From Ectocarpus siliculosus (lineage: Eukaryota; Sar; Phaeophyceae; Ectocarpales; Ectocarpaceae): 53,384 nucleotides of DNA. Made by a program: the position numbers and the translations under genes. The stretch spans positions 571,875 through 625,258 of the forward strand of contig FN648069.1 in assembly GCA_000310025.1 (NCBI GenBank), in the 5' to 3' direction. The notes beneath the pieces were generated by a model. The model was not told the origin of the DNA. It saw nothing but the letters and a program-made list of their open reading frames with translations, and made no database searches. Positions 1 through 53,384 of the stretch are shown in pieces. How positions within the stretch are numbered: the first letter of the stretch is position 1; each line of letters starts with the position of its first letter.

Positions 1-558
1 ACAGCAGTGTAGATTTTGGTTTCCCAGAGCAACACAAGGGCGTTACATTCAGACTTCACCAAGACACAATCCTTGTGAGTGAGCTACGTGTGCTAAAGGC
101 AGCACAGCGGCACAAAGCCGCTGGGTGTTGTTCGTACTCGAGGAAAGCCAGCCAAAAGGTGGTTGCACATAGCATAGTAGTGTCCGCGTACCTTGCACGT
201 AGTCGGAATCATCCTCCTCGGAATCGGGTACAGCTTCTCCACTCATGGCTGCTGAAGAAGGGATGGCACCGATACCGACACACCTCAGCTTTGACAAACA
301 GTACTAGCAGGGAGGTACAGGTGACTGCGCCTGCCGCCTCATGCGGTACCTCTTGCGGTACCAAGCGGGGGGACAGGAAGATGGGATAAATGGGGGTATG
401 GGGTACATGAACGGAGCCCCTAATCTCGCCGCCTGCTTGCCCGGCCACTCAGCAGCTCAGCAGGTGACGCTGAGCTGAAGCTCCGTCAATTGTCCACTAC
501 TTGGCTAGGCTGCTAGGTACATCTGTGGCTGCTCTGTGTGCGGCGTCGTCTCTCGCGG

Positions 559-669
559 ATGTCGGGCGGTGCTAAATCTTCATCAGGAACGGCCCGTGAG
601 CTTCTTTGCAGTCGTTGCTACAAGCGAGAGTCGTGCGTGCAATGTTGCGGCACTCGCTACTGCCTCCGG
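559..669 (+). CDS. possible first exon of a cysteine-rich protein
   Basis: An ATG at 559 opens a 37-codon frame that runs to a consensus donor (CGG|gtaagt) at 669/670. The peptide is cysteine-rich near its end, with the pattern CSRCYKRESCVQCC followed by one more Cys. This could be the start of a small zinc-binding protein. I could not find a convincing in-phase second exon downstream, so the gene cannot be completed. It may equally be a chance frame next to a chance donor, and no family is recognised. Confidence 0.22.
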
Positions 670-1719
670 GTAAGTACAATACATCATTCGGGCGAGCAGG
701 GTGTACACATGTTAAATAGTACTGCCTCCTCTTTGTTCGCGGTACTTCACCCAAGGTGTTGAGCGTTGAGTGTATGTGGCTGCTACTTCTTTGTTCAACC
801 CTGCTTTTAGCGCTCAATGTGTCAAGTTTGAAGTATATAAAAATTGCGCGAACGATGGTTTCTCCGGCAAGATTTTGCAAATTCGCACATGAGACGACAG
901 AGGTTTAGGTTTCCCTCTACTCGCTCAAAAGACTTTACGGTAAGAACTTGCCTTTCGATTGTGGTTATATCTCGAACGGGTAATTTTTCTGTGTTTTCAT
1001 CCACATTTTCTAAAAAAAGAGTACTCAAGTACTGCTGTGTATTTCTGGGTGCTGTACAGCAGTCAGTACACCTGCTTGTCGTCGGAAGTCTCCACAGCAG
1101 TATCTCGGTCACTGCAGTCATCGCTGCCTTTTGGCTGCCTGGCTGCCTGGCTGCCTCTCTCCCTCTCTCACTGCGTGACCCTCGCTACGTATATTCGTTT
1201 TGATATTTTCGAGAAATTTTCATAATGGATGACGACGTCGTCGGTGGACTCTCAGTACTAAAGCTGTGTAGGCGGAGGGCCGGCCTAGTTGCACACCGGA
1301 AGCACACAACTGCACTCTGGAAAAACATAGCAACACGTGCCTACATATACCGTAGAAAGAAGCCTTTTGTTTGCCCGAGGCTCGCTAGCATTTTGTCCGA
1401 TGAAAACGCCAACAACGGCTACATGCATATTGCAGTTTTTCGGGTAGGATTTTTAAGTTAGCGCCCGTCGGTTGGCCATCATTTCAAGTCTCTTTAGGAC
1501 CGTAATTTTTTACCCCCCGACAAAGATAGCGTATTTGTACACACGCCGCATTCAACAGTCGACATCCCAATATAAGAGGGACAGAGAGAACAGAAGAAGA
1601 CGAGAGACAGAGACATACAAAAAAGTGAGCCAAGCTAAAATGCGCCAGCAGCTATAAATATGCCGTGCTGCGCGTAGTTCTCTCCGCTCTGCGCACGGCG
1701 GGGTCAGGTTCTCAAGATC

Positions 1720-1800
1720 TTTTTTTTTTCGTCTTCATATCAAATCAGCGCTCACAGCGCTTGTGCCGTTTTATTCCAACCCGTGGTCACACAGAAGATC
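1720..1800 (-). mobile_element. SINE 3' tail fragment
   Basis: This stretch begins with a T run (poly-A tail on the minus strand) and continues with the same sequence that borders the T run of the full SINE at 31578-31915, including the shared strings AATCAGCGCTCACAG and CCAACCCGTGGTCACACAG. Only the 3' part is present and the tRNA-like head is missing, as expected for a 5'-truncated retroposed copy. Confidence 0.55.
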
Positions 1801-2168
1801 TAGGCCACATGAAACCTTGCGGTTTGGCGCTTGCACACGGGATGAATTTGTTAATCGTTTCATGTTTTACGTAGGCACGGCCTCAGCAGCTGTCGACGTC
1901 TCTCGACGCGACCGTTGTCACCTTGATGGTTGCTTGATTTTCCAACCCTTGACTGAAAGAACTCATCACAGGAAGTGCTACTGGACAATTGTGGTGCCAC
2001 TCACTAAATACGACATAAACCGCGCGCATATCCATCTGTTATGGTCTGGTCGCCGGAATATTGCATCGTATCCCTCTCCGGCGTTGTTCCACGGTGCCTG
2101 TTTGACCTTGCCCCCAGCACTTCCACACCAGCAACCACTCAAGCGACCACCCGCAGAAAGCGATCGTC

Positions 2169-4471
2169 ATGAACCGAAGAGCGCTTGACGACCAGCTCCC
2201 AGCTTTTCGCGAGGTAAGCGGGCGAGGGGCTCAGGGGCTGAACTTTTTGTTGGCGGTCTCTTGAGCAAGGCGGGTACCGAGCAATGGCGAAGAGTAGCCC
2301 GGCTTGGGGCATCGACCGTGCTCTGGGACGGTCACCGTGATCCAGCCACTCTTTTGCCCCACATGATATTGGTGCCTCATTTTACCCCCAACACCATCAG
2401 TAGGTATTGCTTTTTTTATGTGGTGTGATCAGCAGGTGCTCGTATCTTGAGCACCAGGTGTGCTGGGTGGGACACTTGATCACCATTCATGGGTAAGAGC
2501 TTTCTTCCTAGCTTGGGGCCTTCGTGTTTTTCCATGCGGCACCTTTCACAACGTTATGCACGCTGCACGTTGTGTTAGCGACAGTACTGGGTGTGCCTCG
2601 AGAGGTCCAGCGCACCCCCGCATCAACACCAGCGAACCATCCGTGCGGCTCACTGTCGGCGGACCACCTGATACAACCAATGCCCATCTCTTCGCATAGG
2701 ACCACTAGCACTTCCAAAGCACTGTGATGGTGTGTTCCGATGATCATGCTCTCTGGCAGATGTGGAGGGAGGCGTTCCAATCAGTCGCAAACGACGTGGG
2801 TCGACTGTCGCGAGACGTTAGCAAGAGGGTCGAGGATGACCCCCTAGCCTCGATCGGCATGGCCCTGAAACCGGTACGAAACGGGAAGAATCCGGAACGA
2901 AACGGCAAGAACCCGGAACACCGGTCGTTGGGGTCAGCTTCGTCGGCGACAAAACGGCGGCGGAAGGAGGAACTGGAGAAAGAGGTAGCGGCGGCGGCGG
3001 CAGTGGATCCGTTCGCTCGACGAAGAACCCGACCAAAAAGCTACTGGGCCGTGGGACACGAGTTAGACGCCCCCGAAGAGGTGTGTGCGTGTGCGTGCAT
3101 TGCAGGCGTCAGGTACACCATATCGGTTGGCACCGCGTTCCTCTAGCTAGTTAAGGGGTTGAAGAACACGAGCTTTGATGTTGGCAATTTTTGAAAACAA
3201 ACGCAAGAGCACCATAAAACGCACAAGAGACACACAAGACCAGTCGGAAGGCATTGCGAAAAACAGAAGTCGTTGATTCTCTCACAGGGCGGCAGTAGAG
3301 GCTTCTCAAAACATACATTTCACGCGTCTTGCTCCACACGCCTCCTTTGAAATCAAGAAAAAAAATGCATACCACTCTAAATTCAAGTCAATATAGCCAA
3401 AACGGCAGGCGCTCAAATAAGCCCTGTGTTGCCAGGAACCTGGTAATTAGCACTTGTATCACTAGAGGACATGCTACAGCAGCGGGGGGTGCGTGTTGAC
3501 GCTTGATAGCAACGAGCTCGTTGTTGTCGTCCTTGTGGCTTTGGGAGGCTGAATCTTCTTCGGATTCGTCCCCGTTAGAGCCGCCCCCGCTCTTCTTTTT
3601 GTGAGCAGAGACGTTGGTCAGCACCTCTGCTGCCGCTGCTTGTTGTTCATCAGCAGATTTGGCCGACGGGTCCGTAGCAGTTTCAGCTGCTTGGGCCCGC
3701 TTGTTTTTCTTAGCCTTTTTCTTTTGGCCTTTAGTGAGGGCACTGGCGTGTACCCGCGAACAGACTTTCGTCGAACGCCAGTGAGAATACCCTTACTCTG
3801 TTACGAGTAAAGGTCCCTGAAGTGGTGAATAACCGTTCACCAACGGATGTAATTTCGTTCTTATTGCAATGTGGCAAGGAAAGGCCAAGCGTGGCTGACT
3901 TTAGTCGGCCTAGCTAGGTTCAAAGGTGAGAGTGAGCCTCAGGGTCCGCTTCCACCCTCCGGCTGGTCACAGCAGACGGAGGGTCTTTAAGTTGTAAAGA
4001 TCCTCAGACCTCGAGAACGTCGTTCCTGGGGTCACGGATCTCTACGGTTGTATGTACGTCCCTACCACTGGGAAGATACCTATATCCTGGTTCCCACACA
4101 CAGGCTCCATTCTTCGTGCCACACTACGGGTACTATGTACTGGATGGAGGACAAACAGGTTTTGGCGGATGGACCGAGTTCCTGTTTGATTTCTCCTCTC
4201 CATGCTGTCCGCGTCAACATCTTTCCCAACAATGGTGTAGGCCGAGGGGTCTGCGGCAGACGAGAGGGCCGCGGCAATCGCCGCCGCCGCCCCCCGCGCG
4301 GGTGAGTACCAGTGCGAGTCGTGCGAATCCGACAACACCAGCTTTGACATCATTGGCGGGGCGGCTGTCGGGACTCGGAAGGCGGAGACCTTCGGCAAGA
4401 AGGATGCTCCCGAGCTGATCCTCAGGGTGTTGTGTCACGCATGCGGCAATAACTGGCTCGAAGAGCGATAG
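2169..4471 (+). CDS. zinc-ribbon protein, TFIIS-like C-terminus, three exons
   Basis: The proposed exons are 2169-2213, 2760-3080 and 4241-4471. All junctions are phase 0 and the product is 198 residues. Exon 1 starts at an ATG and ends at GAG|gtaagc. Exon 2 follows ggcag and ends at GAG|gtgtgt. Exon 3 follows gtgtag and ends at TAG. Residues 1-50 form a charged helical region, then a lysine/arginine-rich segment leads to DPFARRRTRPKSYW. The C-terminus carries two CxxC pairs (Cys147/150 and Cys187/190) and a nearby Trp194, a zinc ribbon of the kind found in TFIIS and RNA polymerase small subunits. The spacer of 36 residues is longer than in TFIIS proper, so a role in transcription is only an inference. 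Exon 2 contains a short internal repeat (RNGKNPE twice) that could instead be a tiny intron. Intron 2 holds a dead hAT transposase on the opposite strand. Confidence 0.6.
3388..3900 (-). pseudogene. hAT transposase remnant (C-terminal dimerisation region)
   Basis: On the minus strand near 3860-3760 the frame reads EITSVGERLFTTSGTFTRNR, which matches the conserved ERxFSxxG core of the hAT C-terminal dimerisation domain. Shortly after it the frame breaks. A second frame (roughly 3740-3388) then encodes a lysine-rich, acidic and serine-rich tail with segments such as KKKAKKNKRAQA and GDESEEDSAS. No terminal repeats were found around it. It lies in an intron of the zinc-ribbon gene in the opposite orientation and is clearly inactive. 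Confidence 0.6.
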
Positions 4472-4611
4472 TAGCATCGAGGGCGTGACATATTGTAGCA
4501 TCGCATTGTGTGTGTGTCTCTGGCGGGCTACGCCCGTTGTTGTACTAGTGCATATCCGCGTGCAGTATGATGTTGATCGATCGGTGTGGCTCTTTGCCTG
4601 ACGGTTTGCGA

Positions 4612-5637
4612 TCAATATCTGGTTTGTTCGCGCTTCTGTTTTGGCTGATTTTTTCCGAGTCTGGTTGACCTCGGTGACAGCGAACGCCGATTTTGCTCAT
4701 GTGAGTCCTTGGACATTCTTTGTTTAACTGGACCAAATCGCTGCTTTCGAAATTCGTTTCTCCGAAAAAGCGCCCTCACTTTCCTCTCCTGTTCACGGGG
4801 ACATCCTGAGCCGAATTCTCTTCGTCGTTCCTGCAAGCGGGTCTCTTGGCCCCAGGGAATGGAGTATGAGGTAGCGGTAGATGACTTGGAGTGGCTGCTG
4901 CGGGAACGCTGTTCTTTGTTGACGCTCCCCCTAGTTTTATTACAGTACTCGATATTTTTTTTCTTTCGGGGGGGCGCGGCGACCTCGACTTTGCTCGTTT
5001 CGTCCCGGGGTTGAGCGGCATAGCCACAAACCGAGCGCACGCTCGGTTTCCAGGGCCTCTTCACACCGAGCTTGTCTCCTCGAATCCAGTCTGGTGTGAC
5101 GTCCACAGTGGTCTCGCTATCTATGCTCATCAACGCGTCTTTGTCGGCTGTACCGGCGTGACCGTACCGACAGTTGGAGCTTTTTTCTCTCTGAAAGCAG
5201 CTGCTGCGTTGGCGTCAGCCACAGCTCTAGCGCCGTCGACCGTTGAGACCATGGTGGTTTCGATATCACGTAAGCGGTCTGTCGTCGACTCGCGGATCTC
5301 GTTCAAGGCCTCTTCCTCTCCCCTTCGTACCAAGCCGATTGGCAGGCGCTCAAAGGTAGAACAGGAGGCTCTCCTCCCGCAACGGTTCAACCGGACTTGA
5401 GATTGGCTTTTGCTCTGTAGGTCCCTCGGTGTCACAGTGGGAGGGGAGTTGCTTGTCCTCGTGCTCTTCCTCCTGGGCCCCCACTCTCTCGTTTCCTCTG
5501 AATTCGCCATGAGTCAGACGTCGCAGAAGGAGCATACCGCACAAAGAAGCGTCGTGAGAAAGTTCGAGGTCTTGGTAGAACATAGATAGGTGGTTCCGTA
5601 GAGCCGTTAACTTAGAGAGATCCGGGTTCAAAACCAT
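4612..5637 (-). pseudogene. degenerate minus-strand ORF cluster of unknown origin
   Basis: Three long minus-strand frames overlap end to end: one starting at an ATG at 5637, one ending at 5130, and one running from 5133 to 4612. The middle one has a helical, charged segment (RRGEEEALNEIRESTTDRL) and an alanine-rich run. The last is basic and Arg/Ser/Lys-rich. The frames overlap in a way that suggests one ancient coding region broken by frameshifts, possibly a transposon structural protein. I recognise no domain. A spliced host gene is an alternative, but no clean splice pair joins the frames. Confidence 0.3.
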
Positions 5638-5746
5638 CGCTACCTTACCCCCAGCCGTATCTCGACAAATTGTATATTCCGCTTTTTTTATTTTTCATTG
5701 ATGATGCTGGTGCTGTGTTTCGCGGTGAAACTTGAGTGGTAATTTT

Positions 5747-7050
5747 TGGGCAATTTACAAAATGGGGTATGCCCCGCGTGTTTGGTCACAAAATGGGGTG
5801 AACGTTTTGTCGGTCCCAGGCGCAACGCCTGACGCGGGGTAGGCGCCTTTAAACCGCCTTCTAGCGCTTCAACCCCATGCGCCAGGTCCTTAGAAAGGAC
5901 GCCAAATGCTTTTCTGCTTTTCAGGAACAGGGTTAACTAGGGCCTGGAAGAGGGGAGCTTGTCGGAGGACCCCACTTTGTTCACGAAACTGCGGGGTACA
6001 CCCCCCTGTCTGCTGAAAGTTTATCTAGTACCCCAAATTATTCACAAACGTACCCCATACTGTTCAAGGCATACCCCTTTTTGTTCAGTCGTGACGCTCC
6101 TGCGGACTGTCAAAATGGCAACCAACAATCAACCGCAGACCACTGTAGGTGTGGCGACAGAAGATGTTGGGGTATTGTTGTTGTTGCTGTTGTTGTTGTT
6201 GCTGTTGTTGTTGTTGTTGTCTTCACATTAAAAACCGTTCCGATCTCTCTCTACCCAGTACCTTCGTGTGTCCGTACTGATCCAACACTCGACGCGGTCG
6301 ATTCCCGTGGTCACAGGTTAACTTACCCTAAAAAGGTACACTCAAATAATCTGGTTCTGAGGGGTCCGCAAGTCAATAGAAATCAACGACAGATATTCTG
6401 GAGTCCTCCACTCCCTCTGCGCGCTATGCGAGGTATCAACTGAGACTAGGAGTCACTCTCATCGGCCGGAGAGAAAGAGGTACACCCCCTTTATGGTGGT
6501 CTGCGGTGCAACACGCAGGTTTCGCGGTCTGCGCCGCGGCAAGAAGACAGAAGATGTTGGGGTATGGTGGTCTGCGGTGCAACATACAGACTTTGTTGTA
6601 GTCTGCGGCGAGGCAAGGAGACAGAAGATACAGAGATACCAGGTATGTTGGTCTGCGGTTGATTGTTGGTTGCCATTTTGACAGTCCGTAGGAGCGTCAC
6701 GACTGAACAAAAAGGGGTATGCCTTGAACAGTATGGGGTACGTTTGTGAACAATTTGGGGTACTAGATAAACTTTTAGCAGACAGGGGGGTGTACCCCGC
6801 GGTTTCGTGAACAAAGTGGGGTCCTCCGACAAGCTCCCCTCTTCCAGGCCCTAGTTAACCCTGTTCCTGTGGGTGAAAAGCAGAAAAGCATTTGGCGTCC
6901 TTTCTAAGGACCTGGCGCATGGGGTTGAAGCGCTAGAAGGCGGTTTAAAGGCGCCTACCCGGCGTCAGGCGTTGCACCCGGCACCGAAAAAACGTTTACC
7001 CCATTTTGTGACCAAACACGCGGGGTATACCCCATTTTGTAAATTGTCCA
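5747..7050. mobile_element. foldback DNA transposon with ~400 bp terminal inverted repeats
   Basis: The left arm (5747 to about 6142) reappears as reverse complement in the right arm (about 6648-7050). Both termini read TGG(G/A)CAATTTACAAAATGGGG. The arms match nearly base for base across several hundred bases, with small indels. The flanks carry an identical 7-base duplication, TAATTTT (5740-5746 and 7051-7057), marking a genuine insertion. The central ~500 bp contains a TTG/GTT-rich microsatellite (about 6172-6222) and a diverged internal repeat around GTCTGCGG...AGACAGAAGAT. No transposase is encoded, so this is a non-autonomous element. The superfamily is unclear. Confidence 0.85.
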
Positions 7051-10000
7051 TAATTTTTTCAATGGGTTTGGGAGACGTCACCTCTCTTTTGGTTCATTGT
7101 TGTTGCTTTGTTTACTTGAATTGATAGTGGTGCTGTTTGTTGTTTGGGTGTTACTGTTATGTTTTGGGACTGTTCTCCTCGTCATTCCCATCATTGTCTT
7201 GTCGCTGTCGTCGCCACGTTGAAGATATTACTCGCGACCTCTCTCTCTCGACTAGCAACCATGCAGGTGGATGGAAGGTTATTTTCCAACCAGCCCCTTT
7301 CCGACGGTTTCTTCTCCTCAACGCAAAGCACGCATCATTCGAAGTTCAATACTTATTTAATCTCCAATCGCCAGGCAGACTCAGAGCAAGTTCCACGCGA
7401 ACAAGAGCACAAAAAAACACATTCATTCATACATACATATACCCCTGAAATCCATATCCATGAGGTACAAAACTATTTGCTTCTTGTACATCGAGCAAGA
7501 AAACACAGAGAAGGTAGGGGAGAGCCGCGAAAACAGTAATAAAAGGGATAACAAAAGAAATCCGTGACTACTCCTCCCGTGCTCCAACTACTGACTTCTG
7601 CTCGATGAAGCACAAAAAAGTTACCACGCACAGCACAAGAAGCCTATCTAAGGTTGATAATTCGCATCATCTTCGCCTACATACCTACCTGACCTTGCCG
7701 TATGCATTATATGTACGCGCATATTTCTGAGTATCACCCCACCGAGCAGTCTTCTGACGAAACCAGGCGTTCAACACATCATCATTCGAACATTGTTATA
7801 TCCCGTCATTCATCGATTACTTACATGAAAGGCACCTACCCAAACTGGAATGGAGCAACTAGCATGAACATTGTATGGACGCTTTATGGGCGTTGCGTGA
7901 GCGCTAAATGGATATTTTGAATTAATTTCGTTGGATATGGATGTTTGACCTCGTTGTGGGGTATTGAAGTATAGCTTCAAGGAAGATCAGAATCCCACAG
8001 CCCCGCTCCCGCACTCTCCGAGGGCTTAAAACTTTAGTTGCCAACAACGCCAGGCTGACACGCCTCATCGTATATAGACTACATGTGGTCAACGCTGGTC
8101 GTCCACAAGTCTCTAGCCGACATTTTCTGCAATGCTCGCTGCAGTAAACTTCCCGATCCCTCTCGGCCCTTACACAATGAAGGAGGCCCCATAAATATTG
8201 TCGCATGCCTTCCTGTGGTGCTTTTGTATGTGTGTTGCTTTCGTCTCTGGGCCTCTGGACATGAGACTTTTGGACGTTTGTTTCGAAGAGAGAGCCAGTT
8301 TTTGTAGGGGCGAACAAACAGATGTCGAGGCAAGCCTTCGCTTCGGAATACCGTGTTTTCGGTGACCGCCCAGGTTCGTTCTGTTCGCACGAGTCCTTGA
8401 CATGGCACAGCAGTGTGCAAGGAGACAGTTCTAACACGATATGGAAACGACTACGCCTTGACCCAACCTTCTAACTCACGAGCTCACGAGCTCACGAGGC
8501 AAACGACCACGGTTTCCACCTGATGAGCGAGGCACTGATTGGCCGAGGCGGACATTCCAGCGATCACCCGAGAAATGAGGAAAGGCGTCTCGGCTCTCCA
8601 GCCCCCTCCAGCTCTGTGCCCATTCCCCTTCCTCACAGCCCACGCAAGAGGGAACTTTGCCAGATAAACTCATCCGAGACCTTAATCGCCGCAACCGGGA
8701 AAGTTTGCCCTCACATCGTTAGATCGGTGCGGCATTCGTGGTTCCACAAGCGCACGAGCAACCCCCTTCACAACCAGTCAAACCAGCAGCCTCGCCCACA
8801 CGCCTTGTTTTGGGTTGGTTGGTATTATTCTCCGGATAACGACCAGGAGTCGGGATCCTCCCACTGCTATACCCTCATCTCCCCCCTTTGTAGCTGAGTC
8901 GAAGCCACGTGCAATGCCCGAAAGTGTCGGACTGGGGTTAGAGCTCGTTGGTCTATTATGCTGTGTAGACTACTGCTGTAGACTACTGTATGTAGAGAAA
9001 TGCATATCACGGTGGCGAGCGCATTTTCCTGGGCCTAGGGGACAAAGAAGCCCCGAGTGCCCGGTGGCCAAGCCCCTTCGCGTGGAAACCATGGACCACC
9101 CCAATCCCCCCGGGACCGGCAAGATCGATGCTCAGGATCAGTACTACTGTAGGTTGCATCCGGGTCACTTGCAGCAGTCTATGTACGCAATGGGATCTGG
9201 TATTTCCTCAGAGTAAAAACCTTTATACTCTTCATTGTATAGGCTTTTGTGTCACATCCGAAAACCCATACACCAGAAAAGGGGAGTATTGAGGCGCGGG
9301 GTTGGCTCAAACGTGCAATAGTCTGCATCTGCCATGCTGTGTGTGATGAAGACTTTCTCCGCAGTTCATACATACGTATCCGGAGTATATTGAGCGGATC
9401 TTCAAACTGCTGTGCATCCGCTCCCGCTGATGTCAATTGCTACACCAAAGAACGGCGGAGTAATAACACACACACACCGTGACGCTTTGATACAGCAGTA
9501 CCGCAAAACGCTAAGCACCTAACAGCGCTTCCGCCAGCCAAAAATGAACAGTAGTAGTGGCAGAGACGGAAACACTAGATAGAACCCATCGGGCAGAGCG
9601 ATGCGGAAAGCCGGTGGAAAGTGGCAGGAGCGCAGCAGTTCTACCAGAACCAGCTCGTTCTCTCGCCGCATGGACCGTTTGTCAATATCTCAGTCTCGCT
9701 CATGCGTCTCTTTCGCTGGAGGTGGCGTCGCTTGTTTGCTTCCCTCATCCCCCGCCCCATTGATGTCCAGCTAAAGACGTCATCCCTCTATCGTTCTGAG
9801 TCCCACATGGCGATGGCGTCAACAGCACCAACCACCTCAACTTCTCTCTCCGCTGTTGTTGTTGTTGCTGCTGTGGGCAATACATCAATCTATATTGTTT
9901 TCACCCATCGATTTTTCAAACGACCAATAGAACCGCCGAGACTCTCCTCGTTGTTTAGGGCACCAGGTCTACTGTTACTGCTGTGCTTTTACCTACATTG

Positions 10001-10384
10001 TGTATGGAAGGGATTGGACCATGGAGGATGGGTGTGATTCTGTGGATGTGCGAGACTCATCAAGGGCATGCTACCTCTGTTTCTTCTCCTGGTTAGAATC
10101 GCGCGCGCTTGGGGTCTCCGCTTTTGTAATTCCGCCTTTCTTCCTGAACACCTAGGGATGGATTGAGGTGTCTCCTACGAGTTTTGGGCGCAAATGCCTC
10201 TGTAGCACGGCCATCTGTTGTGGGAGGACGACCAACCCGGTGTCACGAAGAGTTCCCTACTTTTCTTCCTGCTCAGAAACCAGCAGATCGTCAATCGGTA
10301 CTGGGAAACAGCTGCACGACGGTACTGACTGCTGTAGACTATGCCATGTGCGCAAGATTAACCGACGTTCTCAGTGTTAGATAC
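7051..10384. other. no gene recognised
   Basis: This 3.3 kb stretch contains only short frames without recognisable domains. A frame at about 9807-10037 is hydrophobic and could encode one or two membrane helices, but it has no supported splice context or homologue I can name. I see no RNA gene or well-bounded repeat here. Confidence 0.4.
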
Positions 10385-10453
10385 AAAGACTTATCCACTA
10401 TGCTACTTAGCCAGCGGTGAGTAGCTGACTGAGTAGCTAGTGGATAAGTCTTT
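10385..10453. repeat. 16-bp perfect inverted repeat
   Basis: AAAGACTTATCCACTA at 10385-10400 is exactly complementary to 10438-10453, with a loop of 37 bases. A related sequence (GACAAGTCTTTATCGA) recurs at about 10614-10629, inside the tRNA-like part of the adjacent SINE-like element. The hairpin therefore probably arose from two opposed or partial copies of that element rather than as a regulatory structure. Confidence 0.5.
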
Positions 10454-10670
10454 ATCCAATAAAAGATATACCCGTAGGCTCTTAGCCTCTCAGCTGGATC
10501 ATTGGGTGATGGGGATCTCCGGGGCCGGACCCCTCGCCACGCGCTGCTGATAAAGTAGTTAGGGTGCTTCAAAAGTGATCCAGCCGGGATTCGAGCCCGT
10601 GCGTGTATAGCGGACAAGTCTTTATCGAACACTCAGAATCCCTCGACCGCCGCAGCAGCTGCGCCATATT
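10438..10670 (-). mobile_element. possible tRNA-related SINE
   Basis: On the minus strand, from about 10665 downward, the sequence begins GGCGCAGCTGCTGCGGCGG and then has a B-box-like GGGCTCGAATCCCGG around 10575-10590, the arrangement of a tRNA-derived RNA polymerase III promoter. It continues into an unrelated body. Ends and a target duplication could not be defined, so this is a tentative call. Confidence 0.35.
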
Positions 10671-11612
10671 CAGTAGGAGCAAGCGCAGCAGTCGAGGCAT
10701 CAGAGGCGACCCAAGTGGCGGCAGCAGCCTTGGAGTCAGAATTTTCCCCGTCGTGACAGATTCGATTGCGTTGCTGAACGCTCGGTGTACCTTCATGCCG
10801 TGCTGCTCTTCTGTCCCCCTAATCTACGGCACTGTTGTCTGCAGATCATTGTGTATAGGATGATCTATGACGTGGATAGATTTCCCGAGCAGATCTAACC
10901 GCAGTTTTACAGCGCACTATCCTGTTGTGTACATCGCTAGGAAATGACTATTGTCGTGCGCCTCCAACGCGCTGCCCTTTGGTCGGCCCTTGTGCCTCCT
11001 ATTGGTTCCCGTTGTTTCTGTTATTTTAATCGCTTCGTTCAGGAGAATGACGAGGGGCGACAACAGGGGCGGCAAGGTTTCCGGTGAGAACGGGGGCAAG
11101 GAAACAAACGTAGGGGCAGGGAGGAAGGTCTTTGGCCCCAGCAGACATCGCAGCCCGTGGTCTATGCTGTCAGTCTGTTTCTCTCGCGTCACCTACTACA
11201 TGACCTGTTTGCGAAACGTCCACTACATTCAAACCTACGGTGCCTTGCTTGTTGCAATCCGTGCCATGTTGCTCGCAGGCTCGATGTCATCTGCTGGTTT
11301 GGACGCCAAGGTTGGTGGTATCACGGCTGACCGAAACGGTTCTATTGCGCATTCAGCTTGGAGTGGGCGAAGGTTCCAACCATCTCGTCGTTCTATGACC
11401 AACAGGGATACCGCTTGTGCCATGGTGTGATCGACGCGTTCAACACCACAATTGCTATTGGCATGCGTGGTGTTCGTCGCGATAGTTCACTCTAATAGTA
11501 GCTAAATGTGCGCAGATGACCATGGGGTGTTAGTGTGGACCAACCCCCCAACAAGGAATATACGTGTTAATCAGGATGTCTGCGGCTCCTTAACCTGTTT
11601 TAGACATCAAAT
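10671..11612. other. no gene recognised
   Basis: This stretch has only short frames. The longest plus-strand frame (10951-11430) shows no domain I can name, although its position just upstream of the decayed reverse transcriptase makes it possible that part of it is eroded retroelement sequence. Confidence 0.35.
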
Positions 11613-12245
11613 ATGTCCTCGCAATATTTGGTTGTACGCGTTTCCCCCTCTCGGTGTGGTGTAGTCGATGAACCTAAATTTCGCATGATTCACGATCTCA
11701 TATTCTCCGCAGGGGAGCAGTTGCGGTCGAGTGTAAACAGTGACGTTGATTTTGTCCAGGCCCCCGATTGTCTTTTCGGAGACAAAACGTGTTGTCGCGA
11801 ATTCGGTTCTTACGACAATTTTATATCACATCGCTTACCATTATTTTATTCATGTCACGTCGACGTGAGTGAAGCCTTTCGGTAGGGTTTGGTGGACCCC
11901 GCGGGCGCATCCGTGTCTGGATACATGATGGGTGACCAAGAGGTTGACGATTCAGTGCGTCAATTCGGGTGTCCGTTGAGCCCAGGTTTCGGGTCCTTAT
12001 TTCCCCCGCCCTGGGACCATCTCACAACCGCACCACTTTTCCAGAGAACGCGTCATTTACAGTTAATGGCATTGAGACAGTGAAACATGTTCGTGTTGTG
12101 TCTCCGCTCAAAGGAAAACGAACTCCCGCCCTACGTCAGGATTTTTCTTCGGATCATTGGCGCCGGTGGTATTTCTGGCTCATCGATTTTCGTGGGTTTC
12201 GACGTTATGACGGGCGGGGACACCACTTGACCGAGTACGGAGGGC
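11613..12245 (+). pseudogene. decayed DIRS-like reverse transcriptase
   Basis: The frame from 11613 contains KFRMIHDLIFS, then SSVNSDVDFVQAP, then KVDVSEAFR-like residues (HVDVSEAFR) just before an in-frame TAG at 11883. The same frame resumes with DPAGASVSGYMMGDQ. These are the ordered blocks of the reverse transcriptase found in DIRS-type, tyrosine-recombinase retroelements of stramenopiles. The frame then shifts around 11970. No intact coding sequence, recombinase or element ends remain. Confidence 0.55.
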
Positions 12246-13299
12246 GGTATGGGGAATGCTGTATGTCGATGATGCCGGCTTTGTATCGAGGTCAGCCGAC
12301 AGACTGGCGAGAATGATGGGCCGTCATCGTGAAGGTGTTCGTGGAGTTCGGGCTGACGAGATCGGAGAAGAAGACGGAGACGCTCCTGATGCGCGTCAAG
12401 GAGAAAACGCCGACGCCACCGCTCCCCCCGGGGCCACCGCCGCCACTGCTTATCTTTGAAGAAGCAGGGCAGAGGTTCGTCAAGACGACTGAGTCCCGGT
12501 ACCTAGGCGGTCTCGTCAACGAACATGGTGGTCTCACCCGGGAGATAATTACCGGAGCAGAACAGCGTGAGCGTGCGTCAGGAGATATGGCCGGGAGCTC
12601 TTCGATAGGCGGAGAGCACCGATCCGAATCAAGCCTCGCCTGCTCCAGGCGGAAGCGGTGGAGGCACTGCTACGGTTGCATGATATGGGCCCCACGTCGC
12701 GACCACAACCGGCGGTTGCGGTCGATATATCACCGGCTTCTCCGGCGAGTTATCGGTTAACAACACGCAAGGAGGCACCTACCGGCGCAACTCTCCTGCG
12801 CCCAGACCTTGAAGAGGGTCGGGTGCCGGAGCGTGGAAGCCACTGTTCGGCAACGGTGCCTACCGTTCGCGGGAGCATTGGCAAGGCAACCGGGTGGGCG
12901 ACTTTCTAAACGGTTGATGTTCGGCGAGCTAGTGGGGGGGGAAGAACCCAGGCAAGAGATTCTCGAAGCAGAACTGGCAAACGTGCCTGAAGGACGATTT
13001 CAAGGCCTTTTACACATGGATCCATGGACGACGAACCATGTATTATCGAATTAGTTTGGACGGAAGCATCGAAGGTGGAGCGGGGTGTACCATGGCATAC
13101 GGGGGTACGGCAGGGAGATGAGGGGTTCACGACCGCCTGGCACAAGGATGAAGAGGAGGATAGTCCACGACGGGCACTCAAACGATACAAGGAGACTAGC
13201 AACAGCACAGATATGGTAACAGCAAAGAGGGCGAGAGGGGAGCAGCGGACGGACGAACGGCGAGGAAAGAATGCAAACGAGAAGAGGCAAACCGAGTGA
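12246..13299 (+). pseudogene. decayed non-LTR (LINE) reverse transcriptase, 3' part
   Basis: The sequence starts near the catalytic box of a LINE reverse transcriptase (LYVDDAGFVS at 12256 onward). After a frameshift at about 12320 it continues as KVFVEFGLTRSEKKTETLL and then RYLGGLVNEHGGLTREI. Later blocks include GCMIWAPRRDH, the thumb/connector type HRLLRRVIG, and a C-terminal piece AWHKDEEED. At least four frame changes break the gene. Only the region from the active site onward is present, as in 5'-truncated LINEs. The repeat units that begin directly after it may be its 3' UTR. Confidence 0.75.
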
Positions 13300-13339
13300 A
13301 TTGAAGCGATAAAGGCCGAATTGAACTCCATCGCTAATT

Positions 13340-14813
13340 CCCCCCTCCCCCTCCGTCGCCCCCCCCGGTGTTTGCGCCCCCCCGGTGTTTGCCATCGGGG
13401 TTGGGTTTTCGTCACTTGGCAACGACGTTGTAAAACAAGCCAATTCACTTTGTGAACTTGGCAACCAGGTTCCCGTTTTGTTTTTACGCCTGTTTTTGTT
13501 TTTTGCGGTAACCATGAATGGTGGTCGAGTAGATTATGTTGTCCGCGGTCGAGAACCATCGCTCCGCGCAAGAGGGATGATCGCACCACGTTGTGTTAAA
13601 ATGGTAAGGCATCATCCAGGCAGTTACACAGCAGTGCTTATAACTGTCTCTGGAAGTGAAAGCACCAGAAAATAAATTAAGTCATACGCAGCTGTCATCC
13701 GTACGAAAGGAAGTAAGCACAAGATGCCGAACACCCTTAGTAGGCTGCAGCGCACCCTTCATGCGACTCGCCAAATACCTCACGGCGCTTCGCGCTTGGT
13801 GATGTGAGAGCCTGGTCCGGTGAGAACCCGGCGTGTTCCGTCCCGGCTTTGTAGGGATGCGAGATCAATGGTCTAACGATTACGGCATGCACGACTATGA
13901 GTACCCCCCCCCCCCCGTCGCCCCCCCCCGTCGCCCCGCTCGGTGTTTGCTATCGGGGTTGGGTTTTCGTCGCTTGGCAACGACGCTGTGAAACAAGCCA
14001 ATTCACTTCGTGAACTCGGCAACCAGTTGCCCGTTTTTTACCTCCGTTTTTTTTTTTGCGGTAACCATAATGGCGGTCGAGTAGATCATGTTCTGCGCGG
14101 TCGAGAACCCTCACTCCGAGCAAGAGGGATGATCGCACCACGTTGTGTTAAAATGGTTAGGCATCATCCAGGCAGTTTACACAGTGCTTGTAACTGCCTC
14201 TGGAAGTGAAAGCACCAGAAAATAAATTAAGTCATACGCAGCTGTCATCCGTTCGAAAGGAAGCAAGCACAAGATGCCGAACACCCTTCGCAAGATGCAG
14301 CACACCCTCCATGCGACTCGCCGAATACCTCACCGCGCTTCGCGCTTGGTGATGTGAGAGCCTGGTCCGGTGAGAACCCGGCGTGCTCCGTCCCGGCTTT
14401 GTAGGGATGCGAGGTCAATGGTCAAACGACTACGGCATGCACGACTATGAGTACCCCCCCCCCCCTCCCCCCCGATGTTTGCCATCGGGGTTGGGTTTTC
14501 GTCGCTTGGCAACGACGTTGTAGAACAAGCCGCCCCCCCCGGTGTTTGCCATCGAGGTTGGGTTTTCGTCGCTTGGCAGCGATGTTGTCAAACAAGCCGA
14601 TCACTTCGCGAACTCGGCAACCAGGTTACCGCTTTTTTTTTTTGCCTTCGTTTTTTTTTTTTTGCGGTAACCATGAATGGTGGTCGAGTAGATTATGTTG
14701 TGCGGAGTCGAGAACCCTGACTCCGCGCAAAGGGGATAATCGCACGTTGTGTTAATATTGGTCAAGCACCCTCGAGGCAGTTACACACCGATTACAGCTG
14801 TCTCTGGAAGTGA
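13340..14813 (+). repeat. tandem ~550-bp repeat units with C-rich ends
   Basis: Two full units (about 13340-13910 and 13911-14456) and part of a third follow the LINE remnant head to tail. Each starts with GGTGTTTGCCATCGGGGTTGG, includes CGGTAACCATGAATGGTGG and AGTGAAAGCACCAGAAAAT, and ends GGCATGCACGACTATGAGTA followed by a C run. A ~72-bp subunit (…TCGTCGCTTGGCAACGACGTTGT…) is itself repeated within the third unit. The same repeat occurs at about 26955-27815. No coding capacity is evident. The position suggests LINE 3' UTRs, but a separate family is possible. Confidence 0.75.
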
Positions 14814-14913
14814 NNNNNNNNNNNNNNNNNNNNNNNNNNNNNNNNNNNNNNNNNNNNNNNNNNNNNNNNNNNNNNNNNNNNNNNNNNNNNNNNNNNNNNN
14901 NNNNNNNNNNNNN
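14814..14913. other. assembly gap (100 N)
   Basis: Exactly 100 undetermined bases interrupt the third repeat unit of the array. The fixed length indicates a scaffold gap of unknown true size, probably caused by the tandem repeats. Confidence 0.98.
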
Positions 14914-16758
14914 GCCTTCTCTCTTTCTCTGTGACGTACTAAGATCTGTATCTACCTCTCGTGATGTTGACTTCCAGGTCCATTTCTTTATACCCCATAA
15001 AGCGTGCAGAGGGAAGCGCGGGGCTCCAGAATATGCTGTCGTTGATTTCAATTGGCTTGCGGACCCTTCGGGTTCATTGTATTTGAGTAAGTTGGCCTGT
15101 TTTTGGGTAAGTTAGCCTGACCACGGGGGGAATCGACCGGTCAAGTGATTCATCAGGACGGACAGACGAGGTAGTACCGGGTGGAGAGATCGGAACGCTT
15201 TTTGATGTGAAGACAACAACAACAACATTACAACTACAGCCAGACAGGGCGTTTTAGCTGTCATCATTGAACCAGAGATTGTAAACGTTTGAGGACCGTT
15301 CCCGTCGTGCGTTGCTGGTATTCTACGGTTAAGAAGCCTCTGTACGGCATACCCACTGAGGCCTCTGCATGGTGTGCCCCAAAATATGCGTTAAGGCCAT
15401 CGCTGTGCCCCGTCAGTTCTCCCCTCCCGACCACAAGTGGCCGTGCGTGCAAAACCGGTATGTCTGGGTCCATTTCCATACCAACATACGCTGGTATTTA
15501 CCGGAAATTGTTGCCACTCCGCTCGAGAAAATAAAAACTTATACGTTTTTGGCAAGTCGACTTTGGGTGAGAAGTACAGTATTGTACTGTCAAGTTGGCA
15601 CTACAATATAGAGTGACCGCGCAGCAGCACCTTCCATACATATAGGAATGTCGCGGGGGGGGCGCAGGATAAGAAAAAATAGCCGTGGATGTTCACGGGA
15701 CGCTAATATCCAAACATTTGGGTGGCTTGGTGAATGTCTCCCAGCTCCTAGCCAACCCGCCGCGGGGCGCCGGTGTACCCTTGAGGATCTACAGCATACT
15801 ATGATGTACTTCGTACATGTTACTATATTACATGTTATGCGTACAGCAGCAGTCGTGGCCCCGATACAAGAGGGTACGCTACATATATATAAAAAGAGGG
15901 GGCTCCGATACAACAGGGTCGAAATCCGTTGTCACGGATTCGACCCCCCTTTAGTCTAGAGTAGTTGGGTACCCAATCCGGTATAAGACTCCGAGATAAA
16001 AGAAGGTCAACGCCTTTGTCACGCCACCCTCCTCTTCTATGTCGGAGCCACGACTGCTGTATCGTACCATATCCTACCACCGTCGACCAAAGCGTGCTTT
16101 CATTTTCGGCTCATGATCCAGCTGGTGGGGTCCATAACGTTATCTATCCTACCAGTGGGGTAGCGGCGCATGTTCCCCACCATCAACTGTGGTACCACCA
16201 AAGCTGTGCTGTTTCGGCCTCACGATGGGTCCAATGATACCCCTGCAACGCCGCAACACATTCGATGAAGTCCTGCGCTGATTGGAGTCTTGGAGAGCAA
16301 GCTACAGGTGGTGGTGTGTTTAAGCGTTAACCGCCCGACCGGTGGGGTGGTTAAGAAATTACGAAATTACCCCACCGGTGGGGTGTTAGCCTTGCCGTTC
16401 CATTTTTGTTTAGATATTTCTGGCTGCTGGGCACTCTCTCAGGAGCACTTCCAGCAGCAGACATGTCAGCTAGGAAGTGGGAGCACCTGCACCGGCGATT
16501 GCTATGCGAGAGCTCTGTTGGCCTCGGGTTCGGGTGCTGCTGTGGCACGCAAGGCTGCATGCATGCCTCAATGCCTTCATGCTTCATGCCATTTTTTGAC
16601 AGTCCCGCGAGATGACCCAAAAGCGAAAAAAAAAAACTTGTAGATATCCCGCCGCATGTCTGTGGTGTACTCCCGCACTCCAAGCTCACTCCCACATTCC
16701 CGCTTGTTGCTCTACTTAACCAGCTCTATCCTACAGCAATTTCAAACCAAGGAGGAGG
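14914..16758. other. no gene recognised; small inverted repeats
   Basis: I find no supported coding region between the gap and the TPR gene. Two short inverted repeats are visible. One is at about 15919-15949 (GGTCGAAATCCGT against ACGGATTCGACC, short loop). The other is at about 16338-16379 (ACCGGTGGGGT against ACCCCACCGGT, loop of about 20 bases). The last 100 bases before 16759 are the likely 5' UTR and promoter of the TPR gene, but I see no clear core promoter motif. Confidence 0.4.
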
Positions 16759-19700
16759 ATGTCGGAGCTTGCTTCAGCAACTGGCGGCAAGAAACACTAC
16801 CCTAACGGCCTCGACATGGGCGAGGGCAACCTGCGTTTCCCCCAAATCATCACTGTTTCGACGGACGCAGGCCGCGCCTGGTTCGCTCGCGGCTGGATGC
16901 ACATGCTCAACTACAACCACGAGGAGGCCGCAGAGTGCTTCAAGACATGCACTGAGGTTGACCCCAGGTGTGCCATGGCCTTCTGGGGTATCGGTGAGTG
17001 TTTTACCCTGCTGGAAGCCCTCGAACTCCAGCACACATCATAGGTACTCGCGCAACGCTGTGGACAGGGTACAAATATATTCGCGCCACTGGAGCGCCTG
17101 GGAATTCCTTCCTCCTGCACATCTCTCACACTATTACTCCGCACGGCGCTGCAAGAGGTACAGCAGGTTACCGTAAGACTGCGAGGCATCGCACTCGCGT
17201 GCGGTCGTTTTGAAACACACAGGGGTGCGATGACCCCGGACTCTGCGATGACTCCGGACCCCGTGCGGAAATACTGAAACCGATTTGCGGCGAAATATAC
17301 ACGGCGAAATAGATCACCCCCCGCCCTCGGAAACATCAAACCCCGCCCTCGAAAAAACTAACGGTTCCCGCCCGTCGAGTTGTGCGCACACCCGACACCC
17401 AGCATTCACTGCCAAGCAGTCAGAGGGTAGTTAGTTGTCTTGGCTTGTGGCCTCTATCCTTTGTCGTGTTTTTGGTCGAGTGGACGAAGATTGTATATTC
17501 AACAAAAATGTCAATGGAAATACGTGTGCATCATCTCCATTGTACCTCCAGATACATACGTGTGGTTTGCGACGATGCCATTTATTTTGTAGAGCATGCT
17601 AAGCAACAGCCGGCACCGGCACGGTTACAGGGGTAAAAGTTGCGCCGGAATACTTGGCACTCATCTACCCTAGGTTGAGACTCATGACACCCCTCCCTGT
17701 GGGACGACTCGGGACTCTGTGCGGGAATCGAATTAAATCTTGAGGTTTCGACTTTTGTTCACCCCCCCCGTCGTGCGATGACTCCGGTATCATCATGTAT
17801 GTGCGATTCCATGTAAAACCCTGAAGGCGATGCTTGGAGCTTGAAGACACAACCCTGTGTGATAACTCCGGGGTGTGCTGTACTCGAAATACGTCAACCG
17901 GTTAGCGCGGCGGGTGCTATTCGAGAAAACATACGCCAACCAATTTGCGGCGAAATAAAGCACGGCGACATGTGAAACCCCGCCCGTGGCCAAACTACGG
18001 TTCCCGCCCGTCCAGTTGTGCGCATGTGTGCGCGACACACAGCATTCACTTGTTGTCTTGGCTGGTGGCTACAATTTTCTGGTCGAGTGGACATGAAATT
18101 TATCAAGGGTTTACATTCCGTAATATTACCGCCGTGAAATTACCGCCGTGGTGGGCGGTCCCGGTAATTCACCGTTTTACCGCCGTTTTTTGGTTCTACC
18201 GTCTCCGCCAAAGTCGTTACCGCCGAAAAACGCGTTACCGCCTTCCGCCAAAACAATTACCACCGTATGGCGTTACCGCCGAAATTTTACCGCCGTTTTT
18301 TGGTTTTACCGCCTCCGCCAAAGTCGTTACCGCCAAAAAATGCGTTACCGCCTACCGCCGAAACAATTATCGCCGTATGGCGTTACCGCCGAAAAAATAC
18401 CGCCATACGGCATTACCGCCCAAAAATTACCGTCATATAGGTACGTGACCACCCCTCGACCGTCCGAGTGACTACATGTCTAGCATCGGCCGCAGTACGT
18501 GTCACTGAGCGCATGAGTTCGAATCCGCACGTACGTAGGCTTGCTTGTTTTTTTTCCGACTATATTTTTCATTTTTCAAAAAAAATTTCATCTGTTCTTT
18601 GGTTGAAGTTTGGTTCGGGTTCGTTTTTCCATTTTCCCGTTTCGTGTTTTATTTTTTGACGCCGTAGTGACTCTAAAATGTGAAAACCACTGGTGAATAC
18701 GACAAAACAATCCATGAAAGTACATGGTCGATCGTCGGAATGGAGGTTTGCCATCTGTTCGGACGCCGTAACTCGGCACCGCACTTGTGGCCTTGTTTGG
18801 TGCCGCTTGAAGTTGTGGCCACATGTACATGGCAATCGCCTCCGCCACAGTGGTTACCGCCGAAAAACGCGTGACCGCCTACCGCCAAAACAATTACCGC
18901 CGTATGGCGTTACCGCCGAAAATTCACCGTTTTAACGCCGTTTTTTGGTTTTACCGCCGCCGCCAAAGTCGTTACCGCCGAAAAACGCACTACCGCCTAC
19001 CATCAAAACAATTACCGCCAAATGGCATTACCACCGAAAACCTGTCCGCCTTAAAACCGTTACCGAGCAAACGCTTGAAATTTATGGAAGAAAACAAGTA
19101 TCAATGGAAGTACCATTGTTTTTCATCTCCTTCGTATCTCCATATGTGTGTGGTTTGCGACGATGCGACATTATATTTGTAAGCTTCAGCAACATTGCAG
19201 CACCGGTATGGTTATGGGGGTACAAGTTGCACCGGAATTGTCGGCACCCAACTATCTACGTAGGTTGCGGGTCATCGCATCCCTGCGCGAACACTCCGGA
19301 CCCCGTGTGGAGATTGAAATAACCTTTCGATTTTCGACGTTCAACACACACACACACACCTTTGCGATGACTCCGGTATGTATTGTGGTGCGATCCTAAG
19401 TAAAACCCTGAAGGCGATGCTTGGGATTTTTTGGGGTACAACCCTGTGCGATAGCTCCGGTTTGTGGTGCCTGAATAAATATTTACGCATCGTACACGCA
19501 CGCACATCAGCCAACCAGTTAGCGCGGTGGATGCCATTTGAGAAAACACCCACACAAAACAATTTGCGACGAAATATGAAATCGCGCTCGCGGAAAAACG
19601 AAGTTGCCCACCGTCGGGTAGTGCGCACTCGCGGCACACAGCATTCACTCGACGAACATGTCAGAGGATAGTTGTCGATAACAGCGGGAGATCTGTTGGA

Positions 19701-22700
19701 AATGAGCATGCCTGTGCCGTTTTTCCTTTCTGTCGTTGTGATGGTTTTCAGTATTGGTTCACCAGGCTTTTTGTCGCCGCGGAAAGCGTCCCCGCGAAAT
19801 AGACCCAGTTTTTGCGACTTAGGGCGTCGAGCACACGCGCCATGGACGCCTGTCGACGTGCAGGCATGTGTGGTAACGAACCAATGTGCCTCCTGGGCGC
19901 CCCCGAGAAGGAAGCGCGAGAAACGATTCGCTGCCGCCAGAGAAATAAATACCGAAGCGCAAAAACAGACCAAACCTTATACCATGGTACAGTAGGTGGC
20001 CCGATATAATGGCGGTCGAATAATGCCGGTTGCCTGCTGTAATGCCGGTGAAATCGGCTGGCACAACTTCAAGCCGGTAGAATGCCGGTACCGGCATAAT
20101 AGAGGCCGACCCTCTAATAATAGAGGCCGACCCTCTATAATGCCGGTTCGGGGGGTTGTTGGCCAGTGAAAAATGCCGGTTCTCAAGATAGCTTGCACAC
20201 ACACGACTGCACACACAACACACCACCATACACGCACACTTCGAGGCCATATTCCCCACTGCACACACAACATACCACCATACACGCACACTTCGAGGCC
20301 ATACATTCCCCTACCAGCTGTACCCTACCGCATCATGAGGGGCTACTTCGACAAGATATGATGCATGCATGCTAGTTTTGGAGTCGATTCAGCATCATAA
20401 TAAGTAGTTTGGTTGTTTGTTCGGTGGAACCTGTTGGTAGGTGTGTGTGTTGTACCGTTGGTTGTCGTTGTTAGCTAAACACCAGCAGCCTGACCACCAT
20501 TTTCTGGATTTTTCTCTTGTTGTTTTTTTCCCCTTGTTCTGTGTAAGCGGGTATTCGTCGGTTGTGCGGCACGTAGTAAATGGGTGTGTTCAGATGTTAA
20601 TTTTCGTACTGTTTGTTGCTTTATTTTTTTCTCGACATTAGTGTACGGTATGATTAATGTCAATTTTTTCGAGTGAGTGACGGGGACGCACCAGAGGTTA
20701 ATATTATACGTCAAGGAAGAGTTCGTGCACAGACACTGCTGAGCAGCTCTGCGAAAAAACAATGTCAAGGGGTAGAAACAAAGATGCATGGAGGGATGAG
20801 CTACCATACGGCGGTCCTTCGATGTACGCGCCTCTTCTGAAATCTGGTCGATCGCGGGATGCTTACCAAACCTCCTGTCACGGCATCCACTGTCATTATT
20901 CCCCATCACCTGATGCTTGTGGTGTGTGCTACACGTTCTGTATTAAATAACTGGATGGTTTCCTAAATAGTGCCGGTGCCGGCGGTTAGCGGAATCCTCA
21001 GACCCTCAGTAATGCCGGAACCGGCATTGTAGAGGCCGATTCTATATAATGCCGGTCTCCCGCTATAATGCCGGTGATATCGGCTGTCAACCACCGGCAT
21101 TATACCGGGCCACCTGCTGTATATGTAAGAGCGAAAATATATTTGAAACTGTTCCTTTAAGTTCGTTGGGGTTCTCGCTGGGCTCTTCGAGTAAAAAAAC
21201 CCGTCAGCTGTAAGAGCTTTTCGAGCGTGGGGAACGTCACCACCGGCAACGCAGCTGTGGGCTGGTCCAGCTGTGCGTTTTTTCGTTCCATCTTGCGTCA
21301 CCCCTCGATGACACTGTTCTTTCTTGAGCCCACTCTGGACGGCTCACTTGTACTAAGTAAGATTTTGGGACGGTTCTGTGCTCGTTACGTTCTTTACACT
21401 ACACGCAGCCTACGCTGTCAGCAGCAACTACAACTTTCCACCCGGCTTCGCTAGCGGCTTCGATTCCATCCAGACCGCCCTGGTGATGATCACCACCGGC
21501 AAGGACCTCGACTGCGAATACTCCGGACTGGAAAGGGACCTCATTGAAGCCTTGGCGACTCGCTCATCCGCCGAAACCAAAGCCGCCGCGGACCCCACGA
21601 AAATGAATTTTGGTGATTCTTGTTCGATGTTTTTTGTTTAGTTTTTTTCTCTGACCTTTTTAATCAGCGCTCACGGCGTTTTGATGCCGGATTTGGAGCT
21701 CCGGTCCTTTGGTGAATGATGTTCGATGCTGGACTAGTAGGACACCACGTAGCGCATTCGACAATACATTGAAGGGGGGCGTAGTTTTGCGGTGTTACGC
21801 GTCGATAAGCCTGGGTATTGCACTTATATTTCAGATGCTAGCTCCGCTTCTCCGAACAGAGCTGCTCGATTTCTGACCCACAATTCTATTTCTCCTCCGT
21901 GATTTTCCTTGGCTTTCCCGGCCTGTCGTCTTCAGGCAATACCCCGGAACTGAATCTCAGCTTTTCAGGTGAGAACACGTGACGGAGAAAAGTGTCGAGT
22001 CGACCAGGTGCAGAGGTTGTGCTGTTTGCTGCAGCGCCAGGAACACCACAAACGCCCAGGGCGCGTTTTAGTTCTTGCATCAGATGTGTCCGTTACACGA
22101 GCCTCTTTCTGCGCGGCAACTACTGTGCAGATGCGATGGCGAGGTTGTACGACAAGTATGCCGACGACCTGGACGTGGCTGCGTTGTACAGCGAGTCTCT
22201 GATGGCCCTCAACCCGTGGGCGATGTGGGTCAGGAAGGATGTTGAAGCCACCGGCGAGGCCGAGATTGTGCCCGTGAATGGAAGCACTCTGATTGTGAAG
22301 GACGTTCTCGAGCGGGTAAGCTGCATGCGGGGCAAGTTCGTGATTGCCACCGCGGGAAAAAACATTTTGGTGGTGTTTCTCGATAATTTTTCTGCTCTTC
22401 CACGACCTCAACTCGTTATTCTGGGTCCTTCGCCTCTCAAAACCCGTGTTGCTGTGGTTAGGCAATGGAATTGCCGGGGGGCATGGAACATCCCGGCATC
22501 CTGCACCTTTACTGCCATCTCATGGAGCTCTCCGACGATCCGATTGCGGCGATGCCGGCTGCGGATACCCTCCGGAACAACTTTCGGCACGCAGGCCACC
22601 TCACCCACATGGCCTCTCATATCGACATCTGGGCCGGACACTACAAGGTGGGAAGAACAGAAGGATCAGCCGCTGCCTACACGTATTTTGCACGGGTTCC

Positions 22701-25700
22701 GTTTCGTCAGTGAATGGTGCCATGTTTCCATATGTTTGAATGGTGTTCGTCCTTCACTCCAGCCGGTAGATAACACCCAACAGTGTGCCACTCAACAAGT
22801 TACAGTTTTCTTACATCTATCGTATTGATCCTCAGACTTCCCATCCTGCGTCGGCTAAAACCTTCGACGAGACTGTTTTTGGAGGAAACGCTTTCGGGTA
22901 ACGTCGTGGATCAATGTGTCCACTATCTCTGATCCCGGGATATTTTGTTTTTTGATGAGGCGCAGGCCGCGTTGGATACCAACTTTACCGCCATCGCCGC
23001 CGACGAGGCCACAGTGGAACACACAGGGTGAGACGCTGGACAGAAAAGCTTTGGGTAGAGTCACACTTGATTCGAGCAGGGATGGAGCCAAGTGTTGCAA
23101 CATGATGTGTCGAGAGAGGCAGCGAAGGGTTCAGTTCAATATTTCCGCAGAGGGTTTCTGGGCCCAGGATGGTGTCTGCTTTGTAGAAGGCGATGAATGG
23201 TTGACAAAATTGGACACTAACTCTTCTCTTGCCCCTCGTGTGTTGTTGATCAAATGAACTTGCTAAAACATGGCGGCAGCGTCGAGACCAGCTTTTACAA
23301 GGGCTACCGCATCCACAACGTCCATATGGCCGTTTGGGCGGTGAGTGAGATGCGCTTGTGTTCGCCGAGATAGAAGGCGTCGCTAAATAGCAGAGCACAT
23401 GAAACATGCGAAAGATATTTTGCATAGTGTATGTATGCCGTCCGCAACGGCGGGCAGGGGTCGTAGATGCCGATTGTGTGCAGTGCATCACTCACACACC
23501 GGTGGCTGAGTGGTTTAGCGAATTTATGACGTTTGGGACGTGGGTTTGGTTCGAATGTCGGTGCAGCTACGCAGTCACACAAAAGGGGGATCTATTCTCA
23601 CAATATGCCCAAACAATGTAGAGGAAAGTCATGAGTTCGGGATAAGATATCAAGGCAAGCACCGCAGCAGGAGGGCAAAGGAGTAGTTCCTGTGTGGCCT
23701 TCCTCCTTTATGTGACCCCGGCTGGTTGTACCGAAACGTGTAAGGACCGACGTCCAGAATAAATGGGATGACGAAAACAAAACGTACTGCTGTAGCTCGG
23801 CACGTTTTTCGTTGATGTAATCGGTTCACCCGGAGGTTTTGTTGTCCGAGCAGGCCATGTTCACAGGCCAGCAAGACGTCGCCATGGAAATGGCAAGGAA
23901 GCTATCGGCCATGCTTTCGCCAGGAGATGAGAACAGGCAAGTGGGGACCCATACGTGTTTCCGCGACTCCCAGCAGCCCTCAGCCTCGAACCATGGTGTA
24001 TCTCTATGGCGGCGACCGGGTTGTTCCGCGGCCCGTCAGTATTTAGCCGAGCTATAGCCAGGAAACTTCAGGGAGGGTTTGGCAGTTGCTTCTCTCGGGA
24101 ATGAGAGGAGTACCCATTTAATGTGGAGTGCATTTCACGTAGACCAGGTAACGTTTAAATGGTGCTATCACCGGTTTTCGGGATACCCGTCCCCGTGCGC
24201 GTGCTTGTTTTCGTTGTCGTCCGGCAGTGGAATCCAGTTCATGCTCCAAGGTCTCATCCCGATGGCCATTTTCTGGGAGCCTTACACCCTCGTCAAGTGG
24301 CATGCCATGATCAGGTTAGGTCGTGGACTGAACACTAGTATCATGAAACCCGTGCTTGATCTGCTGAGTAAGATTGATTGAAGCCTGACTTATCACGAAC
24401 GTGTCGATGTTGCGTTGTGTCGGGTGTCTGGTGACAAGTCTGGCAGTAGACCGGCGATGGTTTAACATTTGCGCGATTTGACTACGGAAAGACGTGTGCA
24501 AGAGGTGTGGTTCCAACGCATCAGTCCTTGATGTCGTTGTGCACCGAATGTTCGTGACTGCGCGAGGTAGAGGTCTGAGCCACCGTATGAGATGCGATCG
24601 GGTCCCTGCAGACTGGTATGGTCTCAGATTGAACAAAAAAACACGAAGGAGCATCCGCTCCCGTTCGTCTCAAGACTTTTGTTTGGTCTGTCCGTCTGGT
24701 TTGTGCAAGGTTCGGGCTGTGGGACGAGATCATCGCTGAGCCGCGAGACGAGGACCCAGCCCTGTACCCTACAAGCTTGACAACTGCCCACTACGCCCGT
24801 GGTATCGCGTTTGCCTCAAAGGGACTGGTGGCTGAGGCCGAAAAAGAGCAGGTGTGGTTTACCTATCCGATCTTGCAGAGTGTATCAGTTTTTCATCGCG
24901 ACACAGAATATCAGTTTTGTCCAGTGATGTGCATTACCCGGGTCAGACCCCTTTACCGACCGGTAACACACCGAAACCAGCAATCGGCTTTACCGACCGG
25001 TAATTTTCGCCAAAAGCGGGGATGAAAATCGACTGTCCCCGGGGTTTCCAGGTTGGTTTGTTCATGGTGCTGTGTGCTGCTCGGAGCGCTGTTACACCAC
25101 CCCAAAACACTGTTACTTTGATGCTTTGACGCTGTGACCCCGCATTGTTGGCGTTCTGGCACCTTCTTCGGGAATTCGACATAGAGAACAATGTGGCCTA
25201 AGTAAACAGCAAGCAGTATACTGAAAAATTCTCGGTGTTAACGTAATGCTACAGTACAGCTTTTTTTCCTTTCAATCATGCATGGCAACAGGGCGTTGTG
25301 TGTTAGACATGTATGTTAGTTGGTGCGTGGGCGGGTGATGAGCAGGATGCATGGAGGGCTGCTGGTGCGACTCAACCCTCGTCTACAGATCCACATCTTG
25401 ACAGCACTATCAATCTATCAATAGAAGAAAAGGAAAAAATCAAAATTCAAGATGAAGGCTGAGTTTTCTTCAAAGTTTATCACGTTCCCGTACATGGCCT
25501 CCTCATCTCCTCCCCGAAGAATTACAGGATAGAAAAAGAGAAAAAGTATTTATCTACGAGCCAGAGAATCCGTCAACGAGACCATCAGCAGCTTCCTCCA
25601 CCACGGGTGTTCACGAAAGCGCGCTCCAAGAAGCCATGGTGGTCTTTCAGTTTCGTGTGTCAGAGTGTAGGTGGTCTGCTACAGCTCGGAAGGGACACTG

Positions 25701-28700
25701 TGTGGAGAGCTGCAGCAGCTGCGCCTTTGACAGGACAAGGGCTGAGGGGGTCCCGCAAGTGGGATGGGGGGGGGGGGCGCGGTGAGGTTTACCGCAAAAT
25801 TTTGGCTTTACCGACCCCGCCTACCCTTTAACTTTTAAATACCGGTAAAGGGTACTGTACATCACTGTTTTTTCCCCCCTCCAGGACCGGACCGAATATG
25901 AGAGTTTTCCTGCTGAGGACGGACGAGCAAATCAAGATGGTTTGTTGGACCGGACCATAGATGATAAGACTTGAGAGCTATCGTGCTGCTGAGAAGGAAC
26001 AAACCAAGACTTTTTTTTTTTCTTTGATTTCCCGAGAATGTTGTCACCCCCTTCTTGGCGTCTAACCGTGCGTCAGGCGAAGTACCTCGAAGGCATGAAG
26101 AACCCTGCGCTCGGCGGACGCATGATTCACAACAGTGAGTGACCCCCACCACGCTCGGCGACACGTAAACACCAGCGCGAACTTCGAACAAATGTCAGAG
26201 AGGGCGTGGGTATGCGATCATAGGGAGACCCGTGGCTGCGTGTTCTCCTTCGAAGATAGTCACCACAGCTAGCATCAAGTTGCGTAGAGTAGCGCAGGCT
26301 ACAGCGTGCGATAGGAACTTCATGCCGATGCACCGAGTGTGAGACGGGCAACTACCGCCGGCCAGCATGCAGCACCACCACAGCCAGCGAATGGGGTTGT
26401 TGTAGCAGAGAGCTTAAGCTGGAGCTGACGAATGTGTGAATGTTCCAGAGATGTCGTCAAACAGCCGAAAGAGCTGGCTACGACTCACCCAATCTCCATT
26501 ATATGCCTCAAGTCTGCTTACGAGACCCACCTTCCCGGCAACGCTAAAAACACACATCTACGCAGATTTGATCGTGTCTGATGAGGCGCCCTGCCTTTTC
26601 AAGGTCGGAGAGGCCATGCTCGCGGGGGAGATCGAGTACCGCAAGGGGAACTTCGAAACGGCGTTTGAGCACCTCCGTGAGGCAGTCAGGTACGCTCCAT
26701 GCTTCGCAGCGTGACAGGACCGATGGAAACAACCTTGAGGTCGTCCGTGTAGTAAATTTTTCCGGATCAGCATACGCCCTTTCCGATAACATTGCACTTG
26801 CGTGATCGCTTGGCACGCGCTCAGACTCTTCAGCCTCCGTTTTCCTTCCCACCGCCCCCCTTGTCTGTGTCCACGAGCGTCCGTTTCATGGTGCGAGTAA
26901 AACAACCCATTCTCGACTCCCGCCTCCACCATTTTTAAGCCCACCCCTACGAACTCCCCCTCCCCCGGTGTTTGCCATCGGGGTTGGGTTTTCGTCGCTT
27001 GGCAACGACGTTGTAAAACAAGCCGCCCCCCCCGGTGTTTGCCATCGGGGTTGGGTTTTCGTCGCTTGGCAACGACGTTGTAAAACAAGCCGCCCCCCCC
27101 GGTGTTTGCCATCGGAATTGGGTTTTCGTCGCTTGACAACGACGTTGTAAAACAAGCCAATTTACTTTGGGAGCTCGGCAAACAGGTTGCCGCTTTTTTT
27201 TCCCTCTGTTTTTTTTTTTGCGGTAACCATGAATGGTGGTCGAGTAGATCATGTTGTGCGGGGTAAAGAACCCTCACTCCGCGCAAGGGGGATAATCGCA
27301 CCACGTTGTGTTAAAAGTGGTCAAGCATCCTGGAGGCAGTTACACAGTGCTTATAACTGTCTCTGGAAGTGAAAGCACCAGAAAATAAATTAAGTCATAC
27401 GCAGCTGTCATCCGTACGCAAGGAAGAAAGCACAAGATGCCAAACACCCTTAGCAGGATGCACGCACTCTTCATGCGACTCGCCGAATACCTCACGGTGC
27501 TTCGCGCTTGGTGATTTGTTTTTTTTCTCCCATCATTGGATTCTGTCGTCTGCCCCTCTGGCCCCTATCCTCCACTTCTTCTAGCTAGACGACCCAACAG
27601 GGGTCACATAGGAGGGGGGGGTTGGACCCCCTCCTGCGGTTCCTGCTTGAGATATTTTTATCGCGAGAAGGGTACAGCAATCCCTTCCCTCGCGACTTAT
27701 GAAGGTGATGTGAGAGCCTGGTCCGGTGAGAACCCGGCGTGCTCCGTCCTGGCTTTGTGGGGATGCGAGGTCAATGGTCTAACGACTACGGCATGCACGA
27801 CTATGGGTACACCCCCCCCCCCCCCCTACGCACCTCCACGACCCAAGCGTATCGCTTCAGACGGCGATTCATTCTTCGGTTCCAAATCAAACAGCTTTTC
27901 CGCCAAGACCGAGCCGAGCAGTCTTTCCCTAAACCCATGCTTTTCTTGTCGCCCCGCGCTGAAGGTTGGACACAAGCTTGTTGTACGATGAGCCATGGGG
28001 TTGGATGGTCCCCAGCCGGCACGCCCTCGGTGCTCTCCTCCTTGAACAGGACCACATCCAGGAGGCAACAGAAGTGTTCAGGTGATGAAGAGGGCCATCG
28101 TATTATAGTCGCTTTCGCTCGGCACAAACATGATTGGTTGGCTGCCATTGTTTTCGCGAAGCAGCCCATGCGCACCTCTGTGCTTCGGGTGGACACCTCA
28201 ACAGAGCGATTGCTGTAGACAACACGCGAGGACACATGATGCGAAGAGAGTAAATTGATGGTGCCACACCGCCGAGTGCGTGGTTTTACGGGGTTACCCG
28301 GACACTCTGAACCCGCTCCATCAGGAAGTTCTAACGGCAGTGCCAGATTTTTTCTCCATCTTCGTGTGTACTGCATGTGAGGGATATATTATGAAGGCTT
28401 GTTTGCATCTTTTTACAGCCGACTCGTTGAAACTCTTACTGCCCACCCCAAATCCTGGACAACGATGTTGCCACGCCAGGGCGGACCTTAAGATGTACCC
28501 GAGCAACATGTGGGGACTCCTCGGACTATCTCAGTGTCTCGACAAGGCGGGCGATCCGGAGGTGGGTGCTCCTTGTCCTGATTTGGATCTACTTCTTCAA
28601 TAGTGAGAATAGAAAGCATGCCTCCTCCCTCTCGACGTGATGGTGCTGTGCATTGAGGTTGACGTACGGGATTGGCTTACGGGAGATTTTATGCATGATG

Positions 28701-28873
28701 GTATTGCTGTTCTCATATATTTTCGACAAATCCCCGTTGTTTCGCGCGAACAGGCTGTCGAGGCCAAGAGGCGCTACGATGAAGCGTCGTCCACAGCCGA
28801 ATCCAAGCCAGCAGCAACCTGCTTCTGCGCGAAAGTTGCCGGAGCTACCTCGCCCACACCCTGCCCGGTTTAA
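16759..28873 (+). CDS. TPR-repeat protein, 14 exons, 581 residues
   Basis: The exons are 16759-16993, 21409-21612, 22131-22315, 22462-22647, 22966-23027, 23280-23340, 23854-23936, 24228-24314, 24710-24851, 26077-26134, 26566-26689, 27965-28081, 28480-28561 and 28754-28873. All phases agree, the total is 1746 nt and the stop is TAA. The protein resembles the large soluble TPR proteins of bacteria and algae. Exon 1 has a canonical TPR (AWFARGWMHMLNYNHEEAAE), followed across the junction by the family block AFWGIAYAVSSNYN. Exon 4 has AGHLTHMASHIDIW, matching the HMPSHIF block. Exon 6 has YRIHNVHMAVWA. The C-terminal half has YDEPWGWMVPSRHALGALLL and GLLGLSQCL, more TPR-type helices. The role is unknown, but TPR domains bind proteins. 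Intron 7 begins with GC rather than GT. Most large introns are full of transposons. Confidence 0.85.
17216..19690 (+). repeat. diverged direct repeat, three copies in intron 1
   Basis: Copies lie at about 17216-17460 (partial), 17500-18110 and 19085-19690. Shared landmarks include GTGTGGTTTGCGACGATGC, GCGATGACTCCGG, AAAACCCTGAAGGCGATGCTT, AATTTGCGGCGAAATA and CACACAGCATTCACT. Copies two and three are about 1.6 kb apart and bracket the TTACCGCC array, so the whole may be an LTR-like pair around a non-coding interior, or part of a large tandem repeat. No coding sequence is present. Confidence 0.6.
18125..19060 (+). repeat. TTACCGCC-rich tandem array (~110 bp period), interrupted
   Basis: Two clear ~110-bp units start at 18181 and 18291 (each CGCCGTTTTTTGGTT…). 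A second block with the same unit runs from about 18841 to 19060. Within each unit the octamer (G)TTACCGCC recurs every 12-25 bases. The 18450-18835 segment between the blocks lacks the motif and looks like an insertion; it contains a B-box-like GAGTTCGAATCCGC at about 18512. Confidence 0.75.
19990..21119. mobile_element. Tc1/mariner-like MITE with TA duplication
   Basis: The left end reads CAGTAGGTGGCCCGATATAA (from 19990). The right end is its near-perfect reverse complement (TTATACCGGGCCACCTGCTG, ending 21119). Both ends abut TA (19988-19989 and 21120-21121), the duplication used by Tc1/mariner-class transposases. Subterminal regions repeat ATAATGCCGGT many times in both orientations. The interior has two copies of a ~55-bp CA-rich repeat (about 20195-20303) and no transposase. 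It is 1130 bp long and sits in intron 1 of the TPR gene. Confidence 0.85.
21638..21690 (-). mobile_element. short SINE-tail fragment
   Basis: A T-rich run followed by AATCAGCGCTCACGGCG resembles the 3' end of the SINE at 31578-31915. The match is short and diverged. It lies just inside intron 2 of the TPR gene. Confidence 0.3.
23500..23575 (+). mobile_element. tRNA-like sequence (SINE head or tRNA pseudogene)
   Basis: The sequence ACCGGTGGCTGAGTGGTTTA provides an A box (TGGCTGAGTGG). It is followed after a tRNA-like spacing by a B box (GGTTCGAATGTC). The acceptor-stem halves do not pair convincingly, so this is not called as a functional tRNA. It lies in intron 6 of the TPR gene and most likely is a retroposed tRNA-derived head. 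Confidence 0.45.
24922..25867. mobile_element. hAT-like non-autonomous transposon
   Basis: The left end CAGTGATGTGCATTACCC is mirrored by the right end GGGTACTGTACATCACTG (ending 25867). Beyond these, subterminal copies of TTTACCGACCGGTAA and TTACCGGTAT-like motifs occur in inverted orientation. CAGTG-type ends are characteristic of hAT elements. The 8-base flanks (gttttgtc and ttttttcc) are only partly similar, so a target duplication is eroded or absent. No transposase is encoded. It lies in intron 9 of the TPR gene. Confidence 0.65.
26955..27815 (+). repeat. dispersed copy of the C-rich repeat with triplicated subunit
   Basis: This copy of the repeat seen at 13340-14813 starts with three head-to-tail ~72-bp subunits (GGTGTTTGCCATCGG…ACAAGCCG). 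It continues through the same body, and ends GGCATGCACGACTATGGGTA plus a C run. It is split by a SINE insertion at 27516-27703. It lies in intron 11 of the TPR gene, without any LINE coding sequence next to it. Confidence 0.75.
27516..27703 (-). mobile_element. 5'-truncated SINE nested in a repeat, with target duplication
   Basis: Compared with the uninterrupted copies at about 13790-13815 and 14340, 188 extra bases split the repeat here. They are flanked by the duplication GGTGAT (27510-27515 and 27704-27709). The insert starts with a T run and contains CCTCCTGCGG and a CGCGAGAAGGGTACAGCA segment similar to the body of the SINE at 31578-31915. The tRNA-like head is missing. Confidence 0.75.
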
Positions 28874-29129
28874 ACGCGCCATGTTGACTCATGGCAGAGA
28901 CCGTTCAAATTGTTTGCGATTGGAAGCATGCGACATACAACCAGGCTTCCGCAAAGCGTCCACAACAATTGTCGCCTATCATCTATCGCCGCACGGCGTG
29001 TAACGTATAAATCTGGACACAAGTTCCGTTTGTGAGGGATAAAAATTCAACCTGAGGGAGTTGCGGTATTTGACGGGTTGCGGGTTTTCTCGTGACTGGA
29101 TGCGGGAACGATTACGATCTCTCATAGGA
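28874..29129. other. short intergenic spacer
   Basis: No gene is seen between the TPR gene stop and the copia remnant. This is presumably the 3' UTR and terminator region of the TPR gene. Confidence 0.4.
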
Positions 29130-29900
29130 TTTTGCCGAGGATGCGGTGTAGCGAAGTTTGGGGTAACTCGTACTTCGGAGTAGTCTGGAGACCCCCTTCG
29201 CCGGCGGGTTCGAAGCTGGAGGAGTACGCCGAGAACTTCCCAGACGTGGATGCTCCGTTTCGGTCGTTGGTCGAGTGTTTGTGTGTTGGCTTGCCACCCG
29301 GACATTCTGAACGCGGCGAGGGCGGTAGCGAGGTACTCTCACGCGCCGCCGAAGCTTGTACAACAGCACGCGGCGTTGCACATCGCCAGGTACAAATGTT
29401 TAGTGTACTCTAGCTAAATATGGGATGTCTTACAGAGGGGCAAGGGCAGTGGTATCGATCTGGAGTTGTACATGGATTCGGACTACCCAAGCAAGAGCAC
29501 GGACCGGATGTAGGTCTGTTATTCCGGTGGGGTTGAAAAATGTGCGCCGGTGCTAGGGTATGGTTTTCTCTTGGAGGCGGAAGAGTATCGCGCTGTCCTC
29601 GGCCGGGCAGAGTACGTCGCAATGGCTGATGGATTCAAGGAGGTGCTTTTCTGCGGAATTTCTGGAGTTGTTTATCTTGCCGGGCCGTGACGTGGGATGC
29701 ACCACGGTTATGGAGGACAACGAACCCGAATCCGAAGCACATCGACGTGCGTTATCACTCAATCGGGAACGGATCCATTGTAGTTTGTGTACCGTCGGCA
29801 GAACAGCACGCGAACTTTCTCACCAAGACGCTCAACGAGAATGCGTTCGTGGCACATCGGAACGTCGTCATGTATTTTGTTTCTGTTGGTCACGCACATT
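29130..29900 (+). pseudogene. Ty1/copia polyprotein remnant (reverse transcriptase end and RNase H)
   Basis: Several frames together show the ordered C-terminal blocks of a copia polyprotein. HPDILNAARAVARYSHAP is near 29298. GSGIDLELYMDSDYPSKS is near 29440, where MDSDY is the RNase H start. RKSIALSSAG is near 29578, and KHIDVRYHSI then SAEQHANFLTKTLNE are at about 29735-29850. Multiple frameshifts and stops break it. No long terminal repeats could be paired around it, so it is an old fragment. Confidence 0.8.
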
Positions 29901-31576
29901 GCGATGTGTTGAGCGGCTATAATAGGACAATGTTTGAAGCAGTATTTTATCGAAAAGGCATGAAGTTCTATAGATTTATGTTGTTTCCCAGGAACGAAAA
30001 TCGACATATTCTGATAAGCCATGGTTGCAGGCCTCCGTATTTCTGAAATATCGCGAGAATTGGTCAGTCAATATTATCATTGGAATGCGTTGTGTGAGTT
30101 TGGCGCGTGCGAAATCAGAAATATGTCGAGTTTGTAGTTGCGTGGTTTTCTGAGGAACATTTTCCCGTTGATTCGAACGATGGCACGGTATTTTTGGTTG
30201 TATCTAAGGATGTGTGATGTTTCAGCGACTCTAGAAGTCCGCACATAACTTGCCGATAAACGTAGACGTGCCATTCATTGTTGTGGGCTGTATAGAACAA
30301 TGAATTACGACGAGGATACCCTTCTGTAGAGGGTGCACTGTCTGAAGTATTGGATGTTCAAGGTAGCTTAAACGGGGGTCATTTGACCCGTGTTGAAGCA
30401 GGACTATTTGGAAGATTGTCGCTGCCGTTTCTCCTGTAGTTTTTGGAGAGTTGTTCAACGGATCACACAAGTAGATCATATCTCCACTTACAAGGGGGGG
30501 GCGGTGTACTGTACTCGATCTATACAATGTGTCTGTTCTGTGGGGCCTCTGGCCGTTTGGGAGTGGGTGAGTTGGAGGCTGCAGGGTCGCGTCCCCGATG
30601 CGTGAGTGTTGCTCCCCTACATTTGGTTGTATGGTTTGATGTAGGTCGTGTAAGGGTGTGGGTGGTGGTGAATGAGGTGGTGAATAATACAAAGAGGCAG
30701 GCAAGGATAACTTCAAGGTTCGGCTAGGTGGCATCAATTGCAACGGGGCGCATTCGATACCCTCGTGCGTGACGTTGAAACACAATCAGGCAGCTCGGAT
30801 CGTTTCATGCATGCTCGAGGTTGAGCGAGCGTGCGTACTGTAGGGACGAAACACCAGAAACATTTCGAGGGGTAACCATCTCACCTCCATACTGCTGTGT
30901 GTAGCAAGAAAAGAGTGTGCCTGGTTCGATTCTCTCAAGACGACGCATTGTCGGCGATGTAGCGTTGTGTTCTGCTCCGTTGTCTTGCCGAAAGCAACCG
31001 GCGGATCGGTGCCCATTTCAGCAAATAGGGTTACGGCCAACACGAGGTTCAGCCGTTCGGGTTGTTGCAAGGCGCGTGTTGGCCGCGCCAGTCTTCAACA
31101 CTCGGTTGTTCCACTACCAGCAGGACGCCCCAAGGTGAATGAGACGTATTCGGAAATGTCACGATGAGATCTTGGCAATGCTACTCTCGCGCCGACATTG
31201 CTTCTCTCCTGTGGAGGATCGAGAGTGTTAAACTACGGCCGAAGGGGGTCTGATGAACTCTGTCCAAAAACACAGTCTCCCATCGGAATACCTACCCTGT
31301 TCGAGATCGACGCGAGCCCGCCACGTGCAGAGCGGAAGACCCACACAACACATGCGCAACACGACTTTCCCCACGTACAATATGACGCGGTTCTATAGTC
31401 TATACGCCCCACTTCTGGTTCGCTAGCAAAACAAGAACAGCCCACAAGAAGCCTGCGGCACGCTTCGCCGTTGCAGCAGAAGTACAGCAGCAGAGGGGGA
31501 AAAGACAAGCGAGGCTCCCTCATCGGTAAGTGGCGCGCTTACGAAGAGCAACATTTTACAGGGATGGACGAACTCT

Positions 31577-31577
<1 letters not shown>
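29901..31577. other. no gene recognised
   Basis: Frames on both strands here have no domain I can identify. A proline-rich minus-strand frame (30231-30785) looks like low-complexity antisense. Part of this stretch may be eroded retroelement sequence belonging to the adjacent copia remnant. Confidence 0.35.
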
Positions 31578-31610
<33 letters not shown>

Positions 31611-31915
31611 TTCTTCACTTCAAATCAGCGCTCACAGCTCTAGTGCCGTTTATTCCAACCCGTGGTCACACAGAAGAGCCTCTCTCTACCCTCCCCTCCT
31701 GCGGTACTTCGCCTTCAATTTTTAATGCGAGAAGAGTTCAGCACTCTCTTCCCTCTGTGTACACACGAACTAGCGCTATCCACTTGGCCAGGAGCGGAAG
31801 CGAGAGAAGAACTCACTTTGCAAGAAAAGCTCGCCTACGCCGTGATTCGAACCCCTGACCTGACCTCTAGAAGGTTACGAGGCTACCAACTAGACCACCG
31901 GGGCGACCGGCTATA
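31578..31915 (-). mobile_element. tRNA-derived SINE with poly-A tail
   Basis: Read on the minus strand, the element starts with a tRNA-like head (about 31912-31842): A box TGGTCTAGTTGG, then B box GGGTTCGAATCACGG. A ~230-bp unrelated body follows, and a 32-base A tail (T run at 31578-31609) ends it. The head most resembles an arginine-type tRNA. Fragments of the same family occur at 1720-1800, 21638-21690 and 27516-27703. No clear target duplication was found. Confidence 0.8.
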
Positions 31916-32834
31916 ATATATTTAAACATCAAACACATGATAAGAAAAAGGGAAGGTGGATGCACTCCTTCGAGTCCCTCTGCAACACTTGCGCAGAGTC
32001 AGGCCGAACGGACGATCGTCCCAACAGTCTACACTAGTACCTCCAAAGCAAGTCCAAGTTTCGAAATCAATCGTGCCCGTTCAGTGTGTGCATGAAACTA
32101 CTACTGTAGGCCACGTGATCCCTCGTACGACGACGGCAGGGGGGTGGTGTCCAGTAACTACGACAGCCCACCACCAGAACAACCACAATATGCAACGCAG
32201 ACCACACTCCGAACCCCCAGTCTTGCCGAATAAGTACAAGGGTGTTTGCAGAATAACGAAAACAATACTGTGCGCGAAGAAGCCGCTAGGACCCTCGCGC
32301 TATAGTCTAAGCTCACGTTCACGGCCGTCTGGTGTAGCAACGCGAGGCAGTGCAGGCAGGCGCTAAATTCTAATCTCGGAGAAGCTGCGCTGCTGCTGCT
32401 GCTGCTCAACCACTCCTTCTCCTGCTCCTGTCTCGCCTGCAGTTCCGACAAACAGAAGCACGTTGCGAAAAAAGTGCCGCGTGGTTCGCACGGTGGCCGT
32501 CAAACTGTAAGAAAAAGTGATGGACGAGTGAAAATGTGCTCATTTCGAGATGCCACCAGGCAACAAGCGAAACAGAGGCCGTACAGCAGTGGCGGCTAAG
32601 GTTTACGAGAGGGTCTTGCCAATGTCAACAAGGGTGTGTGATCGAGCAACGAGCCGCTGCCTCAGCCGAGAAAAGGTTGGAACACACAATGCAATGCAGC
32701 GGCATCCAGACCACGAGAGCACCGGTCGGCGCCGTCAGGACCGATTCGAGTCGGGTCGACACCATGACCGACGCATGGACATAAAACAGTCGCCTTTCGC
32801 CCTTCGTAGATACAAACAAAGCGAAGTACACCTC
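31916..32834. other. no gene recognised
   Basis: Only short frames occur. A CTG/GCT microsatellite lies at about 32386-32408. A plus-strand frame at 32550-32882 is Arg-rich and lacks recognisable domains. Confidence 0.35.
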
Positions 32835-33130
32835 TGTTTGGGGCACTTGGATACAAGACTGAAGATCCAATCTGGAGAGTAGACTGTATGTGTGTGGGGG
32901 TTATGCTATTGGAGGTCCAAGTGCGGGGCCCCTCGAGAGAGAGCCCGTGCATGTGTTCAGTCTATGTTCACTGTACTATATGTGTTTGACGTGCTAGAAG
33001 GAGCACAAGTGTGTGATAATCAAGGCTCACATCATCGGCATCGGTCCTGGGTAAACGTAGTCCCCAGATCTATTCATACTACCGTGGGTGGGCACGGTAG
33101 CCCCCATGGGACGGCACGGGGTCCTCTAAC

Positions 33131-33362
33131 ACGATTACCGTAATAGCCAGAGAGATGGCACCCCCGTGTTAGCGGTTCTGTGTAGCGTATTTCTCGACAA
33201 CTAGGGGGTGTGGACACCAACCGATACCTCTCAGGAAAGCTCTCGACGAGATAATTCCAAAACTACCCTTGTCGGCAGTGGTATCCCCGTGGTTGTGGAG
33301 AAGTAAGCTATACAGAAACGCTTACACGGTGGTGCTATCTGTCCGACTATTACGGTAATCGT
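33131..33362. mobile_element. 232-bp palindromic MITE next to the left LTR
   Basis: ACGATTACCGTAATAG at 33131-33146 is perfectly complementary to 33347-33362. The complementarity continues imperfectly inward for roughly 75 bases per arm (AGAGATGGCACC… against …GGTGCTATCTGT), so nearly the whole element folds on itself. TCTAA lies just outside each end, offset by one base on the left. It starts exactly where the left LTR appears to stop. Confidence 0.65.
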
Positions 33363-33377
33363 TCTAAAAGGCGACCG

Positions 33378-33710
33378 ATGTCGAATGCACAAGATGCCGC
33401 GGACAGGGTGGCAGCAGCTTCGGAAAGGGCAGCAGCAGCGGAAAGGGCCGCGAGAAAGATTTACTGTTAAATTCAACATTGTGATGGAAAGGATCACGGC
33501 GCGAATGTTGGTATGGCAGGTGGGGTTCAAGCTGGGAAAGCAGCTGGGGGTCACGCTAGGAAGGCAGCGAAGGGATTTGATACCGGAGGTGGGTCCGGGA
33601 GATTAGACAGCGGCGGAAGGGCCCGAACGCATGAAGCGAGTGCGCGAACACATGAAAAATGTTTTGAGAGGGGAAGAAGCCCCATGTGTATGGCGGACAC
33701 GAACAGGTGA
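33378..33710 (+). pseudogene. broken gag-like ORF
   Basis: An ATG at 33378 opens a frame with one internal TAA (33468) and a final TGA at about 33710. It starts MSNAQDAADRVAAASERAAA, is Ala/Arg/Glu-rich and then Gly/Ala/Lys-rich. Downstream in other frames are a Cys/His segment (SCHNYVLRGHCPYQH) and glutamine-rich stretches from CAG runs up to about 34400. This composition suits a retroelement nucleic-acid-binding structural protein, but no defined domain is recognised. Confidence 0.35.
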
Positions 33711-34975
33711 CGAGAGGTCTGCCGCAGAGCAGCTGCCACAACTACGTCCTTAGAGGGCACTGCCCGTACCAGCATCAGCAGAAAGCAGCTGGTGCCCAAC
33801 GAACGCCCTTCCGCTGCCCTCGGCGGTGGAACGTTTCGGGACTGTGGAGGTTCTCCTCGTCAGCAGCAGCATGATCTACAGCAGTCGTGCACAGGTGTTC
33901 CCGTGCAGCAGCCGTTCCAGCAGCAGCAGGCACACGGCGGGTTTGGCAGATTTTGTGGGTTTCATCAGCAGCCGCGGTAACAGCAGCTGCTGGCAGCCGG
34001 CCCCACCGGCGGTGCGGGTGGACAGGTGAGTGGTGCGGTGTCTGTTGGTGAGAACGGGGGGGGGGGCTGCTACCGCTTCGTCTGTGGCGTCTTTGCCGGT
34101 AAAAGCCCCCGCCAACGTAGTTTCTCTCAGCGCAGTTACACACCCCGCCGCTCATTCTCCCCCGCGACCCACCACGACATCACGTGTAGCACCTGCAGTA
34201 GCGCGGAAACGCGAAGAGCTGTATCTCATGGAGGCCGGGTACGGTAGAGGTGGTGAAACGCGGCAGATTCTCGGGCCGTACCGCGTTGTTGTTGTTTCGC
34301 TGTCCGCGGGATCGCAACAACCCAAACAGTAGTCGCAGCAGCAGCCAGCAGCCTCACCAATGTCATCATCAACAGTACACCATGCCGATGAGATCCGTCC
34401 TGCTGCCCCATCTACAACGGTTGGAGTCTTGTAGATCGGCGGCGGTACTGGCGGCGGCGGTGGAGTGTGAAGAACAGTCGGAAGAAGCGGCAAGAACGAC
34501 GGAAGCAGCAGTGTTGATCCTGGAGGAGCCTGTCGTAAGCAGCAGGAGAGTCGACAGCAGCGGCGTGAAGCGGTGGGGACTCTTCAGATGCTTGGGCGGG
34601 GGGGGCAGCCAAGGTTCATGCGCCGGCACGTGGCGGCGGCAGAGGTGGCCAAACCTGCAGCAGCGGTGGACACGACGGCATCTGCAGTTTTCGAGAGGGG
34701 CGCGAGTGCGAGCGGGGCGAGAATCTACCCTTGTCGGTTTTCCCCCCGGTCCACCCCTCCCGTGCCCCCCACAGCGCCACACCTGCCACGAGCCCCCGGA
34801 AACGGACGCGCCACTAACGCGGGGCGGGTGCAGCGCGATTTGGGGAGAAGCAGTGAAGCGGAAGACGGATATTTGGCTCCTGTGGGCACCCTGGAGTCGA
34901 CCGAGCAGGCGGAGGAAACGGTGGCAGCGACGACCTCACTATATTTCCGCCAAATTGGAGGCCATATGAAATGTT
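33711..34975 (+). other. CAG-rich degenerate sequence
   Basis: CAG runs are frequent and give glutamine-rich peptides in one frame (QQQHDLQQ, QQPFQQQQAHGG). Stops occur in all frames every 60-240 codons. It is probably decayed interior of the LTR element. No enzyme motif was found on either strand. Confidence 0.4.
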
Positions 34976-35449
34976 AACGAGTTTGTTTGAGTTTTGTGTG
35001 GACGCATTGGCGTGTTAAGTTCACGTTGTTGTTCTTTGCATCTTTCTTTTTTGTTCCCTGTCGAGCGCACTCTTCCCGTTGCGCAGAAGGCGATAATTCA
35101 TCCAGGAATCGCCTCCGAGAGACAATGCGTTGATTATGCGGCATTCTTGTTTGTGTTTGTTTTTGTTATTAGTATTTTCTTAGTTTTTCAGGGTTGACTT
35201 GATATATTTTGGACCCGAACTTTGTGTGTTTGTACTGTCAAGAACCATGGGGGGGGATCTGTGTACCATGTTTCTAGCCGCCGTACCAGCCGAGCAGAGT
35301 ACATTTTTCGTGGAGTTCTGTTCAAGTTGGATTTGTTTTGTTATGATGTTCTCTGCGTTTTCTTCGTTCTGCTGTGTGTAGCGTCAAGAATCAGGGGGAG
35401 GAAATGTGTTGTCATGATTCCACACGCACCATCAGCGAATGCATTGATG

Positions 35450-35765
35450 TTCTTCTTTTTGTATGCAGGGCATGTTTCAGCTGGGGGGCTGTTTCGTACA
35501 CGTTGATGTTTTGAGACCTCCTGTTGATTGAGAAGGAGAGAAAGAAAGCGCAGGCAGATCTACATGTTTGTTTCTGGGAAATGTTCCAGCCGGGGGGCTG
35601 TTACGTATTAGTATCTTGACATTGGTATTGACAATGTTGTCTTGTACCAAACCAGTGAGAGAAGGGAGGCACAGATTTATTTTTTCGGGAAATGCTGCAG
35701 CAGGGGGCGCTGTTTGCTTGACTATTTCTGTTCTCTATTGTCTCTTGGACAACAGCTGAGGCACC
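35450..35765 (+). repeat. three diverged ~110-bp repeats
   Basis: Three sections starting near 35455, 35568 and 35680 share the pattern TTT(C/T)NGG(A)AATG(T/C)TNCAGC(C/A)GGGGGCTGTT and lie 110-115 bases apart. The conserved GGGGGGCTGTT string also appears immediately before the LTR copy at 39840, so these may be duplicated polypurine-tract regions of the LTR element. Confidence 0.45.
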
Positions 35766-36647
35766 GATTTGTAGGGTTTGTTCCTTGAACACACGTTGGA
35801 GGGAAGGGTTGACATGTTTTGACGAGGAATAGTCTTCGTACTTTCCGAATGCTCGTTTTGGTTGGTCAAGAAGTTGAAACTTAGTTTTGTTGAGAGGATG
35901 TTGTGTCAACTCTTTTAAAGCAGTTTTTCAAGATTTGTCCGTCACCGTTCCGACTCTTTTCTTCTGATAAGCGCAGATATTGTCTAGACGGTTTGAGATC
36001 ATATCCAGGGGCGAATACATTGGATTCGTGGATAACCGGATGGAAACGCTTTTTACTGCGTAGCCAGCTTTGTAGAGGATGTTTCTCAAGTGGTGATTAT
36101 TCACAAAGGAAGTCCAGATCGGGCATTGTATCAAGTACGGGTGCTGTTTGGTGTACTTGGATATAATATCCGATCTGGAGAGTATATGTGTGTGGGGGTA
36201 CGCTATTGGGGATCCCAGTGCGGGACACCTCGAGAGAGAGCCCGCGCATGTGTCGGTCCTGGGTTAACGTGTTGGGATAGCGGCATGTAGTATCGAAAGA
36301 AGCGTAGAACAATATGATTGGACATTTTGAATGTCAGGACTGTTGTTCTGCAGAGTTGTTGAACGGTCATACATTTCGGAAATATGTACAATGTTCCTTG
36401 GTCTTTACTGGAAGGTTGTAGGAATATTCTTAATGGATTGTGCATTGGTACCCTGACCGTATTCTTAGTGGATAGTGCACTAGCCCGAGGATTCATGGTA
36501 CGTTGTGAAGTACGTTAGCTCCTGTTCCGAATTAGTGTTCTGCTTTCATGCGTTGATCGGGCGACATGGCTGGTGGTGCTGTGCTCACCACCACGCCCAC
36601 TTCACCAGCAAACCTTCTCTTTGGACCAAGGTCTCACTACTACAACA

Positions 36648-37922
36648 TCATTTCCCCAGAAGCCACGAGTTTACCAACATAATGAAGTCCCCAGGTCTAT
36701 TCATACTACCCGCGGGTGGACACGTTAGCCGCCGTGGGAAGGCACGGGGACCTCCAACATCCTCCTCACCTCGAGCCAAATTAGCTGCGGGCCCATTCAC
36801 TCTCCTTCGTTTTGTCACGAAGCCCACAAAGGGTCCCGCTACCGCAGCCGTGTCATCGGCTGAAAGGATGCTTCCCGCAGAAGCAGTACCCGGTGTTCTC
36901 GCTCCTTCTTCTTGCTTTACTGTGTCATTCTCTGCCGGGCTCCTCCTTTTGCGCACACCGTTCCCCTTCTTCTGATTATGCATAGAAACCATCCCCTGCG
37001 GAGCGTGCCGGGCACAGAAGACCCTGTGTCTGGTCCCTGGCTCGCCGTACGACGGTTCCTTGTAGCAATCTTGGTGCCTACACCTCCGCCTCCTGCTCAC
37101 GTTGACCATCCCCTCCAGTCGGTGCTGGGCGCAGAACTGGGGCTTTTTGCTGCCCTCGGCGGCGAATGATGGGTACTTGAAGCAGCCGGAGTGCTCGCAT
37201 TTTTTGGAGACAACGTCCACCATCCCCTTCGAAGCGTGCCGCGCGCAGAACTCACCCCGTTGGGCGCCTGGGGACGCATAGGACGGTTTTGTCCTGCAGC
37301 CCTGGTGACTGCATACTCTACGACCGACGACCACCATTCCTGGAAGACGGTGTTCGCTGCAGAACGACGCTCTCTTGTCGCCGTCTTTGCCATAGGACGG
37401 ACCCTTGTTGCAACCTGGGTGAGCGCACCGCTTGCTGAACACGTCGACCATCGTCGGCGACGCGTGAGCGAGGCAGAACTCTGCCTTCTTCGTTCCGGGC
37501 GCCCCGAACGACGGCTGCTTGGTGCAGCCTTGATGGCTGCATCTCTTCGAACGAAGGTTAGCCATCCCCGAAGGCGCGTGTGCCGAGCAGAACTGAGCAT
37601 TTTTGCTGCCTTCCACGCCGTACGATGGGTGCTTGGGGCAACCCGGGTGAACACACCGCGTAACGCTGACGAGGTCGACCATAGAACGGGGAGCGTGCGG
37701 AGCGCAGAACTCGCGTTTCTTGCTACCCGCCGCGCCGAACGACGCCACTTTGCCGCAACCTTCGTGCCCGCACCTGGCGTTTTTTTTCTTGTCAATCATG
37801 CGGTCATCCTGGACATGACGGCCGCAGAACTCCGGCTTATTGCATGGCATACCAAATATGGCTTCCCTGGTGCAGTCTGGATGACGGCACCTCGTTTTTT
37901 GTTTTGTTTTCCCGACAACCAT
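36648..37922 (-). CDS. EsV-1-7 domain protein with eight repeats
   Basis: This single-exon gene gives 424 residues from the ATG at 37922. The open frame continues 50 codons upstream, but without another ATG. Eight tandem repeats with first Cys at residues 12, 51, 90, 128, 166, 204, 242 and 281 follow C-x4-C-x15/16-C-x2-H, with spacing of 38-39 residues. Typical units start CSHQGCTKQPSFG and end EFCLAHA. This is the EsV-1-7 motif, named after a gene of the Ectocarpus virus EsV-1 and known from IMMEDIATE UPRIGHT, which controls basal-cell fate in Ectocarpus. The conserved Cys/His suggest metal binding, but the molecular function of the family is unknown. A basic stretch (VRKRRS near residue 323) and KRRR (near 370) could be nuclear signals. 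The last ~37 residues are encoded by LTR-derived DNA. It is transcribed away from the Vms1 gene. Confidence 0.85.
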   Translation of the reverse strand: MVVGKTKQKTRCRHPDCTREAIFGMPCNKPEFCGRHVQDDRMIDKKKNARCGHEGCGKVASFGAAGSKKREFCAPHAPRSMVDLVSVTRCVHPGCPKHPSYGVEGSKNAQFCSAHAPSGMANLRSKRCSHQGCTKQPSFGAPGTKKAEFCLAHASPTMVDVFSKRCAHPGCNKGPSYGKDGDKRASFCSEHRLPGMVVVGRRVCSHQGCRTKPSYASPGAQRGEFCARHASKGMVDVVSKKCEHSGCFKYPSFAAEGSKKPQFCAQHRLEGMVNVSRRRRCRHQDCYKEPSYGEPGTRHRVFCARHAPQGMVSMHNQKKGNGVRKRRSPAENDTVKQEEGARTPGTASAGSILSADDTAAVAGPFVGFVTKRRRVNGPAANLARGEEDVGGPRAFPRRLTCPPAGSMNRPGDFIMLVNSWLLGK

Positions 37923-38656
37923 TTTCTTCGGGGACGATCCGGCGCCGCGCGGCTGCTGCTGTGTCGTGAAGGCGTGTGGTGGTGGCGCGCTGTTGCTGGT
38001 GATGGACGGCGTGGGGCGTGGTTCGTGGAGATCCCTGTTGCCTTTTTTTAGCTGATTGATGTGTCCCGTCACCGCGACGGGGTCTCAGTGTTAACAAATC
38101 ACGCGTGCAGACGATCTTGTTTACTGCTGTGTTTGGGATCTCTTACCCGGTAAGTCCAAGCTCACAGTCAGAATCGACGGATGTATATGCTCTTTGTTCG
38201 AGACTCTGATCGGAAGTTACCAGTGCCCGTGTTTTCGGTCTAGGTGGTCCATGTTGCCGCAGTTCCAGGTCTCTAGTTTTATTTTTCATACAGTACACCA
38301 TGAATGAGACCATGAGCGCGCGGAGCCCCCGTTCATAATCTGAAGCAATTCTTTGACTGTTGACTGTTGAGGTAGATGTAGCTTCAACCTGTGTCGAACA
38401 TGCACACACATACCCGCGGTTGATGCTACTATAATGAAAACGCTATGAATTCATTGCTAATCTGTCTCCGACTCTTTCTATGATAGAGATGGATTCGTTG
38501 TGTCAAAAAAAAAACACACACCCACCTACGGAACTTGAGAACCGTTCCGCAATTCCTGGTGACTGTTGCAATTGCGCCGCATTTTTTCAAGCGAGAGGAC
38601 AGCACCAGCAACACCACCAGCACCAGTCTCCTTCTCGCTACCTCCTCCACCATAGC
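37923..38656. promoter_or_regulatory. shared divergent intergenic region
   Basis: This ~0.7 kb separates the start codons of the EsV-1-7 gene (minus) and the Vms1 gene (plus), so both promoters and 5' UTRs must lie here. The part next to 37922 is open in frame with the EsV-1-7 gene and may be 5' UTR or an undetected coding exon. I see no obvious TATA box. The assignment as promoter rests on position only. Confidence 0.4.
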
Positions 38657-41600
38657 ATGTCGAGTGCGAACCACGGTACCACTGCTCTGAAAGAAACCTC
38701 GCGCTTCCCCACGATGGATGCCTTCCTAGCGCCGTTCATCAAGTCTGCGAGGGACAAGAGGCCAGGGAGAAGAATCAAAGGCCAGGCGGAGGGCGGCAGC
38801 GTGGTGGTGTCCATCTTCGACATCCCGGCTGGCTTGCTCGCAGGCGCCAAGCCGCAAGATGGAGCCTTGCCGCCTTCTGTGGGTCAGGGACCGGCGGCGG
38901 CGGCAGGGTCGAGGACAGGCTCCACCGACGCCCGCAGCGATGGCGCTGTCGCCCCTGCCGCTGCGAGGGGGCTCACCTGTATTCGGTGCGGGCTCAAGTT
39001 TGGCGATGACCGAGCAGCGCAGGTGCAGCATTTCAAGTCCGCCCTGCACATGGCCAACCTGCGCCGGCAGCTGGCCGGCAAGCCTCGCATTTCTCAGGCG
39101 CAGCTAGACGATGAAACGGCGGCAGCAGAAGCAGCGGCAGCAGCGGCAGGCGACGGGGACACGGGGTCGGGGGCAGCAGCTGGAGCGGAATCGTCGTCAT
39201 CGGGCACGGACAGCGATGAAGGACCGGGCTCAGTTGGCGCCACCGAACGGGGTCTTGACCTTGATGGAGTGGAGGAAGAGGAGGACGCAGGCGACGGCGG
39301 GCTTCTCTCCACCGTGGGCGGAGGCGGCGGGGCCGAAAACGGCTACCCTGAGAGAGGGAGGGTGAAAGTAGACTTTTCGCTCCAGGAGGGGCCGAGGTTG
39401 ACGTTCGTGCCGCGGGGCTCCGCGTGGGCCTTCTCTTTGAGCTCCGCCGCGCTGGGCATGGAGCGTGGGGACGACCCTTGGGGGCGCCTGGATAGCCTGG
39501 TCGGCACCGAGGGGGAGAACCGTCTTTGGGCCGTAGTGATCCTCAGGAGCGGCAAGTTCGCTGCTGCGGTGTTCGAAGGGCAGGCTGTTGTATGCCACAA
39601 GGTTTTCCGGAGGTGCGAAAAGTGTATATACGGTGGCAGCAAGGACGTGTCGCGTTAGATACCCCCCCCCCACCTGGACCGCACTCCAAGCTGCGTTACT
39701 CCACGATGAAAGAGCTCTCGACGAGGCGGTTCCATCGCTGCCATTTTCGGCATTGCCATTTGGTTTTTTTGTTTTTGTATTGGTTGGAAGATTATTCACA
39801 AAAGACTTCCAGATCGTATGTTGTATCAAGCAGGGGGGCTGTTTGGGGTACTTGGATACAGGATCCGATCTGCAGAGTATGCGTGTGGGGGGTATACTAG
39901 TGGGGGTCCAAGTGCGGGGCCCCTCGTGAGAACCCGCGCATGTGTTCACTGAAACAGGACTTGTGCTGACTTCGGTCCGTGCTGGAAGAGCACGTATGTG
40001 TATTGATCAAGGTTCATATCATCTGCATGGGTCCCTGGGTTTAACATAGTTCCCAGACAGACGTCATACCGTGGGCGGGCACGGCAACCTCCGTGGGTGG
40101 TCACGGGGGGCATACTAACACCTTTGTTTTGTGCTACAGAATAATCCAGCTGTGAAAATCGATCCATGTGGTACGGCATCTTGTACTTCCTGTATACCCG
40201 TACGGTCTGTGCGTCGGTGTTCCCGCTGCTGTTACAAAAGGAGTTTTGAAGTCCACCTCACTTCCCTCTCCGCTCTATACCTGCGCGCTGGTGCATCTAA
40301 CTCCTTTTCGCCACACTTGTAGGTACACCATCCGAGCGAAACGAGGCGGGTCTCAGTCTTCCTACGACAGCGGTGGGAGGAAGGCGCAGTCTGCCGGGGC
40401 AGCGCTTCGGCGGTACGGGGAACAGGCGCTACGGGAGGACGCGAGGGCGCTCTTGAAGGAGTGGGAAGGTCCGCTCAAGGTGCGCCCGAGCTTTTTTGTA
40501 CCTCTCCCTTTGTTTGCTTGTCCATTTCACTGCCGCGCTCCTGCCTTTGTTGCCGCCCAGAACTCTGAAGACCTCTGATAGCTGGTTTGAGAACAGGTAG
40601 GTGCGGATCGTGGGTGTTGCATTTGAATTTTCTTGAGCAGGATACCTGCTAAGCGCGGTTGGTTTCGAGCCCCCTGTTAGCTTGCCACCGTCATCGCGAC
40701 TACTGTGTTGCCTTTTTTGTGCGCCCGGCTATCCAGGTAGCGACACAAAGAACTGTTTGACCCATGCCCCACTCCGTCAATCCCGATGGCTGTCCTGTCA
40801 AACACGCACTGCTCGTGTTTTTTTACCCCGCTACAAGATTGACGTATTTTCATTGGTCAGCCGGTGAGCGCGATCGGTGCTAATTAAGAAAAAAAACATA
40901 CACACACACACACACCCGCTCCCTCGATGGCTCTCCCGTGCATTACTCTAATTTCTCACGATGCCGGCGCCCACCTCGAACATGAACGTTTCCCCAGGCC
41001 TGCCGCGTGGTCCTTACCTCCGTCCCGAAGGGAATGCGAGCCGTCCTTTTCGACGGCAAGGAAGCCCCGTTCAACAGGAAAGACGCCCGTCTCCGCCCCG
41101 TTCCGTTCGCCGTCGGCAAGCCGGTCTTCGAGGAAGTCGTCGCCGTCCACACGCGCGTAACGTCGATCGTGTTCTCGGATGCCGTGGCTGTCCCCGCCGG
41201 TGACCCTGGGCCCGCGAGCAACACGGAGGGGAGCGGCAGAGATAGCGTCAGCAGCAAGCAGGCGAAGAAGCAAGCCAAGGCGACGGCGGATGTGGCGGGC
41301 CCGCCGGTCGCTCGAAATTTTGACGAGGAGGCGTGTCCGCCTTCGGTGGAACTCCTAGAGGCGTGCGAGCAAGGTGACGTAGACGCGGCGGCGGCGCTCC
41401 TGGACCGCTTGGACCTGACCGCAGCGGCGGCGGTAGTGGGAGATGCCCGCGGTGCCGGCGGCGCGGCAGCGGGAGCGGCGGCAACCGGTTGGACGGCAGG
41501 GGAGATTCTCAACCACCCCGACGGGTTCGAGCGGCTCATGACCCCGCTGCACGTTGCGGCGGCCGGCGGGCACGTGGCCGTCCTCGGCGTGCTACTCGAG

Positions 41601-43003
41601 AGAGGCGCTAGCCCCCTGGCGGAGGACGTGCGTGGGAGAGTGCCGTATCTGCTGGCTCCGAACAAGGATACCCGGGATGCGTTCCGGCGGGCGCGGGCCG
41701 GGCAGCCGGAGAGATGGGACTGGGACGCGGCCAGAGTGCCGGAGCCGTTGACAGAGGTGAGGAACAAGAGAAACGCCAAAGAGTAGTGGAGACGGGGACT
41801 TGGGGGTGAGGTGTAGTGTATTTGATAAGCCGGCAACTTCTGTGTTTGTTTTTTCTATCTTGATCAGAAAGGAAAGAGGCAGGTGCAACAAGTAATTGAT
41901 GTCTTCTTTTGTCTCCGAAATGTGGAACCTGAGCGGGTGCGCGGTTTTCCTATTTTTATGTGCTGCGGAGAAAACGAGTTTTTATCGCAATGCGTGCGAA
42001 CCCACGATTTCGCGTCCTAAAACTCTGATGTTGGGGAACTGGCTGCTGCTGCCGCTGATTGGTTCAGGAGCTCGAGCTGCGGAAGAAGGAGAAGCTCAAG
42101 GAAAAGGAGAAGGAGAAGAAGCGGCGAGCGAAGCTGCGAAAGAAGGCCGAGAAGAGCAAGGCCGAAGAGGAAGCTCGGCAAAAGAAGGTACGCCTTTCTT
42201 TGGAGGAGCGTGAGAAAATAGAAGATCAATGTTGCTCTGTGCGCGTGCTCGCAATATATCTACGATAGTACAGATCGCGCCACAATTGAAGAACCTGGGA
42301 GTTCAGACATTCCGTCTCCAGTAAAATAGAAGTCTACGGACTTCGACCATAAGCACAGGTTTGTAATTTTGTAATCCTACACTAAAACATATGTAGTCAC
42401 TGTTGGGTTACCCTACAGAGGAAGTAAGAAACCAGCCTCAGACAGTACGAGTGTATTTTGGTGGTGGCGTCGTGTGTATGGTACGAATTACTTATTTTAT
42501 GACGCCGAGGCGTCGTTCTACCGCCGTCGCCCTGTCCGTTGCTGCTTAAAAAACCGTCGAAACGGCACGCGCTTCGGCCTCCTGTCGTGGCTGCTGGTGT
42601 CACCCACCCCTCGCCGCTTTTACTTTCCCTACTGCGGTGGCTTCCTCCGCAACAACCTCCCCGCCCCCCCCCCGCCCCCCCTTCCGTTCCTTCGTCTGCG
42701 TCGCCCCGCGGACAGCCTTCGATGCCAACTGATTTTTTTTTTTGCTACTCAACTTCGTCGCTTCTCGTCTCCCCCACCCAGGAGAAAGAGGACGCGGAAG
42801 CCGAGGACAGGCGCAAGAGGGGTCTGGCGGCCGCGGGGCACTGCGACGCGTGCGGCAAGGCGTTGGTAGCGAAGAAGGCGTTCAGCCGCTTCGAGTTCCG
42901 TTACTGCAGTACGGACTGCGCCAACCTGCACAAGCGAAAACTCGCGGCAGACGCCGCAGAGCGAAGGTTTAACGGCGGCAGCGGCGGGGTCGGGCAAAAG
43001 TGA
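38657..43003 (+). CDS. VMS1: ANKZF1/Vms1 family peptidyl-tRNA hydrolase
   Basis: The exons are 38657-39612, 40323-40479, 40998-41756, 42068-42187 and 42782-43003; all phases agree and give 737 residues. An upstream in-frame ATG at 38480 is possible but adds low-complexity sequence. Vms1 cleaves peptidyl-tRNA on stalled 60S ribosomes in ribosome quality control and works with Cdc48/p97. The domains appear in family order. An N-terminal SIFDIP block is near residue 52, and a C2H2 finger uses Cys108/111 and His125/131. The VLRF1 domain starts near 289 (WAVVILRSG); its GGSQSSYD motif places the presumed catalytic Gln near 330, and it continues in exon 3. Ankyrin repeats lie near 487-580 (TPLHVAAAGGH), followed by a Lys/Glu coiled coil in exon 4. 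The C-terminal CxxC…CSTDC zinc finger is at about 685-710. The p97-binding VIM looks degenerate (RRKRGLAAAG). Intron 1 holds an LTR fragment. Confidence 0.9.
39784..40120 (+). mobile_element. LTR fragment in Vms1 intron 1
   Basis: The sequence from 39840 to 40120 matches the LTR at 32835-33131 (TGTTTGGGGTACTTGGATAC at the start, ACTAACA at the end). The ~50 bases upstream (ATTATTCACAAA…CAGGGGGGC) match the interior just before the LTR at 36145. It is therefore a fragment containing the element's 3' end, not a clean solo LTR. Confidence 0.65.
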
Positions 43004-44600
43004 ACTAGTTTTCGACCTTTGCTTGCCACAGCAAAAACATAGTTGTTCAAGTTCCAAGCCGCTCTCTCTTGCGTAATGTACGCCAAGAGCTTGGCGCCCT
43101 ATCCATAATTGCTCTTGCTGAAGATGCGATACTTTTTTCGAACATCACAAGAGAGGAGAGTTGTGGTAAATAGTTTGGGCAGCTGAGGGTTTTCCACTCT
43201 GACCCGTGTGTTGCTTAGCGAACATGGTGGTAAGGGCGCTCGCTTCCATGGTTATGGTGATACGACGGTTTATCCCGGGAAGGGGGGGCAGATCACAGAT
43301 TGGTGATTTCGGGTAGGTTTGGATGCCGTGAGAGAGGTTACGCTGGCGTCGGCCGTCGCTGCATGCCATCTCCATCTCCCGTGGGTAGGACGCCTTGGTA
43401 CCATTTCTCTCAACAGATACGACGAACAACATGATTTTGACTTTTTGTTCGAGCAGCTTCGTCCATCACAGCCCCTGCGCGTGCGGGTTTCGGTCTTGGT
43501 TGCTTCTTGCCCACTTGGCGAGCGTGTCGTGTCCGTCCGAAGTGCGGAGTTTCCGTAGTGAAAAGGCGCCTAGGAAGAAGGCCTGTACCTTGGGAGAAGA
43601 GGATTCACACCTCGAGTTCATGTCTTTCTTTTCTTCTGCTGCCCGCCCTCCGGGCTCTCGACGGTTGCTTGTCCTACACAAGTCTGGGTGCGCACGCTTG
43701 ATCAAACAATACGTGCGGTCAAACGTTGGCAAACAACTACGGCCTTACACATCCCACAAAAAATACAACGACAGGTAGTAGCACACGTGTTCATCTACCG
43801 CTGGAAACGAAAGCAAGAACTGCCAGACCCCGAAAAAAACACAACCCACACCAACCCGGAAAACTATGTGTGCGTTTGCGCTCTCGACTGCGCACTACAG
43901 TTAGCCACTTCCTTTGGTTCCGGTTAACAGTAAGGATCTTGTGGCGTGACCTATGCACCATGGAAAATAATTCCTTTCAAATCCGATGTAACGACGTAAT
44001 TCACAAAAATGTCAAATTCGAAGCAAAACCGTGACCCCCCCCGCGCTTTTACACCTAAAACTACTGGAACACAACAACGAACAACCCTTTCAAATACTAC
44101 CGATGGTGCTCACCGACCCTTGGCCGTCGACCTATGCATCGGAACTTCCCGCATTCAGACAGCGACTTCCCGGTGTTTTTCCACCTTCTCCTAAAACAAT
44201 CCTCTCCTGTACTACTCTCATGATGCACACCCGCCCTTCCCCATCGACCCTGGCACGTTGGCCTACTCATGGGATCTTCCCGGGAAAATACGCAAAACAA
44301 ACGCAGCAACATCCGACACAATGGAGGAACCTGCAAGAAACAACCAAGCGGCGAGATGTACACGAGCGGTTCTCTCCATCATTTGGCCATGTTCGCTGTG
44401 CAGCGTATCACCGTCATCATGGCCATCAAGCAACCAGACAAGAAGAATGTGCTACCCCACGTATGCTACCGAACCTCCTCCCGCACCCCACTTACCAGTA
44501 TGTATTGTGCCAGCAACGCATAGCCGACCGAGAGATGTTCCCGTCTCCTCCTTGCAGGCACAGGAAAGAGTCAAAGAGCCGACATCAGACACACCAATCA
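43004..44600. other. no gene recognised
   Basis: After the Vms1 stop, only short frames without domains are seen. Plus-strand frames at 44031-44696 and 44258-44905 are Pro/Thr/Arg-rich readings of the repeats that follow and lack recognisable motifs. Confidence 0.4.
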
Positions 44601-45060
44601 TCGGCCAAAGTCTCGACCCCTACAACGCCACGCACCGTCGTCCAAGGACTTTCGGCCAATCCGATTTCGGGCAAGTCTCGACCCTACAGGCCATAGCGTC
44701 ACCCACCGCCGTCCCGAAGAATTTTCGGCCAATCAGATTTTGGTATGTGTGCAGAACCAAACACAACAAGACCGCTAGGACAACAACCTGCGGGCAAAAA
44801 TCCTCTCTCAAGTCTCGACCTCGGCGATATCGTCAGGGACCCCCGTCACCAAAGATTTTCGGCCAATCAGACCTCTGTATGAGTGCAGAACCAAAACGGC
44901 AATGACGCCGAAGGACAACTGCGGGCAAACGTCCTGAAGTCTCCACCCCGGCTACGAACGCCACGTACCGCCGTCCGTGGATCTTCGGCCAATCAGATCT
45001 CGGTACGTGAGAACCAAAACAACGACCCTAGGACCACTCGGCATGTACAGCCAAAACAAC
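44600..45060 (+). repeat. degenerate tandem repeat with CCAAT motif
   Basis: The string TTCGGCCAATC(A/C)GAT recurs at 44651, 44724, 44858 and 44994. Around it are shared AAGTCTCGACC, GAACCAAAAC and CCTGCGGGCAAA segments. The later units are 134-136 bases apart and the first two 73 apart, so this is an eroded tandem array. It lies downstream (3') of the minus-strand SMC-hinge gene, which makes promoter function there unlikely. Confidence 0.6.
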
Positions 45061-45158
45061 GACAACTAGGACAACCCCGTACGTAGAACCAAGACAACGA
45101 CCGCCTGCGGCCCTTCGGCGCGACATGCTCGTGAGCCGACATCCGCCATCCCTACAAT

Positions 45159-47264
45159 CTATCGGCGGGAGCGTGACCGCTTCACCGGTCGGCCACCGGC
45201 CCCCGTCCCCGCCCCCGCCGCCGCCGCCTCCGAAGACTTCCTCCTCTTGGACGACTTCCCACCGCCGCCGCTGCTGGCCCTCCCTCCACCGCTGCTGCCG
45301 CTGCGCTTGCCCAGGCTGCTGCCGCTGCTGCTGCTGCTGCCACCGCCGTTTGCCCTGGCCACTTTCCCGGCGCTCCTGCCTCCCGCTCCTCCTCCCCTCT
45401 TGGAAGGAGTCCCGCGCGACATGAGGTCGTCCAGCTCTTTCGTGAGAGAGTTGATCTCCTGGCGCCACCGGTCTGCGTCATTGCCGCTCTCCACCTCCGA
45501 AACCTCGGCCGTCGCCTCGAGCACTTGTTCCAGCGCGGGGATAAGGTTCTGCGACAAAAAAAAAAAAAAAACACGCGCGCGCGCGCGCGCATGACGCGAC
45601 CGACGTCAGAGCGAGGGTTAGCTGCGAAGAAAAAGTCAGCAAGAAACGAAACAAGATATGTACGCGCAGAGCGTAGGAACCATTTGAGCACCGACGTGTG
45701 AGATTGACGGTCTGTTGAAAGGTTGGCGACCATGGGCGCAAACAGGGGTGGCGTCACGGTTGCGAGATCGCGAACGAGAATGGCAATTAACTACAAACGT
45801 CGCGTGTGCACACAGAAGACCGGCGGGACTCCTTCACGGTGAACACAATGCGTGCTCATCCGTCGTTCTAAACGGCCCGGCGGTCACAGCACGCCCACTC
45901 GCAGGGGAATACTGTGGGGATCCCCTTGTAGTGCCGGTATATGCCCACAAAGTACAATCGGCACTATACGGGACCGGCACTATTCAAAGTAGTGAGAATG
46001 ACTTGGAAATTCAACCTGTGTCCGCCGAAAACACCGGCACAATACCACGCATTTTTGGCACTATTCAACCGGCACTAAACAGGGACCCCCTCTATCGCCC
46101 CCTCGTTTGGGTAATACTGGAGATGTCAGTCTCAGGCGCTCCAGCAATCAAAGCAGCGGCAGCAGCAGCAGCATTAACAGCAACAACCAGTAACGTCTCG
46201 TTTGGTTCGAGCTGCAGCTCACAGCGGCCATGCATGCCCGCGATCACACCAAGACTACTGTCACCCCTGACCTGCTAAAAACACATGCAGAGGCCGAGAA
46301 AAAACGATCCTCGTTCCTCACCCCAAAGCTGCCGCAGGTTTATCCCTTGACAGGCGAGTCAAGGACAAGCCCCCTAGGACAAGCCCCCCACAAACTTAAG
46401 CTAGTATATTGCGTGTCAAGGGCAAAGACCTACACTAAAACGAGTACATTTTGGCCAAAAGATGCCCTGACGGGCTGTAAAGGAAGCGTGAACCGACGAC
46501 TCCTCCCTCACCTTGAGCTGCTTCACGAAACGCTCCGTCTTCACATACTCGGGCGTGAGGTGAGGCGGCATGGCGCCGTAGACGATCTTGAGCCTGTTTA
46601 GGCTGTCGGGGTCCTTGGCGGGAGGCATGTAACCGTTCCGCTCCTAAAAAAAAAAAAAAATGAAACCGACAAAAAAGCAGAGTACACAGACGAAAGAAAC
46701 ATGAAACCGACAACCAAAATTATTTGGCACCGAAAAAATATAAAATTGGAAAGGATAAAACAGGAAAAGAACGTGGCAAACAGAAAATGAAAACATATCT
46801 CATGACAGGTAGAATTCTGAGGGGGGGGGGGGGGAAGAACATGTCATACCCTCCAATTTCTTGTCCATGGGTCCTTCCACACGTTAGGGCCGATCAACGC
46901 TACAGATATATAGAGCTTTGCTTCCCGAAGACGCCACTCTTGTACAACATAACACGTTTTCGGCTGATCATGAACAATGGGTTTGCTAACACGTACAACA
47001 ACCGAAAAACGGTTAGTTACAGTAACCGCAGACCGGTTACAATGCCCGCAACACGGTTGCACGAAAATAAAATAAATAAGAGTGACTCTACCGACTCACC
47101 AGCGAGGCCCCATCTTCTTCCACGAGGATCGGGAGGGAGAACGTTCCGACCTTCTTGCACCGGACCTGGTACGCGTGGGCGTTGTCGTGGGTGTCGAACA
47201 TCACCACCGAACCGTAGAGGGCACTGAAGAGAGTGTCGCGAAGGTGCTCTTGATCCTCCGGGAG
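45159..47264 (-). CDS. SMC-hinge domain protein, C-terminal exons (SMCHD1/GMI1-like)
   Basis: Three phase-0 exons on the minus strand are 47264-47100, 46643-46512 and 45548-45159 (TGA/TAA-type stop at 45159). The first encodes LRDTLFSALYGSVVMFDT and a following cysteine/lysine stretch ending LPILVEEDG. The second encodes RNGYMPPAKDPDSLNRLKIV then YGAMPPHL. These align with the second half of the SMC hinge and the block after it in SMCHD1, where the hinge dimerises and binds nucleic acid in chromosome silencing or repair. The third exon is a short coiled coil followed by a Gly/Ser/Lys/Arg-rich tail ending PVKRSRSRR, a likely nuclear signal. The N-terminal ATPase and first hinge half would have to lie right of 47264, but that DNA holds a minisatellite and a plus-strand gene. 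The gene is thus truncated, or its 5' exons are missed. Confidence 0.6.
45914..46092. mobile_element. small MITE-like inverted repeat
   Basis: The left end GTGGGGATCCCCTTGTAGTG CC… is matched in reverse complement by the right end (…CCGGCACTAAACAGGGACCCCC). GTGCCGGT/ACCGGCAC motifs are repeated inside in both orientations. Ends are approximate. It sits in an intron of the SMC-hinge gene and resembles, but is not identical to, the MITE at 19990-21119. Confidence 0.45.
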
Positions 47265-47592
47265 CTGTTTTTCAGGTAATGGGTGATGGGTTGGGCGAAG
47301 AAGGGGGGGGGGGGGGGGGGGGGTACCTGATTCGCCGAGAACTCGCAAGCGGTGTATGAGGAGTCTCCTCAGAGCTACTCATGCTGTTGCGGGTGCGTCA
47401 CAACAGTTGTCCATCCGGTCACGCTTGAACAGCAGCCGACCCGGTCGAACACACAAGCACGTACACGCTGGGAGTGAGTCTTCTCCTGGTACCTCAGAAG
47501 CAGGACTGTCGTCCAACTCTTCTCCCCCGGTAGAACCCTCCGGCTAACAACGCGTGTTCGCGGTTGTTATCCCGCTGCAGCAGTATCAGGCT

Positions 47593-47956
47593 GACGTCTT
47601 TTCATTGGCCAGCCGGTTAGCGCGGTCGATGCCACTTCAAGAAACACTCTCATGTTGCCAGTAGGACTATCTCTCAAATTGTGTGTGTTTGTGACCGACA
47701 TCTTTTCATTGGCCAGCGGGTTGGCGCGGTCGATGCCAGTAGGACTATCTCTGAACACGTGTGCGTGTGTGTTTGTGACCGACGTCTTTTTCATTGGCCA
47801 GCGGCTTTGCGCGGTCGATGCCACTAGGGCTATCTCTGAATGTGTGTGCGTGTGTGCTTGTGACCGACGTCTTTTTCATTGGCCGGCGGGTTAGCGCGGT
47901 CGATGCCAGCAGGACATTCTCTGAATGTGTGTGCGTGTGTGCTTGTGACCGACGTC
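47593..47956 (+). repeat. minisatellite, ~85-bp unit, four copies
   Basis: Units start with GAC(G/A)TCTTTTTCATTGGCC at 47593, 47697, 47781 and 47866, with lengths of 104, 84, 85 and 85. A fifth unit is only its first six bases (GACGTC at 47951). Each contains GCGCGGTCGATGCCA and ends with a (GT)-rich run and TTGTGACC. A single related copy lies in Vms1 intron 3 region at about 40840-40880. Confidence 0.85.
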
Positions 47957-47958
47957 AG

Positions 47959-50900
47959 GCCCGTGACGAGTACGCCAAGGGGGGGGGGCTCGCGGCCAGG
48001 AGTTGCTCGGTGACCGCGAGGGGGTGCCACTTCTCGGGCAACGGTGCTACGGCCATGGCGAAAGCCTCGGCAGGTATTCATTTGGTGGTGATGGCGTTGG
48101 TGTTGCAGTATTGGTGAGCGCCGTAAGGCTGTACTGAAACGTGGCGCGGGCCCCACTCGCTGTCTGGTCTGGCTTTGGCTGCGTGCTTGCCCGATGCAGT
48201 GGGGGATTGTCGGCGAACGAGCGCGTGCCCAGACTTACCTGAAGGACGGCCGAATTCGCGAGGATGTTTTTTTGTTTATCTACGGAGTTGAGAGGGGGAT
48301 TCCGAAACCTTATCCCTGACCACCAACCCTGCCCCTTACCCCCTACTACTAAACCAAGATTATCATCCCTGCGAGAGCTATACAGTCGACGAAACTGACT
48401 GCCGATGCAAGGAGTTGTTCAGGCGTAAAGGTCGATCATCAGCGCGCCGTTCACGAATACGGTTGGAGTGGGTAGATGTGGTTGGATATCCGTCCCATCT
48501 CTTCTGACGGCCAGCATCCACCGTTTGGTGTATGTGAATGTGACGCTACGCAGAAGTTTTTTTTCTGCTGGAATGCTACTGTTTGTCGTGTTTTTAACGC
48601 GACATGAATCAATTCTCGCTTTCGTGCAGATAGTCGCGGCTTCGCCCTTACCACGCTCCTGCGAATCGTGACATGTTCCGTCCCGGAGAGGTTGGAACCC
48701 ACAGCCCCAAGGGCCTAAAATTTTTGTGAGATTCCGAACTGAAACCACCACTGGGGCGAACGGGTATCAATTCCCCCGCATTTATATCCTACCGTCGGCG
48801 TCGTTGCAGGCATCGGTGGCGGGGCATACCTGGACGACTCCGACGCGACCGTGAGCGGCTGCCGTTTCGAGAACAACGTGGCGGAGGGAATCGACCTGTT
48901 TGGTCAGCTGGCGTCCTTCGGGGCTGGGCTCGCGACTCGCGGACCCACACACGTCTTGGACATGAGGCACGAATTTTCTTTGGCACGGCTTGGATTGTGT
49001 TTTTGTTGTCTCTTTTTTCCTACGAAAACGAAAAGTTCATTTCCAACAACAACGTGCGTCTATGTTCGGATACATGAGTCCGGGGAACAATATCAACGTC
49101 ATATATGGTAGGTAGTAGTTAGCAACGCCTTGTCTGGCCTACCTGTGTTGCCACTGATCGTCGAGCAGTATTCGGGGACGGCTCCCCTTGTTTCTCTTGT
49201 CTGCCTGAGCGAGTGCCCCGGTTACTTATCCCGCGTCGCTCTTCGCCCGCTGAAAGTATAAATAGTTGTCTATTTTAGCGATGATTGTGTTTTGTGCCTG
49301 CTGTGGCTTTGTTTGGACCAGCCGGCTGCCCAAGATTTCATCTGTATGGAAGAGTTCTGCTTCAGCCAGCAAGTGTATGCATGCTTTACACGACGCAAGA
49401 TAACCCCCCCCCCCCCCGTAGGATAACACCAAACACGCACAGTACCACACCCGGCGGCATGATTTTCACGAATAACATGTGCCCAAAACAACAGCATACT
49501 CTTAGATCAAGCGGCAGGGCGTGGGTATCTCGACGGGTTGGTTCACTTTCGGAGTTATGCAATTTTTCGAGATATTGATTTCGAGGGAGTTGGTGCGTTT
49601 GAAACGACCCTAACGCACTTGTTTCGTCTTTCCCCCGGCTTCCCGCACCCAGCGACTCGAGCTTCGTCGCAAACGCGGCGGGAAAGGGGGGCTCCGGCGG
49701 AGGGATCTGGGTAGAGGACGGTGCGAAGGCGGTGCTGGCCAGGACGAAGTTCGTCAACAACACCGCTGCGTCCAGCTACACCCACAAGGGGGCCGGGGGA
49801 GGCGTTGCGGTGTCGGCGTCAGCTAGCCTGACGATGTCCGAGGGCTGCGTGCTCGAGGGGAACGTGGCTGGGCCAGAGGTAGGGGGGGTCTGCGTCGGGA
49901 GATATATCATTCCGCGTTGACTTTATGTAGCTGCTGTTCTTTTTTTGCCTTGCTGCTGTTCTTCGTTTATTAAATAATAGTTGTCATCGGGAACTACACA
50001 TTTCCTTTGTCATTGGGGGCTAAATTAGGGTCGTGCATGTGTGTTGATTGTCTTGTGGGTTTGGCTTCCCGCGGTTTTATCGTCAGTTTAATGGTTCTCG
50101 ATGCTGGGAAGGAAAGGTTTCGATGATGTTGTTTGCTTTTGCGCTCGCGGTCACCCCGACCACCGTAAGGCCACTCAGCGTGCCATCAGGGTGATCGCTC
50201 CCCGCGGGCTAGCGCTGAGCTGTCTGTTTCCCCACCGCAAGGTTTCGAAGCATGGTCTGCTTGCATCTTCTCGCCACAACTTGTCAAGCTTCGAACACAG
50301 CGCCCTCTTTCGCAACCCTCCCCACAACAATGGGTCAACGTTTTTTTATCATCCTCCCGCCACCCAACCTGTCGATGTCCATACATAGCACCCCCCCCTC
50401 CCATCCGCGCTGCCGCCAGGACGTCGGGGCGTCGGACCCTTCTTGCTTGTCCGGTCAAGGCGGCGGAATCCACGTCTCCGGGTCGGCCATCACCCTGTCA
50501 GGCGTTTCTCTGCGGAGAAACCGCTGCGAGACGGGGGCTCTCGACGCCGGCTGCTCGGGAGGCGCGGTCAGCCTCACCGGGCGGGGGCCTCAGGCGACGG
50601 CTGCCGTGGCAGGTAACTGTTCGTGGCGTTTGTGTCGGAGGAGAGAGGGGTGCTTGGGGGCTGGTGGTATCGCGGGGTCGTGATATCGAGACGCTGAGGC
50701 AGGGGAGGGGGGGGGGGGGGTGCAAGATTGTCGAATTTTTGTTGGTGGAGGCGACGATGTTGTGCAGGATGAGAGTTGCGATATAATCCACGTTTGGTTG
50801 GTTGCCGTTGGAGGCGCCTGTCAGCCATGTGTTGGCTTAGCTCGTGTGGGGAGGGGCAGAGCGGGCGGCGGTCGGCCAATCAGAGTCGCGGAAGCCTCTG

Positions 50901-52222
50901 CCGGAGATCCCTACTGCTGTGTCATGCCTAAATGTATACAACTCGGCACGCATGGTGCTCATAGGGGAGGGGGGGGGGAGGCAATGAGAATTGCGGAAAG
51001 CTCTACCGAAGATCTTTACCGTGCTATGCATGACGCCATACAGCGTACATCTCCGTTTGGTCCCGTCCTCCTCCTCCTCCTCCTCCTCTCTGGTGCCTCT
51101 CGCTGGTGCTGCATACCACACGGGTGCTTCTGCCCCCCTCCAAAACAAACGTTCGGTTGGATCCTCTTCTCCCCCAGCACGCGACGACGACAACAACAAC
51201 AACGACAGCGGAGGGGCGGCCTTTGACGATTGCCTGTTCGAGGGCAACGAGGCCAGGGGAGCGGCCACGAACAACGTCTACAGCGGGGCCGGCCAGGGCG
51301 GCGCCGCGGCGATCCGCTTCGCCTTTCCCAGGTTCACCGGGTGCAACTTCACCGGCAACGCCGCCGAGGGGGGGGGTGGCGCGGCCCCGGCTACCGGCGG
51401 AGCGGTGCTGCTGTTCCTTTCCCGGGGAGGAGGAAGCTCCCCCGCCGCCGCCGCCGCCGCCGCCGCCTCTGATGGCGGAATGGAAACCCCGCCCCCGACG
51501 TTTGTGAGTGTTGGCTTCAGCCGGAGGGCTGTGGTCGGTCGGTCGTGCATCCCCGTATGTTCTTGAGAAGGGGGGTGTTGCATGTGAATTGTTGGCTCGT
51601 TGGGTACGAGGCCCCAGTTGTGCTGTCCGCTCCTAACCGCTGCGCGAGCTCGCGCGATGCACTGGTTTCACTGCAGTGTTTGTGGTGTTGAGACCGGTCT
51701 TTGAGGACAAGTTCCCGGAGGGACGTCGATAATCTGCCGGCTTTGGTGGCTTTTTTGGTGTTTTTCTCACAACTTTTGTACGGATTTTTTGCTGTGGAGA
51801 TTGTTTTTTGTCGCCGAAGCGTACCATGTTTACGGACTTTTGTTGGTGTTCTCCAGATGTTTTGGCGTTTTGGCGTTTTCTCTCTCAAACACCTTTCCTC
51901 TCTCTGCATTAAACCATTGAAGTCCCTTAGCAAAAATCGAACCTGAATCTTGCCAAGCCCGGAACTGAACGGGAACCGAAATTTGGTTGCGTTCTGCGTG
52001 ACGTTTGTTTTCTTAACGGAATTTTCCCCAAGGTTAACTGCAAGTTTACCTCAAACATCGCCGGATCCGGGGGCGTCCCCACAGACGGGAATGCCTTGGG
52101 GAGGGGTTTCAGGCAGGGGCACGGGATCGGAGGGGCTCTGGCCGCGATTGCCTCTTCGCCTCTGCTCTCGGGCTGCTCGTTCTGGAACAACTCCGCCGTG
52201 GCGGTGTTCCCGTCATCTTCTG
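47959..52222 (+). CDS. parallel beta-helix repeat protein (Pmp-like), partial
   Basis: The internal exons are 47959-48073, 48810 to about 48964, 49653-49878, 50420-50612, 51178-51503 and 52033-52222. The phases agree at the junctions that can be checked. Each exon encodes beta-helix turns of the Pmp/pectate-lyase type: a GG(A/G)-hydrophobic strand followed by FxxN. Examples are GGGAYLDDSDATVSGCRFEN, SSFVANAAGKGGSGGGIWVE, TKFVNNTA, GGGIHVSGSAITLSGVSLRR, NFTGNAAEGGGG and CKFTSNIAGSGG. Such proteins in brown algae are large, secreted or surface-attached, with carbohydrate-related roles proposed but not established. The end of the second exon is uncertain; the best fit (ATGAG|gcacga) would be a GC-AG intron. 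No start codon exon was found, and the last exon ends at a donor (TCTG|gtgagg), so the gene runs out of what I can see on both sides. Confidence 0.7.
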
Positions 52223-52230
52223 GTGAGGAT

Positions 52231-52243
52231 GACTGAGCAACGG

Positions 52244-52288
<45 letters not shown>

Positions 52289-52295
52289 TTATTGT

Positions 52296-52328
<33 letters not shown>

Positions 52329-52330
52329 CT
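52231..52330 (+). repeat. GTT microsatellite
   Basis: A run of about 100 bases of GTT units grades into GCTGTT units. It lies just inside the intron after the last visible beta-helix exon. It is a plain microsatellite. Confidence 0.9.
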
Positions 52331-53384
52331 TTCAAGCGCCAACCGTTGCGGTCTCTCGACACCCTCTGACCTAATAATGCCCGTACTAATACGCCTATAC
52401 CTTCCGTGGTCGAAGACTCACTCCACTTACTACCCAAACGGGGCGCCTGTTGTGAATAGTCGCAGCTGTGGAAAGATAAATATAGTGGGGGGGATGATGT
52501 CGGTGCTTGTCTAAGTCGCTTGCTCGTTGACGTTCCTGGTCTCTAGACTCGAAAGAGACACGTCTCATGAGCGGCATGCAGGGAAGACCGAAATGAGTGC
52601 GAGGTGCAGGTTTGCAGGTGGAGGAAAGGGTATCGCTGGCGAGGGTCAGCGTAAAGATCTATGTAGCTCTAGCTTCAGGGGAAAACGAAACCAACGAGAA
52701 CAGTCGGGACGTATGTATGGTATGGGCTCCCTTTTCCCTCAGCAGTGGTCCCTGCATTATTGGGCAAAATGTGGCCGGTCGTTTCGAGTATGGCCGGCGA
52801 AAGTGAAATTGCGTGACACAGATGTAGTTTTCGAGCGTCTCATACTCTGAACAGCGCCGAGAGGCCCGGTATTTGTAAGGCCTGTCCTATCCCTTGGCAC
52901 TGCTATGCTGCCTTGTACACGCACCGCACTTTTCTGTACTCGCTCGCCAGACTTGTGACATGTACCGACGGGTCGACGCTCGGTAGCGCGGTAGGGCACC
53001 CTTGACTTCATGCCGCCTTTGCAACCCTAACTATAACCCTGACCCCAAGCTCGGTAGCGAGGCAGGGTACCCTTCAAGGAGGCGGCGTACGAGCCAGCAC
53101 GCACCACTTCATGCTGCGTCTGCGGGACGGATGGCGAAGAATTGCCACACAGAAAACACGCCTCCGATCGTTTTCCCGCAAGGTCTCGAGCTCGCCCGAA
53201 GGACCTCACAGAGCACACATTTTTTGCAGTTCATGCTCAGGGCGGTGATGAACACCTCGTCCACTATTTACTGCCGTGGAATAGTAAATGCGTGGTATCT
53301 GACGTTTTCTGCCGTCTGCGTGGCCCCCGTTCCCGTTCTCGGTGGCGTCATACATGAAACCGTCGTGCGGCGCTACTGCTGCTG
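52331..53384. other. right flank, no further exon recognised
   Basis: I looked for another beta-helix exon or a stop for the preceding gene and found none. The short frames on both strands have no domain. CGGTAGCG(C/A)GG(T/C)AGGG(C/T)ACCCTT occurs twice (about 52981 and 53051), a small direct repeat. Confidence 0.4.

What the first reader, a model, noticed from the sequence alone, without database searches (positions are those of the whole stretch)
36648..37922. EsV-1-7 protein with eight tandem repeats
The sequence shows eight successive C-x4-C-x15/16-C-x2-H units at a 38-39 residue period. Members described for Ectocarpus, such as IMMEDIATE UPRIGHT, have about five. Repeat number and the long basic C-terminal half make this a distinct family member that could be a developmental regulator of unknown mechanism. 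The regular spacing suggests a repeated metal-binding fold.
Basis: partly seen in the sequence, partly recalled or inferred. Interest (0 to 1): 0.8.

Follow-up and report, generated by a model that had tools for sequence, protein, structure and literature searches.

The report
Eight-finger EsV-1-7 protein, brown-algal family
This is a genuine gene for a protein with eight metal-binding repeats, an ordinary-sized member of a large, little-understood brown-algal gene family, and its less-noticed tail carries small motifs shared with several relatives that hint at a regulator working in the cell nucleus.

Summary
The eight repeats are real: Pfam PF19114 (EsV_1_7_cys) matches at E = 2.1e-116 in eight stretches. 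Eight is not unusual: of 69 loci read in the same genome, 68 held 2-22 repeats in their best open frame, 20 of 68 eight or more. The closest paralogue (67% identity) also has eight. Each window unit is most identical to the same-numbered paralogue unit (8 of 8), 32 of 32 Cys/His ligands are kept and dN/dS is 0.46: an old, constrained array, not misassembly.

Corrections: the basic C-terminal "half" is a quarter of the ORF and no more basic than the repeats; the 424-residue product is probably a wrong gene model, since paralogue similarity stops at a shared AG|GT site and a candidate exon lies 4.3 kb downstream.

New: the tail carries a SUMO-consensus site (VKQE) and PFVGFVTKRRR. PFxG recurs in 7 of 31 long tails, psi-K-x-E in 6 of those 7, one found after the motifs were fixed. 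Best reading: a nuclear poly-zinc-finger regulator; function is inferred. New member of a known family.

The parts
36770..37922 (-). Exon 1 (coding): start codon, eight EsV-1-7 units, and the conserved part of the tail; ends at AG|GTGAGG
   Evidence: ORF; Pfam PF19114; paralogue similarity ends here
37005..37889 (-). Eight C-x4-C-x15/16-C-x2-H units (37815-37889, 37695-37772, 37578-37655, 37464-37541, 37350-37427, 37236-37313, 37122-37199, 37005-37082)
   Evidence: motif coordinates; collinear with the paralogue
36909..36920 (-). VKQE, SUMO-consensus psi-K-x-E site in the tail (residues 335-338)
   Evidence: psi-K-x-E in 12 of 31 long tails against a shuffle mean of 1.7; its meaning as a SUMO site is recalled knowledge
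36801..36833 (-). PFVGFVTKRRR, recurring C-terminal motif with a basic, nuclear-localisation-like end (residues 364-374)
   Evidence: PFxG in 7 of 31 long tails against a shuffle mean of 0.33 (coordinates)
36648..36769 (-). Last ~39 residues and stop of the 424-residue ORF, probably intron, not product
   Evidence: no similarity to the paralogue beyond the shared donor-like site
32437..36769 (-). Predicted 4,333-nt intron (2,263 nt in the paralogue), enlarged by a dispersed repeat
32363..32436 (-). Candidate exon 2 after CTGCAG|GCGAG: spliced frame reads GETGAGEGVVEQQQQQRSFSEIRI then TAG; paralogue GETRPAGEGVVEQQQQPSISEVRI then TAG
   Evidence: lies in a block of 88% DNA identity with shared acceptor-like site and stop; frame support weak

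Best explanation
The gene encodes a nuclear poly-zinc-finger protein of the EsV-1-7 family. Each ~38-residue unit folds separately around one metal ion, probably zinc, held by its Cys, Cys, Cys and His; eight units in a row form a basic array that most likely binds nucleic acid. The tail adds a nuclear-targeting basic motif (KRRR within PFVGFVTKRRR) and a SUMO-acceptor consensus (VKQE), which would let it recruit partners and adjust gene expression. Shown here: the array, its family, its collinearity with and constraint against a paralogue, and recurrence of the tail motifs. Inferred: metal identity, nuclear location, nucleic-acid binding, SUMO attachment, the two-exon structure and any developmental role.
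For: Pfam PF19114, E = 2.1e-116, eight stretches. 32 of 32 ligand positions identical to the paralogue, against 176 of 272 other aligned repeat-region positions. dN/dS 0.456 over 381 codons (22 of them in candidate exon 2), bootstrap 95% 0.34-0.63; 0.25 over 23 codons around PFVGF to the donor. By identity every window unit is closest to the same-numbered paralogue unit, 8 of 8. Tail motifs in 31 long tails: psi-K-x-E in 12 (shuffle mean 1.66), PFxG in 7 (0.33), neither count reached in 5000 shuffles; controls: reversed E-x-K-psi in 2 of 31, psi-R-x-E in 0, psi-K-x-D in 0, psi-K-x-[QNS] (three letters pooled) in 5. The two motifs occur together: 6 of 7 PFxG tails have psi-K-x-E against 6 of 24 others, Fisher p = 0.007. 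L071, fetched after the expressions were fixed, has both. Unit model mean pLDDT 87.1. Literature, passages only: an N-terminal EsV-1-7 domain on a Mariner transposase (PMC12477816), a usual place for a DNA-binding domain (recalled); EsV-1-7 proteins hypothesised to be zinc-finger transcription factors (PMC12629598).
Against: No direct evidence of DNA binding, zinc, nuclear location or SUMO attachment. No solved relative by fold: best Foldseek E = 5.5, and 1 of 6 chains at Z >= 2 in the second look; phmmer against the PDB gave none. The whole-protein model failed (mean pLDDT 33.8). The tail expressions were chosen after seeing six tails, and related tails are not independent (two close pairs). 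19 of 31 long tails lack psi-K-x-E and 24 of 31 lack PFxG. Homology searches with three tails did not find the more distant PFxG tails at E <= 0.001, so that resemblance rests on short motifs alone. Window units 5, 6 and 7 score higher against units of other arrays than against the paralogue. Candidate exon 2 has dN/dS near 1 over 22 codons, and another frame shows more silent changes.
Confidence: 0.45

Rival explanations
1. The array is a protein-protein interaction scaffold: each zinc-stabilised unit presents a surface loop to protein partners, and repeat number sets valency. Nucleic acid is not bound.
For: Small zinc repeats often mediate protein contacts (recalled). Among 360 units of 50 arrays the Cys/His frame (required by the search expression) stays the same while other positions vary, which fits either use.
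Against: The array is strongly basic (56 K/R against 23 D/E in residues 1-317); the domain is reported at the N-terminus of a transposase (PMC12477816, passage); a basic motif recurs in some tails.
Confidence: 0.25
2. RNA rather than DNA is the ligand: a Cys-Cys-Cys-His array reads transcripts and acts after transcription.
For: The ligand set resembles CCCH fingers, many of which bind RNA (recalled); the array is basic.
Against: Ligand spacing differs from classical CCCH fingers (recalled); no CCCH family was among the three listed at E <= 1.
Confidence: 0.15
3. The gene is a product of repeat-driven or mobile-element expansion with no cellular role, like the homogenised, frame-broken arrays of the same genome.
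For: The family is very large here (150 matches scored out of 880 candidates); several arrays contain stops; a transposon carries the domain (PMC12477816, passage).
Against: dN/dS 0.46 with 95% range below 1; 32 of 32 ligands kept; unit-by-unit collinearity with the paralogue; arrays with long tails, such as this one, are less homogenised than those without (mean 46% against 58% unit identity, 22 against 30 arrays, p = 6e-5).
Confidence: 0.1

Closest known systems
IMMEDIATE UPRIGHT (IMM) of Ectocarpus
   Same: Same repeat family; tandem 38-residue cysteine-rich units (PMC12853178 passages; PMC7457493 passages).
   Different: IMM has five units in its C-terminal region; here eight units begin at residue 12 and a short motif-bearing tail follows. 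IMM has at least four exons (mentions exons 3 and 4); here two are predicted. No IMM sequence was at hand, so the two were not compared letter by letter.
Paralogue L002/L013 at G000:C2:6581189-6582256
   Same: Eight collinear units, 67% identity over residues 9-386, same tail motifs (IKLE, PFVGFVTKRRR), shared donor- and acceptor-like sites and candidate exon 2.
   Different: Shorter tail between IKLE and PFVGF, smaller intron with different insertions. In the 14 kb of window and 9.9 kb of C2 compared, similarity is confined to the gene, a short stretch just upstream and a few hundred bases downstream.
EsV-1-7 gene of virus EsV-1
   Same: The family shares its motif with it (PMC7457493 passages).
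   Different: No relative confirmed in viral contigs by two scans or in phages; the viral gene itself was not compared, and these collections may not hold it.
WRKY19 zinc finger (Pfam PF24906)
   Same: Weak match, E = 2.5e-5 for the whole protein; 6 of 6 EsV-1-7 arrays scanned match at E <= 0.01.
   Different: Below the curated cut-off (24.4 against 27 bits), best stretch 11 residues. The same six arrays also weakly match five unrelated Cys-rich or other families in 1-2 members each, so composition may explain it; lead only.

Membership tests
EsV-1-7 family (Pfam PF19114) | Profile match over the curated cut-off | tested here: met
   379.8 bits against 25, eight stretches
EsV-1-7 family (Pfam PF19114) | C-x4-C-x16-C-x2-H spacing in tandem ~38-residue units | tested here: met
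   seven of eight units x16, one x15; period 38-39; x16 in 319 of 360 units of 50 arrays of the genome
EsV-1-7 family (Pfam PF19114) | Expanded family in a brown-algal genome | tested here: inconclusive
   150 scored matches in G000, but G000 is unnamed and its species was not established
EsV-1-7 family (Pfam PF19114) | Binding of zinc | not testable with these tools
   models carry no metal; 32 of 32 ligands conserved in the paralogue
IMM orthologue | Five repeats in the C-terminal region | tested here: not met
   eight repeats starting at residue 12 against IMM's description
WRKY19 zinc finger (PF24906) | Profile match over the curated cut-off | tested here: not met
   24.4 bits against 27
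Known zinc-finger folds in the PDB | Structural match of one unit | tested here: inconclusive
   best Foldseek E = 5.5; one of six chains at Z = 2.5

The most novel reading that the evidence does not exclude
A subset of EsV-1-7 proteins, with 2 to 22 fingers in the open frames read, shares one tail module (SUMO-acceptor site, then PFxG with a basic end) and works as SUMO-dependent nuclear repressors. The large, variable finger family would be the brown-algal counterpart of animal KRAB zinc-finger proteins, with arrays kept distinct in long-tailed genes and homogenised elsewhere, aimed partly at transposons or integrated viruses.
Probability: 0.1. Interest if true: 0.8.

Novelty: new member of a known kind. 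Interest (0 to 1): 0.35.

Why it matters
EsV-1-7 proteins include one known developmental regulator (IMM), but the passages I saw call its function unknown or hypothesise a zinc-finger transcription factor. A recurring tail module gives a concrete handle: a predicted modification site, a predicted nuclear signal and an unexplained PFxG core can each be tested, and editing in brown algae is now practical (PMC12853178, passages). It also suggests that repeat number is a poor way to sort the family, whereas the tail may be a better one.

Tried and rejected
Repeat number as a distinguishing mark: rejected, since 14 of 68 loci exceed eight. Misassembly: rejected. Viral or phage relatives: none confirmed in two viral-contig scans or the phage collection; this does not show absence. 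Proviral setting: 20 ORFs of the window (117 of 100 aa or more were listed) scanned with Pfam gave hits at E <= 0.01 only for two, both parts of the VLRF1/ankyrin neighbour. Whole-protein structure without an alignment: useless (pLDDT 33.8). A three-unit alignment came out in mixed register and was not used. Fold searches found no clear solved relative. The idea that the last 39 residues are transposon-derived was dropped: matches to the dispersed repeat begin at query position 507 (40 of 574 candidates scored), so that stretch lies outside it. The PFxG group as one lineage by its repeats: not supported, since most of its units find their best match outside their close pair in other arrays (which examined six of the seven; L071 not). 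Finding more PFxG tails by homology: three single-tail searches found none beyond close relatives at E <= 0.001. Macaisne et al. 2017, the founding paper, is not held, so I cannot say whether the tail motifs or repeat counts are already described; papers were sought (and WRKY19, none). Only passages were seen of PMC7457493, PMC12993054, PMC12629598, PMC12477816, PMC6368402, PMC12853178 and PMC10112911; other papers appear only in search listings.

Full report
Observation. The minus-strand ORF from 37922 to 36648 encodes 424 residues with eight C-x4-C-x15/16-C-x2-H units at a 38-39 residue period. Pfam PF19114, EsV_1_7_cys, matches at E = 2.1e-116 in eight stretches; the two other families listed, WRKY19 zinc finger and zf-MIZ, are below their cut-offs. 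No solved structure matches by sequence at E <= 1.

Is eight unusual? The window lies in G000, an unnamed 189-Mb genome of 492 contigs with at least 150 EsV-1-7 matches (150 of 880 candidates scored). I did not establish the species. The protein finds 130 matches there (99 of 273 candidates scored). I read the open frame with most repeats in 69 loci; L051 had none, and L008 and L013 (second cuts of loci already counted) and L054 (fetched for another family) were left out beforehand. The 68 remaining have 2-22 units: 20 have eight or more, 14 more than eight, six exactly eight. These loci were mostly chosen by similarity to the window protein; degenerate units and units split off by introns or stops are missed; so this is a survey of relatives, not a census. 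Eight is ordinary.

The paralogue. The closest relative, at C2:6581189-6582256, is 67% identical over residues 9-386 and also has eight units. By identity every window unit's best partner among the paralogue's units is the same-numbered one, 8 of 8; compared by score with all loci, window units 5, 6 and 7 score higher against units elsewhere, so collinearity is clear but not equally strong for every unit. All 32 ligand positions are identical, against 176 of 272 other aligned positions. By the Nei-Gojobori method dN/dS is 0.456 over 381 codons (bootstrap 0.34-0.63), 0.43 in the repeats (320 codons), 0.61 in the tail with exon 2 (61 codons), and 0.25 over 23 codons around PFVGF to the donor. 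The array is therefore older than the duplication and under constraint.

Gene model. DNA similarity between the two genes stops at AG|GTG after residue 384 and resumes downstream in collinear blocks. One block, 88% identical, contains a shared CTGCAG|GCGAG acceptor-like site and, in the phase set by the shared donor, an open stretch ending in a shared TAG: exon 1 36770-37922, intron 32437-36769, exon 2 32363-32436, total 408 residues. Weak points: over 22 codons exon 2 has dN/dS near 1, and in the aligned block the spliced frame has one silent and three replacement differences while another frame has three and two. Other similar blocks in the introns carry gaps that are not multiples of three, so similarity alone does not mean coding. 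I treat the donor as likely and exon 2 as a candidate. The intron holds a dispersed repeat with direct terminal repeats at 32897-32956 and 36194-36253.

The tail. Reading the ends of relatives showed a recurring motif, PF(V/L/M)G followed by a basic run, often preceded by psi-K-x-E. In 27 long tails (55 residues or more after the last unit), psi-K-x-E occurred in 11 and PFxG in 6, and neither count was reached in 5000 shuffles. After 18 further loci were fetched, 31 long tails gave 12 and 7 (shuffle means 1.66 and 0.33, again 0 of 5000); one of the four new long tails (L071) has both motifs. Controls on the same 31: E-x-K-psi 2, psi-R-x-E 0, psi-K-x-D 0, psi-K-x-[QNS] 5. Of seven PFxG tails six have psi-K-x-E, against 6 of 24 others, p = 0.007. 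Cautions: the expressions were set after seeing six tails; two close pairs (L001/L002, L023/L034) are counted separately; L071 has RR in place of KR; L007 lacks psi-K-x-E; some 'tails' hold further degenerate units, off-frame sequence or, in L060, unread letters. That psi-K-x-E is the SUMO consensus is recalled, not tested. Most repeats of the six such proteins examined are not each other's best matches outside the close pairs, so shared descent of tail and array together is not shown. Single-tail searches found, at E <= 0.001, only the query locus and, for two of three, its close pair, so the wider resemblance rests on short motifs.

Two kinds of array. Among 52 arrays of four or more units, the 22 with long tails have less similar units (mean 46% identity) than the 30 without (58%), p = 6e-5; a short 'tail' can also mean a broken frame or an intron. 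The window gene ranks 15th of 52 from the most diverse.

Structure. One unit with the other seven as its alignment folds with mean pLDDT 87.1. Foldseek's best of five matches has E = 5.5 and the second look gave one of six chains at Z = 2.5, which is inconclusive. The whole protein alone gave pLDDT 33.8.

Neighbourhood. Divergently, 38480-39658 and 41007-41786 on the plus strand carry parts of a VLRF1 release-factor domain (E = 0.0024, below the cut-off, and 3.2e-7, above it), the second also an ankyrin repeat, which fits an ANKZF1/Vms1-like gene (name recalled). No viral domain appeared among the 20 window ORFs scanned.

Literature, passages only. PMC12853178 describes IMM as having five repeats in its C-terminal region. 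PMC12629598 speaks of 90 EsV-1-7 domain proteins in Ectocarpus species 7, hypothesised zinc-finger transcription factors. PMC6368402 reports ten members among generation-biased genes, enriched in the sporophyte-biased set. PMC12477816 reports a Mariner transposase with an N-terminal EsV-1-7 domain. The founding paper is not held.

Verdict. A genuine, conserved member of a known family whose repeat number is unremarkable. The best-supported mechanism is a nuclear poly-zinc-finger regulator, confidence 0.45. What may be new is the shared tail module, whose absence from print I cannot claim.

Noticed in passing
window 38480-39658 and 41007-41786 (+): Parts of a VLRF1-domain and ankyrin gene, ANKZF1/Vms1-like (name recalled), lie divergently upstream of the EsV-1-7 gene.
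   Followed up: partly
window ~32831-36254: A dispersed repeat of about 3.4 kb with 60-nt direct terminal repeats 87% identical (32897-32956, 36194-36253), inside the predicted intron.
   Followed up: partly
window 33131-33362: A ~230-nt inverted-repeat element with 78-nt arms, 83% complementary, nested in that repeat; matches many places in the genome in both orientations.
   Followed up: partly
L034 (G000:C18:3587000-3591000): An open frame of 970 codons with 22 EsV-1-7 units and the PFMG tail motif; L023 on the same contig is a 14-unit relative.
   Followed up: partly
G000:C3:1978822-1979280 (L060): EsV-1-7 units inside an open frame listed as 4,887 codons; the fetched piece reads as X over a stretch, so it contains gaps or withheld letters.
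   Followed up: no
L054 (G000:C8:476104-476178): The only WRKY19 zinc-finger match listed in the genome (150 of 159 candidates scored); EsV-1-7 arrays weakly match that profile, a lead to a distant relationship.
   Followed up: partly
L010, L011, L016, L018: Arrays split over several frames or carrying stops, possibly decaying copies.
   Followed up: no
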